Assembly (NCBI GenBank): GCA_022792335.1
Contig: JAAWAV010000001.1
Location: 1 to 50,418, forward strand
Reading direction: 5' to 3'
DNA length: 50,418 nucleotides
From: Lachnospiraceae bacterium
GTDB taxonomy: Bacteria > Bacillota > Clostridia > Lachnospirales > Lachnospiraceae
The translations under genes and the position numbers were made by a program. How positions within the stretch are numbered: position 1 is the first letter of the stretch; each line of letters opens with the position of its first letter. The notes beneath the pieces are model-generated. The model did no database searches. It was not told the DNA's origin and saw only the letters and a program-made list of their open reading frames with translations. Shown piece by piece: positions 1-50,418 of the stretch.

Positions 1-10
1 CAAGCAGCAG

Positions 11-104
11 CTTCTACTTACATATACCATACCGAGGATGGGCGGATAACCTGTTAAAAAAATCCTCGCTACCGCAAGGGGGCTTTGCACCTCAAAAGTA
101 GAAG
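11..104. other. Possible three-way-junction folded element of unknown identity
   Basis: Three nested complementary pairs are visible. CTTCTACTT (11-19) pairs with AAGTAGAAG (96-104), CGAGGAT (33-39) with ATCCTCG (62-68), and GCAA (74-77) with TTGC (85-88). This would fold as a three-way junction with a perfect 9-bp closing stem. I do not recognise a known riboswitch or small RNA in it. It could be a structured RNA on either strand or the end of a mobile element lying outside the window. No gene starts nearby on the + strand. The rest of 105-190 is A/T-rich with nothing I can name. Confidence 0.3.
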
Positions 105-193
105 TCAAATCTCTACATAATAGAAATAAACTTTCCTTAAACCGTAAAGGTATGACAGCCTTAGCCATCTTTTTTCTATTTTTAAAAGATTTT

Positions 194-231
194 AGGGGCA
201 GATGCGACTTTCGCAAGTCACACCTGCCCCT
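194..231 (-). terminator. Hairpin downstream of the first hybrid kinase gene
   Basis: AGGGGCAG (194-201) pairs with CTGCCCCT (224-231), and an inner GACTT/AAGTC closes a TCGC loop. It lies about 50 bases after the stop of the minus-strand kinase gene and is the obvious terminator candidate. The T-tract on that strand is poor (AAAATCTTTT follows), so termination efficiency is uncertain. Confidence 0.5.
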
Positions 232-279
232 GTTTAGAGCTATCTATTTTCCGACAGCCCCTTATTAATAGGGGGGAGA

Positions 280-2520
280 TTATTTATGTTTCTGAAGGGA
301 CATATGATTTTGGATGGTCCCCATAATAGTTTCCAGAAGGAGTGGAATGTCCAGAGGTTTTGTCAGGTGGGCGTCCATACCACTTTCGATGGATTTACGC
401 CGGTCACTTTCAAAGGCGTTGGCGGATAATGCAATGATGGGAATCTGGGACAGATAGGGATTCTCCAGTTTGCGGATGGCCATGGCGGCTTCCCGCCCGT
501 CCATGACCGGCATCTGGATATCCATCAGAACGAGGAGATAATCGCCCGGCTGGGAAGATTTTACCTTTTCAACCGCGATTTTACCGTTGAGAGCTGGTTC
601 GATGAGAAATCCCAATTCTGTAAGAAGGTCCGTCTCGATTTCCATATTTAATTCATTATCTTCGACCAGAAGGATCCTCCGGCCGACGAGTTTCTCCAGA
701 GTGATTTCAGGTCCGGAGGAAAGAGGAAAAGGATGCTTTTGTATGCGGAACCGGAAGGTGGCAGTGAAAATACTTCCCCGATGGAGGGTGCTCTGGACTT
801 CAATGCTTCCCCCCAGTCGCCCAGTCAGATTTCTGGCAATGGTCAGTCCGAGTCCGGAGCCGTGAACGCCGCTGAAGGTGGTATTCTTTTCGCGCTCAAA
901 AGGCTCAAAAATATGACCAAGAAAATCTTGTCCGATACCGATGCCCGTATCTTCCACTGCAAACTGATAGACGGCATAGTCGTTGGGGAGACTTTCCAGT
1001 TCCATGACAGACAGAGCGACACGACCATCGCCTGGGGTATAGGTGATGGCATTGTTTAACAGATAGAGAAGGATCTGTCTTAATTTTTCTTGGTCACAGT
1101 AGACATCGCTATGCATCAATCCGGAGACATCAATGGAGAAATCAATACCTTTGTCTGCAGCCGAGGCGGACACAGTATGATAAATCTCCTGCATCAGTTC
1201 AGACAAAACACACTCCGACTCGTTGATAGGAGAATCATTGGCCTCACTCCAGGAAATTTCCAGGACTTTTTCAATCAGATCCAAAAGCTGTCTGCTGGCA
1301 GTTTCGATCCGGCCAAGATAGCCAAGAACGGCGCTCTGATCTTCTAGATTTTGCTTTGCCAGGTTTGCATAGCCGAAGATCGCGTTCAAAGGGGTGCGCA
1401 TATCGTGAGACATATTGGAAAGAAACGCATTTTTGGCAGTAATGGCCAGGTTTGCATGTCCGAGGGCGTCCTCAAGAAGCTGATTTTGTTCCATTTCTTT
1501 CTGAATTTCGTCGTCGATTCTTCGGCAACCCAGAACAATCTGAGAAGTTTCTTCCTTGTTTCCGACATTTACAATCCGAAGCTGGAGATACTGTCGCTCC
1601 CCTTCACAGGAAATTTGATAATTAATGTAATAGGTTTTACTTTTCGAGAGCTTTTGGCGGATGTATTCCGGGGAAGTTGTTTTTCGGACCAATTCTTGGT
1701 ACTCTGGTAAAACCCAGGTATTCGTATATTCAGACATATAGGAACGGAAACCAAAAGCCTGAATCGAATCGTCAAAACGCTGTTCAATCCGGCCGCTGAG
1801 ACGATAAGGCAGAATACTGTCTGCATCCAGATTGATATAAAGAATCGATTCGTAATTGACACTGAGTCCCTCGATGACCTCCAGACGCCGAAGATGCTCT
1901 TGGGTGATCAGGCGTTTTTCTTTGTCATATTCTTCCATCAAAGTCCGTATTTTTCGATCTTTTTCATTCAGAAGAGCGGCGCGTTCGGCCATACGGCGGT
2001 TTTTCTTTTCTGTCGCATCGCCTAAAAATACATAGAAAATATCACCGACAGAATCTGTATGGACGAAATGTCCGTAATCTTCAATCCAGCAAATACCGCC
2101 GCCTCTTTGAACAGCCCGGTATTCTACGTAGTCCAGATCATACTGACTGGCAGCGATCTGTTCCCAGATACTTTTTTCCACTGATTCCAGATCCTCCGGA
2201 TGGACGATTCCCCGAAAAGAATTTCCGGTCAGTTCCCGAAATTCTTCCCGGTTGTCACAGCAAAGCATACGAACGAGAGCCATATTGGCATAGAGAATCC
2301 GTTCGTCCCGATCCGCCTGATAGATTAAAAAGCCGCCGGGCATTTCATCCATAAACCGGATGACTTCATAAACTGTCTGAATGTTCTGAGAATCCAAAAG
2401 GGGAGGGAGTGGTTCTTTACTTTCCATAAGACGGTACATATCCATACCATTTTCTTCCAGAATACTTAATAGAGACAACAGCGATTCGATTAAGTTGTGT
2501 CCCAATCTCTGATTGTTCAT
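280..2520 (-). CDS. Hybrid sensor histidine kinase with PAS domain and C-terminal receiver
   Basis: This 746-residue signalling protein should autophosphorylate on His and pass phosphate to its own receiver. Residues about 55-175 look like a PAS domain with a PAC-type end (WIEDYG, then DATEKK). A charged coiled coil and a second, unassigned sensory region (about 210-350) follow. The HisKA motif MSHDMRTP puts the phospho-acceptor at His372. The HATPase part has DTGIGIG and GSGLGL boxes. The receiver (about 615-740) carries VEDNELN and the phospho-acceptor Asp667 in LMDIQMP. I see no membrane segments, so it is probably cytosolic and senses an internal signal. AGGAGG lies just upstream of the ATG. 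It is divergent from a second hybrid kinase, with 183 bases between them. No DNA-binding output domain is present, so the final output must be another protein. Confidence 0.93.
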   Translation of the reverse strand: MNNQRLGHNLIESLLSLLSILEENGMDMYRLMESKEPLPPLLDSQNIQTVYEVIRFMDEMPGGFLIYQADRDERILYANMALVRMLCCDNREEFRELTGNSFRGIVHPEDLESVEKSIWEQIAASQYDLDYVEYRAVQRGGGICWIEDYGHFVHTDSVGDIFYVFLGDATEKKNRRMAERAALLNEKDRKIRTLMEEYDKEKRLITQEHLRRLEVIEGLSVNYESILYINLDADSILPYRLSGRIEQRFDDSIQAFGFRSYMSEYTNTWVLPEYQELVRKTTSPEYIRQKLSKSKTYYINYQISCEGERQYLQLRIVNVGNKEETSQIVLGCRRIDDEIQKEMEQNQLLEDALGHANLAITAKNAFLSNMSHDMRTPLNAIFGYANLAKQNLEDQSAVLGYLGRIETASRQLLDLIEKVLEISWSEANDSPINESECVLSELMQEIYHTVSASAADKGIDFSIDVSGLMHSDVYCDQEKLRQILLYLLNNAITYTPGDGRVALSVMELESLPNDYAVYQFAVEDTGIGIGQDFLGHIFEPFEREKNTTFSGVHGSGLGLTIARNLTGRLGGSIEVQSTLHRGSIFTATFRFRIQKHPFPLSSGPEITLEKLVGRRILLVEDNELNMEIETDLLTELGFLIEPALNGKIAVEKVKSSQPGDYLLVLMDIQMPVMDGREAAMAIRKLENPYLSQIPIIALSANAFESDRRKSIESGMDAHLTKPLDIPLLLETIMGTIQNHMSLQKHK

Positions 2521-2550
2521 GCGGCCTTCCTCCTGACATCGTTCAAATAA

Positions 2551-2579
2551 ATTCTATCATAAAAAAAAGAAGCTGTCAT
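2551..2579 (-). promoter_or_regulatory. Probable promoter of the minus-strand hybrid kinase
   Basis: Read on the minus strand, an ATGACA -35 (2574-2579) and a TAGAAT -10 (2551-2556) are 17 bases apart. The -10 is preceded by ATGA, an extended -10 feature. This sits 31 bases before the start codon. Confidence 0.5.
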
Positions 2580-2620
2580 TATTCGGCAGAAGTTTTCAGA
2601 AGGAAATTTTTTTGTCTGTC

Positions 2621-2649
2621 TTGAATAAGACGGGCAAGTATGGTAAATT
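2621..2649 (+). promoter_or_regulatory. Probable promoter of the membrane hybrid kinase
   Basis: TTGAAT (2621-2626) and TAAATT (2644-2649) are separated by 17 bases, about 55 bases upstream of the ATG at 2704. AAGGAG just before that ATG serves as ribosome binding site. Confidence 0.4.
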
Positions 2650-2703
2650 TATAGACATACAGGTGGTCTGCACATATTTGATAATAGAAGGAGCTACATA
2701 TCA

Positions 2704-5244
2704 ATGATTCAGAAGCCGAAAAAATTTTTAGTAACCAGCTTTATCTGTCTGATACTTTTGTGTATCGGGGTGTTTTCTTGGACTGCGTTTACGATGTCTC
2801 AGAGAAGCGAAGCTTCTATCAGTGAAATCGGTACGATTTACATGGCGGAGATGAATAAACAGCTTCAGCAGAAATTTACGGCGATCATCAATCTCCGTCT
2901 GTCTCAGGTACGGGGGATTATGGAACAGACCAATCCGGAAAAGACAGAGTATGGTCCGGAATTTCTGGAGGATATGTCTTTTGGAGCTGAGGTTCGTGAG
3001 TTTACTTATCTGGCTCTTTATACAAAAGAGGGGAACTGCGAGCTGCTTTATGGAGATCCGGTGGAGATGATGGATCAGGAGGGCTTTCTGGCTAGATTGG
3101 AGAGCGAAAGAAGCGCCGTGACCAGCGGGATGGGACCGGATGGAGAACGGGTTTTGCTGTTTGGGATAGAAAGTATCTATGAAATGGAGAGCGGGGACGC
3201 CAGTATGGCTCTGGTAGCGGGGATACCCATGACGTATCTCCAGGAGGCGCTGGTGCTGGAAGATGAAAGCTCTTTGATGTATACCCATATTATCCACGGG
3301 GATGGAAGTTATGTGATCCGTACCGGGGACGCCTATAGAGAAAGCTATTTTGACCGTATGCGGGAGCAATATGGAGTAGAGGGAAAGAGCGGCCAGCAGT
3401 ATGTAGAAGAGCTGCAGGCGGCGATTGTACTGAACGAAGAATATTCGGCCCTTGTAGAGATGGGCGGGGTACATCATCATATTTATTGTACGCCATTGCC
3501 TTTTTCCGGCTGGTATCTGGTCAGCGTGATGCCTTTTGGAAACCTGGATGATGCGGTCAACCGGCTGGGAAATCAGCGGGTGTATACTATGACGGGAGCC
3601 TGCGCCATTATTATGGTGGCGATTATCACGATCTTTATTCTATATTACCGAGTATCTCAGCGGCAGATGAAAGAGATGGATGAGGCAAAGGCCGAGGCGG
3701 TGCGGGCAAATCAGGCCAAAAGTGAATTTCTTTCCAATATGAGCCATGATATCCGCACGCCTATGAACGGGATTGTGGGAATGGCGGCGATTGCCACCAC
3801 AAATATTCACGATACACTCCGGGTACAGGATTGCCTGCGAAAGATTACCCTGTCCAGTAAGCATCTGCTGGGCCTCATCAATGATGTGCTGGATATGTCC
3901 AAAATCGAGAGCGGGAATCTGAGCCTGAATCTGAACCAAGTTTCTCTCAGGGAAACGATGGATAATATTGTAAATATCGTACAGCCCCAGGTGAGAGCCA
4001 GAGGACAGCACTTTGATATTTTTATCCAGAAAATTCAGACGGAGGAGGTATACTGTGACAGCGTTCGTCTGAATCAGATTCTGATTAACCTGTTGTCCAA
4101 CGCCATTAAGTTTACTCCGGAGCATGGTTTTATCAATGTGTATCTGGAGCAGGAGGCTTCCCCCCGGGGAGAGGCTTACGTACGGTGTCATTTTCGGGTA
4201 AAAGACAGCGGAATCGGTATGGAACCGGAATTTCAGGAGCGTATTTTCGATACGTTTTCGAGAGAGAAAAATTCCAATGTGGATAAGATTGAAGGAACCG
4301 GTCTTGGCATGGCTATCACCAAATCCATCGTGGACGCCATGGAGGGAAGCATTGAGCTAAAGAGTGCGCCTGGAAAGGGCAGTGAGTTCCGGATTACGGT
4401 GGATCTGGAGCGCGCCGTTGTCCGGGAAGAGGATATGATTCTGCCTCCCTGGAAAATGCTGGTGGTGGATAACAATGAGGATCTGTGTCTCAGCGCAGTG
4501 ACTACTTTGCAGGAAATCGGAATTGAGGCGGAGTGGGCTGTGGATGGAAGAACAGCCATCGATCTGGTGAAGAAACACCACGAGAGGCAAGACGACTATG
4601 AGATTGTGCTTCTGGACTGGAAGATGCCTGGTATGGATGGGCTGGAAACCCTTCGGGAGATTCGCAGATATCTGGGTGAGGCCACCCCGATTCTGATTAT
4701 TTCAGCCTATGACTGGAGCGACATTGAAGAGGAGGCCAAAGAGGCGGGCGCTCAGGGCTTTATTTCTAAGCCTTTGTTCAAATCCAATCTGTATCTGGGA
4801 TTAAGTCCCTTTGCCGGGATTCAAAAGCCGGAAACAGAACAGACGGAGGAGCGTCCGGAGGAGTTTGCCGGAAAGAAGATTCTCCTGGCGGAGGATAACG
4901 ATCTGAACTGGGAGATTGCAGAGGATCTCTTGACAGAAGCAGGCTTTCAGATAGAACGGGCAGAAAACGGAAAAATCTGTGTGGAGATGTTTGAGAAATC
5001 AGAAGTCGGGACCTATGATATCATTTTAATGGATATCCGTATGCCGGTGATGAGCGGTTATGATGCGGCAAGGGGAATCCGCGCTTTGTCTCGCTCTGAC
5101 AGTGGTTTGCCGATTATTGCCATGACTGCGGATGCTTTCTCAGAGGATATCAAACGCTGTCTGGAGTGCGGGATGAATGAACATGTGGCAAAACCCATTG
5201 ACGTAGACCGGCTGACCCAGATATTGAAAAAGTATTTAAAATAG
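2704..5244 (+). CDS. Membrane hybrid histidine kinase with Cache-like sensor and two receivers
   Basis: An 846-residue kinase. Residues about 10-32 form a first membrane segment. About 33-295 is an extracellular region of dCache-like size and spacing, and about 296-318 is a second membrane segment. The topology fits sensing of an external small molecule. The HisKA box MSHDIRTP places the acceptor at His348, followed by a HATPase with DSGIGM and GTGLGM. There are two receivers in tandem: Asp638 in LLDWKMP and Asp777 in LMDIRMP. The second, with AEDNDLN and a C-terminal AKPID, looks fully canonical. The first begins VVDNNED and is more divergent. There is no DNA-binding domain. It is divergent from the other hybrid kinase, which suggests paired or opposing signal inputs. 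Domain calls are confident; the ligand is unknown. Confidence 0.93.
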
Positions 5245-5265
5245 AAAGAACAGAGAAGAAAGGAT

Positions 5266-5316
5266 GAAACAGGTGGAGATGAGCGACGAGGTGTCTGTAT
5301 CATGGCCGCCTGTTTC
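5266..5316 (+). terminator. Hairpin between kinase gene and oxoacid operon
   Basis: An 11-bp stem is formed by GAAACAGGTGG (5266-5276) and CCGCCTGTTTC (5306-5316), with one G-U pair and a 29-base loop. No clear T-tract follows. It may end the kinase transcript or be a processing structure. Confidence 0.4.
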
Positions 5317-5413
5317 TATATCAAAAGAGCCTTTTTCTGTGTGGAAAAAGTGGGAAAATTCGTGAAAGTGCTGCCAGAATAAAAGAATTTGTCCGGAAAA
5401 TTAGATAAAGTGC

Positions 5414-5442
5414 TTGACGCAAAATTGTCGACAATATATAAT
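5414..5442 (+). promoter_or_regulatory. Promoter of the 2-oxoacid oxidoreductase operon
   Basis: TTGACG (5414-5419) and a perfect TATAAT (5437-5442) are exactly 17 bases apart. The start site should be near 5449. This is the strongest sigma-A-type promoter in the left third of the window. A palindromic operator occupies its spacer. Confidence 0.8.
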
Positions 5443-5450
5443 ATACAAAT
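5424..5450 (+). promoter_or_regulatory. Composite operator, probably for the FCD-GntR regulator
   Basis: The perfect 12-bp palindrome ATTGTCGACAAT (5424-5435) lies between the -35 and -10. Four bases later comes AATATACAAAT (5440-5450), overlapping the -10 and start site. The same two parts, ATTGTATACAAT and AATATACAAAT with the same 4-base gap, occur before the NRAMP-like gene at 13548-13574. ATTGT-nn-ACAAT is the style of site used by FadR/FCD-type GntR regulators, and such a gene lies at 12689. Its position in the promoter core implies repression. The assignment is inference. Confidence 0.65.
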
Positions 5451-5502
5451 AAAGGAGCTATTTCAGGGGAAGGTACCCAATAGCAGGAAAGGAGAAACGT
5501 TT

Positions 5503-6657
5503 ATGCCAATCGTAAAAGCATCAGAAAACCGCGTAAAGACCGGCGTACATTTTATGCTGGGCAATTACGCACTTGTGGAAGGCGCGATCAGCGCCGGATG
5601 TAATTTCTTTGGCGGATATCCTATCACGCCGGCCAATGAGATTTCAGAGAGGATGTCCCAGAGGCTGCCGGAGGTGGGAGGAAAGTTCGTACAAGGAGAG
5701 GATGAACTCTTTTCCATTTTTGCATGTACCGGAGCGTCTCTGGCCGGTGGAAAAGTGATGACGGCTACGGCCAGCGCCGGATTCAATTACATGCAGGAGG
5801 GCCTTGGATATGCATATACCATTGAGGCGCCCCTGGTGATTGCGGACGTACAGCGCTGCCGCGGTGAAAATTATGCCAGCCAGGCAGACGTATATCAGAT
5901 GCGTTACGGCGCCAGCGGTGATTATGAGGCGATTGTGGTCTGCCCTTCTTCTGTCCAGGAGCTTTACGATTATACCATCTGGGCGTTTAATCTGGCGGAA
6001 GAGTATCGGAACCCTGTGATTGTGATGTCTGAGACGACCATCGCTCTGATGCGGGAACGTCTGGATATTCCTGAGGCTTCTAAAATCGATTTGTATAACA
6101 GAAACTATACGACTCTGTCGCCGGAAGAGTATATGCCTTTTGCAGCTCCGGAGTTTGGCTGTCCTGACGCGGCTCCTCTGGGAGAAGGTTACAAGACCAT
6201 TTATTCCCTGAATCCCCATGATGAAAAGGGAAGTATTGACTGGGATCCGGTGGTGTTCGACAAATTGTATAAACGAGTTTGCGGAAAGGTCCGTGAAAAT
6301 GCGGATAAGATCTGCAGGACAGAGCGGATTATGATGGACGACGCTGAGTATGCGCTGATTGCCTACGGAAGTGAAGTGCGTCCGGCTGTTGAGGCTGCAG
6401 AACTTGCAAGGGAATGCGGGATCAAGGCAGGCGTTCTGAAGCTCTGTAATGTGTGGCCGGTTCCGGAGAAAGCCATCGCGGAAGTTGCAAAAGAAGTAAA
6501 AGGAATTTTTGCAGTGGAAATGAATATGGGCAAGTATGTGAATGAGATCGTGCGGGTGGCGGCGGGCCGTTGTCCGGTGATTCCTGTTACCAAGAATTTG
6601 GGCCTTGTACATACCGGTTACGAGATTTTAGAAGAAATCAAAAAGGGGGTTAAGTAA
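5503..6657 (+). CDS. korA: 2-oxoacid:ferredoxin oxidoreductase, alpha subunit (KorA/VorB type)
   Basis: This is the alpha subunit of a thiamine-diphosphate, CoA- and ferredoxin-dependent enzyme that oxidatively decarboxylates 2-oxoacids to acyl-CoA. The ATG at 5503 follows AGGAAAGGAG at a good distance. An in-frame TTG at 5389 lies before the promoter and is not used. The 384 residues show the N-terminal YPITPA motif of the pyruvate:ferredoxin oxidoreductase superfamily and a GEDE segment. The C-terminal domain carries YGSEVRP. It is the first gene of a run with beta, gamma, SucC and SucD, so 2-oxoglutarate is a natural candidate substrate. Branched-chain oxoacid enzymes (VorB) look almost identical, so substrate remains open. 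Confidence 0.9.
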   Translation: MPIVKASENRVKTGVHFMLGNYALVEGAISAGCNFFGGYPITPANEISERMSQRLPEVGGKFVQGEDELFSIFACTGASLAGGKVMTATASAGFNYMQEGLGYAYTIEAPLVIADVQRCRGENYASQADVYQMRYGASGDYEAIVVCPSSVQELYDYTIWAFNLAEEYRNPVIVMSETTIALMRERLDIPEASKIDLYNRNYTTLSPEEYMPFAAPEFGCPDAAPLGEGYKTIYSLNPHDEKGSIDWDPVVFDKLYKRVCGKVRENADKICRTERIMMDDAEYALIAYGSEVRPAVEAAELARECGIKAGVLKLCNVWPVPEKAIAEVAKEVKGIFAVEMNMGKYVNEIVRVAAGRCPVIPVTKNLGLVHTGYEILEEIKKGVK

Positions 6658-6658
6658 G

Positions 6659-7468
6659 ATGAGTGAACTGAAAATCAATCCCAGAAGAACCTATTTAAGA
6701 CCGGAAAAACTTCCTCACTTTTTCTGTTCCGGCTGCGGCTGCGGACAGGTGCTGAATTATTATATGCAGGCGCTGGAAGAACTGAACATGGATCCTAGGA
6801 ACATGGTTCATATAGCAGGAGTGGGCTGCACGGCCAGAATCCCCGTTTATATTAAAACAGATATGTTTCATGGCGTTCATGGAAGAACTCTGGCCTGGGC
6901 GACCGGCGTGAAAATGATGAAACCGGATACGCCTGTGGTGATTTTTGCCGGAGACGGCGATGTGGCTTCCATCGGTGGAAATCATCTGATTCATGCAGCC
7001 AGAAGAAATCTGGATGTGACGGTCGTGATGGTAAACAATATGAACTTTGCCATGACGGGAGGCCAGGTGGCTCCGACGACCCCGGAGAAGGCCAGAACTA
7101 TGACGACTCCTTACGGAAGCGCAGAGCCGAGGTTCGATGTATGCGCTCTGGCTCAGGCGGCAGGCGCCACGCATGTGGAGCGGTGGACAACGGCGCAGCC
7201 GGTTCAGTGTAAAAAAGCCCTGGAGCGGGCTCTGGAGCATAAAGGATTTTCCCTGATTGAAATCGTTTCCCAGTGTCCGACACATTTCGGCCGCTATGCG
7301 CTTAAGACTGGCGATCCGGGCGCCGTGATCGCGTGGATCAAAGAGCATACCTATACGGATGCCCAGGCGAAGAAGATGAGCCCGGAGGAACTGGAAGGCA
7401 AACTTCGCTGCGGCGAGTATATTCGTGTGGAAAAGCCCGTTTATGAGGGCACCAACGAGTTAATGTAA
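6659..7468 (+). CDS. korB: 2-oxoacid:ferredoxin oxidoreductase, beta subunit (thiamine-diphosphate-binding)
   Basis: This 269-residue subunit binds thiamine diphosphate and an Fe-S cluster. The TPP motif is clear: GDGDVAS followed about 25 residues later by NNMNFAMTGGQ. The N-terminal CSGCGCGQ and later GCTAR supply cysteines typical of the cluster-binding beta subunit. It starts one base after the alpha stop, so translation is coupled. The length is normal for the separate-subunit enzymes. Its substrate assignment depends on the same context as the alpha subunit. Confidence 0.92.
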   Translation: MSELKINPRRTYLRPEKLPHFFCSGCGCGQVLNYYMQALEELNMDPRNMVHIAGVGCTARIPVYIKTDMFHGVHGRTLAWATGVKMMKPDTPVVIFAGDGDVASIGGNHLIHAARRNLDVTVVMVNNMNFAMTGGQVAPTTPEKARTMTTPYGSAEPRFDVCALAQAAGATHVERWTTAQPVQCKKALERALEHKGFSLIEIVSQCPTHFGRYALKTGDPGAVIAWIKEHTYTDAQAKKMSPEELEGKLRCGEYIRVEKPVYEGTNELM

Positions 7469-7480
7469 GGAGGAGAAGAA

Positions 7481-8038
7481 ATGATTACATATCCCCAGAG
7501 AGTTACCTTATGTGGTTTTGGCGGACAGGGAATCATTTTGTCCGCAGTGATTTTGGGAACAACCGCCGTGACAAAAGGCAATCTCTATGCGGTGCAGACC
7601 CAGTCTTATGGATCGGAGGCTCGCGGCGGTCAGTGCCAGGCGGAGCTGATTATTGATAAAAAGGCGATTAATTCCCCTGTTGCGGAGAAGAAAAATCTGC
7701 TGGTAGCCATGTTCCAGACTGCTTATGAGAAATATATTCCCACACTGGAGGAAGAGGGCGTTCTGGTAATTGATCCTGGTCTGGTGACGAATATTACCCG
7801 TCCGATTAAGAATACCTTTGAAGTGCCGGCAACTCAGATTGCCGTAGATCTCGGAAACCGTATGGCGGCTAACATGGTGATGCTTGGATTTTTGAGCGAG
7901 GCTTTGGGTATCATCGGACATCAGGATCTTTTAGACGTGGTAAAGGACAATGTAAATCCCAGATTTGTGGAATTGAATTTCAAGGCGGTAGAGGCCGGAG
8001 TAGCTTATGCGAAAGAGCATAATCTGTACTATAAATAA
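7481..8038 (+). CDS. korC: 2-oxoacid:ferredoxin oxidoreductase, gamma subunit
   Basis: The 185-residue gamma subunit carries FGGQGI at the N-terminus and the SYGSEARGG motif characteristic of this family, which helps form the CoA-side active site. AAGGAGG lies 6-7 bases before the ATG. It follows the beta gene by 12 bases and precedes sucC by 9, so it is part of one transcript. Together with the ferredoxin at 10114 all four usual subunits are present. The ferredoxin is displaced behind sucCD rather than leading the operon as is common. Confidence 0.9.
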   Translation: MITYPQRVTLCGFGGQGIILSAVILGTTAVTKGNLYAVQTQSYGSEARGGQCQAELIIDKKAINSPVAEKKNLLVAMFQTAYEKYIPTLEEEGVLVIDPGLVTNITRPIKNTFEVPATQIAVDLGNRMAANMVMLGFLSEALGIIGHQDLLDVVKDNVNPRFVELNFKAVEAGVAYAKEHNLYYK

Positions 8039-8047
8039 GGAGAGGCC

Positions 8048-9187
8048 ATGAATTTATTTGAATATGAAGGCAAACAGATGATGCGGGAATATGAAATTCC
8101 CGTGCCAAAGAGCCATCTCATCGTCTCAGAGGGGGAAGCAGTCCCCATGGCTTTTCCCTTTGTGCTCAAGGCGCAGGTTATGACAGGAGGCAGAGGTAAG
8201 GCCGGTGGTGTCAAGGTCTGTGAGAATGAAGCGGATTATCGGAAATATGCCCATGATATTCTGAATATGGAGATTAAGGGGCACAAGGTTCACGGGCTTT
8301 TGGCGGAACAGATGATGAAAGCAGAGAAGGAACTGTATCTTTCCATTACCCTTCAGGGCGTATCGAAGCCGACCCTTATCGCCAGCCGAATGGGTGGAAT
8401 GGATATTGAAGCAGTCTCCAGAGACAATCCGGAAGAAATTGTAAAAATAGAGATCGATCCTTTCACAGGTCTCAAGGGATATCAGCTTAAGTATCTGGCC
8501 AAAATGCTCCAGGTGGAAGATACCCAGGATTTATTTGCGCTGGTGAAAAAGGTGCAAAACGCCTTCTTTCAGGCCGGAGCTCTCCTGGTGGAGATCAATC
8601 CTCTGGGAGTTGTGGATGGGAAGCTGGTTGCGATGGATTCTAAATTTGTCATCGACGATCACGCCCGTCCCATGCAGGGAAAGCTTGCAGAGCTGGAGAA
8701 AGCACGGGAGAAACTTCACGCTTACCAGACTCCGGAGAAAGAAGCGACTACCATCACTTATGTTCCTCTGGACGGCGATCTGGGACTGATCTCTGACGGA
8801 GCGGGAACTGGAATGCTGACCCTTGATCTGCTCAACGATGCCGGCGGTCACGTGGCCAGTTTCTGTGAACTTGGCGGTATGACCACGGAGGAAGTCATGT
8901 ACCGGGCCATGGATCTGACACTGACCGGACATCCGGAGATTAAAGGCGTCATTGTGGTGTTAATTGGCGGCTTTAACCGGATGGACAATATGGCGCTTGG
9001 TATAACAAAGTATGTGAAAGAACATAACGTAACGATTCCCATCTTCACCAGAATGTGCGGCACCATGGAAGAAGTAGGACTTAAAACTATGGAAGAGGCG
9101 GGAATGCCCACTTACAATATCCTGTCTGACACAGTGAAGGAATTTGTGCAGCAGATTGAGGGAGGTGCAGGGACATGTCAATCTTAA
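8048..9187 (+). CDS. sucC: Succinyl-CoA synthetase, beta subunit (ADP-forming type)
   Basis: The 379-residue protein has the ATP-grasp N-terminus (FEYEGKQMM, KAQVMTGGRGKAGGVK) and the C-terminal CoA-ligase flavodoxin-like domain of SucC. The length is slightly below the 388 of E. coli. With SucD it converts succinyl-CoA, ADP and phosphate to succinate, CoA and ATP. Its place directly after the oxoacid oxidoreductase genes suggests substrate-level phosphorylation from the acyl-CoA that enzyme makes. It may accept other acyl-CoAs if the oxidoreductase is not specific for 2-oxoglutarate. It overlaps sucD by 13 bases. Confidence 0.92.
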   Translation: MNLFEYEGKQMMREYEIPVPKSHLIVSEGEAVPMAFPFVLKAQVMTGGRGKAGGVKVCENEADYRKYAHDILNMEIKGHKVHGLLAEQMMKAEKELYLSITLQGVSKPTLIASRMGGMDIEAVSRDNPEEIVKIEIDPFTGLKGYQLKYLAKMLQVEDTQDLFALVKKVQNAFFQAGALLVEINPLGVVDGKLVAMDSKFVIDDHARPMQGKLAELEKAREKLHAYQTPEKEATTITYVPLDGDLGLISDGAGTGMLTLDLLNDAGGHVASFCELGGMTTEEVMYRAMDLTLTGHPEIKGVIVVLIGGFNRMDNMALGITKYVKEHNVTIPIFTRMCGTMEEVGLKTMEEAGMPTYNILSDTVKEFVQQIEGGAGTCQS

Positions 9188-10041
9188 TCAATAAAGATTC
9201 CAAAGTACTGGTTCAGGCAATCACGGGAAAATCCGGTTCCCTGCAGACAAAGGTTATGCTGGAGGCGGGTACCAATATCGTAGCCGGTGTGACCCCTGGA
9301 AAGGGGGGACAGGAGGTTCACGGTGTTCCCGTATACGACTATATCTCCGAGGCCAAGGCGAAGCATGATTTTGATACGGTGATTTGTTTTGTGCCCCCGG
9401 CAGGAGCAAAGGATTCTTGTTTTGAGGCCATCGATGCCGGAATCAAGGTTCTGGTTTTGACCACAGAAGAAATTGCGCTTCATGATGTGGTGGAGATTAT
9501 CGCCTATGCCAAGGCTCATAATACCATTCTGGTGGGGCCTGGCTGCGCCGGAGTCATCGCACCCGGGGTGTGCAAGGTAGGCGCCCATCCTATCCGGTTC
9601 TTTAATAAAGGCCGTGTGGGCGTTGTATCCAAGAGCGGCGCGCTTTCTTATGAAATCGGAAAAACTCTGACGGACGCGGGGATTGGCCAGTCCGGCGTGG
9701 TTGCCATCGGCGGCGGTCCGATCTGGGGTTTTACTCAGAAAGACGCAGTTGCGCTTTATGAAGAAGATCCGGACACAGACGTGATTGTTTTGCTGGGAGA
9801 AATCGGCGGCGGATCGGAAGAGGAAGCGGCGGCTTATATCAAGGAACATGTGAAAAAGCCCGTAGTCTCTCTGATTGTGGGACGGAATGCGCCTCAGGGA
9901 AAGAGCCTGGGCCACGCAGGCGCCATTGTCAGCGGCAATGTGGGGACGGCGAAAACCAAAATTGCGGCTCTTCGTGACGCCGGAGTCCATGTGGTGAAAA
10001 ATCCTGTGGAGATGGTGGAAACTATCCGGACGCTTCTGTAA
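9175..10041 (+). CDS. sucD: Succinyl-CoA synthetase, alpha subunit
   Basis: The 288-residue protein has the CoA-binding Rossmann fold (QAITGKSGSLQT, VAGVTPGKGG) and GPGCAGVI. The phospho-histidine motif GHAGAIVSG is present, so the catalytic His is intact. Its start lies inside the end of sucC, a classic coupled arrangement. The length equals the usual about 290. It works with SucC as a heterodimer in the cytosol. Confidence 0.93.
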   Translation: MSILINKDSKVLVQAITGKSGSLQTKVMLEAGTNIVAGVTPGKGGQEVHGVPVYDYISEAKAKHDFDTVICFVPPAGAKDSCFEAIDAGIKVLVLTTEEIALHDVVEIIAYAKAHNTILVGPGCAGVIAPGVCKVGAHPIRFFNKGRVGVVSKSGALSYEIGKTLTDAGIGQSGVVAIGGGPIWGFTQKDAVALYEEDPDTDVIVLLGEIGGGSEEEAAAYIKEHVKKPVVSLIVGRNAPQGKSLGHAGAIVSGNVGTAKTKIAALRDAGVHVVKNPVEMVETIRTLL

Positions 10042-10113
10042 AATTCTGTAAAAGAAAAGTACGCGGACGACATTTATTGGATGGCGTCTGACGCAGAAAG
10101 AGAGGAATTTGTC

Positions 10114-10311
10114 ATGGCGGTATATATTGATAAAGAGCTTTGCAAGAGCTGTAAAATCTGCATGAGTATCTGTCCCAAAAACGTATTTGAGATCACCAAT
10201 CATGTGAACAAGAAAGGTTACAATTACGTAGAAGCGGCCAGAGAAGAGGATTGCATCAAATGTGGCCAATGTGAAACTTCATGTCCTGATTTTGTCATTC
10301 ATGTGGAATAA
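10114..10311 (+). CDS. korD: Ferredoxin / delta subunit with two [4Fe-4S] motifs
   Basis: This 65-residue iron-sulfur protein has two CxxCxxCxxxC(P) motifs, CKSCKICMSICP and CIKCGQCETSCP. It is predicted to carry two [4Fe-4S] clusters and to pass electrons from the oxidoreductase to the ferredoxin pool. I prefer the ATG at 10114, preceded by GAGAGGAA. An upstream in-frame ATG at 10081 adds an 11-residue extension and lacks a good ribosome binding site. A ferredoxin-like subunit usually leads the kor/vor operon, so its place behind sucCD is unusual. Confidence 0.88.
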   Translation: MAVYIDKELCKSCKICMSICPKNVFEITNHVNKKGYNYVEAAREEDCIKCGQCETSCPDFVIHVE

Positions 10312-10417
10312 CTCCCGGGAAATATCGATACTGGGGACTGGTTTTACGCGGTAAGGAAACAGGAAATTACCGAGAAATCGATTCAGAAGAAAGAGTTTCG
10401 GGGAGGGAACGGACATC

Positions 10418-11119
10418 ATGAAGAAAACCATCGGCATCGTGGGAGGTATGGGACCTTTAGCGACCAGCGACCTGTTTCGCAAAATCGTAGAAATTACGGA
10501 TGCGGCAAGCGACCAGGAGCATGTGCGGGTCTGTATTGATAACAACACGGAGATTCCGGACCGGACGGCCGCCATCTTAAAGGGCGGGAAAGATCCAGTC
10601 CCGGAAATGGTAAAAAGCGCCGTAAGGCTTCAGGGTATGGGGGCCGATGTTCTGATTATGCCCTGCAACACGGCCCATTATTTTTATGACCGGCTTACCC
10701 CCTTTGTGGATACCCCCTTCCTCAATATGATTGAGGAGACTGCAAAGGAGATTAAGAGGAGGGGAATAAAAAAGGTCGGGCTTTTGGCCACAGACGGGAC
10801 CTGTCAGTCAGGAGTCTATAAGACTGTGTTTGACGCCATGGGGATTGAGATGTGCGCGCCTTCCCCGGTTCATCAAAGCGCCGTTATGGACGTGATTTAT
10901 AAAGGCGTAAAGGCTGGAAATTTGTCTATGGATTTGACCGGCTTTTATGGGGCCATGGAAGAACTTTTTGCCGATGGAGCAGAAGTTCTGGTTCTTGGCT
11001 GTACGGAGCTTCCGGTAGCTTTCGATCTGTTTAAGATTGACAAACCGAATCTTGATCCAACCCTTGTGCTGGCGAAGGCAGCCGTGCGCTTTGTCGGAGC
11101 AAAAGTCAAGGGAGAATAA
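10418..11119 (+). CDS. Aspartate/glutamate racemase family protein
   Basis: A 233-residue cofactor-independent racemase. The two catalytic cysteines are in PCNTAH and GCTELP, and the N-terminal GIVGGMGP is typical. It interconverts D- and L-aspartate or glutamate, or a related amino acid. A GGGAGG-like site precedes the ATG. It sits between the oxoacid operon and an aminotransferase. The order suggests racemase, then transaminase, then oxoacid oxidoreductase, then acyl-CoA synthetase as one degradative route, possibly for D-amino acids. Family assignment is firm, substrate inferred. Confidence 0.88.
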   Translation: MKKTIGIVGGMGPLATSDLFRKIVEITDAASDQEHVRVCIDNNTEIPDRTAAILKGGKDPVPEMVKSAVRLQGMGADVLIMPCNTAHYFYDRLTPFVDTPFLNMIEETAKEIKRRGIKKVGLLATDGTCQSGVYKTVFDAMGIEMCAPSPVHQSAVMDVIYKGVKAGNLSMDLTGFYGAMEELFADGAEVLVLGCTELPVAFDLFKIDKPNLDPTLVLAKAAVRFVGAKVKGE

Positions 11120-11137
11120 CTGAAAAGGAGGATGATT

Positions 11138-12322
11138 ATGTTAAGCAGAATCGCTCAGAATATTACTCCGTCCGCTACCTGTGAGCTGGAGGGGGTTGTA
11201 GCCGATATGAAAGCGGCGGGCGTGGATATCATCGGTATGAATGCCGGGGAACCGGATTTTGATACGCCGGAGAACATCAGAGACGCCTGTAAAAAGGCCC
11301 TGGATGAGGGGGCGACCAGATATGTCAATGTACCTGGAATTGCCGTACTTCGCCAGGCAATCTGCGAGAAGCTAAAGAGAGATAACAGAGTAGAGTATAC
11401 GCCGACTCAGATCTGTGTATCCACTGGGGCAAAACAGGCCTTAAACAATGCAGTGATGGCAGTGGTCAACGCAGGGGATGAAGTCATCATTCCCATGCCC
11501 GGCTGGGTAAGCTATGTAGAAATCGTAAAGCTGGTGGGCGGCGTGCCTGTCTGTGTGGATACCAAAGAGGACTTCCAGCTTGACCTGGAGGCGATTGAAA
11601 AAGCCATTACGCCAAAGACAGCGGCTATTATGATCAATACGCCCAACAATCCCACCGGCGCCGTTTATACCAGAGAGAGTCTGGAGAAGCTGGCCGCTCT
11701 TGCCGCCGCTCACGATTTTTACATTATTTCTGACGAAGTGTATGAGAAGCTGATTTACAATGGAAAGGTTCATGAGTGCGTGGCTTCTTTCTCTGAGGAA
11801 GCTTACAATCATACCATCCTGATCAACGGAATGTCCAAGGCTTTTGCCATGACAGGCTGGAGGTGCGGCTATACGGCGGCTCCGGAAGAAATCGCTGCAG
11901 GTATCAACGCCATCCAGGGCCATACGACTTCCAATGGGACTACCTTTGTGCAGTGGGCTTCGGTAGAGGCTTTAAAGAACAACGATGAGAGTATCAAAGA
12001 GATGGTGGCAGAATACGCCAAGAGAAAAGATTATACCTATGGACGTCTGACGGCGATGGAGGGGATTACCTGTGCCAACGTGGACGGAGCCTTCTATCTG
12101 CTTCCCGATGTGAGCTATTATTTCGGAAAGAAGTATAATGGAAAAGAGATCAAAGATTCTTTTGACTTTTGCAGTTATATTCTGGAGGAGGCTCATGTGG
12201 CCATTGTTCCGGGCGGAGCCTTCAACGCGCCGAAGTGTGTGAGAATCGCCTATACCAATTCCATGGAGAAAATCGTGGAAGGTATGGATCGGTTGGAGAA
12301 AGCGCTTAAAAAATTACAATAA
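11138..12322 (+). CDS. Class I/II PLP-dependent aminotransferase (aspartate/aromatic type)
   Basis: The 394-residue enzyme shows the fold-type I features NAGEPDF, NTPNNPTGA, ISDEVYE and the Schiff-base lysine motif GMSKAFAMTG, followed by GWRCGY. The ATG at 11138 is 6 bases after AAGGAGG. An ATG at 11132 overlaps that ribosome binding site and is unlikely. The enzyme should turn an amino acid into its 2-oxoacid, the substrate class of the oxidoreductase at the start of the operon. It is the last gene before a long hairpin element, which may end the transcript. Confidence 0.9.
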   Translation: MLSRIAQNITPSATCELEGVVADMKAAGVDIIGMNAGEPDFDTPENIRDACKKALDEGATRYVNVPGIAVLRQAICEKLKRDNRVEYTPTQICVSTGAKQALNNAVMAVVNAGDEVIIPMPGWVSYVEIVKLVGGVPVCVDTKEDFQLDLEAIEKAITPKTAAIMINTPNNPTGAVYTRESLEKLAALAAAHDFYIISDEVYEKLIYNGKVHECVASFSEEAYNHTILINGMSKAFAMTGWRCGYTAAPEEIAAGINAIQGHTTSNGTTFVQWASVEALKNNDESIKEMVAEYAKRKDYTYGRLTAMEGITCANVDGAFYLLPDVSYYFGKKYNGKEIKDSFDFCSYILEEAHVAIVPGGAFNAPKCVRIAYTNSMEKIVEGMDRLEKALKKLQ

Positions 12323-12341
12323 ATAAGGGGCGGGGTTGCCT

Positions 12342-12561
12342 CTGACAGCCGAAATCCGGTAACGGACAGGCGCCCCGCTCTCTGTTTTCCTCTATGTCGA
12401 TTCTGAGGTTTTGTGCGCAGCCGTTTGCTGTCTGTCTCTGATTTTACAGAAGCAGATTAGCGTGACGGACGAGCTTATGCTCATGAAACCTGTAGAATCT
12501 GACAGCAGATGAAAACAGAGAGCGGGGCGCCTGTTTGTTATCGGATTTCGGCTATCGAAGG
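12342..12561. repeat. Long palindromic element, copy 1 (related core, long complementary arms)
   Basis: This fills most of the 366-base gap between the aminotransferase and the gntR gene. GCCGAAATCCG (12348-12358) pairs with CGGATTTCGGC (12542-12552). Further in, ACAGGCGCCCCGC and CTCTGTTTTC pair with their complements at 12508-12533, and GATTCT and AGGTTT pair with AAACCT and AGAATC. The folded hairpin is over 200 bases. The core (about 12397-12500) resembles the core of the second element at 26681-26913, for example TTTTGT, GCTC and GACGGACGA against GACAGACGA. The outer arms differ. Identity is unknown: a structured RNA, an oversized terminator or a non-autonomous mobile element. Confidence 0.7.
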
Positions 12562-12688
12562 TTGTTTTGCTGCTCCTGGAAAAAGCAGGTGGATTCCGGA
12601 CAGAATCTGTGATAAGATAGACGAGAAAAGAGAATAGATAGGAAAAAACAGACAAGGCGAAACGAATTTGCCGGTAAGGAGGAAACGA

Positions 12689-13369
12689 ATGTCAGGAACA
12701 AATTTTGGCTCCAACCCGTCTTTGAAACAGCTTGCTTATGACAACCTGAAACAGAGAATTATAAGCGGGGAGCTGAAGCCGGGATACCGACTGCGGGAGG
12801 AGGACTTGTCTGCGGAGATGAGTATCAGTCGGGCGCCCATTCGCGAGGCGCTTAATATGTTAGAGCGGGATGGATTTACCACCATTGTGCCCAGAAAAGG
12901 CGCTTTGGTGTCAGAAGTGCTGAAGGAAGATATCCGTTATATTTGGGAAATGCGAGCACTCCTGGAGCCTTACGCCGCCAGGCTGTCTACGGATCAGATT
13001 CCGGAAGAGAAGATTGGAGAGGTAAAAAAGAAGCTTCAGAAAGTCTTTGATCATCCGGATGACTTGGCGCAGTATGTCAATTCTGATTTGGAGGTTCATC
13101 AGATGTTGGTGGATTATCTTCAGAACCGGTTTTTAAAAAGTACTCTGGAGAATATGAAAGCCCATTCTCTGCGGATTCGTTGGGCGGCTGAATATGATAA
13201 TGAGGAAACTCAGACCAGTATCGTGGAAGCGGCGACACAGGAACATATGGAGATTGTTCATGCTCTGGAAAAACGAGACGAAGCTCTGGTTTACCAGGTA
13301 GTGAAACGACATCTGGAGAATGGAGCGGAACGGCTTTTGGGGGCCAATTATGTGAATTATGGAGGATGA
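12689..13369 (+). CDS. GntR family transcriptional regulator, FCD (FadR) subfamily
   Basis: A 226-residue regulator. Residues about 10-75 form the winged helix-turn-helix (GYRLREEDLS, SRAPIREALNMLERDG). Residues about 85-215 form the all-helical FCD ligand domain, with the Asp and His residues expected to hold a metal and a carboxylate effector (DLEVH, EHMEIVH, RHLENG). The ATG at 12689 follows TAAGGAGG; an upstream in-frame TTG at 12668 is not favoured. FCD regulators usually bind ATTGTnnACAAT-type sites. Two such sites occur in the window, at 5424 and 13548, so this protein probably controls the oxoacid operon and the neighbouring NRAMP-like operon in response to an organic acid. Target assignment is inference. 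Confidence 0.88.
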   Translation: MSGTNFGSNPSLKQLAYDNLKQRIISGELKPGYRLREEDLSAEMSISRAPIREALNMLERDGFTTIVPRKGALVSEVLKEDIRYIWEMRALLEPYAARLSTDQIPEEKIGEVKKKLQKVFDHPDDLAQYVNSDLEVHQMLVDYLQNRFLKSTLENMKAHSLRIRWAAEYDNEETQTSIVEAATQEHMEIVHALEKRDEALVYQVVKRHLENGAERLLGANYVNYGG

Positions 13370-13401
13370 AACAGAGAATTAGAGTTTTTTTTTGTAAATA
13401 C

Positions 13402-13429
13402 TTGACAATGGAAAGGATTTTATTATAAA
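13402..13429 (+). promoter_or_regulatory. Promoter ahead of the NRAMP-like operon leader
   Basis: A consensus TTGACA (13402-13407) and TATAAA (13424-13429) are 16 bases apart. Transcription should begin near 13436, about 250 bases before the NRAMP-like start codon, and pass through a terminator-like hairpin at 13485-13537. Confidence 0.7.
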
Positions 13430-13484
13430 ATAAGGTATGTAGGGATTTTGTGGAAATTGTATAGAGAGCCATTTTTGGTAAAGG

Positions 13485-13537
13485 AGCCATTAGCAAATCA
13501 GTCAGATAGAGCACATTGATTTTCTAGTGGTTTTTTC
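13485..13537 (+). terminator. Intrinsic terminator or attenuator in the NRAMP-like leader
   Basis: AGCCATTAG (13485-13493) pairs with CTAGTGGTT (13524-13532) using two G-U pairs. An inner AAATCA/TGATTT extends the stem, and a T-run follows. It lies between a consensus promoter and the gene, so it would stop most transcripts unless relieved. The stem sequence resembles those at 18314-18361 and 25788-25840. Confidence 0.65.
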
Positions 13538-13547
13538 TTTTTTTAAA

Positions 13548-13574
13548 ATTGTATACAATCTTCAATATACAAAT
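13548..13574 (+). promoter_or_regulatory. Composite operator upstream of the NRAMP-like operon
   Basis: The perfect palindrome ATTGTATACAAT (13548-13559) is followed 4 bases later by AATATACAAAT (13564-13574). The same composite with identical internal spacing overlaps the promoter at 5424-5450. It is the probable site of the FCD-GntR protein encoded just upstream. Here it lies well downstream of the visible promoter, so it would act as a roadblock or serve a weaker promoter I cannot define. Confidence 0.6.
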
Positions 13575-13683
13575 GCAAGCGATAGATGATAAGAAAAGAA
13601 TGGGCTGTTTTCAAGAGACATCCCGTGCCGTCTCATTTCGCATGGATGTGATATATGCTATTTTTATTAAGGAGGAAGTTTGT

Positions 13684-14931
13684 ATGAGTGGTGAAAAGAA
13701 ACTGACGTTCAAAGACTATGCAAAAGCTTTGGGCCCCGGTGCAATTATGTCGGCTGCCATCATTGGACCGGGTACTGTGACCACAGCGTCTACCCAGGGG
13801 GCGAGCTATGGTTATACGGCGCTTTGGATTCTGCTGTTGGCCTGTGTGATTGCATATTTTTTCCAGGAGCCTGCAACGAGGATTTCCATCGGCTGTAAGG
13901 AATCTGTAATGGTAGGAGTGAGAGAGCATATCAACCCGGGAGTTGCGAAATTCCTGTGGGTGGTGTTGTTTGTGGGGAGTATCGCTTTCCAGGCTGGAAA
14001 TTTAAGCGGCGCTTCTATGGCCCTTACTTATTTCTTCCCCGGAACCACGTATCTGATGTGGGCAATTATCATGTCCGTATTGGCTTTGGTGATTGTTCTT
14101 TTAAACCGTTATAAAATCATCGAGAATGTAAACCAGGTATTGATCATTTTGATGGTTCTCGCTTTTGTGCTGACGGCCTGTACCTCCGGACCAAACATCG
14201 GGGATATGTTTGTAGAAGGTTTTTCCTTTAAGATTCCCGGTGGCAATGCGATCCTGGCTGTTTCGCTTCTGGCAACCACAGTGACGCCCAATCTGGTTCT
14301 TGGTTATTCCGGTTTCTTGAGAAAAAAATATCCGGATTCTAAACAGCCTAAGACGGATATCAAGCTGGCGAAGGCAGATCTGGGCCTTAATATGGTGATT
14401 ACGTTTTTGATTACCGGTGCGATCATTGTCTGTGCCGGAACGCTGCTTCATCCTCAGGGAATCCAGGTTTCATCAGCGGCAGATATGGCTATGCAGCTTA
14501 CGCCCCTTCTGGGACGCTATGCGGGGATTTTCTTCTCTCTTGGACTGTGGGCGGCGGCGATTTCTTCTGTACTTTACCAGATTTCCATTCACAATATGCT
14601 GTTCCCGCCGGCCTTCAAGCTGGATGAAAATCCCAAGGCGACTCACAATATCGTCGTGACCTGTCTGGTGGTTCTGGTACCCATTATCCTGATTGTGATT
14701 TTCGGTTCTTCCCCGGTACAGCTTATCATCGCGGCTCAGGCCCTGAATGGTATTGCGCTTCCGATGGTATGTATTATCAGTTGGATGCTCTGCAATAAGA
14801 AATCTCTGCTTGGGGAGTTTGTCAATAATACTAGGCAGAATGTTAGTATGGGAATCGTAACTTTATGTACGCTGGTATTTGCAGTCAATGCGCTTTACAG
14901 CGTGGTGCAGAAACTGATTGCGATGTTCTAA
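13684..14931 (+). CDS. NRAMP-fold membrane transporter lacking the usual metal-binding motifs
   Basis: A 415-residue integral membrane protein with about 11 hydrophobic segments and the NRAMP-like N-terminus ALGPGAIMSAA. In ordinary NRAMP metal transporters, helix 1 has DPGN and helix 6 has MPH. Here the corresponding sites read GPGT (residues 28-31) and TPN, so the manganese/iron ligands are missing. The protein may carry magnesium, as some NRAMP-related proteins do, or a non-metal substrate. The ATG at 13684 follows AAGGAGGAAG; longer reading starts at 13549 inside the operator and is rejected. It leads an operon with an M20 hydrolase, a DegT-like protein and an M29-like protein. Confidence 0.8.
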   Translation: MSGEKKLTFKDYAKALGPGAIMSAAIIGPGTVTTASTQGASYGYTALWILLLACVIAYFFQEPATRISIGCKESVMVGVREHINPGVAKFLWVVLFVGSIAFQAGNLSGASMALTYFFPGTTYLMWAIIMSVLALVIVLLNRYKIIENVNQVLIILMVLAFVLTACTSGPNIGDMFVEGFSFKIPGGNAILAVSLLATTVTPNLVLGYSGFLRKKYPDSKQPKTDIKLAKADLGLNMVITFLITGAIIVCAGTLLHPQGIQVSSAADMAMQLTPLLGRYAGIFFSLGLWAAAISSVLYQISIHNMLFPPAFKLDENPKATHNIVVTCLVVLVPIILIVIFGSSPVQLIIAAQALNGIALPMVCIISWMLCNKKSLLGEFVNNTRQNVSMGIVTLCTLVFAVNALYSVVQKLIAMF

Positions 14932-14984
14932 AATGAGTCCGGTCCGGAAATAGGAGGATATTTGTCTGAAAAAGGAGGAGAAAA

Positions 14985-16136
14985 ATGTATCAGAAGTTAC
15001 TGGATCTTATAAAGTCTTATGATGAGGAAATGATAAATTTGCTGGCTGAGATGGTAAAGATTCCCAGCGTCAGCGGGGATGAAGCGGCCTATGCAAAGTT
15101 CCTCTGTGATTATTGCGGAAAGCTTGGATTTGAAAGCTCCATTGACCGTCATGGGAATGTCCTGGTTCTGATTAAGGGGGCAAAGCCCGGAAAACGAATT
15201 GCCTACAACAACCATCTGGATACCGTACCTGTGGGAGAGGGCTGGACGAAGGATCCTTTCGGGGCGGAGATTGTTGACGGAAAGATGTATGGCCGCGGTT
15301 CCACCGACTGTAAAGGCGGAATTGCCGCACAGATTATGGCGGCGAAAGCTCTGGTGGATTCCGGGATTCCCTTTGCCGGTGAGATTGCCCTCATGTATCC
15401 GGTGGAAGAAGAAGTGCAGAATGTGAGCCGGAAGGGTACGCTTAAGATGCTACAGGACGGATTCACAGCAGATATGTGCGTAAACGGCGAGGACGTGGAC
15501 TTAAAGTGCTGTCTGGTATGTTGCGGTATGCTGGAGGTGAAAGTCACGACCATGGGCGTGGGCGCTCATGGAGCGACTCCTTATAAGGGCGTCAATGCCA
15601 TCGGGCAGATGTGCCGGGTCTATGAGGAAATCCAGAAAATCAAGCCCGGCGTCCATAAGTATGCCACTGGTTCCATCAATCCTGGCGTGATTAGCGGCGG
15701 CGAGCGGTCCAGTGTGGTGCCGGATCGGTGTGAGCTGCGGGTATCCCGCTTTACGGTGCCCGGAGAGACGGGAGCGATGTTCCTGAGGGAAATCAATGAG
15801 ATTCTTGCAAAGCTAAAAGCAGAGGATCCGACCTTTGACGCTGTGGCGGAGCTGACCTATGACAGCAATCCTTCCGAAGTGGCGGAAGATGCGGAGATCG
15901 TACAGGCAGTTGTAAAAGCTCATGAGATGATTGGGAAGGACTGTCCTTTTTATGGGACGCCTCAGCATGATGACGCGGACTATATGACGAATGTTTCACA
16001 CATTCCTACCGTTCTCTATGGACCTGGTACCGGTTTGGTGGCTCATATGCCGGATGAATATGTGCTTTTGGACGAAATCAGAGAAGCGGCTCAGGTGTAT
16101 GCGCTGATCAATTATAACGTATTGGCAGAAAAATAA
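14985..16136 (+). CDS. M20 family metallo-hydrolase (ArgE/DapE/YgeY-like)
   Basis: The 383-residue enzyme has the M20 two-zinc signature: NNHLDTVP with the His and Asp, GRGSTDCKGG with the bridging Asp, and PVEEE with the catalytic Glu. A C-terminal His is in VAHMPDE. Members cleave amide bonds in peptides, N-acyl or N-carbamoyl amino acids. AAGGAGG precedes the ATG. It follows the NRAMP-like gene by 53 bases. It probably acts in the cytosol on a compound brought in by this operon or on a peptide. Specificity cannot be read from sequence. Confidence 0.87.
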   Translation: MYQKLLDLIKSYDEEMINLLAEMVKIPSVSGDEAAYAKFLCDYCGKLGFESSIDRHGNVLVLIKGAKPGKRIAYNNHLDTVPVGEGWTKDPFGAEIVDGKMYGRGSTDCKGGIAAQIMAAKALVDSGIPFAGEIALMYPVEEEVQNVSRKGTLKMLQDGFTADMCVNGEDVDLKCCLVCCGMLEVKVTTMGVGAHGATPYKGVNAIGQMCRVYEEIQKIKPGVHKYATGSINPGVISGGERSSVVPDRCELRVSRFTVPGETGAMFLREINEILAKLKAEDPTFDAVAELTYDSNPSEVAEDAEIVQAVVKAHEMIGKDCPFYGTPQHDDADYMTNVSHIPTVLYGPGTGLVAHMPDEYVLLDEIREAAQVYALINYNVLAEK

Positions 16137-16203
16137 AGAGAAAAGCGGACGGCGGGGAGCGAAAGGTTTCCCGCCCACCCTGCCGGGACATGGAGGATAA
16201 GGC

Positions 16204-17313
16204 ATGCTGATTGGTGGTTTTTATCATATAGATCCGGTGCTTCTTGCCAGAGAACCGGAGAAAAAGGAATTTCCCCTTCGCTGTGACGGCGTGGGACAGT
16301 ATCAGAGGAAGATTTATACAGGGAATGGGCGGACGGCGACGTCTTATATTTTGCTGAATGCCGTCCATCTGACGGAAGAGGATGTGATTCTTCTGCCGGA
16401 TTATCTTTGTGTTTCCGTGATTAATTCCCTGGAAGTCTGTCCGGCAAGCTTTCGATTTTATCGGGTAAAACGGGATCTGACCGTGGATCTGGAGGATTTG
16501 AAAAGCAAGATTGACGAACATGTCAAGGTTCTTTATGTGATTCACTATTTTGGGATTCCTCAGCCGGAGGCGGTAGTATCGGGGATGCTTGCAATTTGTC
16601 GGGAGCATGAGCTGACCTTGATTGAAGATCTGACGCAGACACTCTATACCATGGAAGAGGGACGGATTGGTTTCGGTGATTACCTGGTGGCCAGTACTAG
16701 GAAATGGATGCCTGTGACAGATGGAGGGATTTTGGCTGTGAAGGACGGGATAGACTGTCCCATGGTGCCTCTTGGAAACGCCTATGACGAGGCTGTTTAT
16801 AGGCAGCTTCTGATTTCTGTGATGCGGGATTATTACGATGCTCACCCGGAAGCAGATATTTCCTATTACCTTCAGTTGGAGCGGGAGGCGAATAAGGCTC
16901 GTTATCTGGATTTTACCCCCAGGGAGATGACTGAACTTACCAGCCGGATTCTTTTTAACCTGGACCATGAGGAGTCTATCCGGAGGCGGAGAGAGAATTA
17001 TGGATACCTTTACGAACATCTAAAAGAGGTGGAGGGACTGACTTTGGCAGGAGGGCCATTGGATGAGGAAAATAAATATGTGCCCTTTGGATTTGTCGTC
17101 CTGGTGGAGAACCGTAGTGAATTTTACGACTATCTGGCGAAAAATCAGATCATCGGAGAGATTCAGTGGGTTCTTCCGGAAGAGTATTATACGCCCGGCG
17201 AGGACGCCAGATATTTATCAGAGCATAATGTGATGCTTCAGTGTGATCAGCGCTATGGCGAAAAGGAAATGGCTTTTGTGGCAGATAAAATCAAAGAGTA
17301 TTTCAGGAGGTAG
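16204..17313 (+). CDS. DegT/DnrJ/EryC1-like PLP-dependent protein
   Basis: The 369-residue protein resembles the DegT/EryC1 branch of fold-type I PLP enzymes. GNGRTA near residue 40, an IEDLTQ segment for the PLP-pyridine Asp, and the putative Schiff-base lysine in STRKWMP are visible. Such proteins are usually sugar aminotransferases, but no sugar genes are nearby. It is embedded between an M20 hydrolase and an M29-like gene, with only 2 bases to the latter. It may act on an amino acid derivative. GGAGG precedes the ATG. Family call is fairly good, function unknown. Confidence 0.7.
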   Translation: MLIGGFYHIDPVLLAREPEKKEFPLRCDGVGQYQRKIYTGNGRTATSYILLNAVHLTEEDVILLPDYLCVSVINSLEVCPASFRFYRVKRDLTVDLEDLKSKIDEHVKVLYVIHYFGIPQPEAVVSGMLAICREHELTLIEDLTQTLYTMEEGRIGFGDYLVASTRKWMPVTDGGILAVKDGIDCPMVPLGNAYDEAVYRQLLISVMRDYYDAHPEADISYYLQLEREANKARYLDFTPREMTELTSRILFNLDHEESIRRRRENYGYLYEHLKEVEGLTLAGGPLDEENKYVPFGFVVLVENRSEFYDYLAKNQIIGEIQWVLPEEYYTPGEDARYLSEHNVMLQCDQRYGEKEMAFVADKIKEYFRR

Positions 17314-17315
17314 CG

Positions 17316-18278
17316 ATGAGCGAGAAAGCGAGAAAGGGTTGTGAGATCCTGCTCCACACCTGTGGAGAGGTGAAAAAAGGGGAGCGTGTTCTTGTGATCA
17401 CGGACAACACCAGCAAAGAGATCGGTGAGGCGATGTACCGCTGTGCGGCGGATTTTACAGATGCGACGTTAGTCTGTATGCCGGATCGTTCCACCCATGG
17501 AGAGGCGCCTACAGACGCGATTGCAGCGGCTATGAAGGAATCAGACGTCATGTTTTCGGCAACTACGTTTTCTCTGTACAACAGTGCGGCCAGGATTGCC
17601 GCCTGTGAGGCAGGATCCCGTTTTGTGAATATGGCAGATTATTCCATGGAGATGCTGGAGGAGGGATGTCTCTTTACGGACTGGGATGAAGTGCGCCGAA
17701 TTGTAGATGATCTGAAACCGAGAATTGTGGGGAAAGAACTGTCCATCACAACTCCTGCCGGGACAGATTTCCGCACTTCCATTGAAGGACGTCATGCAGA
17801 TACTGGCTATGGAGTGTCCAGGGAAAAAGGAGAGGCTTCTTCTCCGCCGGATGCGGAATGTGCCGTAGGGCCTGCCGATGATTCTGCAGAGGGGACTTTG
17901 GTTATTGACGGAAGTATTCCGCTGCCTGGCCTGGGAGTACTGGAGAATCCCATTACCCTGAAGGTGGAAAAGGGATATATTACGTCGATTGAGGGCGGGA
18001 AAGAAGCAGACGTCCTCAGGGATACGCTGGAGGCGTTTCATGACAAGCGGGTTTATCTGGCGGCAGAAGTGGGCTTCGGCTTGAATCCGGCAGGTCGGCT
18101 GAGCGGACGGATGCTGGAGGATGAAGGAGTTCTTGGCACCATGCATATTGGTATCGGAAACAATCTGTCTTATGGCGGAACCTGCGACACGCCGGTTCAC
18201 ATCGATCTGATTATGAAATGTCCCACCTGTATCGTGGACGGGGTTTGCGTGATGAAAGATGGGGAACTGGTAAAATAG
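17316..18278 (+). CDS. M29-like aminopeptidase / NicX-type metalloenzyme
   Basis: This 320-residue protein has the C-terminal metal-binding pattern of the M29 (AmpS/aminopeptidase T) superfamily: EVGFGLNP, then GTMHIGIGNN and VHIDLI with conserved Glu, His, His and Asp. The same fold includes 2,5-dihydroxypyridine dioxygenase (NicX), so peptidase activity is not guaranteed. It is shorter than typical AmpS proteins (about 400). CAGGAGG overlaps the end of the previous gene, so the two are translationally coupled. It ends the NRAMP-like operon, with a terminator 36 bases later. Confidence 0.75.
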   Translation: MSEKARKGCEILLHTCGEVKKGERVLVITDNTSKEIGEAMYRCAADFTDATLVCMPDRSTHGEAPTDAIAAAMKESDVMFSATTFSLYNSAARIAACEAGSRFVNMADYSMEMLEEGCLFTDWDEVRRIVDDLKPRIVGKELSITTPAGTDFRTSIEGRHADTGYGVSREKGEASSPPDAECAVGPADDSAEGTLVIDGSIPLPGLGVLENPITLKVEKGYITSIEGGKEADVLRDTLEAFHDKRVYLAAEVGFGLNPAGRLSGRMLEDEGVLGTMHIGIGNNLSYGGTCDTPVHIDLIMKCPTCIVDGVCVMKDGELVK

Positions 18279-18313
18279 CCGGGGAGGCGTGATTTTTGTT
18301 GGTTGGTCAGAGA

Positions 18314-18361
18314 GGTCATTACTTTCTGGGCAGCAGAACTGCCTGTTGGTAATGGCCTTTT
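18314..18361 (+). terminator. Terminator of the NRAMP/M20/DegT/M29 operon
   Basis: GGTCATTAC (18314-18322) pairs with GTAATGGCC (18349-18357) with one G-U, enclosing an inner GGCAG/CTGCC stem, and TTTT follows. The outer stem nearly matches the hairpins at 13485 and 25788. Confidence 0.7.
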
Positions 18362-18407
18362 GACTGTCTTTATACCTTGAGGGATATAAGGATATAGCAA
18401 TTAAGCA

Positions 18408-18437
18408 TTGGACGTCATAAAAAAGTATGTGTATAAT
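18408..18437 (+). promoter_or_regulatory. Promoter of the Liv-type ABC operon
   Basis: TTGGAC (18408-18413) and TATAAT (18432-18437) are 18 bases apart. GGACGTCAT at 18410-18418 is partly repeated as GACGTCAT in the downstream hairpin at 18481. The leader to the ATG is about 180 bases. This 18279-18625 gap holds the upstream terminator, this promoter and the leader hairpin. Confidence 0.7.
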
Positions 18438-18477
18438 TGCATTATAAGAATGAATATCGACATACATTATAGGAGGC

Positions 18478-18513
18478 AAAGACGTCATTGTAGGAATTTA
18501 TGGCGTCTTTTTC
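18478..18513 (+). terminator. Leader terminator/attenuator before the ABC binding-protein gene
   Basis: AAAGACGTCAT (18478-18488) pairs along its length with ATGGCGTCTTT (18500-18510), with one G-U, and more T follows. It lies about 35 bases after the predicted start site and 113 bases before the gene, the layout of a transcription attenuator. I recognise no known riboswitch in the short leader. Confidence 0.6.
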
Positions 18514-18625
18514 TATAAACAAAAAAGAAGTGCGAAAATTTAAGGGGAGGGAGGAACAAGACAGGCAATACAGAAAGATTCGAAAAGAAATTAGGAAGAT
18601 ATAAACAGAAAACGGAGGTGTCAAA

Positions 18626-19774
18626 ATGAAAAAACGATTGATTGCATGTACGATGGCGGTGATAGTAGTTGCAGGTCTGTTTGCTGGCTGTGGAAAGAAG
18701 GAGAGTGAAAAGTCTCCTGCAGACAGTGATACTATCAAAATCGGTGTAGGCGTACCGATGACAGGAGGCAGCGCGGAGCTTGGGAAGCGGGTATTCAACG
18801 GAGCAGAGCTGGCAGTGGAGGAGATCAATGAGGCCGGCGGTGTAAACGGAAAGAAGATAGAATTAGTATCCATGGATGACAAAGCCGATCCCAAGGAAGC
18901 GGCCAATGTGGCGAAATTGTTTGTGGCGGATGAGGAAATCATTGCCTGCATTGCGGGATATAATAGTTCCTGTACCCTTTCCGGGGCGCCTATCTACAAC
19001 GACGCGGGTCTGGTACATATTGCAGTCGGTTCCAGTTCTCCGAAAGTCAGCGAAGCCGGAGACTATACCTTCCGTGTCTGGAACTCAGATATTTACCGCG
19101 CAAGCTTTGACTTGGATCTGATCATCAATGCAGGATATGAAAAGATCGGTATTATTTATCAGAATGACGATTTTGGCCAGGGCGCGCTCAAAGTGGCCCA
19201 GGATAGCCTGAAGGAGAAAGGAATCGAGCCTTTGGTTGCAGAAGGATACCTTCTCGGAGAAACCATCGATTTCAATACAGTCATTACCAAGATGATGGAC
19301 GCGGACTGTGAGGCGGTTTTTGCCATCGCAGATGAGACGGAGCTGGCAGCTTTTGCAAAACAGTGCGCACAGCAGGGATATAAGCCGTTTATCTCTGCCA
19401 CAGGTACCTACAATCCTTCCGTTATCAGCTTGGGTGGAGACGCAGTAGAAGGCATGGTAGGAGACGGTTATTTTGATCCGGATAATATGCCGGAGAAGGC
19501 AGTAGAGTTCTTTGATAAATACAATGAGAAATATTCTGCAAATGGGGAACGGACGGAGGATCCGACCTCTCCTTGTGCCTATGCGGCAATCTATATGATT
19601 AAAGCGGCTGTTGAGGACGGTGCCAAGACTCGCGAAGATGTTCAGAAATATTTGGCAGACCTGAAGGATTTCGATACGGTGGTTGGTTCTCTGAGTTATG
19701 ACGAAAACGGCGATGTAAAGATTCCTCTGGTAGCAATCCAGATTAAAGACGGAGCCTTTGCGGCATATAAATAA
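18626..19774 (+). CDS. ABC transporter substrate-binding lipoprotein, LivK/Leu-Ile-Val type
   Basis: The 382-residue precursor has a lipoprotein signal peptide with lipobox LFAGC, so Cys22 should be lipidated and the protein anchored outside the membrane. The mature part has the type I periplasmic-binding fold of amino acid (HAAT) receptors: IGVGVPMTGG, ELGKRVFNGAELAVEEIN, NDDFGQG. It should deliver an amino acid, amide or urea-like compound to the permease encoded next. GGAGG precedes the ATG. The genes after the transporter encode a ureohydrolase and a PLP enzyme, which hints at a guanidino or amino substrate. That is inference. Confidence 0.9.
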   Translation: MKKRLIACTMAVIVVAGLFAGCGKKESEKSPADSDTIKIGVGVPMTGGSAELGKRVFNGAELAVEEINEAGGVNGKKIELVSMDDKADPKEAANVAKLFVADEEIIACIAGYNSSCTLSGAPIYNDAGLVHIAVGSSSPKVSEAGDYTFRVWNSDIYRASFDLDLIINAGYEKIGIIYQNDDFGQGALKVAQDSLKEKGIEPLVAEGYLLGETIDFNTVITKMMDADCEAVFAIADETELAAFAKQCAQQGYKPFISATGTYNPSVISLGGDAVEGMVGDGYFDPDNMPEKAVEFFDKYNEKYSANGERTEDPTSPCAYAAIYMIKAAVEDGAKTREDVQKYLADLKDFDTVVGSLSYDENGDVKIPLVAIQIKDGAFAAYK

Positions 19775-19793
19775 GACAGAACATATCCAAAAA

Positions 19794-19845
19794 GGAACAA
19801 GGAGGCTGCCGCATATCACAGAATACGGCAGCCTCGTCTTGTTCC
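19794..19845 (+). other. Stable hairpin between binding-protein and permease genes
   Basis: GGAACAAGGAGGCTGCCG (from 19794) pairs with CGGCAGCCTCGTCTTGTTCC (to 19845), giving a long stem with a 14-base loop. There is no T-tract after it. Such structures commonly protect the 3' end of the highly expressed binding-protein part of the message and lower expression of the permease genes. Confidence 0.65.
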
Positions 19846-19916
19846 GAAAAAGTAGAGATACAAGAAACCTGTAAGAAACAGATTTTTTTGTATGACGGAT
19901 ATAAGGAGGCGGAAAC

Positions 19917-20783
19917 TTGATAGCACAACAATTAATTAACGGTCTGACTCTGGGCGTGCTGTATGCGCTTCTCGCTCTGGGGTACAGTCTGATATTTGGA
20001 ACTCTTTCTTTTATTAATTTTGCTCATGGCGAGGTTTCTCTGCTGGGAGCATATCTGGCCTGGTTCGCCATGTCACGGATGGGATTTAGTATTATACCAG
20101 CCTGTCTTTTCGGCATTATTCTCACAGCGGTGGTCGGCGTTGTCATGGAACGCGTCGGGTACAAACCCATTCGTACGGCCCCCAAGCTGGCGATGATTAC
20201 GGTATCTGTAGGTTTTTCTTATATTGTACAGACGTCGATTCAGTTGATCTTCGGTACACAGCCCCATGAATTTAACGTTATTCAGACTTCTTCTTGGTCT
20301 TTTGGAGGAATTACCATCAACTCTATCCATATTCTGGTACTGGTGGTATCTATTCTTTTGATGATTGGTTTGCAACTTTTTATCAATTATACGAAGAGCG
20401 GAAGAAGCATCCGCGCCATTTCCTTAGATCAGGATACGGCCGGACTGATGGGAATCAATGTCAATGCGACTATCTCTATGACGTTTGCCATCGGCTCCGC
20501 CTTGGGTGCAGTTTCTTCTATTCTGATGGGAATGTATTATGCACAGGTCTATCCTATGATGGGGACCTCTATTGGAAATAAAGCTTTTGCAGCGGCAGTA
20601 CTTGGCGGTGCAGGAAGCGTACCGGGAGCTATGCTGGGCGGTATTTTGATGGGACTGATTGAGAGCGTGGCGGGTACGGTATTAAATGCCCAGCTCAGAG
20701 AAGGCGTGGCTTTTGTGGTTATGATTCTGTTCCTCATCTTTAAGCCTTCAGGAATTATCGGAAAGGAGGTCGTCAAGGATTGA
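19917..20783 (+). CDS. livH: Branched-chain amino acid-type ABC permease (LivH family)
   Basis: A 288-residue integral membrane permease with about 8 hydrophobic segments, LivH-type start QQLINGLTLGVLYALLALGYSL and the conserved AVLGGAGSVPGA stretch. The start is TTG at 19917, supported by AAGGAGG 8 bases upstream; there is no nearby ATG. It forms the translocation pore with LivM. Its last bases overlap the livM start (TTGA). Confidence 0.88.
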   Translation: MIAQQLINGLTLGVLYALLALGYSLIFGTLSFINFAHGEVSLLGAYLAWFAMSRMGFSIIPACLFGIILTAVVGVVMERVGYKPIRTAPKLAMITVSVGFSYIVQTSIQLIFGTQPHEFNVIQTSSWSFGGITINSIHILVLVVSILLMIGLQLFINYTKSGRSIRAISLDQDTAGLMGINVNATISMTFAIGSALGAVSSILMGMYYAQVYPMMGTSIGNKAFAAAVLGGAGSVPGAMLGGILMGLIESVAGTVLNAQLREGVAFVVMILFLIFKPSGIIGKEVVKD

Positions 20784-21769
20784 AACAATTGAAGCAGGTA
20801 CTGAATTTTCTTAAAAAACACTCGATTCTTGTGGTTGCCCTTATCGGAATCCTGGCGCCAATTTTGATTACAAACACCTATCATGTACATATTATCCTGA
20901 TGTGTATGATGTATGGGATTCTGGCATCCAGCTTAAACATCGCGGTAGGTATGACCGGCCTTTCCAATTTGGCTCATGCCACTTTCTTTGGAATCGGCGC
21001 CTATGCGGCGGCTATTTTGAACAGCAGATACGGACTTCCTTTTTATATTACCTTTTTTGCCGGAGGGATTGTGGCCATGGCCTTTGGCTTCATCTTGGGG
21101 GCTCCGACTCTGAGACTGAAAGGAGTATTCCTGGCCCTGGTAACCACTGGTTTCGGGCAGGTGATCCGGATTCTGGAGATCAACTGGGTATCCCTGACCA
21201 ACGGCCCCATGGGAATCAGCGGCATTGACGGCGCCAAAATCGGCGGATATAAATTTTCGACCAATGCCTATATTTATTATGGGTTAGCCCTTCTGGTGTT
21301 CTGTATGTTTATGAGCAAACGTCTGATGCATACCAAGGTGGGACGTGCGCTATTCGCGATTAAGTATGACGAGACCGTAGCTCGTTCTCTGGGGGTGAAT
21401 CTTTATTTTTACAAAGTAGGAGCTTATGTGCTCTCTGCCTGTATTGCCGGTATGGCGGGCACTATTTTTGCGCATTACGTTTCCTTTATCAGCCCGGATA
21501 CCTTTACAGTGGCCGATTCAACGACTGTGCTTTGTATGGTTATTCTAGGAGGCGCCGGTTCTCTTCTGGGACCGGTACTCGGAGCCTTTATTTTGACGAT
21601 TGCCCCGGAGATTTTCCGCTTTGCCCAGACGTACCGGATGATTTTCATCGGCGCAGTGATGGTCATCGGCGTCATTGCCAACGAGCGGGGCTGGGGACAG
21701 ATGATATCTGCAAAATTTAAGGGGCTATTTGGAAAAAAGACTGTGGAGAAAGAGGGAGGTAAGGCATAA
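20780..21769 (+). CDS. livM: Branched-chain amino acid-type ABC permease (LivM family)
   Basis: The 329-residue permease has the LivM signatures SLNIAVGMTGLSNLAHATFFGIGAY-like region (about 45-75) and VILGGAGSLLGPVLGA near the C-terminus. The start is TTG at 20780, overlapping the livH stop, with GGAGG upstream. It ends in a shared TAATG with livG. The pore partner of LivH. Confidence 0.88.
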   Translation: MKQLKQVLNFLKKHSILVVALIGILAPILITNTYHVHIILMCMMYGILASSLNIAVGMTGLSNLAHATFFGIGAYAAAILNSRYGLPFYITFFAGGIVAMAFGFILGAPTLRLKGVFLALVTTGFGQVIRILEINWVSLTNGPMGISGIDGAKIGGYKFSTNAYIYYGLALLVFCMFMSKRLMHTKVGRALFAIKYDETVARSLGVNLYFYKVGAYVLSACIAGMAGTIFAHYVSFISPDTFTVADSTTVLCMVILGGAGSLLGPVLGAFILTIAPEIFRFAQTYRMIFIGAVMVIGVIANERGWGQMISAKFKGLFGKKTVEKEGGKA

Positions 21770-22560
21770 TGGCATTGCTTGAAGCGCAGCACATCAATAT
21801 GTTTTTCGGAGGCCTGAAGGCCCTGAACGACGTTTCTCTGCAGGCAGACGAGGGAATGATTTCTGCTCTGATCGGTCCCAACGGCGCGGGGAAAACCACT
21901 CTTTTCAATGTGATGACTGGCTTTCTGGCTCCCACAGCAGGAAAGGTGATTTTTGACGGAGAGGAGATTCAGGGGCTTCCTGCCCATAAGTTTGTGGATA
22001 AGGGACTTTCCAGGACTTTTCAGAATATTCGCCTTCTTCAGGAGATGAGTGTTCTGGAAAATGTTCAGCTTGGCTTCCATCACAATATGAGACAGAATAT
22101 TTTTGATGAAATTTTCATATCCAGAAGGTGCAGAGGAGAGGAGAAGGAGAGTAGAGATCGTTCGCTGGAGGCTTTGGAATTTGTGGGACTTTCCGATGTG
22201 GTGAACGAGAAAGCCAAAAATCTTCCCTACGGTCACCAGAGAAAGCTGGAAATTGCCAGAACACTGGCTACAGGTGCGAAGATGCTGCTTTTTGACGAGC
22301 CCTGCGCCGGTATGAACACGGCGGAGAAGGCACAGCTTTCAGATCTGATTCTCGCCATCAACCAGGAGCTTAAGAAAACGGTGATGCTCATCGAGCATGA
22401 TATGCGTTTTGTGATGAAGCTTTCGGACCATATTACCGTGTTGGCCCAGGGGGAATGGCTGGCAGCCGGCACTCCGGCGGAAATTCAGGCCAATCCCAAG
22501 GTCATCGAGGCATATCTGGGCACAAAAAGAAAGGCGGTGGGTTACAATGCTGGAGATTAA
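21769..22560 (+). CDS. livG: ABC transporter ATP-binding protein (LivG family)
   Basis: The 263-residue ATPase has Walker A GPNGAGKTT, a LivG-type signature region LPYGHQRKLEIARTLA, and Walker B LLFDEPCAGM. The insertion between Walker A and signature (about 95-135) is typical of LivG and contacts the permease. It overlaps livF by 14 bases. Confidence 0.9.
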   Translation: MALLEAQHINMFFGGLKALNDVSLQADEGMISALIGPNGAGKTTLFNVMTGFLAPTAGKVIFDGEEIQGLPAHKFVDKGLSRTFQNIRLLQEMSVLENVQLGFHHNMRQNIFDEIFISRRCRGEEKESRDRSLEALEFVGLSDVVNEKAKNLPYGHQRKLEIARTLATGAKMLLFDEPCAGMNTAEKAQLSDLILAINQELKKTVMLIEHDMRFVMKLSDHITVLAQGEWLAAGTPAEIQANPKVIEAYLGTKRKAVGYNAGD

Positions 22561-23254
22561 GAATCTGACGGTACGCTATGGAAACATTACGGCCCTTCAC
22601 GGCATCAGCATGGAGGTTCGGGAGAATGAAGTGGTGGCCCTGGTCGGAAACAATGGAGCGGGAAAGACGACGACCTTAAGGAGTATTTCCGGGCAGCAAA
22701 AGCCGGTGTCCGGGGACATCATATTCCGGGGAGAGTCCATTGTGGGGAAACCGGTTCATAAGATTGTACAGATGGGACTTATCCATGTGCCGGAGGGACG
22801 GAAAATTTTTACGAAGCTGACCATCCGGGAAAATCTTTTGATGGGCGCCTTTGCCTTAAAAAATAAAACGGAGATTGCCTCCAACCTGGAACGGGTGATG
22901 GAGGTGTTTCCAAAGCTGAAAGAGAGGATTAACCAGCTTGGCGGGACCCTCTCCGGCGGCGAACAGCAGATGCTGGCAGTGGGGCGGGCCATGATGGCGT
23001 CCCCGAAACTTCTTTTGCTGGATGAGCCGTCCCTGGGACTGGCGCCGCAGATTGTAGACGTCATCGGAGATACGGTTTTGGATATCGCGAAGCTTGGTAT
23101 TCCCATCCTGTTGGTAGAACAGAATGCCAATCTGGCTCTTGAAATCTCCAACCGGGCCTACGTCATTGAAACAGGAAATATTATGATGACGGCAGACTCG
23201 GCAGAGCTTTTGAAAGACGATACGATTCAGAAAACCTATCTGGGAGTATCATAA
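22547..23254 (+). CDS. livF: ABC transporter ATP-binding protein (LivF family)
   Basis: The 235-residue ATPase shows Walker A GNNGAGKTT, signature LSGGEQQMLAVGRAMM and Walker B LLLDEPSLGLAP. The VPEGRKIF motif is characteristic of LivF. It forms a heterodimer with LivG to drive uptake. The next gene, a ureohydrolase, begins 37 bases later on the same strand. Confidence 0.92.
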   Translation: MLEIKNLTVRYGNITALHGISMEVRENEVVALVGNNGAGKTTTLRSISGQQKPVSGDIIFRGESIVGKPVHKIVQMGLIHVPEGRKIFTKLTIRENLLMGAFALKNKTEIASNLERVMEVFPKLKERINQLGGTLSGGEQQMLAVGRAMMASPKLLLLDEPSLGLAPQIVDVIGDTVLDIAKLGIPILLVEQNANLALEISNRAYVIETGNIMMTADSAELLKDDTIQKTYLGVS

Positions 23255-23291
23255 CAATCAAAGATGGAAAAATCAGAAAGGATATGCGATT

Positions 23292-24287
23292 ATGGATGAG
23301 AGAATTTTGTATCCCTCCTTTAGCGGAATCAATACGTTTCTCAGAGCTCCCTATGTGACGGTGGATGAAGTACAGGCAGGGGATTATGTGATCTCTGGGG
23401 TGCCTTATGATGTGACCATCGGAACCAGACCAGGCCCCCGCTATGCGCCCAACGCCATTCGCGAGGAGACCAAGCATTTTATTTATCATCTTTGCGCCAT
23501 TGACGGGGAAGTCATCGATGTATGTACGAAAAAACGGATGCTTGCGAAACCGAAGGAGATTGTGAAGGATATTGGAGATATCCGGGTCTATCCTACGGAC
23601 GTCTGCAAAACGACAGACAGTGTGGCGGCAGTGATTTCCAAGATTACGGAAAAGGGAGCGACCCCTGTGACTCTGGGCGGCGATCACTATGTGGCCTGGC
23701 CCATCGTCAAAGGCTTTGAAGAAGGCTATGGAAAACGGCTTGGCCGGCCGGCAAAAATCGGATACATTCACATCGATTCCCATATGGACATGTACGAGGG
23801 GAACGATACTTGGGGGAAATACTATCAGGGTTCTCCGGCCAGACGCATCAGCGAGCTGGAGGGTGTGGATCTGAAACATATGGTGTTCGTAGGCTTAAAC
23901 GGAACCACCGGGGTGGAAGGCTATGAATATGCGATAAACGGTGGAGCTTCTCTTTATACCATTGATGATATCCGGTCACAGGGAATCCGGACCATTATGG
24001 AGAAGGCCATTGAGACAGCGTCAGAAGGCTGCGATACGGTTTATGTGACCATAGACATTGATGTGGTAGATAATGCTTTTGCCTGCGGAACCGGCTGCTA
24101 TGTGTTCGGCGGAATTACTGCAGAGGAACTTCTGACTATCGGCGCTATCCTGGGGAGTACCCCTGTGATTGGAGGGATTGATATGGTAGAGGTGTCTCCG
24201 CCTTGTGATCCGACTGGATCGACCAATCGTCTGGCTGCAAGTACTTTGATTAATTTCTTAAAGCCCAGGGTGTTTGAATTCCGATAA
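23292..24287 (+). CDS. Ureohydrolase (agmatinase/arginase family), copy 1
   Basis: The 331-residue enzyme has the binuclear-metal motifs of the family: GGDHY, DSHMD and TIDIDVVD. Family members hydrolyse a guanidino group to urea plus an amine. Where agmatinases read DPAFAPGTGTP, this one reads DNAFACGTGCY, so the substrate pocket is altered and agmatine should not be assumed. It is about three-quarters identical to the protein at 37299-38294. It follows livF closely and precedes a PLP enzyme, suggesting that the Liv-type importer brings in its substrate. Confidence 0.88.
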   Translation: MDERILYPSFSGINTFLRAPYVTVDEVQAGDYVISGVPYDVTIGTRPGPRYAPNAIREETKHFIYHLCAIDGEVIDVCTKKRMLAKPKEIVKDIGDIRVYPTDVCKTTDSVAAVISKITEKGATPVTLGGDHYVAWPIVKGFEEGYGKRLGRPAKIGYIHIDSHMDMYEGNDTWGKYYQGSPARRISELEGVDLKHMVFVGLNGTTGVEGYEYAINGGASLYTIDDIRSQGIRTIMEKAIETASEGCDTVYVTIDIDVVDNAFACGTGCYVFGGITAEELLTIGAILGSTPVIGGIDMVEVSPPCDPTGSTNRLAASTLINFLKPRVFEFR

Positions 24288-24297
24288 GGAGGTGTCT

Positions 24298-25569
24298 ATG
24301 AGTCAATATTATCAGGGAATCCGCTGTATCAAATGCGGGCATCCCATAGAGGAGAAGGAAGCATTTGACGGCTGTCCGGTCTGCCGGGGAACGGAAACCT
24401 CTGTCAACGGAGAAACCTGGTACGAGTTTGGCCAGGATAAAGAAGCTCTCCGGAAAGGATTTGGAAAAGCGTCCGGACCGGGACTCTGGGCTCACCGGGA
24501 ATTTTTGCCTGTCAGAGAAGAGACAAAACCAGTGACCCTTGGAGAGGGAAAGACGCCTCTTCTTCCTCTTTTAAGACTCGGGGAGCGGATTGGGATTCCC
24601 AACCTGTACGTCAAGGTGGAGGGAATGAATCCCACCTGGTCTTACAAAGATCGGCTTTGCAGTGTGGGGGTCACAAAGGCTCTGGAAGCAGGAGCACCTG
24701 CCATCACCGTATCTTCCACGGGGAACCACGGAGCTGCTACGGCAGCTTACGCGGCGGCGGCCGGGCTTCCCTGTGTGGTATTTACTCTGGAGAGTGTACC
24801 GGAAACCATGAAAACGCTGATGCAGTCCTATGGAGCTTATGTATTTGCCTTAAAAGAGCCGTCGGATCGCTGGAAAATAATGAAACGGTGTGTGAAAGAG
24901 TTTGGCTGGTATCCCATGAGCGGTTATGTTTTGCCGGCTATGGGAAGCAACTGTTTTGGTATTGACGGATATAAGACGCTGACTTATGAAGTCTTTGAAG
25001 ATCTTGGGGAACTTCCGGATCAAATGATTGTGCCGGGCGTTTATGGGGACGGCCTTTATGGGATCTGGAAAGGCGTAGAGGATATCCATACCCTTGGACT
25101 TTCAGAGAAGCAGACAAAAATCAATGCCTCTGAGGTGGAAGGAGCTCTGGCGGTTACGCTCCAGAGAGGAGCCGAGTTCCCGGTGAAGCTTCCTCCCAGA
25201 AAAAACAGCGTAGCTTTCTCTATCTCCGGAGGAGTAAGTACTTATCAAAGCTACGCGGCAGTTACCCGTTCTGGCGGTTATGCAGAAGGAACCGGCGAGG
25301 AGGAGGCCATGGATATGCAAGCACTTCTTGGACGGACGGAAGGCATTTATGCGGAGGCCGCTTCTGTGACTTCTCTGGTAACGGCGGCAAAATTTCGTGC
25401 CCAGGGAAGAATCAGGGAAGATGAGACTGTGGTAGCGGTCCTTACATCCAGTGGTTTAAAGGATCCAGGCAGTACGGCGGTCAGGCTTCCGAAAGCGCCG
25501 CTTATTGAGCCAGATACGAAGGTTCTTTCAGAAGCGCTGAAGCGGGAGTATGGGATCACGCTATTCTAA
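24298..25569 (+). CDS. Threonine synthase-like PLP-dependent enzyme
   Basis: The 423-residue fold-type II PLP enzyme has an N-terminal zinc-ribbon-like CxxC pair (CIKC and CPVC), the Schiff-base lysine in WSYKDR and the phosphate loop region STGNHGAA. TSSGLKDPGS is typical of the threonine synthase branch. The ATG at 24298 is placed well after AAGGAGG; an in-frame TTG at 24274 is upstream of that site. Being in a degradative operon, it may be an ammonia-lyase or beta-replacing enzyme rather than a biosynthetic threonine synthase. No hom or thrB genes are nearby. Confidence 0.8.
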   Translation: MSQYYQGIRCIKCGHPIEEKEAFDGCPVCRGTETSVNGETWYEFGQDKEALRKGFGKASGPGLWAHREFLPVREETKPVTLGEGKTPLLPLLRLGERIGIPNLYVKVEGMNPTWSYKDRLCSVGVTKALEAGAPAITVSSTGNHGAATAAYAAAAGLPCVVFTLESVPETMKTLMQSYGAYVFALKEPSDRWKIMKRCVKEFGWYPMSGYVLPAMGSNCFGIDGYKTLTYEVFEDLGELPDQMIVPGVYGDGLYGIWKGVEDIHTLGLSEKQTKINASEVEGALAVTLQRGAEFPVKLPPRKNSVAFSISGGVSTYQSYAAVTRSGGYAEGTGEEEAMDMQALLGRTEGIYAEAASVTSLVTAAKFRAQGRIREDETVVAVLTSSGLKDPGSTAVRLPKAPLIEPDTKVLSEALKREYGITLF

Positions 25570-25653
25570 GTGCAGGATAGAAATAAAATGGTGGGGGAAG
25601 AATGCTTTTTTAGAAAGGTACAATTTATCCTATATTTTTTTGGAAAGCAGGGG

Positions 25654-25659
25654 TATAAT
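25654..25659 (+). promoter_or_regulatory. Candidate -10 element upstream of the double-terminator region
   Basis: A perfect TATAAT at 25654-25659 with no good -35 at the right distance. If active, transcription would start near 25666 and run through two terminators before the araC-like gene. I see no better promoter in 25841-25900. Confidence 0.3.
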
Positions 25660-25707
25660 GGAAAAATAGTGCCTGACTTCCTTTACCTTATTTGAAATAG
25701 CATATGG

Positions 25708-25742
25708 AAAAGAGGACTGCAGGCAGTTGCAGTCCTTTTTTC
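25708..25742 (+). terminator. Strong intrinsic terminator after the ureohydrolase/PLP operon
   Basis: GGACTGC (25714-25720) pairs with GCAGTCC (25729-25735), with flanking AAAA/TTTTTT adding A-U pairs and a run of T. It lies about 145 bases after the PLP enzyme stop. Confidence 0.75.
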
Positions 25743-25787
25743 TGCAAAAAAGGATCGATTTTTAAGTTAAATATTGTCTGGCGAAGG

Positions 25788-25840
25788 AGCCATTACTGAT
25801 GCGACTGAAGGGACTGGTTGGCTAGGTAATGGCTTTTTTT
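25788..25840 (+). terminator. Second terminator or attenuator before the araC-like gene
   Basis: AGCCATTAC (25788-25796) pairs perfectly with GTAATGGCT (25826-25834), followed by a T-run to 25840. The stem resembles those at 13485 and 18314. It is 87 bases before the araC-like start. The 25570-25926 gap holds only these two hairpins and the -10-like box. Confidence 0.7.
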
Positions 25841-25926
25841 ACAAAGGATACCATCGATGACAAGAGGATATATGTTCCAAGCCGCATGATCTGTCCTTGT
25901 CTATCGAGGATAAGGAGGGAAAAGCG

Positions 25927-26679
25927 ATGGAATTTAAGACCTTTTGTACGGGAACCCATACCACCTACCAAGAGATACGGATGGAGCATGATTTGATCCA
26001 CAAATTTTATGAAATCGGGAATCCTATGCAGGAGAAGATCTTGTCGATTCCGGACGGCTGCGTCAATATCTGGTTTTTATGGAATCAGGGAAAATGTCAT
26101 GCCCGCCTTATCGGAAGCGCATTGATGGGAAAGCCGTCCCTGGTCAGTAACCATGAGCGCTGTTTTGGAATCAAATTCAATGCGGGAGTAGTACCAGAGG
26201 TATTTTTAAATGACATCGGCCATATTATCAATAACAACTGCCCAGTCAATATTTATAAAGATATTACTTTTATGGAGAAGGCTGTGGAGCAAATGGGGAG
26301 TTTTGAAGAACGAGTCCTCTATATGCTGGAGCGGGACAATGTATTTGGAAAAAACCAGGTCAATACCATTACGAAACTGATTGTGGAGGATGTGGCGAAC
26401 AGAATGGGGAACCTGGCTGTCTCTGAACTGGCGCAGGCGTTAGGTTACAGCCAGCATTATACCAATCTGGTGTTTCGTCAGAACATCGGGATGCCCATCA
26501 AGCAATATTCCGGTATTGTGCGAATCCAACAGGCAATTTATGGAATTGAGAAGAAAAGCCACGACTTTCTCTATGAAAGTCTGGGATATTATGATCAGTC
26601 TCATTTTATTCGGGAGTTTAAACGGTACACGCTTTTGACTCCAAAATCTTATGACAAGGATGACTGGATGTTCGTATAA
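25927..26679 (+). CDS. AraC family transcriptional regulator
   Basis: A 250-residue regulator. The C-terminal about 100 residues carry two helix-turn-helix motifs of the AraC type (VSELAQALGYSQHYTNLVFRQ and LGYYDQSHFIREFKRY regions). The N-terminal part (about 1-130), with IPDGCVNIWFLW, resembles the small beta-barrel sensor domain of DUF6597-type AraC proteins. The ATG at 25927 follows AAGGAGGG; an in-frame earlier start at 25897 is disfavoured. The hairpin element at 26681 begins directly after its stop. It is a likely local regulator of the M20/enolase-superfamily/SSS operon downstream. Confidence 0.85.
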   Translation: MEFKTFCTGTHTTYQEIRMEHDLIHKFYEIGNPMQEKILSIPDGCVNIWFLWNQGKCHARLIGSALMGKPSLVSNHERCFGIKFNAGVVPEVFLNDIGHIINNNCPVNIYKDITFMEKAVEQMGSFEERVLYMLERDNVFGKNQVNTITKLIVEDVANRMGNLAVSELAQALGYSQHYTNLVFRQNIGMPIKQYSGIVRIQQAIYGIEKKSHDFLYESLGYYDQSHFIREFKRYTLLTPKSYDKDDWMFV

Positions 26680-26680
26680 G

Positions 26681-26913
26681 GGCGACTGCAAAAGCGGGGC
26701 CTTGGCCGGCAGCCTGACATCCCGGTAACACTCCGGTCCACGTTGATTTTTTGGTTTTGTTGCGTCGCTATTTGCCCTCTGCCTCTGCTTCCATAGAAAC
26801 TGGTCAGCGAGACAGACGACGCTATGCTCACAAAACCCGCAAAATCTGCCTATCGGACTGGAGCGTTACCGGGATGTCAGGCTGCCGGCCAAGGCCCCGC
26901 TTTTGCAGTCGCC
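26681..26913. repeat. Long palindromic element, copy 2 (49-bp perfect arms)
   Basis: The outer arms are perfectly complementary for about 49 bp. The left arm starts GGCGACTGCAAAAGC (26681) and ends CCCGGTAAC; the right arm ends GCTTTTGCAGTCGCC (26913). Inside, CTCCGGTCC pairs with GGACTGGAG with a G-U, then GATTTT with AAAATC, and GGTTTTGT with ACAAAACC. The element begins one base after the araC stop. Its core resembles that of 12342-12561. A short TTTATTT follows the right arm. Open reading frames across it on both strands repeat one peptide because of the palindrome and are not genes. Confidence 0.75.
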
Positions 26914-27191
26914 TTTATTTGGCTTTCTTAATTTTGTTCGGAATTTTCATTTCTGAGTCGGAAATTTCTTAATTATCTGAAGCATTTATGTCCATTTCCT
27001 ACAATATTTTTTGCATATTAATTTTGTAAAATAAAATCAGGATTTATTTTCTAAAATGTCTTTTAAATCAAACATGGAACTTTGATTTTACATATAAACT
27101 GATAAAATATCAAATCATAAATATTCTTGTTTTAAAAACACAATGTAAAGAAAAACACAAAAAAGAATAACGAAAAGGGGGAGGATTGGCA
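26914..27191 (+). promoter_or_regulatory. A/T-rich upstream region with inverted repeat
   Basis: This stretch is far richer in A/T than its surroundings. AAATCAAA (27065-27072) and TTTGATTT (27081-27088) form an inverted repeat with an 8-base gap, a candidate operator for the adjacent AraC-like protein. A weak promoter could be TTTGAT (27081-27086) with TAAAAT (27103-27108), 16 bases apart. GGGGGAGG precedes the ATG at 27192. Confidence 0.4.
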
Positions 27192-28337
27192 ATGGAACTT
27201 TTACAAGAAGCCCTTTCGCTACTGACACGCATGGTGGCAGTTCCCAGTGTGGAGGGACAGGAAAAGGCCATGGGAGATCTGGTGGCGGACTATACGGAGA
27301 AGCTGGGAATGACGGTGGAACGACAGGTGGTAGAAGGGGATCGGTTCAATGTCATTGCTAGGGCGACAATCGGAAAAGGCGGAAAAACGGTGGTGCTCAA
27401 TTCTCATATGGATGTGGTTCCTCCTGCAGACGGCTGGAATACAGATCCTTATGTGCTGACAAGGGGAGAGGACAGAGCCTATGGACGGGGAGCTACTGAT
27501 GCAAAAGGCTGTCTGACGGCTCTTTTGATGGCGGCAAAACGAATTATCGAAAATCCAGGAGAGACCAACGGAAACCTGATAGTCGCGGCTGTGGTAGATG
27601 AAGAAACCTACAGCAAGGGGGCCAGATTTTTGACGGAGCATACAGACCTGAAAGCAGATTACGCCATTGTGGGAGAACCGACAAACTGTCGCGTCGGGCT
27701 TGGACATAACGGGAGTATCCGCCCGGTTATCGTAATCCATGGAAAAACAGCCCATTCCTCCACGCCGGAAAAGGGGATCAGCTCCGTGAGAGTGGCGGCT
27801 TATCTGTCTGGTCTGGTGGACAAGATTCAGGAGGGACTTCATGAGATCACACATCCTTCCACAGGAAAACCTTCTATTTCCATTACCATGCTGAAAGCGG
27901 GAGTGAAAGAAAATGTTCTTCCGGACTGGTGCGAGCTGATTTTGGATCGGAGGATGATTCCCGGTGAGGACGAGAAAGAAGTGATCCGGACATTTGAAAA
28001 GCTCTGTGCGGATACAGAGGCTGCCTTTCCGGGAGCAAAGGTGGAAATTGAACGGTATTTGGTAACGACAGGGCCGGCTTCTGCCGTCAGCCCGGACAGC
28101 GAAATCGCGCAGATTGCCTATGAGGCCTGCGAGCAGGTGACTGGAGTAGAACAGACTCCTTACGGCGTCATCTGCAATACCGATATGAATCATTTTATGC
28201 GGAAAGGGATTCCCACGATTATTATCGGCCCGGGAAATATTGATTACTGCCATAAACCCAATGAATATATCGAATATAAGGAACTGGAAACTGCTTGTCT
28301 GGTGGATGAACAGGTAATTCGGGCGCTACTTCATTAA
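27192..28337 (+). CDS. M20 family metallo-hydrolase (ArgE/DapE/CPG2 type)
   Basis: The 381-residue enzyme has NSHMDVVPP (His, Asp), GRGATDAKG (bridging Asp) and VVDEETYS (catalytic Glu), followed by the small dimerisation domain with HGKTAHSSTPEKG. The GNIDYCHKP His near the end completes the zinc site. Such enzymes deacylate N-acyl amino acids or cleave dipeptides. The ATG at 27192 is 7 bases after GGGGGAGG; TTG at 27186 is in frame but closer. It leads a run with an enolase-superfamily enzyme, two symporters and an amidohydrolase. Confidence 0.88.
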   Translation: MELLQEALSLLTRMVAVPSVEGQEKAMGDLVADYTEKLGMTVERQVVEGDRFNVIARATIGKGGKTVVLNSHMDVVPPADGWNTDPYVLTRGEDRAYGRGATDAKGCLTALLMAAKRIIENPGETNGNLIVAAVVDEETYSKGARFLTEHTDLKADYAIVGEPTNCRVGLGHNGSIRPVIVIHGKTAHSSTPEKGISSVRVAAYLSGLVDKIQEGLHEITHPSTGKPSISITMLKAGVKENVLPDWCELILDRRMIPGEDEKEVIRTFEKLCADTEAAFPGAKVEIERYLVTTGPASAVSPDSEIAQIAYEACEQVTGVEQTPYGVICNTDMNHFMRKGIPTIIIGPGNIDYCHKPNEYIEYKELETACLVDEQVIRALLH

Positions 28338-28443
28338 TCTGGATTGGCTGGAGGAAAAGGGTTCTTGCAGAAGATTTTTGAAAAGGATTGCCAGAGCCCG
28401 GTTAAAAAAGATTCAGAAATTTCCATAAAAAGGAGAATGGAAA

Positions 28444-29562
28444 ATGAAAATTATAAAAGTAACCGTATATACCTGCGCGGAACCGCTCAAAATTCCTTTT
28501 CGTCATGCTTCTTCCGGACTTGTGACAGCCCTGGACGGAGTTTATGTAAAACTGACGGCTGAGGATGGCACAGAAGGATTCGGAGAGGTTCGGGGAAACT
28601 GTTCCTATTTTACAGGAGATACGACGGGAGCAGTGGTTTCCACTATCTCTACGGTGGTGGCGCCGAAACTTTTGGGGCTTCCGGCAGAGAACTTAAATCG
28701 CATTCATCTGGCGATTGAAGGAAGCGTGGAAGGGAATATGGCGGCGAAGGCGGCCTGCGACTGTGCCGCATACGATCTGGCGGGAAAGCTGGCGGAAAAA
28801 CCGGTTTATGATCTGCTTGGAGGAAAGATTCACGATGTACTCCCCTCAGAGGAAAACATCCCTTTTATGTCTCCGGAGGAAGCAAAAGCCAGGGCAGAGG
28901 AAATCTTGGAAGGAGGCTGCCGGTTTCTCAAGGTGCGGGTGGGAGCAGACAGTTTCTCCTATGATTTAAAAAGGGTTCGTATCGTATGGGATGTGATTCG
29001 GGACAGGGGACTGGAAGATGAGGTGGTCTACAGTGTGGATGCCAATCAGGCGTGGAATGTCAGAGACGCTATCCGGAATCTGAATGTTCTTGTAAATTAT
29101 GGAGTGACAGTGGCAGAACAGCCTGTCAGATATCAGTCCCCTCTCCGGTTAAAAGAACTGAAAGCGCATTGCCCAATGAAACTTTTTGGAGACGAGGCAG
29201 TAGCGACCGTGGAGGATTTTGTTCGTTATGCAGAACTGGGAGTTCTGGATGGGATTCATATTAAACTGATCAAATGCGGCGGCATTTTCAACGCGGTTCG
29301 CCTGATGACGCTGGCAAAGGCCCATGAAATTGAATTTATGATAGGAGGGATGGATGAAGGAATGATGGCGGTGGCCGCTGCAGTCCAGTGTGGGGCTATT
29401 GCGGAAACCAGACTTTTTGAGGTTCATGGGCATGTGAGGATTGAAGAGGATCCCACTACCGGACTTTTGGTATGCGGCAGCAAGGTTTTTGTGCCGGAGG
29501 GAGCCGGACTTGGGGTGACAGTGGATGAAGCAAAACTTACGGAGGTGTTTACGACTGACTGA
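28444..29562 (+). CDS. Enolase superfamily enzyme (mandelate racemase / muconate lactonizing type)
   Basis: The 372-residue protein has the two-domain layout of the superfamily. Metal ligands appear in VDANQAW, AEQPV and FGDEAV, and the opposite-face acid/base lysine in HIKLIKCGG. The usual KxK on the first face is LKVRV here, so the second lysine is arginine. That argues against a normal two-base racemase and may indicate a dehydratase, cycloisomerase or one-sided epimerase. Relatives include dipeptide epimerases and hydroxyproline dehydratases. It follows the M20 gene by 106 bases and precedes an SSS symporter. Confidence 0.82.
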   Translation: MKIIKVTVYTCAEPLKIPFRHASSGLVTALDGVYVKLTAEDGTEGFGEVRGNCSYFTGDTTGAVVSTISTVVAPKLLGLPAENLNRIHLAIEGSVEGNMAAKAACDCAAYDLAGKLAEKPVYDLLGGKIHDVLPSEENIPFMSPEEAKARAEEILEGGCRFLKVRVGADSFSYDLKRVRIVWDVIRDRGLEDEVVYSVDANQAWNVRDAIRNLNVLVNYGVTVAEQPVRYQSPLRLKELKAHCPMKLFGDEAVATVEDFVRYAELGVLDGIHIKLIKCGGIFNAVRLMTLAKAHEIEFMIGGMDEGMMAVAAAVQCGAIAETRLFEVHGHVRIEEDPTTGLLVCGSKVFVPEGAGLGVTVDEAKLTEVFTTD

Positions 29563-29665
29563 CAGGAAAATATAGATAGGAACGTATGCTCCTGTCAATC
29601 GACAGTACGCCCTATGAAGGCCTCTTGGGAGGAAAGAAAATGAAATAGAATGGGAGGTACTTAAG

Positions 29666-31081
29666 ATGTCATTAGGAATTACGATTGTAGCGATTTTGGG
29701 AATTGTTATGCTTGGTGTCGGCCTGTGGTCGTCCAAAAAGGTCAAGACTTCAGACGATTATTATGTAGGCGGTAGAAGTTTGGGGTCTCTGGTAACCATT
29801 GGTACTCAGTGCGCCACCTTTGTGGGCGGCGGTATGACACTTGGCTGGATCGGAAATGGGTTCCGCTACGGGACAGCCTCTATCTGGTATGGAGCGCCTC
29901 AGGCTCTTGGTTTCTTCTTTATGGCAGCCGTTTTGGTCAAACAGATGAGAAAGACAGGAGGAAATTTCATCTCTTTGCCAGACTGGTTTGACAACCGTTA
30001 TCACAATAAGTTCCTGAGCATTGTGTCTGCGATTGTCTGTCTGATTGTGCCGATTGCCTGGGTGACGGCCCAGACCACGGCGGCAGCCCGGATGCTAGAG
30101 ACGGTAGGCGTCCCCTATACGGTGGGTATCTTTGTGGTAGGCGGTATTGTGATGATTTACTCCACAGTGGGAGGTTATCTGGCTGTGGCGTATACGGATG
30201 CCGTTCAGTGGCTGATTCTGCTGGTGATCTTTGCCGGGACTGTTCCGTTTGCCTTTTTTTATGCAGGAGGATTTAGCGGAATTGTGGCGGGAACTTCCGC
30301 GGATCTGATGGATCCGATGACGGTCAATGGAATGCCTTCCTATACGATTCCTCTGTGGATTGTATCTGGTATTGTATCCGGCCTGGGGCTTCAGTCCAGT
30401 TATCAGAGAATTTATTCTGCCAAGACGGATAAAATTGCGAAACGAGGCCTTGTCTGGACCGGAGTCGCGACGATTTTCTTTGCGACTTTGACTTCCTTTG
30501 TGGGGCTGGCCGTGGCAAAACTGGGGGCTCCTTCGGATCTGGTGAACGACTCCGTATGGCCCTGGTTTTTAAATAATTTTATGCCTAAGTGGGTGGCGGT
30601 GATTTATACGGTCTGTATTATGATGGCAACGATGTCTACGGCAGATTCCATGTTAAATTCGATTTCTCTGACCATCACCCATGATCTGTATTCTAAGTTT
30701 ATCAATCCCAAGGCAGACGATAAAAAAGTTCTGCGGATCGGCATTATTATCTCTGGAATTTTTGGAATCTTGGCTCTTTATTTCGCGACGGCGGGTACCT
30801 GGATGACGGCCCTTTTTGGTATGAGCTATACACTGGGGGCAGGGCCTCTGGCCGGCGGCGTAGTCACGGTGGCATTGATGAAGAAAAAGGCGAATCCTGT
30901 ATTTGTTGGGATCGGGATGCTTGCAGGCGTACTGATGGGTTATATTACTCTGAAAGTTCCGGATCTGGCTTCTATCCCTGCAGGCGGTACGGTATTTTCC
31001 TTTGGCGCATGCGTGCTGGTAGTTGTCATTGGTTCTTTGATTTTTAAAAATCAGGAAGAAAAGGAAGAAACAGAAGCATAA
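29666..31081 (+). CDS. Sodium:solute symporter (SSS family)
   Basis: A 471-residue membrane protein with about 13 hydrophobic segments. The SSS features are the DDYYVGGRSLG near residue 30, the LPDWFDNRY segment and GGYLAVAYTDAVQ. Family members import proline, pantothenate, sugars or other small solutes with sodium. A GGGAGG-like site precedes the ATG. It presumably imports the substrate of the neighbouring M20 and enolase-superfamily enzymes. Confidence 0.88.
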   Translation: MSLGITIVAILGIVMLGVGLWSSKKVKTSDDYYVGGRSLGSLVTIGTQCATFVGGGMTLGWIGNGFRYGTASIWYGAPQALGFFFMAAVLVKQMRKTGGNFISLPDWFDNRYHNKFLSIVSAIVCLIVPIAWVTAQTTAAARMLETVGVPYTVGIFVVGGIVMIYSTVGGYLAVAYTDAVQWLILLVIFAGTVPFAFFYAGGFSGIVAGTSADLMDPMTVNGMPSYTIPLWIVSGIVSGLGLQSSYQRIYSAKTDKIAKRGLVWTGVATIFFATLTSFVGLAVAKLGAPSDLVNDSVWPWFLNNFMPKWVAVIYTVCIMMATMSTADSMLNSISLTITHDLYSKFINPKADDKKVLRIGIIISGIFGILALYFATAGTWMTALFGMSYTLGAGPLAGGVVTVALMKKKANPVFVGIGMLAGVLMGYITLKVPDLASIPAGGTVFSFGACVLVVVIGSLIFKNQEEKEETEA

Positions 31082-31114
31082 AGATTTCAGGAGAAGAAGC
31101 AAACGGAGGGGACT

Positions 31115-31912
31115 ATGAGAAATGTGACCATTGCGCTGGTACAGTTTAACAGTCGGATCGGGGATATCGAGTACAATGTGAAGCGGGGATGTGAGTTCGT
31201 GCGGCAGGCGGCGGAAAAGGGAGCCGATCTGGTGGTTTTTCCGGAGCTGTTTGCCGGCGGATATAACACGGAGTATGTGACGGCTCACAAGGAGGAGCTT
31301 GCGCTCCAGGCAAGTTCCGACGTTGTATCGGATATGGCGAAAACAGCGGGCGAGAACGGGATTTATGTGGTGATGCCTTGTGTAATAGAAAAAGACGGCA
31401 GGTACTATAACGGAGAATATCTGTTTAACAGAGAAGGAGAGATCGAAGGGACCTACAGCAAAGTTCATTTGTGGGACGAGGAGGCAAAACTCTTTGAGAA
31501 GGGGGGAGAATATCCGGTCTTTGATCTGGATTTTGGGAAACTAGGACTGTTAATTTGCTACGATGCCGGTTTTCCGGAATCTGTGCGAATGATGGCTCTA
31601 AAAGGAGCAGAACTGGTACTGGTAAGCAGCGCCTTCTGCCATCTCCACTGGAAGCGCTGGAATACTTATTTCGGGGCAAGGGCGTTAGAAAATACCATGT
31701 ATGTCGGGGCGGTCAACGCCACCGGAGGAGCGGGGGAAGAGATTTGGTTTGGCAGCAACCGGTTCTATGATATCACTGGGGATTCTTTGATGGAAGGGAA
31801 CCTGAATATCGAGGAAATGCAGCTTGTGAGTGTGGATCTGGACCAGGTGAAAAAGGCCAGAGCCGCCGGCTGTTATCTGACGGATCTTCGGCCGGAAACC
31901 TATACCTATTAA
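31115..31912 (+). CDS. Carbon-nitrogen hydrolase (nitrilase superfamily amidase)
   Basis: The 265-residue enzyme has the full catalytic triad: Glu in FPELF, Lys in YSKVHL and the nucleophilic Cys in ICYDAGFPE. Branches include omega-amidases, N-carbamoylputrescine and N-carbamoyl-amino-acid hydrolases. Length fits the amidase branches. It lies between SSS and AGCS symporter genes with short gaps, in an operon of amide-cleaving enzymes. Confidence 0.88.
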   Translation: MRNVTIALVQFNSRIGDIEYNVKRGCEFVRQAAEKGADLVVFPELFAGGYNTEYVTAHKEELALQASSDVVSDMAKTAGENGIYVVMPCVIEKDGRYYNGEYLFNREGEIEGTYSKVHLWDEEAKLFEKGGEYPVFDLDFGKLGLLICYDAGFPESVRMMALKGAELVLVSSAFCHLHWKRWNTYFGARALENTMYVGAVNATGGAGEEIWFGSNRFYDITGDSLMEGNLNIEEMQLVSVDLDQVKKARAAGCYLTDLRPETYTY

Positions 31913-31935
31913 GGAAGAAACGGGAGGGAATATGT

Positions 31936-33306
31936 ATGAGTATCATTGTAAAGCTCAGCGACTTTTTGTGGGGATGGCCACTTTTGATCGTTATCCTTGT
32001 GACAGCGACGGTACTTACGATCTGCACGGGAGCGATTCAGTTTAGACGGTTCCGGTTTATGCTTAAAACTACCTTTGGTAGTATTTTAAAGAAAGAAGAG
32101 AAGGAAAAAGGGGAGGGTGTGATGAGTCCCCTGAAACTGGTGCTTGCGGCCATGGCCGGAACCATCGGTACAGGAAACATTGCAGGCGTGGGACTGGCTA
32201 TCGGTATCGGCGGTCCAGGAGCCATATTCTGGTTGTGGGTGGCGGCGCTCTTTTCCATGGTCTGCAAATACAGTGAGATTGTTCTCGGTGTCAAATACAG
32301 AGAATTTGACCAGGAGACAGGAGAATATAAGTCCGGCCCTATGTATTATATTCGCAAGGGGCTGGGCAGCAGGTGGGCCTGGCTGGCCATGATTTATGCA
32401 CTGCTTTTTGGTATCGGTTATTTTGTTATGGGGTTTGTACAGTCCAATACCATTGCGGCGGCGATGAAAACCATCGTGGGTGTGGATCCGGTGTTTACGG
32501 GAATTGCCCTTGTAGTACTGCTGGCGCTGGTGGTGTTCGGCGGACTTAAGAGCCTGGTCAAGGTATCAGACGTACTGGTACCGATTATGACGGTAGTATA
32601 TTTTACAGCGGCGATTGTCGTTGTGTTCCTGAATGTTACAAAGCTTCCCGGCGTGTTGTCCCTGGTTGTGAGCAGCGCCTTTTCCGGAAGTGCGGCCATC
32701 GGCGGTTTTGTGGGCGCGACGGTGATTCTTTCCATGCGTCAGGGATTTGCAAGAGCCGTATATTCCAATGACGGCGGCGTGGGTCTTGGAGCCATCATCC
32801 ATGGTCAGGCTATTACCACCCATCCGGCAAAACAGGGGATGTGGGGGATCTTTGAGGTATTCGTGGACACCATCATCGTATGTACGGCCACGGCTCTTGT
32901 CATCATGTTTACGGGCGTCTATGACAGCGGTCTGAAAGGTCTGGAACTTACCAGCATGGCCTTTTCCGTCGGTCTGCCGGGACAGTGGTTGGGGAAAGCG
33001 ATTGTCTGTATCAGCGTTATTCTGTTTGGCTATACGACGGCGATCAACAACAATTTCCTGTTTCAGAGGGGAATGTTTTACGTATTTGAAAAAAGCAACA
33101 AAAAGATCATTACCATTGTCTGCGGTCTTTTAAGCCTTGGCGGCGCAATGGTGGGAGCTATGGGCGGTCTGGAAGTCATCTGGGGACTTTCTGATTTCTT
33201 CCTAGCGATTGTAATCCTGATCAACGTTCCTGTGGTCCTTGCGCTTTCCGGAGAGGTAAGGGAGCTTACAAAAGAATACTTCGGAAATGGACAGCACAGA
33301 AAATAG
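31936..33306 (+). CDS. Alanine/glycine:cation symporter (AGCS family)
   Basis: A 456-residue sodium-coupled amino acid carrier with the signature GTIGTGNIAGVG near residue 75 and GPGAIFWLWVAALFSM. Later FGYTTAINNN is also typical. It imports alanine, glycine or similar small amino acids. It follows the amidohydrolase by 23 bases and is followed by an M24-type gene after a 93-base gap with a hairpin. Confidence 0.92.
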   Translation: MSIIVKLSDFLWGWPLLIVILVTATVLTICTGAIQFRRFRFMLKTTFGSILKKEEKEKGEGVMSPLKLVLAAMAGTIGTGNIAGVGLAIGIGGPGAIFWLWVAALFSMVCKYSEIVLGVKYREFDQETGEYKSGPMYYIRKGLGSRWAWLAMIYALLFGIGYFVMGFVQSNTIAAAMKTIVGVDPVFTGIALVVLLALVVFGGLKSLVKVSDVLVPIMTVVYFTAAIVVVFLNVTKLPGVLSLVVSSAFSGSAAIGGFVGATVILSMRQGFARAVYSNDGGVGLGAIIHGQAITTHPAKQGMWGIFEVFVDTIIVCTATALVIMFTGVYDSGLKGLELTSMAFSVGLPGQWLGKAIVCISVILFGYTTAINNNFLFQRGMFYVFEKSNKKIITIVCGLLSLGGAMVGAMGGLEVIWGLSDFFLAIVILINVPVVLALSGEVRELTKEYFGNGQHRK

Positions 33307-33315
33307 AACCTGGAA

Positions 33316-33349
33316 ATACGGCTGCCGGACGATCTGGCCCGGCGGTTCT
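33316..33349 (+). terminator. Hairpin between AGCS and M24-type genes
   Basis: CTGCCGG pairs with CCGGCGG with one G-U, just after the symporter stop, followed by a moderate T-rich stretch. It is a candidate partial terminator. Confidence 0.35.
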
Positions 33350-33399
33350 TATCAAAATTTTATCTATAAAATGAGGAATAAAAGAAGGAGGAAGGATCT

Positions 33400-34563
33400 A
33401 TGAGTCAGAAAGAAATCGGATTTTCCATGGAAGAATTTCAGGAAAGGATTGCAAAGGTAAAAGCGTCTATGGAGGAGCAGGGGCTTTCCATGTTGCTGGT
33501 GAACACGCCGGAAAACGTATTTTACTTAACAGGGCACAAATCACCTGGTTATTATATGTACATGTGTCTGGTGGTTCCCATGGAAGGAGAGATGACCCTG
33601 GTTTTAAGAAGGGGAGAGGTTGGAAATGCCACAGTTTATTCCTGGCTTTCGGGCGACGGCCTGGTGGCTTATGACGATACGGATGATCCGCTGCAAAAAA
33701 CGGTGGATGTGATTCTGGAAAAAGGTTTTCGGGGCGGAAAGGTCGGCGTGGAATTTACTTCCTGGTTCCTTACCACAAAGAATTTTCTGAGCCTTCAGGA
33801 GAAACTTGAGGGCGCCAGTGTGGTGGATGCCTCCGGTACCGTGGAAGCGGCCAGAATGATCAAATCGGCAAAGGAGATCGAATATATCGAAGACTGCTGC
33901 CGTATTGCGGACGCTGCGATGGCAAAGGGAATGGAAAAGGTTCGTCCTGGTAAGAAAGAAAAAGAGGTGGCGGCCGCCTTTTTCTCTGAGATGTGTTTGC
34001 AGGGCAGCGAATATTACGGAACGGAACCTTATGTGGCTTCCGGTCCCAGAGCCGGCGCGATGCACTCTTCCTGGGGAGAACGGGTGATCCAGAACAACGA
34101 AACTGTGCTTTTAGAGCTGGCGGCTACGGTGAACCGTTACAATGGCGCTTTGATGAGAACGGTATGCCTTGGAAAACCCTCTGAACGGATGGCGGAGTGG
34201 AGCAAGGTCTGTATTGAAGCTCTGAATGCGGCCATCGACGCCATAAAGCCCGGAGTGACTTCTGAATTTGTGGACGCCGCCTGCTGTGGCGTGATCGAAC
34301 GGGCCGGCCTTTATGAAAATTACAGAAAGCGTACAGGATATTCTCTTGGAATCGCCTTTGCTCCAGACTGGGGGGAGGGCCATATTATGAGCCTCCAGAA
34401 GGGAGATCAGAGAATCTTAAAGCCCGGCATGGTATTCCATATGCCTCCGGCCCTCAGAGAGCTTGGCAAGTACGGCGTAGGTTTCAGCGAGACAGTACTG
34501 GTGACGGAAACTGGCTGTAGACCTCTTGGAAATACGAAGAGGGAACTTCTGATTGTGGAGTAA
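33400..34563 (+). CDS. M24 family protein of the creatinase / ectoine hydrolase-like branch
   Basis: The 387-residue protein has the creatinase N-domain and a pita-bread C-domain. In metal-dependent M24 aminopeptidases the first ligands lie in a DxG...D pair. Here the positions read LLELAATVNRYNGALMRT, without the second Asp, and the later GYSLGIAFAPDWGEG matches metal-independent creatinase/DoeA-type proteins better than Xaa-Pro peptidases. GAMHSS could supply the catalytic His. It may cleave a C-N bond of a guanidino or cyclic amidine compound. An Xaa-Pro dipeptidase annotation is possible but less likely. AGGAGG precedes the ATG. Confidence 0.75.
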   Translation: MSQKEIGFSMEEFQERIAKVKASMEEQGLSMLLVNTPENVFYLTGHKSPGYYMYMCLVVPMEGEMTLVLRRGEVGNATVYSWLSGDGLVAYDDTDDPLQKTVDVILEKGFRGGKVGVEFTSWFLTTKNFLSLQEKLEGASVVDASGTVEAARMIKSAKEIEYIEDCCRIADAAMAKGMEKVRPGKKEKEVAAAFFSEMCLQGSEYYGTEPYVASGPRAGAMHSSWGERVIQNNETVLLELAATVNRYNGALMRTVCLGKPSERMAEWSKVCIEALNAAIDAIKPGVTSEFVDAACCGVIERAGLYENYRKRTGYSLGIAFAPDWGEGHIMSLQKGDQRILKPGMVFHMPPALRELGKYGVGFSETVLVTETGCRPLGNTKRELLIVE

Positions 34564-34614
34564 AGAGGAGAAAAAATTTCTTTTTTCCGGCAATGAAATC
34601 AGAATAATATGACA

Positions 34615-34662
34615 AAAGAACCGGTGGTTCGGTGAGGATTCGTCGTACCGCCGGTTCTTTCT
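34615..34662 (+). terminator. Terminator after the M24-type gene
   Basis: AAAGAACCGGTGGT (34615-34628) pairs with ACCGCCGGTTCTTT (34647-34660), one G-U, and ends in a T-run. It closes the operon that starts at 27192. Confidence 0.8.
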
Positions 34663-34693
34663 ATGGTAAGGAAAAAGAATTTCCAATTAGTGG

Positions 34694-34721
34694 TTGCATT
34701 TTCCAGGTTCTATGATATAGT
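34694..34721 (+). promoter_or_regulatory. Promoter of the hemerythrin-response regulator gene
   Basis: TTGCAT (34694-34699) and TATAGT (34716-34721) are 16 bases apart, just past the upstream terminator. Confidence 0.55.
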
Positions 34722-34781
34722 GTGATTATGAGCCGATGGGCAGACGGCCCAAAGAAAATTTTTGGAACTAAGGAGACTATG

Positions 34782-36128
34782 ATGGATAATCAATTGGAGT
34801 GGAAGGAAGAATTTGATATTGGAGTAAAAATCATTGATGAGGAACACCGGAGGCTTGTTAAGATTATCAACAAGCTTTTCGCTTTTGGTGAGGAAGAGAG
34901 AAAGAGCAAAAAGGCATGTCAGGAAGGAATCAAGTATTTTAAAGAACATGCAATGAGGCATTTTGAAGATGAAGAAAAATATATGGAGTTAATCGCTTAC
35001 GAAGATCTGGAGATGCACAGACGTATCCACAGGGGTTTTCGGGAAAATACGCTTCCGGCGTTGGAATTGGAACTGGTCCGGGAAGGGTATTCTTCTGATG
35101 CAGTCGACCATTTTTTAGCAGTCTGCGCCGGATGGCTGTTTGGGCATACACTGACGGAGGATCAGGCAATTACCGGAGAGAAAGAGAGCAAATGGAAGGA
35201 TCTTTTACCAGAGGAAGAGCTTTCAGCCATAAAACAGGTGATCACAAAATTGCTGTACGATATGTTCCAGTTAAAGTCGCAGGTGATCAGCGAAGCTTAT
35301 GGCGGAGAACGGTTTGGAAAGGGCGTCTACTACCGGTTGGTCTACGGCAGAGAAGAGGATGACAAAAAGTGGGAAATTATCCTGGTCTTTGAGGAGAAGA
35401 TTCTGATCAATACTGTTGGAAAAATGATGGGGGTCCATTCCAACAAACTGGATGTGATGCTGCTCAATGCAGTCAGATATACGGCAAGCCAGTTTGTATG
35501 GCGCGTTCTGGGGCATTTCCCTTCTGCAAAGTCTTATGAGCTGGTAGAAGAAAACCTCCTGACTTATGAACAGCTCCAGGAAGTTTTTGAGGAAAAGAAA
35601 GCACAGGTGAGCCTGCTGTTTGATACGAACGCCGGTTATTTTTCTTATTGTATGTTTGCGCCGCATCTGCTTCAGAATGACATAGGAACTGCCCTGGTGG
35701 CGGATAATGTGGTGAGAGAAGTCGAAAAGTATCTTCTGGAAAGGGAAAAGGAGCAGAAATATAAGATACTTATCGTGGATGATTCCATGACCATTCGGAT
35801 GGGAATGAGAAGATTATTGTCTGGAAAATATGAGGTTTCGGAAGTGGATTCCGGGGCAGCTGCCATTCGGGCGATTACTCTGGACCGGCCGGATTTAATC
35901 CTTCTGGATTATGAGATGCCAGTCTGCGATGGAAGCCATGTGTTTGAAATGCTCCGTTCTGAAAAAGCATTTGAGGATATTCCGGTTATTTTCCTGACCA
36001 GCAGAGACGATCCGGAAAGCGTCAAAAAGGTATTATCCCTGAAGCCGGAAGGTTATCTGTTAAAATATCTGAAACCTGCAGATATTAAGAGCAGGATTGA
36101 CGAATATTTTCAAAAGCTCAAAGGATAG
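34782..36128 (+). CDS. Hemerythrin / CheX-like / receiver domain fusion protein
   Basis: This 448-residue protein has an N-terminal bacteriohemerythrin domain with all seven di-iron ligands: His22, His60, Glu64, His79, His83, His122 and Asp127. Residues about 140-320 resemble the CheC/CheX phosphatase family weakly. Residues about 325-445 are a receiver with VDDSMTIR and the acceptor Asp in LLDYEMP. Hemerythrin binds O2, so the protein probably links oxygen to phosphorelay or chemotaxis signalling. AGGAG sits 6 bases before the ATG at 34782; an adjacent ATG at 34779 is too close. No chemotaxis genes are in the window. The middle domain assignment is the least certain. Confidence 0.82.
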   Translation: MDNQLEWKEEFDIGVKIIDEEHRRLVKIINKLFAFGEEERKSKKACQEGIKYFKEHAMRHFEDEEKYMELIAYEDLEMHRRIHRGFRENTLPALELELVREGYSSDAVDHFLAVCAGWLFGHTLTEDQAITGEKESKWKDLLPEEELSAIKQVITKLLYDMFQLKSQVISEAYGGERFGKGVYYRLVYGREEDDKKWEIILVFEEKILINTVGKMMGVHSNKLDVMLLNAVRYTASQFVWRVLGHFPSAKSYELVEENLLTYEQLQEVFEEKKAQVSLLFDTNAGYFSYCMFAPHLLQNDIGTALVADNVVREVEKYLLEREKEQKYKILIVDDSMTIRMGMRRLLSGKYEVSEVDSGAAAIRAITLDRPDLILLDYEMPVCDGSHVFEMLRSEKAFEDIPVIFLTSRDDPESVKKVLSLKPEGYLLKYLKPADIKSRIDEYFQKLKG

Positions 36129-36188
36129 CCGCGATAGGGTGACTGCCTGGGAATTGAGATCTATTTTTCAAGTGCAACGGGGAAATTT

Positions 36189-37079
36189 ATGGAACAGATG
36201 GAACAGTATATACAGAAAAAACAGTGGACACAGTATGGGCTATGTGTGATAGGCGCTCTGATTTATGCCATCGGGATGAATACCTTCGTGGCCTCTATGG
36301 GGTTATACGCCGGAGGCGTCATGGGCGTCAGTCAGATTATCCACAGTGTTCTGGTACAGAAACTTCATGTAAATCTGGGAAGCTTCAATCTGGGCGCAGT
36401 GCTCTACACCCTTTTGAATGTGCCGCTTTTTATTATGGCGATGAGAAGCATCGGGAAACGGTTTTTGATCAAGACAGGGATCAACGTGGTCTTTGTGAGT
36501 ATCTTCCTGAGTTTGATTCCGGTGCCAAAGGTGGCGATTATCGAGGAGCATCTGACTTGCGCTCTGATTGGAGGGATTATCTGCGGCGTGGGATCCGGAA
36601 TTACGCTTCAGGCAGGTGGCAGCGGCGGAGGCCTGGATATTCTTGGGGTTTACCTGGCAAAGAAGGGAAAGAGCATCAGCGTCGGGAAGCTGTCCATGTT
36701 GATCAATGGAGTCATCTATGGAATCTGTATTATACTGTTTGACGTATCTGTAGCAATTTATTGTATTATTTATGCAGTTTTTCAGTCTATTGTGGTGGAT
36801 AAAACACATACTCAGAGTATCAATGTTCAGGTTATGATTTTCACCAGGAACAGCGGGGACGCCATCCGGAAAATGATCATTCAGGAATTTAACAGGAGCG
36901 CGACGATCTGGGACGGCGTGGGAGGCTATACGGAGAAAGAAACCGTCATCGTCTATTCGGTACTTTCTAAATATGAGGCGGCGATTCTCCGGAGAATGGT
37001 AAGAGAGATGGATCCCCACGCGTTTCTGGTCCTGAATGAGGGCTGCCAGATTTCTGGAAATTTCCAGAAACATCTGTAG
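36189..37079 (+). CDS. YitT family membrane protein
   Basis: The 296-residue protein has an N-terminal half with about 5-6 hydrophobic segments (YAIGMNTF, GLYAGGVMGVSQI, QAGGSGGGLDILG) and a C-terminal soluble DUF2179-type domain (about 205-290). This is the YitT layout. The role of the family is not settled. It is 60 bases after the hemerythrin fusion gene with no terminator between, so co-transcription is likely. GGGGAAA serves as a modest ribosome binding site. Confidence 0.85.
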   Translation: MEQMEQYIQKKQWTQYGLCVIGALIYAIGMNTFVASMGLYAGGVMGVSQIIHSVLVQKLHVNLGSFNLGAVLYTLLNVPLFIMAMRSIGKRFLIKTGINVVFVSIFLSLIPVPKVAIIEEHLTCALIGGIICGVGSGITLQAGGSGGGLDILGVYLAKKGKSISVGKLSMLINGVIYGICIILFDVSVAIYCIIYAVFQSIVVDKTHTQSINVQVMIFTRNSGDAIRKMIIQEFNRSATIWDGVGGYTEKETVIVYSVLSKYEAAILRRMVREMDPHAFLVLNEGCQISGNFQKHL

Positions 37080-37148
37080 AAAAGAGCTGTAGAGGAGAAA
37101 TGTAATTATTGTGATTGCGAAAGCTATAAGCATATAGAAAATTTATAT

Positions 37149-37177
37149 TTGCTAAAAAAGTTGTCGGATAATATAAT
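37149..37177 (+). promoter_or_regulatory. Promoter of the second ureohydrolase operon
   Basis: TTGCTA (37149-37154) and TATAAT (37172-37177) are 17 bases apart. The start site should be near 37184, leaving a leader of about 115 bases that contains a terminator-like hairpin. Confidence 0.65.
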
Positions 37178-37206
37178 ATAGGCAACCGGATACAATAGAA
37201 ACATGC

Positions 37207-37251
37207 TGAAAGAGCAAGGGAGCTTGGTGTCGTGGATACCGGGCTCTTTTT
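37207..37251 (+). terminator. Leader terminator/attenuator before the second ureohydrolase
   Basis: GAGCTTGGT pairs with ACCGGGCTC using two G-U pairs, and TTTTTT follows. It lies between the promoter and the start codon, so it would block expression unless relieved. Confidence 0.6.
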
Positions 37252-37298
37252 TCATAAATAAAAATGACACGGGAAGAAGAGGGGAGAAGGTTTTTATT

Positions 37299-38294
37299 AT
37301 GGACGAGAGAATTTTGTATCCATCCTTTAGCGGAATTGACACATTTTTGCGCGCGCCTTATGTAGGGCTGGAAGAAGTGAATGCAGGGGACTATGTGGTA
37401 TCGGGAGTGCCTTATGATGTGACGATTGGAATCAGGCCGGGGCCACGCTATGCGCCCAACGCCATCCGAGAGGCGACAAAGCATTTTATCTATCATCTTT
37501 GCGCCATTGACGGAGAAGTGGTGGATGTATGTACTGGAAAGCGGATGCTTTCGACGCCGAAGGAAATTATCAAGGATATCGGAGACATCCGAGTGTATCC
37601 TACGGATGTGGGAAAAACGACGGAACAGGTGGCGAAGGTCATAGAAGGAATCGTGGAAAAGGGCGCTTTCCCGGTGACTCTGGGCGGAGATCATTACATC
37701 GCCTATCCGGTGGTGAAAGGTTTCGAGCAGGGGATGAGAAAACGGCTGGGAAGGGACCTTCGGATCGGTTATCTTCATATCGATTCTCATATGGATATGT
37801 ACGATGAAAATGATACCTGGGGAAAGTATTATCAGGGCTCTCCGGCACGAAGAATCAGCGAGTTTGCCAGTGTAGATTTGAAAAATATGGTTTTTGTGGG
37901 ATTAAACGGAACCACAGGAGTAGAGTGCTACGATTATGCCGTCAATGGCGGGGCAGTTTTATATACCATTGAGGATGTCAGACGGGAAGGGGTGGCTGCG
38001 ATTATGGAAAAAGCCATCGCCGCAGCTTCAGCCGGTTGCGACACGGTATATGCAACCATTGATATTGATGTTCTGGACCAGGCCTATGGGTGCGGCACAG
38101 GAAGCTATGTGTATGGAGGAATGACCTCCACAGAGCTTTTGGAGATTGGAAGCATTCTGGGACAGACTTCCTGCATCGGAGGAATCGACATGGTGGAGGT
38201 ATCGCCGCCCTGCGATACGACAGGGTCCACCAATCGGCTGGCCGCCAGTACGCTGATCAATTTCTTAAAACCGAGACTGTTTGAATTTCGTTAA
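37299..38294 (+). CDS. Ureohydrolase (agmatinase/arginase family), copy 2
   Basis: This 331-residue protein is a close paralogue of the one at 23292-24287, about three-quarters identical over full length. Metal motifs GGDHY, DSHMD and TIDIDVLD are intact. The specificity segment again departs from agmatinase (DQAYGCGTGSY). The ATG at 37299 aligns with the start of copy 1; an in-frame start at 37203 reads through the leader hairpin. It precedes an M20D amidohydrolase by 12 bases and an ABC importer, whereas copy 1 sits with a Liv-type importer. The two likely share chemistry but serve different uptake systems. Confidence 0.88.
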   Translation: MDERILYPSFSGIDTFLRAPYVGLEEVNAGDYVVSGVPYDVTIGIRPGPRYAPNAIREATKHFIYHLCAIDGEVVDVCTGKRMLSTPKEIIKDIGDIRVYPTDVGKTTEQVAKVIEGIVEKGAFPVTLGGDHYIAYPVVKGFEQGMRKRLGRDLRIGYLHIDSHMDMYDENDTWGKYYQGSPARRISEFASVDLKNMVFVGLNGTTGVECYDYAVNGGAVLYTIEDVRREGVAAIMEKAIAAASAGCDTVYATIDIDVLDQAYGCGTGSYVYGGMTSTELLEIGSILGQTSCIGGIDMVEVSPPCDTTGSTNRLAASTLINFLKPRLFEFR

Positions 38295-38306
38295 AGGAGA
38301 GGGAGC

Positions 38307-39491
38307 ATGACACTAGAGAAACTGAAGGAGATAGCCGGAGCATACAGAAGCAGCGTCATCGCTCACAGGGAGTATCTGCATATGCATCCGGAGCTTCCCT
38401 TTCATGAGAAAAACACCTCCGCCTATATCAGAGGAGAACTGGAGAGGATTGGAATCCCTTATGAGTGTTGCGAAGGCAACTATGGAATTGTAGCTTCCAT
38501 CGAAGGGGAAGGGACAGGAAAGACGATAGGTTTTCGTGCAGATATGGACGCGCTGGAAATCGGAGAGAAAAATGAGGTCCCTTACTGTTCAAAGGTTCCG
38601 GGAGTTTCTCATGCCTGCGGCCACGACGGCCATACGGCAGTGCTTTTGGGACTGGCTGAGGCTCTCTTTGAACACCGGGAATTGCTTGCCGGGAAAGTGG
38701 TTCTGTTCTTTCAGCCGGCGGAGGAGCTGGCTCCGGGAGGGGCGAAGGCTATGGTAGAACAGGGATTTGCCGACGAAGTTTCCGAAGTCTATGCGCTTCA
38801 CTTTCAGGGGGAGGCGGAAACAGGGATTATAAAAACCACAACAGGAGCGATTATGGCCAATGCCGACGCCATCACTATCCGGATTCACGGGAAAAGCGCC
38901 CATGCGGCGGACCCGAATCTGGCGGCGGACGCTCTTCTGGCAGGCGCGGCGGCCGTCTGTGCGCTACAGAACATTGTCTCCAGATTTGTAAATCCGCTGG
39001 ATGCGGCGGTGGTGAGTATCTGCACGTTTCGTTCCGGTGAGAATGTACATAATATTTTACAGGACGAGGCTGTTCTTCTGGGAACGGTGCGGACCTTCAG
39101 CCAGGAGGCCAGAGAACGGATTGAGAAAAAAATTCATGAGGTCCTTCGGGGAATCTGTGAAATCTATGGGACTTCCTATGAGCTGGATTACCAGAAGGGC
39201 TATCCGGCTGTGATTAATGACGAGGAAACCGCAAAGGGAGCCATTCTGGCCATGGAGCAGGCCGGATTTCAGGTGGAACTTTGCAGGCCGGATATGGGGG
39301 GCGAGGATTTTGCCTATTTCCTGAATCACAGACCTGGTGTGTTTTCTTATATTGGCTGTGGAAACCGGGAGAAGGGGATGACTTCCTCAGTTCATACGCC
39401 CTGGTTTGACATCGATCCGAACGCGCTGGAGGCGGCGCTTTTATGTGAACTGGTGCTTTATGAACATGCGGTCGGAAGATTTTCTGTCTGA
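38307..39491 (+). CDS. M20D amidohydrolase (hippurate/IAA-amino acid hydrolase type)
   Basis: The 394-residue enzyme has the M20D motifs HMHPELPFHE, GFRADMDALEI, HACGHDGH with clustered His/Cys/Asp, and QPAEELAPGGA with the catalytic Glu. These enzymes remove acyl groups from N-acyl amino acids or conjugates. AAAGGAGAGGGAG precedes the ATG. It is likely co-transcribed with the ureohydrolase and the binding lipoprotein after it (40 bases). Confidence 0.9.
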   Translation: MTLEKLKEIAGAYRSSVIAHREYLHMHPELPFHEKNTSAYIRGELERIGIPYECCEGNYGIVASIEGEGTGKTIGFRADMDALEIGEKNEVPYCSKVPGVSHACGHDGHTAVLLGLAEALFEHRELLAGKVVLFFQPAEELAPGGAKAMVEQGFADEVSEVYALHFQGEAETGIIKTTTGAIMANADAITIRIHGKSAHAADPNLAADALLAGAAAVCALQNIVSRFVNPLDAAVVSICTFRSGENVHNILQDEAVLLGTVRTFSQEARERIEKKIHEVLRGICEIYGTSYELDYQKGYPAVINDEETAKGAILAMEQAGFQVELCRPDMGGEDFAYFLNHRPGVFSYIGCGNREKGMTSSVHTPWFDIDPNALEAALLCELVLYEHAVGRFSV

Positions 39492-39531
39492 CCGGTTCAT
39501 TAAGAATATAAAATGAAGGAGGAACATGAGG

Positions 39532-40779
39532 ATGAAAAGATGGATAGCAGGTTTGCTTACATTGATTCTGGTACTTTCTCTGGCCGGCTGCGGCGGAAGA
39601 AATTCTGACGATGGAGCAGGGGAGACCAAGGCGCCCGCAGAGACGACTGCCAAAAAAGAAGAGGGAGGCAGTGAAACGGAGGGAGCAAAGGAGTCGGAAG
39701 GAACCGGAACTGAAAATTACAAAATCGGTATCGTAACCGGAACGGTTGCTCAGACGGAGGAGGACTACCGGGCCGCTCAGTCCATGAAGGCCCTCTACGG
39801 GGAAGAGCATATTGTGACGGCTACCTATCCGGACAACTTCGAGAGTGAACAGCAGCAGGTGATTCAGACTATTAAGAATATGGCCCAGGAGCCGGATATG
39901 AAGGCTATCATCGTCTGCCAGGCAGTTCCCGGAACCAAAGTGGCTTTCGAGGCGATTAAGAATGATCCGGCTACGAAGGATATTTTGCTGGTGGCTGGAG
40001 TTCCTTTTGAGGATCCCAACGTTATCACTACCGCCGCCGATATTTCTATTGACGCGGATCATCCCAATATCGGCTACACCATGACTGCCCATGCGAAAGA
40101 GATGGGGGCAAAAACTTTTGTGTTTTATTCCTTTGCCCGTCATATGGCTCAGGAGTTGGTGGTACAGAAGAGGGATAATGCAGAAAAGGCATGCGAGGAA
40201 CTGGGAATCAATTTCGTCTATGCCGAGTGTGTGGATCCGATGGGCGAACAGGGCGTATCCGGTGCGCAGCAGTGGATTTTGGAGGATTTACCCAGGAAAC
40301 TGGAAGAGTATGGGGATAATGTGGCTTTCTTTGCCACCAACTGTTCTCTTCAGGTGCCGATTATCACGACGATTCTAAACGATCAGGAGCACAATTCCCT
40401 GTATCCGCTTCAGTGCTGTCCGTCTCCGCTTCATGCCATGCCTGAGGCGCTGGGACTGGAGATTCCGGACGATAAGAAGGCGGACGTGCCTTACATTCTG
40501 GAAGCAGAAGCAGGCGCAGTGAAGGAGCAGGGCGGCGAGGGCAGGATTGCTACCTGGGCAGCCCCCACAAATTACAGCATTATTGTGGGAAGCGTTGCTT
40601 ATGCTCTGGAATACATCAATGGCAACACCAATGGGCTTAACGACGAGGAAGTTTATCTGAAATGTATGAATGACATTGCCAATGGTGCGGAGATTACGCT
40701 GAATCATGTGGTGGACAGCCAGACAGGCAATACCTATGACAGCTACTATCTGTTCTCTTCCACATATGTGACTTATTAA
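39532..40779 (+). CDS. DUF3798-like lipoprotein, probable ABC substrate-binding protein
   Basis: The 415-residue protein starts with a lipoprotein signal (lipobox LAGC, Cys20) and a Thr/Glu/Gly-rich linker to about residue 60. The mature part (YKIGIVTGTV, IIVCQAVPGT, VFYSFARHMA) reads like a type I periplasmic-binding fold and resembles the poorly described DUF3798 family. The next genes encode a double-NBD ABC ATPase and two permeases, so it is most likely their binding protein. ATG 39526 and 39532 are both possible; the latter is better spaced from AAGGAGG. Family name is from memory and moderately certain. Confidence 0.7.
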   Translation: MKRWIAGLLTLILVLSLAGCGGRNSDDGAGETKAPAETTAKKEEGGSETEGAKESEGTGTENYKIGIVTGTVAQTEEDYRAAQSMKALYGEEHIVTATYPDNFESEQQQVIQTIKNMAQEPDMKAIIVCQAVPGTKVAFEAIKNDPATKDILLVAGVPFEDPNVITTAADISIDADHPNIGYTMTAHAKEMGAKTFVFYSFARHMAQELVVQKRDNAEKACEELGINFVYAECVDPMGEQGVSGAQQWILEDLPRKLEEYGDNVAFFATNCSLQVPIITTILNDQEHNSLYPLQCCPSPLHAMPEALGLEIPDDKKADVPYILEAEAGAVKEQGGEGRIATWAAPTNYSIIVGSVAYALEYINGNTNGLNDEEVYLKCMNDIANGAEITLNHVVDSQTGNTYDSYYLFSSTYVTY

Positions 40780-40800
40780 GAGGAGAGAACGGTTGATAAA

Positions 40801-40837
40801 GACTGCCTGCGGTGAAGAACCGCAGGCAGTCGCTTTT
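40801..40837 (+). other. Stable hairpin between binding-lipoprotein and ATPase genes
   Basis: GACTGCCTGCGG (40801-40812) pairs perfectly with CCGCAGGCAGTC (40820-40831), followed by GCTTTT. Placed like the hairpin at 19794, it probably protects the binding-protein message and lowers readthrough. Confidence 0.7.
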
Positions 40838-40854
40838 AGACGGAGGATGATAAC

Positions 40855-42444
40855 ATGGAAGAGCATTACGTCCTGCAAATGAAAAACATCGGGAAGGAAT
40901 ATTCGGGAAATCCTGTTTTAAAGGGGATTGATCTGAATGTAAAGCCTGGCGAAATCCATGCTCTTTTGGGGGAGAACGGCGCAGGAAAATCGACCCTTAT
41001 GAATATCCTGTTCGGAATGCCTGTGATTCAGAATACGGGGGGCTATACGGGAGAAATTCTGGTAGAAGGGAAGCCCGTCCGGATTTTGTCTCCGGGGGAC
41101 GCCATGGATTTGGGGATTGGAATGGTACATCAGGAGTTTATGCTGATTCCCGGTTTTACGGTTTATGAAAACTTAAAGCTCAACAGGGAGCTGACAAAGG
41201 CGAACGCTGTCAGCCGGGTCATCGGAAAAGGGTATGAATCTCTGGATCTTCCTGCCATGCGGAAGGATACAAAGGAAGCGCTGGAAAAAGTAGGGATGGC
41301 TCTGGATACGGAGGAGACCGTATCAGAACTTCCCGTGGGGCATATGCAGTTTCTGGAAATAGCCAGAGAGATTGATAAGAAGGGAGTCCGGCTTCTGGTT
41401 TTTGATGAACCGACAGCCGTGCTCAATGAGACGGAAGCGTCGGGGCTTCTTGCCAGCATGAAGCGTCTGGCTTCCATGGGAATCGCTATCATTTTTATTA
41501 CCCACAGACTTCAAGAAGTCATAGACGTCTGTGATACGGTGACTATTTTAAGGGATGGAAGTCTGGTGGCCAATCATCCGGTATCAGAAACAGATGCGGC
41601 AGGTCTGGCGGAGTCCATGGTAGGACGGAGTGTAAGTTATGGGGACATTTCCGGCAGAGAGGAAGCATTTGACGACTCTGATATTCTGTTAGAATTTCAG
41701 GATTTTTCTGTGGATATGCCCGGAGAGCGCGTCCGGAATCTGAACTTGAAAGTACGAAGAGGAGAGATCATCGGAATCGGGGGACTGGCGGGCCAGGGAA
41801 AACTTGGAATCCCCAACGGAGTCATGGGCCTCTATCCGGCCAGGGGAACCGTTCTCTATGAGGGAAAACCACTGCCGCTGAATCAGACCAAAAAGATTCT
41901 GGAGCAGGGGATTTCATTCCTGTCTGAGGACAGAAAGAAAATCGGACTGAACCTGAAGGAATCCATCGAGGACAATATGGTGTTTAGCGCGATGCAGATC
42001 AAGGGGGAATATCTCTACCATTTCCGCCTGTTCTCCTTCCGGAACAACAAAAAAATCCGGAAGTTTGCCGAAGAGATGATTCAGGAATTTGATATTCGCT
42101 GTGTGGGGCCTGGACAGCCGGCGGGGAGCCTGTCAGGAGGAAATCAGCAGAAGGTTTGCCTGGCCAAGGCGCTTGCGCTAAATCCCAGAGTCCTGTTTGT
42201 CTCAGAACCGACCAGAGGGATCGACATCGGAGCCAAAAAACTGGTTCTCGACAAGCTTAAGGAGCTGAGTCATGAGCAGGGGCTGACCATTGTACTGGTG
42301 TCCAGCGAACTTCAGGAGCTCCGCTCCGTCTGTGATAGAATTGTGATTGTCTGCGGTGGAGAAATTGCGAATATTCTCTCCCCGAGAGAGGACGATGCGA
42401 AATTCGGCCTGGCCATGGCCGGAGTAAAGGAGGAGCGGGTATGA
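40855..42444 (+). CDS. ABC transporter ATPase with two nucleotide-binding domains (sugar/nucleoside type)
   Basis: The 529-residue protein has two fused NBDs as in RbsA/MglA/NupA. The first has Walker A GENGAGKST and Walker B LLVFDEPTAVLN. The second has the degenerate Walker A GLAGQGKLG and signature LSGGNQQK, with VSEPTRGIDIG. One active and one degenerate site is usual in this subfamily. It overlaps the first permease by 4 bases. The partner binding protein is not a classical ribose- or BMP-type protein, which makes the substrate unclear. Confidence 0.9.
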   Translation: MEEHYVLQMKNIGKEYSGNPVLKGIDLNVKPGEIHALLGENGAGKSTLMNILFGMPVIQNTGGYTGEILVEGKPVRILSPGDAMDLGIGMVHQEFMLIPGFTVYENLKLNRELTKANAVSRVIGKGYESLDLPAMRKDTKEALEKVGMALDTEETVSELPVGHMQFLEIAREIDKKGVRLLVFDEPTAVLNETEASGLLASMKRLASMGIAIIFITHRLQEVIDVCDTVTILRDGSLVANHPVSETDAAGLAESMVGRSVSYGDISGREEAFDDSDILLEFQDFSVDMPGERVRNLNLKVRRGEIIGIGGLAGQGKLGIPNGVMGLYPARGTVLYEGKPLPLNQTKKILEQGISFLSEDRKKIGLNLKESIEDNMVFSAMQIKGEYLYHFRLFSFRNNKKIRKFAEEMIQEFDIRCVGPGQPAGSLSGGNQQKVCLAKALALNPRVLFVSEPTRGIDIGAKKLVLDKLKELSHEQGLTIVLVSSELQELRSVCDRIVIVCGGEIANILSPREDDAKFGLAMAGVKEERV

Positions 42445-43808
42445 ATAAAAAAAAGGGGAACCCCCTTTCTGAAATCAAAAAGACGCTGGAGCACATCGGA
42501 ATTTCCAGAGTGATTGTCGTATTGTTTTTTGTATTTCTGCTTTGCATGACGCCAGCTCAGGAAATGCCGGGAACTATCAGCAATGTGCTGACCCGCGTGG
42601 GTATGCATGGAGTCCTGGTTCTCGCCATGGTACCGTCTATCCGCTCCGGTCTGGGCCCCAATTTTGCCGTGCCTTTCGGGATTCTGGCCGGACTTTTGGG
42701 CGGTCTGATTTCCGTGGAGTTTCAACTGACAGGAATTGGCGGATTTGCGGTGGCCGTACTTCTTGCAATGGCATTTTCACTTCCCATGGGGCTTTTATTC
42801 GGTTATCTGATGAACCGGGTGAAAGGATCAGAAATGATGGTTGCCACTTATTTTGGCTATGCCCTTGTTTCAATTATGTGTATTGGATGGCTGTTGCTTC
42901 CATTTACCAACAATGCGATTACCTGGTCCATGGGGAAGGGACTGCGAAATACCATCAATCTTCAGTCCTATTTTGGAAATGCGCTAAATGATCTGGGAGC
43001 CATTAAAAAATCTTATGGAGCGGGAGAAGTCATGATGATTCCGGTATGGCTTCTTCTCATCTGGCTGATAATCTGCGGGATCCTTTACTGGAAACTGATA
43101 CGGACAAAGCAGGTGGATGTGGAGAGTATGACGGAGGAGGAGCTGTCTGCCTGGGGAAGCATACAGGAGAAGCAAAAAAAGACGGGTACTGTGGCGATCG
43201 CTTTGGCGACAGTTCTGGCCGCCGTACTTGCCTTTGGCAATCTTGGATTTTTAAAAGGGATCCGGAGTGCGCTCAGTATTCATCTGACTATGAAAGCCGG
43301 GACTTCCATGGAGATTCCGACCGGTATGCTCCTCTTTCTTATTCTCTGTTGTTTTGGCATGTGGCTGTTTAATCGGAGCAAAACGGGGATTGCCATGTCA
43401 GCGGCCGGGCAAAGCCCGGACTGTGCCAGAGCCGGCGGCGTCAATATAGGCAGACAGAGAATGATTGGAGCTGTGATGAGTACCATGCTGGCGGCTGTCG
43501 GGATTTTGGTCTATGCCCAGAGCTTTGGATTTTTGCAGCTTTATAATGCGCCCATTAATATGTGCTTTCCTCCCATCGCGGCGATTTTAATCGGAGGAGC
43601 AAGTATCCGGGAGGCTAAAATTTCTCATGTGCTTGTGGGAGTCTTATTATTCCAGGGGATTTTGACCATGGGTCCTACCATCGCGGGGCGATATCTGTCG
43701 GGCCTTGGAGAAGGCATCGATCCGACTGAGATTGTGAGAATCATTATCACCAACGGTATTATTCTGTATGCGCTTACGAAAGCAGGAGGTGTATCGGATG
43801 AAGAATAA
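42441..43808 (+). CDS. ABC transporter permease, ribose/nucleoside (BPD_transp_2) type
   Basis: The 455-residue permease has about 8-10 hydrophobic segments, longer than usual (about 350). The C-terminal part has RAGGVNIGRQRM and the PINMCFPPIAAILIGGASI loop typical of the family. A soluble stretch at about 225-245 is an insertion. It starts inside the ATPase gene end and overlaps the next permease by 11 bases. Confidence 0.85.
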   Translation: MNKKKGNPLSEIKKTLEHIGISRVIVVLFFVFLLCMTPAQEMPGTISNVLTRVGMHGVLVLAMVPSIRSGLGPNFAVPFGILAGLLGGLISVEFQLTGIGGFAVAVLLAMAFSLPMGLLFGYLMNRVKGSEMMVATYFGYALVSIMCIGWLLLPFTNNAITWSMGKGLRNTINLQSYFGNALNDLGAIKKSYGAGEVMMIPVWLLLIWLIICGILYWKLIRTKQVDVESMTEEELSAWGSIQEKQKKTGTVAIALATVLAAVLAFGNLGFLKGIRSALSIHLTMKAGTSMEIPTGMLLFLILCCFGMWLFNRSKTGIAMSAAGQSPDCARAGGVNIGRQRMIGAVMSTMLAAVGILVYAQSFGFLQLYNAPINMCFPPIAAILIGGASIREAKISHVLVGVLLFQGILTMGPTIAGRYLSGLGEGIDPTEIVRIIITNGIILYALTKAGGVSDEE

Positions 43809-45351
43809 AGGGAAGGGCATGGGAGCCTTTTTAAAGCAGAATATCGCAGCGTTTATTTTTATTCTGATTGCCTTGATTTGCTTTCCTCTTTCAGGGATGA
43901 AGCTGTCTTATGTGGTTCAGCAAGTGCTTCTTAGACTGGGGCAAAACAGCTTTCTGGTTTTAGCGTTGATTATCCCGATTATCGCAGGTATGGGACTTAA
44001 CTTTTCTATCACTGTGGGAGCCATGGCGGCTCAGATTGCAATTTTCTTTGTGACAGACTGGGCCTATCAGACGGGGAATGGGGTATTTACCGGCTTTACA
44101 GGATTCTTGATTGCCCTTGTGATGTTGCTTCCACTGTCTGTGCTGTTTGGGTTTTTGGCCGGAAAGCTACTCAACAAAACCAAAGGACAGGAAATGATTG
44201 CAGGAATGATTCTCGGCTTTTTTGCAACGGGAATTTACATGTTTTTCTTTCTGATTATCATCGGAACAGTGATTCACATTGACAATCCGTTTTTGATTAT
44301 TTCCGGCGGTGTCGGAGTAAAAAATACTTTTGACATTACCATATCCAGCGCTTTGGATAATCTCTTCAACCGAAAGCTGGCAGTGGCGGGACCGTATATT
44401 CTGTGTCTGTTTACGCTGAGCTTCACAGGAAAGATCAATCGTCGTCTGTTTTCAGGGAAAAAACAGGAAAAACTTCTGTCCAGGCTTTTGTTCCTTCTGG
44501 GGGCGCTGTTCCTCTCCATATTCCTGTTTTCAGGAGAACGTCCGGCAGATGTGATGTATGTATTTTGGTATCTGGGGCTGGGAGTTACACTGCTTTCGGC
44601 AGTTTTGAGCTTTGTCCGGATTGTAAAATTTAAAATGGAAGGCGTAAGGGGCCGGGAAGTGGTCGGGGCGTTTTTATGTCTGGCTGGTATTGCCTTATTC
44701 CAGGCGCTGGAATATGTAAATCCGGGTTCCAAAGCAGTTCTGGATGAAATCAAGGCGTTTCTCAACGTACGTGTACCGCTTTCCACCTATCTGGCGATTT
44801 TGCTTTTATGCCTGTTCAATACCTTCCTGCTGAAAACAAAAATCGGTCAGGATCTGCGGACGGTGGGACAGAGTATGAGTGTGGCGACAGCTTCCGGTAT
44901 CAATGTAAACCGGGTCAGGATTTATGCCATTGTGCTTTCCACCCTGTTTGCCGGAATCGGACAGTTGATTTATCTTCAGTGTATCGGTTCCGTACAGACC
45001 TATGCGGCTCACAACAACATTGCGCTGTATTCTGTGGCGGCTCTTTTAGTGGGTGGCGCGTCCATTACCAAAGCGACCAACAAACAGGCGCTTTTTGGGA
45101 TTGTGATCTTCCATACGATCCTGATTCTGTTGCCTCAGGCAGTGGGAAGCGTCTTTGAGGACGCCCAGAACAGCGAATATTTCCGTGCATTTATGCTTTA
45201 CAGCGTCATCTGTTTCTCTCTGATTTCTTATGCGGTGACCACCAGAAAGAAACGCCGGCTGGGGGCGGGAGAAGAACTATCAGAAAAGGCGGGAGTATCA
45301 GAAGGAGAACCTGCGCGGGAGATAACTTCTGAAGAAAGAGAAGAACTTTAA
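43798..45351 (+). CDS. Second ABC transporter permease, ribose/nucleoside type
   Basis: The 517-residue permease is even longer than its partner. Shared features are GMGLNFSITVGAMAAQ, TASGINVNRVR and AALLVGGASI. The last about 40 residues are charged and cytosolic. The ATG at 43798 follows GCAGGAGGTG inside the previous gene; an in-frame start 30 bases earlier is disfavoured. The two permeases are only distantly alike and should form a heterodimer. Confidence 0.85.
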   Translation: MKNKGKGMGAFLKQNIAAFIFILIALICFPLSGMKLSYVVQQVLLRLGQNSFLVLALIIPIIAGMGLNFSITVGAMAAQIAIFFVTDWAYQTGNGVFTGFTGFLIALVMLLPLSVLFGFLAGKLLNKTKGQEMIAGMILGFFATGIYMFFFLIIIGTVIHIDNPFLIISGGVGVKNTFDITISSALDNLFNRKLAVAGPYILCLFTLSFTGKINRRLFSGKKQEKLLSRLLFLLGALFLSIFLFSGERPADVMYVFWYLGLGVTLLSAVLSFVRIVKFKMEGVRGREVVGAFLCLAGIALFQALEYVNPGSKAVLDEIKAFLNVRVPLSTYLAILLLCLFNTFLLKTKIGQDLRTVGQSMSVATASGINVNRVRIYAIVLSTLFAGIGQLIYLQCIGSVQTYAAHNNIALYSVAALLVGGASITKATNKQALFGIVIFHTILILLPQAVGSVFEDAQNSEYFRAFMLYSVICFSLISYAVTTRKKRRLGAGEELSEKAGVSEGEPAREITSEEREEL

Positions 45352-45397
45352 AAATAGAAAGTTTTAAAATGTTTTCTTTAAAAAGAGTGGAAAAGAA

Positions 45398-45426
45398 GAA
45401 CGGCGGCGAGATCAGCGGCCGTTTTT
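45398..45426 (+). terminator. Terminator of the ureohydrolase/ABC operon, overlapping lysR 3' end
   Basis: AACGGC pairs with GCCGTT around a GC-rich loop, followed by TTTTTCTG on the + strand. The convergent lysR gene ends inside it at 45412, so the site is probably two-way. Confidence 0.6.
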
Positions 45427-46299
45427 CTGACTGTTCTTGAAAAAGGCTTCTGCATATACATAAAAGAGCTGGGTAGACGGGTCGGGCATGGTAGCGGTAC
45501 AGGAAATATAAAGAGGCTGATACAGGCGATGCTGTTCAATTCGTTTTAGGACGACCTTCTCCCTGGCGGCTTCCCAGGTCTGGGACGGGTAGAGAGCCAG
45601 GCCTACATTCTGGGCGACGAGAGAGTCGATCATTACCTGGCTGTCACAGTCCATAACGATTTTTGGCTGAAAACCGAGGATATGGAAAAATCCTCTGGAA
45701 AATTCACCAAAAGAATTTTCCTGACTGAGTACGATAAAGGGTTCTCCTGCCAGAGTCTGCAAATCCAGATTTTCCTGCTTCGCCATAGGATGCTCTCTGG
45801 AAAGGCCGATCATACATTCTTCTGTCAAAAGTTTGGAAGATTTGCAGAACGGAGAGGCCCCGGCCATTTCTTCAGAAGCATGAATCACCAGGGTACATTC
45901 CGAGGGTACTCTGCCAGGAGAAGAAAAGTGGGACAGGGTGATATGAATATGAGGGTAAGACTGATGGAAAGCGGCAATGAGCCGGGGGAGCAGCCGGTTA
46001 TCGTGGATCATGGCAATGTGAAGGGGGGGCAGGCTGATGGAGGCCTGCTGCTTCATTTTTTCCCTGGCTTCGTTCAGAGTATCCAGAATGTGATTGGTAT
46101 ATCCAAGGAAAGAGATACCGCTTTCATTGAGAAGCAACCGTTTTCCCTCCCGGTTAAAGAGCTGGATACCAAGCTCTGTTTCCAGATTTTTCAGGGAACG
46201 GGAAAGAGAAGGCTGAGAAATATTTAAGTCCATAGAAGCTTTCGTGATATTTTCAGATTCTGCAATTTTTTTAAAATAGATGAGTTGATATAATTCCAT
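45412..46299 (-). CDS. LysR family transcriptional regulator
   Basis: A 295-residue regulator. The N-terminal winged helix (about 1-60) shows the LysR pattern MELYQLIYFKKIAES, TKASMDLNISQPSLSRSLKNLE. Residues about 90-290 form the effector-binding domain. GGAAGGACGA precedes the ATG on the minus strand. It is convergent with the ABC operon and divergent from dhaK, so dhaKL is one candidate target and the gene itself another. The effector is not evident. Confidence 0.9.
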   Translation of the reverse strand: MELYQLIYFKKIAESENITKASMDLNISQPSLSRSLKNLETELGIQLFNREGKRLLLNESGISFLGYTNHILDTLNEAREKMKQQASISLPPLHIAMIHDNRLLPRLIAAFHQSYPHIHITLSHFSSPGRVPSECTLVIHASEEMAGASPFCKSSKLLTEECMIGLSREHPMAKQENLDLQTLAGEPFIVLSQENSFGEFSRGFFHILGFQPKIVMDCDSQVMIDSLVAQNVGLALYPSQTWEAAREKVVLKRIEQHRLYQPLYISCTATMPDPSTQLFYVYAEAFFKNSQKNGR

Positions 46300-46345
46300 A
46301 AAATTCGTCCTTCCGGAGATGCATAAACCAGTATTGCCAGTTCCT

Positions 46346-46373
46346 ATTTTACTATAATTGTCATAAAATTCAA
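46346..46373 (-). promoter_or_regulatory. Probable promoter of the lysR gene
   Basis: On the minus strand TTGAAT (46368-46373) and TAAAAT (46346-46351) are 16 bases apart, about 47 bases before the start codon. The rest of the 418-base divergent gap to dhaK contains the palindromes and promoter listed separately; 46375-46530 shows nothing I can name. Confidence 0.5.
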
Positions 46374-46535
46374 GGGCCTCTAAACTTGGATTTTCGCATT
46401 TTTTACTGCTGTGGGAGATATGGAAGAAAATTGGTGTTGGTTCCGCAGAAATAGACTTCCTTTTCGGGCAGATACGAAACGCAAAAACCTGGGATTTCCG
46501 TGGGGGATTCTGTCATAGCCCACTTTTACGAATTG

Positions 46536-46556
46536 TTTGTATCAAAATGATACAAA
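46536..46556 (+). promoter_or_regulatory. Perfect palindromic operator upstream of dhaK
   Basis: Half-sites TTTGTATCA (46536-46544) and TGATACAAA (46548-46556) are perfectly complementary with a 3-base AAA centre. A second, less perfect copy lies at 46676-46696. It resembles a dimeric regulator site. Confidence 0.65.
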
Positions 46557-46632
46557 TATAGAGAAGAAAAACGGAAGGTGGAGGAAAATGGAAAAATATA
46601 TTGGAAAACCCACAAAATATGCAAAAAAACAG

Positions 46633-46660
46633 TTGCGAAACTACGGCAATATGCTATAAT
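46633..46660 (+). promoter_or_regulatory. Promoter of the dhaKL operon
   Basis: TTGCGA (46633-46638) and a perfect TATAAT (46655-46660) are 16 bases apart. The start site is near 46667, about 51 bases before the dhaK ATG. The two palindromes flank it. Confidence 0.7.
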
Positions 46661-46675
46661 GGACCTTGAAAAAGG

Positions 46676-46696
46676 ATGTATTATAATGATACAAAT
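46676..46696 (+). promoter_or_regulatory. Second palindromic operator copy, downstream of the dha promoter
   Basis: The right half TGATACAAA is identical to the upstream site. The left half reads ATGTATTAT. It covers about +10 to +30 and is centred about 140 bases from the upstream copy, compatible with a looping or roadblock repressor. Confidence 0.5.
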
Positions 46697-46717
46697 CAGG
46701 GAAAGGAAAGCAAAACT

Positions 46718-47716
46718 ATGAAGAAAATCATCAACAAACCGGAACATGTAGTGGAGGAGATGCTTCATGGACTGGCGATGGCCAATCCGGCGGTTATTCA
46801 CAGCGAGGGGCTGGGAGTTATTTCCAGAAAAGAAAAGAGCGAGAAGGTAGGCGTGGTATCTGGCGGCGGAAGCGGCCATGAGCCTGCACATGCAGGATAC
46901 GTGGGGAAGGGTATGCTGGATGCGGCGGTGGCCGGAAACGTATTTTCTTCTCCCGATCCGGAGCGGATTCAGGAGGGGATCAACCAGGCCAACGGCGGCA
47001 AAGGCGTACTTTTGGTTATCAAGAATTATTCTGGCGATTATATGAACTTTACCATGGCCGCAGATATGGCAGAGCTTGATGATATTGAAGTAGACTATGT
47101 GATGGTGAAGGACGATGTGGCAGTGGAGGACAGCACCTATTCCACAGGCCGTAGAGGCATTGCAGGGACTGTCTTTGTACACAAGATTGCAGGCGCCAAG
47201 GCAGAGGCGGGCGCGTCTTTGGCGGAGGTAAAGGCGGCAGCGGAGAAGGCCATCAAAAACCTGAGGAGCATGGGCATGTCCATGAGCGCCTGCACCATTC
47301 CGGCAGTGGGAAAACCTGGTTTTATTTTGGAAGAGAATGAAATCGAGATTGGCATGGGGATTCACGGCGAGCCCGGTATCAGCAAGACGGAGATTAAGGA
47401 ATCCAAAGAAATTGCAAAGATCCTGCTGGACAAGATTCTGGAGGATTACAAAGCCTCCGGCATTGAGACAGAGGGCGGCGAGTTTGCACTGATGGTAAAC
47501 GGACTGGGCGCAACGCCTCTGATGGAGCTTTACATTCTGAACGGCGACGTACAGGCATATCTGGTAGAAAAAGGGATTAAAGTTTATAAGACCTTTGTGG
47601 GAAATTATATGACGGCCCTTGAGATGGCAGGCTGCTCTTTATCCTTACTTAAGCTGGATGAGGAACTGAAGGAACTTTTGGACGCTCCCAGTGAAGCGCC
47701 TGCATTCCGTGTTTAA
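46718..47716 (+). CDS. dhaK: Dihydroxyacetone kinase, DhaK subunit
   Basis: The 332-residue substrate-binding subunit has the SGGGSGHEPAHAGYVG loop and GMGIHGEPG with the catalytic His that forms a covalent hemiaminal with dihydroxyacetone. The ATG at 46718 follows GGGAAAGGAAAG; the reading frame can be extended 14 codons but that start lies on the operator. The usual length is about 330-350. It works with DhaL, and in PTS-linked systems also DhaM, to make dihydroxyacetone phosphate. Confidence 0.93.
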   Translation: MKKIINKPEHVVEEMLHGLAMANPAVIHSEGLGVISRKEKSEKVGVVSGGGSGHEPAHAGYVGKGMLDAAVAGNVFSSPDPERIQEGINQANGGKGVLLVIKNYSGDYMNFTMAADMAELDDIEVDYVMVKDDVAVEDSTYSTGRRGIAGTVFVHKIAGAKAEAGASLAEVKAAAEKAIKNLRSMGMSMSACTIPAVGKPGFILEENEIEIGMGIHGEPGISKTEIKESKEIAKILLDKILEDYKASGIETEGGEFALMVNGLGATPLMELYILNGDVQAYLVEKGIKVYKTFVGNYMTALEMAGCSLSLLKLDEELKELLDAPSEAPAFRV

Positions 47717-47746
47717 GATAAGAGACAGAAAGGGAGGAACTAAATC

Positions 47747-48391
47747 ATGGGATTTCAGTTGACAAGCAAAGATTACGTGGAATATATTAAACTGGCTTAT
47801 CAGAAGATTCATGCCAGCGGCGATTATATCACAGAGCTGGACGCGGCTACCGGGGACGGCGATCACTGGGCGAATATTGACAGCGGTTTTGGAAAACTCA
47901 ATGAGATTTCCGACTCCCTGGCGGAAATGACGCTGTTTGAGCAGTTTAAGCAGATTGGAAAGACAATGATGTCTGTGATCGGCGGTTCTTCGGGCGTTCT
48001 TTACGGCAGCGCTTACCTGGCGGCGGCAAAGACCCTGAAAGATAAGGAAACCATTGGAAATGAGGAGCTGTGCGGAGTACTTTGCGCCATGCTGGATGCC
48101 ATCATGTCCAGAGGAAATGCAAAACCCGGATGGAAAACCATGATTGACAGTCTCTATCCGGCGGCAGAATGCTATAAGGCATGTCTGGCAGAGGGCGTTT
48201 CAGAAGAAGAAACACTGAAGAAGGTGAAACAGGCGGCCCTGGATGGCGCGGAGAGCACCAAGGGAATGGAAGCAGTGAGAGGCCGCGCTACCTATCAGGC
48301 AGACAAGGGCGTAGGACATCTGGATCCGGGAGCAGTTACCATGTCTTATCAGATTGAAATTCTGATGGATTATGCCCTTTCCAGGTTGTAA
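47747..48391 (+). CDS. dhaL: Dihydroxyacetone kinase, DhaL (ADP-binding) subunit
   Basis: The 214-residue subunit has the Mg-ADP motif DAATGDGDHW and the SSGVLYGSA loop. In PTS-linked systems DhaL-ADP is re-phosphorylated by DhaM. No dhaM-like gene follows in the window. GGGAGGAAC precedes the ATG. A regulator of the NtrC type follows after 54 bases, on the same strand. Confidence 0.93.
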   Translation: MGFQLTSKDYVEYIKLAYQKIHASGDYITELDAATGDGDHWANIDSGFGKLNEISDSLAEMTLFEQFKQIGKTMMSVIGGSSGVLYGSAYLAAAKTLKDKETIGNEELCGVLCAMLDAIMSRGNAKPGWKTMIDSLYPAAECYKACLAEGVSEEETLKKVKQAALDGAESTKGMEAVRGRATYQADKGVGHLDPGAVTMSYQIEILMDYALSRL

Positions 48392-48445
48392 AGCTCTCTG
48401 CGCTGTGGGCGTATAATTATGGAATGACAAAGGCGGGCGTATAAA

Positions 48446-50194
48446 ATGGAAAAAAATCCCTTGATGGTGAGTCAGACGCTTCTGAAAACAATTCAGGATT
48501 CGGCGGGACAGTTTGCAGAGGTCATTGCAAAGACGCTGGATGCCGATGTTCTTATCGTAGACAACAATCTGAGCATCGTGGGAAAAACTGTTTTATACTA
48601 CCGCCTTTCTGCTTCTCTGGATATCAGTTCTGTCATCGGACAGGTGCTGGTAGGACAGAAAAAAATCGTGGTGGAGGACAGGCAACAGTCGGCAGTCTGC
48701 AAAGCTTGTGAAGCCTATGACAGGTGCCAGATCAGCGGCTTAGTAGGAGTTCCCGTACTTTATAAAGAGCGGGTCATTGGAGCAATTGCTCTGTTTTTTC
48801 CACGCCACAGAGTCTCCGGGATGTTTGAGGATATCGATGCTGCGGTTTCTTTCGTGGAACGGATGGCAAAGCTTTTGTCGGAGCAGATCAAAAGCAGCGA
48901 TGAGATTGCCGCTGTCAAAAGAGAGAATAAAGAGCGGGAGCTTATGCTGGAAAGCGTGGAGGACGGGGTTGTATGTACGGATCGGACAGGAGAAATTCTG
49001 GACTATAACCAGGCGTTTGCTTCCATGTTCGGAGTGGAGAGGGATATTCGGGGTGGGAATTTGCAGGCTCTCCTCCCTCATCGGATCCTAAGGGAATTTT
49101 TCAGTGGGAAGATAGTTCTTAAAAATCTGAAGATTTCCCTGGAGCGGGGGAGCAGTCTGTTTTACGGATTTTTGTCCTGTCGGGAGATTCGTGTATACGA
49201 AGAATTTAAGAGGTTTGTGTTTTGCTTCCGCTCCATGGATCACATATGGGCGGCAGCCAACCAGGCGGGAAGCGGTTCTGTCGTTACTTTGGAGTGGTGC
49301 CGGGGCTGGCTTCTTACGGAAGAGCTTGTCGACAGAGCCAAGGCGATGGCGCTGACAGAATCGCCAGTTCTGATTTGCGGGCCGGAAGGATGCGTCAATG
49401 AGATGGCGGCCAAGGCGGTCTGTAACTATTCAGACAGAAGCAGTATGGGGATTGTGCCCGTTTACTGTAATAATCTTTACCGGGAGTTTTTTGAACAGTT
49501 TCTCTTCAGCAGTTTCGGGGAGATTCAGAGAGCCCACAACGGGACCCTGGTTTTTTATAATGTGGAAAATCTGCCCTTTTATCTTCAGGAGCGCCTGCTG
49601 GATTTTATGAAAACTGGAGTTATTACTTTAGGAGGGGCTGAGAGCATCCGGAGCGATGTCCGTCTGATCTTTACCACGACAAAAGACCTGAAGGAACTGG
49701 TAGCGGAAGGGTTCTTTCTGGAGAAACTGTATTATCACCTGGAAAAAAACCTGCTTTCCCTGGATTCTCTTTACGAAGATAAATCCAGATTTGCAGTGAC
49801 CCTGGATTCCGGGGGAGCTTTTTACCGTTCCAGATACGATAAGACTTCTGTCACTCTGAGCAAATCTGCAAAACATTGGCTTTTAAATAAGAGCTGGGGG
49901 GAGGATCCCAACGAAGTGGACAAAGTACTGGAAAAGATTGTCCGGAGCAGGGAAGGAACCGTTACAGACAAAGATTTGACTGCCATGGGTATCCGGAAGC
50001 TTAAGGAAGAGGAAGTTTCTGCAATTTCTGATATGGAGAGGGAGCGGATTGCCGATCTTTTGAAAGCCGGTTACAGCAAAGTGGAGATTGCAAAACTGTT
50101 AGGGATTGGCAGGGCAACGCTGTACCGGAAAATGGCCGGATATCAGTTGGACTATGGCGGCAGGCGGGATATGGCTTCAGAAGAAGAATCCTAG
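48446..50194 (+). CDS. NtrC-like regulator with degenerate AAA+ domain, DhaR-like
   Basis: A 582-residue protein. Residues about 20-165 look like a GAF domain with a CxxCx5C set (CKACEAYDRC). About 165-270 is a PAS domain (DRTGEILDYNQAF). About 280-480 aligns with the sigma54 AAA+ region by the TLVFYNVENLP and LIFTTTKDLKELV segments. Walker A is replaced by CGPEGC, the GAFTGA loop is absent and the Walker B acidic pair is lost. The C-terminus (about 530-570) is a Fis-type helix-turn-helix (EIAKLLGIGRATLYRKM). In E. coli, DhaR is NtrC-like yet works with the main sigma factor, and it is controlled by DhaK and DhaL. Position next to dhaKL supports a similar role, which is inference. Confidence 0.8.
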   Translation: MEKNPLMVSQTLLKTIQDSAGQFAEVIAKTLDADVLIVDNNLSIVGKTVLYYRLSASLDISSVIGQVLVGQKKIVVEDRQQSAVCKACEAYDRCQISGLVGVPVLYKERVIGAIALFFPRHRVSGMFEDIDAAVSFVERMAKLLSEQIKSSDEIAAVKRENKERELMLESVEDGVVCTDRTGEILDYNQAFASMFGVERDIRGGNLQALLPHRILREFFSGKIVLKNLKISLERGSSLFYGFLSCREIRVYEEFKRFVFCFRSMDHIWAAANQAGSGSVVTLEWCRGWLLTEELVDRAKAMALTESPVLICGPEGCVNEMAAKAVCNYSDRSSMGIVPVYCNNLYREFFEQFLFSSFGEIQRAHNGTLVFYNVENLPFYLQERLLDFMKTGVITLGGAESIRSDVRLIFTTTKDLKELVAEGFFLEKLYYHLEKNLLSLDSLYEDKSRFAVTLDSGGAFYRSRYDKTSVTLSKSAKHWLLNKSWGEDPNEVDKVLEKIVRSREGTVTDKDLTAMGIRKLKEEEVSAISDMERERIADLLKAGYSKVEIAKLLGIGRATLYRKMAGYQLDYGGRRDMASEEES

Positions 50195-50296
50195 AGGACA
50201 GAAGGAAATCAGTGACAGAAAGGTCTGTTAGGCCATGGACCTGAATTTCCTCCTTTTTCGACCGTGTGTGCTCTCGTTGAATATTCTAACGCTTCG

Positions 50297-50405
50297 GAGC
50301 CACCGTTTTATAGCTTGAGAGCCACCTCGGATTTTAACACTTTAGAGCCACCACAAACACAAGATATAGTAATGGAGCCATGAGCATGAGCTCACAGCTC
50401 CAACT
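50297..50405. mobile_element. Possible insertion-sequence terminus with repeated GAGCCACC boxes
   Basis: GAGCCACC occurs at 50297-50304, 50319-50326 and 50345-50352, and GAGCCA at 50375-50380, at steps of 22, 26 and 30 bases. Multiple short repeats near an end are seen in IS21-type elements. No transposase is in the window, so this would be only the end. A chance or regulatory repeat cannot be excluded. Confidence 0.4.
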
Positions 50406-50418
50406 TTTTTAACAGGTC

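Follow-up and report, generated by a model that had tools for sequence, protein, structure and literature searches.

What is a palindrome whose long outer arms differ from those of its relative in the same genome and still pair with each other, and what keeps such arms paired? This question is raised by an element at 12342..12561 of the window, i.e. of the whole 50,418-nt stretch of Lachnospiraceae DNA analysed here, and by a second palindrome in the same window, hereafter the 26681 element.

RESULTS

Two palindromes at gene ends have related cores

The 12342 element is one of four inverted repeats of at least 20 nt within 400 nt in the whole window, and the coordinates given to it in an earlier note on this DNA proved correct to within 3 nt (Table 1). 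The spacer between the arms measures 113 nt in this element and 115 nt in the 26681 element. When folded as RNA, the 12342 element had z-scores of −16.3 on the + strand, a value equalled by none of 200 shuffles, and −14.7 on the − strand, while that of the 26681 element was −20.1, far better than its shuffles.

The earlier note had taken the two cores to be related. In blastn searches of either window element against its own genome, the other element was not listed at E up to 10, so that a profile was needed to reveal the kinship: model R2, for which 12 cores other than that of the 12342 copy had been used, recovered the 12342 core with 70.7 bits and E 1e-18, bearing out the claim, and model R1, the alignment of which includes that copy, gave 107.8 bits. 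The 12342 copy is diverged, the 3′ half of its loop 1 reading CTGACAGC, as against CTKCCTAYC in most copies. Both copies lie at a gene end as had been noticed, the arm of the 12342 element being separated by 16 nt from the aminotransferase stop (12322) and the 26681 element overlapping the AraC-type gene at its stop codon. Their vicinity to a regulator gene was also confirmed for the two window copies, but a wider link did not hold up, as an HTH domain was present in one of six neighbours of four further own-genome copies. The ten neighbours scanned against Pfam comprised aminotransferase, GntR, AraC, M20 peptidase, MmeI, FtsX, acyltransferase, 3H/HTH, ABC-2 and acetyltransferase genes; with so few genes scanned, a tie of the elements to regulator genes is unsupported.

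Table 1. Coordinates of the two palindromic elements and their neighbouring genes in the window
Feature	Coordinates	Strand	Basis or remark
Aminotransferase class I/II gene, upstream of the 12342 element	11132..12322	+	Pfam PF00155, E 1.3e-75
Left arm, 12342 element	12339..12393	+	Inverted repeat I2, 55 nt, 87% complementary
Core, 12342 element	12390..12510	+	R2 and R1 scores; two internal loops between stems plus apical loop; diverged family member
Right arm, 12342 element	12507..12561	+	Inverted repeat I2, 55 nt
GntR/FCD regulator gene, downstream of the 12342 element	12689..13369	+	Pfam PF00392, PF07729; start codon is the analyst's choice
AraC-type regulator gene	25897..26679	+	Pfam PF12833, E 5.3e-12; stop codon inside the left arm of the 26681 element
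Left arm, 26681 element	26676..26739	+	Inverted repeat I1, 64 nt, 95% complementary
Core, 26681 element	26736..26857	+	R1 134.5 bits, R2 132.2 bits; member of both models' alignments
Right arm, 26681 element	26855..26918	+	Inverted repeat I1; T run after stem segment, both strands

The elements belong to a multi-copy family of Lachnospiraceae

The collection of further copies, which the earlier note had recommended, yielded many more: 15 R1 matches (E up to 0.01) in the own genome, with 12 among the matches listed, and up to 70 in a single genome of the genus. Matches to R1 were found in seven of 11 genus genomes (70, 34, 29, 15, 15, 13 and 4) and none in the other four, the richest carrier being G007 with 70. 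Within the family Lachnospiraceae, searched with stricter filters than the genus, the element was present in 19 of 397 genomes, and at the class level in one of 391, i.e. the own genome. An exact pattern matched 103 stretches in public genome contigs, the 80 titles listed all being of Lachnospiraceae, Lachnotalea, Blautia, Faecalicatena, Clostridiales or Eubacteriales and one match lying in Faecalicatena contorta ET51, and it had no match in viral contigs; blastn with one core returned nothing among plasmids and nothing among phages, and a search for the GntR protein among viral contigs led nowhere. No Rfam 15 covariance model matched the elements, and no earlier account of such a family in Lachnospiraceae was found, going by titles and abstract openings. 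A stretch of 5.8 kb in G006 (L162, C44:1200-7000) contains four model matches.

Conserved loops alternate with covarying stems in the core

By eye, the outermost parts of an element are end repeats common to a subfamily; the variable arms follow, then loop 1, a stem of ~15–17 bp, loop 2 and a third stem with the apical loop. Loop 1 is mostly CACGTYG opposite CTKCCTAYC and loop 2 mostly CTGCGCCGCCTWT opposite GCTATGCTC; both are largely conserved across genera at nearly fixed spacing, while the letters of the stems change. Mean core identity among the twelve own-genome copies was 0.72. In 91 cores, 96.8% of the stem cells were paired, compared with 38–55% in slid controls, and double changes occurred in 21 of 23 pairs, amounting to 321 double-change cells versus 83 in shuffles, in an alignment that had been fitted to the tested structure; the core stems covary. 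Nearly all stem cells are Watson-Crick, with 32 G.U and 26 A.C against 1940 Watson-Crick cells. These counts replaced earlier ones in core orientation, which had shown opposite G.U:A.C trends in stem B (101:20) and stem C (7:43) and are presumed to have been dominated by recurrent columns.

Longer core forms were observed as well. Four G004 loci (L308, L320, L321 and L322) carry an insert of ~90 nt that separates the loop halves GCTAT and GCTCG and apparently contributes two further hairpins, and apparently related 3′ parts of the insert-bearing form occur in the own genome near L039:913-943 and L040:995-1020. In the cores of L135, L138 (second copy), L167 and L308, the stem that separates the two loops contains a similar palindromic insert of ~35 nt.

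Arms are private to each copy and remain complementary

The arms range from 25 to 80 nt. Their pairing was scored in 121 of 123 parsed copies, after exclusion of one copy without a found end and one at a contig edge, giving a median of 29 within a copy versus 1 for arms of different copies. In 109 of the 121 copies the score exceeded the cross-copy 95th percentile (score 12), which extends to the family what the note had described for the window, namely arms that differ between copies and pair within each. The cross-copy control has a maximum of 38, higher than the within-copy median (29), probably owing to closely related copies, and among the 12 failing copies are some whose arm foot is bulged, a feature penalised by the gap cost. 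Among the twelve own-genome copies, left–right arm identity within a copy averaged 0.84 (minimum 0.43), whereas left arms of different copies were 0.51 identical, against a shuffled baseline of 0.48.

Orthologous copies allowed arm changes to be followed between species. Of 16 ortholog pairs, nine had diverged arms, and the arms of these had changed together, their identity being 0.87 within a copy versus 0.76 between species (p 0.008); in the seven less diverged ones within-copy identity was not above that between species; the cut of 0.90 between the two groups is the analyst's choice, three of the 16 pairs come from one locus, and L111/L227 (short arm) and L036/L273 were left out. By eye, several of the changes extend over contiguous bases as a block and affect both arms. 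An ungapped count over 15 of 19 ortholog rows (four being too diverged) gave 25 compensated double changes, 151 one-sided changes and 60 double but unpaired changes, the latter two classes being inflated by register shifts. The core was more alike than either flank in nine of the 19 ortholog rows and not in the remaining rows. At one pair of loci, L137 (G010) and L155 (G004), there are no differences in the core or in the innermost 45 nt of either arm, with flanks 85–87% identical, which suggests exchange or strong conservation.

The core is inverted relative to its flanks at six of 16 ortholog loci compared. In two of four inversion pairs tested the arms had kept their side, indicating that the core alone had flipped, and an inversion may also stem from an independent insertion in the opposite sense. 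Four ortholog pairs matching in one flank only (L034/L117, L038/L156, L033/L247 and L160/L252) were left out of this comparison, and all have the same orientation. Template switching is described in passages of PMC8604942 as a cause of both arm homogenisation and spacer inversion in inverted repeats, and in passages of PMC8794818 it is made responsible for compensatory changes in RNA genes and for the inversion of their loops. Because template switching can, according to these passages, maintain pairing without selection, kept pairing alone does not prove selection.

Filled and empty sites, target duplications and the mobilising enzyme

At one relative's orthologous site, which adjoins the upstream gene's stop codon, the own-genome copy L036 is absent together with both arms (231 nt). 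An origin of the arms from host sequence was considered and is ruled out, since the whole element including its arms is absent at the empty site. G004 likewise lacks four copies, all of one subfamily, that are present in G010: the empty site of L123 is clean, that of L120 retains a stretch resembling an element end, and the surroundings of L119 and L124 do not align cleanly and have no target repeats. Three of the five filled/empty comparisons are clean or nearly clean at the ends. As for the 12342 copy, its empty site is imprecise because its flanking genes are not adjacent in relatives; the element is missing after the same aminotransferase gene in three of them. Some copies have lost the core, as seen at the site of L139 (G004), which in G010 is occupied by an 85-bp form without it (L311).

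A subfamily of ~235 bp has AT-rich direct repeats of ~8 bp around its copies. In this one subfamily, of which 24 of 25 copies were included (L151 was omitted for its poor left end, and both members of two ortholog pairs were kept), target duplications of at least 6 exact bases were determined in 11 of 24 copies, and their mean was reached in 0 of 5000 permutations; AT-rich sites inflate chance repeats, with 27% of cross-copy pairs reaching at least 6.

The elements possess inverted ends, which differ between subfamilies, and this is unusual for one transposase. Among end-pattern matches with up to 3 mismatches, no autonomous partner or longer element with the same ends was found, as no pair lay at transposon distance. 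An HUH transposase was considered as the mobiliser and rejected as unlikely, because the Y1 family (Y1_Tnp) is absent from five of the seven genus carriers (G000, G004, G005, G006 and G007, some genomes being incomplete); it has partial matches in the carriers G009 and G010 and is present in G002, which has no element. In G007, a subfamily end repeat (GGGGCTGTTGCAAAATATAA) has 63 matches and its reversed pattern 0, and paired repeats of this kind spanning 47 bp, too short for a core, occur for example at C18:20911-20957 and C55:108694-108740.

Few elements lie between divergent genes, and arms show a transcribed-strand G.U excess

Following the earlier suggestion to check positions relative to gene ends, we classified 122 copies, a set that includes orthologs; a presumed spurious ORF spans 25 of them, and 13 have one neighbour unknown. 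The 84 copies with both neighbours called comprise 31 convergent, 49 co-directional (19 along and 30 against) and only four divergent ones, in agreement with a placement at the 3′ ends of genes; a null of 25% divergent is the analyst's assumption, and no figure reported here rests on it. Terminator-like stems with a T run occurred on one strand or both in 51 of 121 copies, including 24 that had them on both, as against 4 of 400 cross-copy controls; the other 70 copies did not show this pattern. The site of the own-genome copy L032, a convergent one, bears other hairpins in three relatives; at this site G007 has a long palindrome (L339, C46, about 111313-111511), by eye of another family.

Arm mismatches were then compared as G.U versus A.C on a given strand. 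In core orientation the ratio was 203:218 (109 copies), and 23:11 for own-genome arms alone (p 0.06). A purely DNA-level reading was first favoured from the equal 203:218 and was partly reversed when the arms were oriented by the neighbouring gene, which gave 127:75 in 47 copies after removal of nine near-duplicate orthologs and of arms scoring under 12. This transcribed-strand G.U excess was displayed by 34 copies and opposed by 10 (sign test p 0.0004; label permutation p 0.002). Co-directional copies alone yielded 108:71 (40 copies, permutation p 0.013), convergent copies 50:56 (28 copies) with no excess, and genome G004 ran against it with 18:22; the core stems oriented by gene gave 16:12 (36 copies), i.e. 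no such effect. The excess is what transcript selection would leave, and strand-biased C-to-T mutation could mimic it. The earlier proposal of selection on structure is thus upheld in part: the transcribed-strand excess speaks for it, whereas the lack of a G.U bias in core orientation and the inverting cores speak against it.

DISCUSSION

We regard it as fairly probable that both window elements are non-autonomous, MITE-like mobile palindromes of Lachnospiraceae, the arms of which are kept paired by template switching together with selection on the transcript. Upon insertion, an element would become part of a transcript end, often as an outsized and sometimes two-way hairpin resembling an intrinsic terminator. 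Its arms would drift fast yet stay complementary through two joint forces. One is template switching during replication, by which one arm would be copied from the other and the core could be turned round; the other is selection favouring a hairpin on whichever strand is transcribed from the adjacent gene. Recognition of the folded element by a putative enzyme is the probable role of the two loops, which are largely conserved.

Other explanations share much of this evidence. Strong core-stem covariation, loops largely conserved across genera and the G.U excess in arms on the transcribed strand would all suit a structured non-coding RNA, e.g. a 3′-UTR regulator, with stems under RNA selection, spread by duplication and only incidentally mobile; such an RNA is nevertheless unlikely, given core stems that are almost wholly Watson-Crick and show no gene-orientation effect, elements lying in both orientations relative to co-directional genes, cores inverted between orthologs and Rfam without a match. 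The co-change of the arms and the inversion of the core would equally follow if the family were made of neutral palindromes, i.e. mobile repeats without host function and with arms homogenised by template switching, a mechanism that passages of PMC8604942 and PMC8794818 describe in other inverted repeats; deletion derivatives, which exist, fit as well. Complete neutrality appears improbable in view of loops that are largely conserved across genera though the stems change, of the ortholog rows in which core similarity exceeds that of either flank (nine of 19, not the others) and of the transcribed-strand G.U excess.

The largely conserved loops with their nearly fixed spacing (by eye) and variable stem letters, the almost strictly Watson-Crick covariation and the core inversion would also be consistent with a protein site in folded DNA, where the two loops around the ~15–17 bp stem would be recognised, in the form of a cruciform or single-strand hairpin, by a recombinase or transposase which would also invert the core. 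We give this a small chance, Y1 transposases being absent from five of the seven element-bearing genus genomes. It seems to us rather unlikely that we are dealing with a shape-read mobile element, in which the conserved loops at nearly fixed spacing form the folded-DNA recognition site, any arm that pairs with itself can spread, and movement is accompanied by core flipping and by domestication as a gene-end hairpin.

If the MITE-like reading with template switching and transcript selection holds, the family would add a mobile source of gene-end hairpins among gut bacteria. Covariation is widely taken as proof of functional RNA, and the family supplies many natural palindromes in close relatives with kept pairing and flipping cores, in which a strand-resolved G.U test can assist in telling DNA copying apart from selection on RNA.

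Among known systems, integron attC sites combine a variable sequence with a conserved fold and unpaired positions, and the Lachnospiraceae element seems alike in this; it differs from attC in its very long variable arms and two large loops, and no cassettes were noticed. Intrinsic, including two-way, terminators have a GC-rich stem beside a T run at gene ends, a pattern borne by 51 of 121 copies of the element, which is far longer and has a conserved internal core. Like REP/RAYT systems as described in passages of PMC3733652, the elements are palindromes, many per genome and many downstream of genes; unlike REP stems, which are given there as 5–13 bp with a GTAG or CGTC tag, their arms are 25–80 nt, and the Y1 family is absent from the richest carrier. 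There is also a likeness with bacterial MITEs such as Correia/NEMIS, ERIC/RU-1 and RUP, which passages of PMC2229807 depict as small, non-autonomous, intergenic elements of about 100–200 bp with mostly inverted ends, target duplications in some and transcripts forming long stem-loops. The Lachnospiraceae element is likewise short, multi-copy, absent from empty sites and flanked by target duplications in one subfamily; it departs from the MITEs of that account in its ~235 bp, in a partner transposon not being found and in a core that inverts between orthologs, and its outer arms differ between the copies of one genome while the core alone is common. We read the family as a new one of the MITE kind, unusual in its common core, private arms and core inversion.
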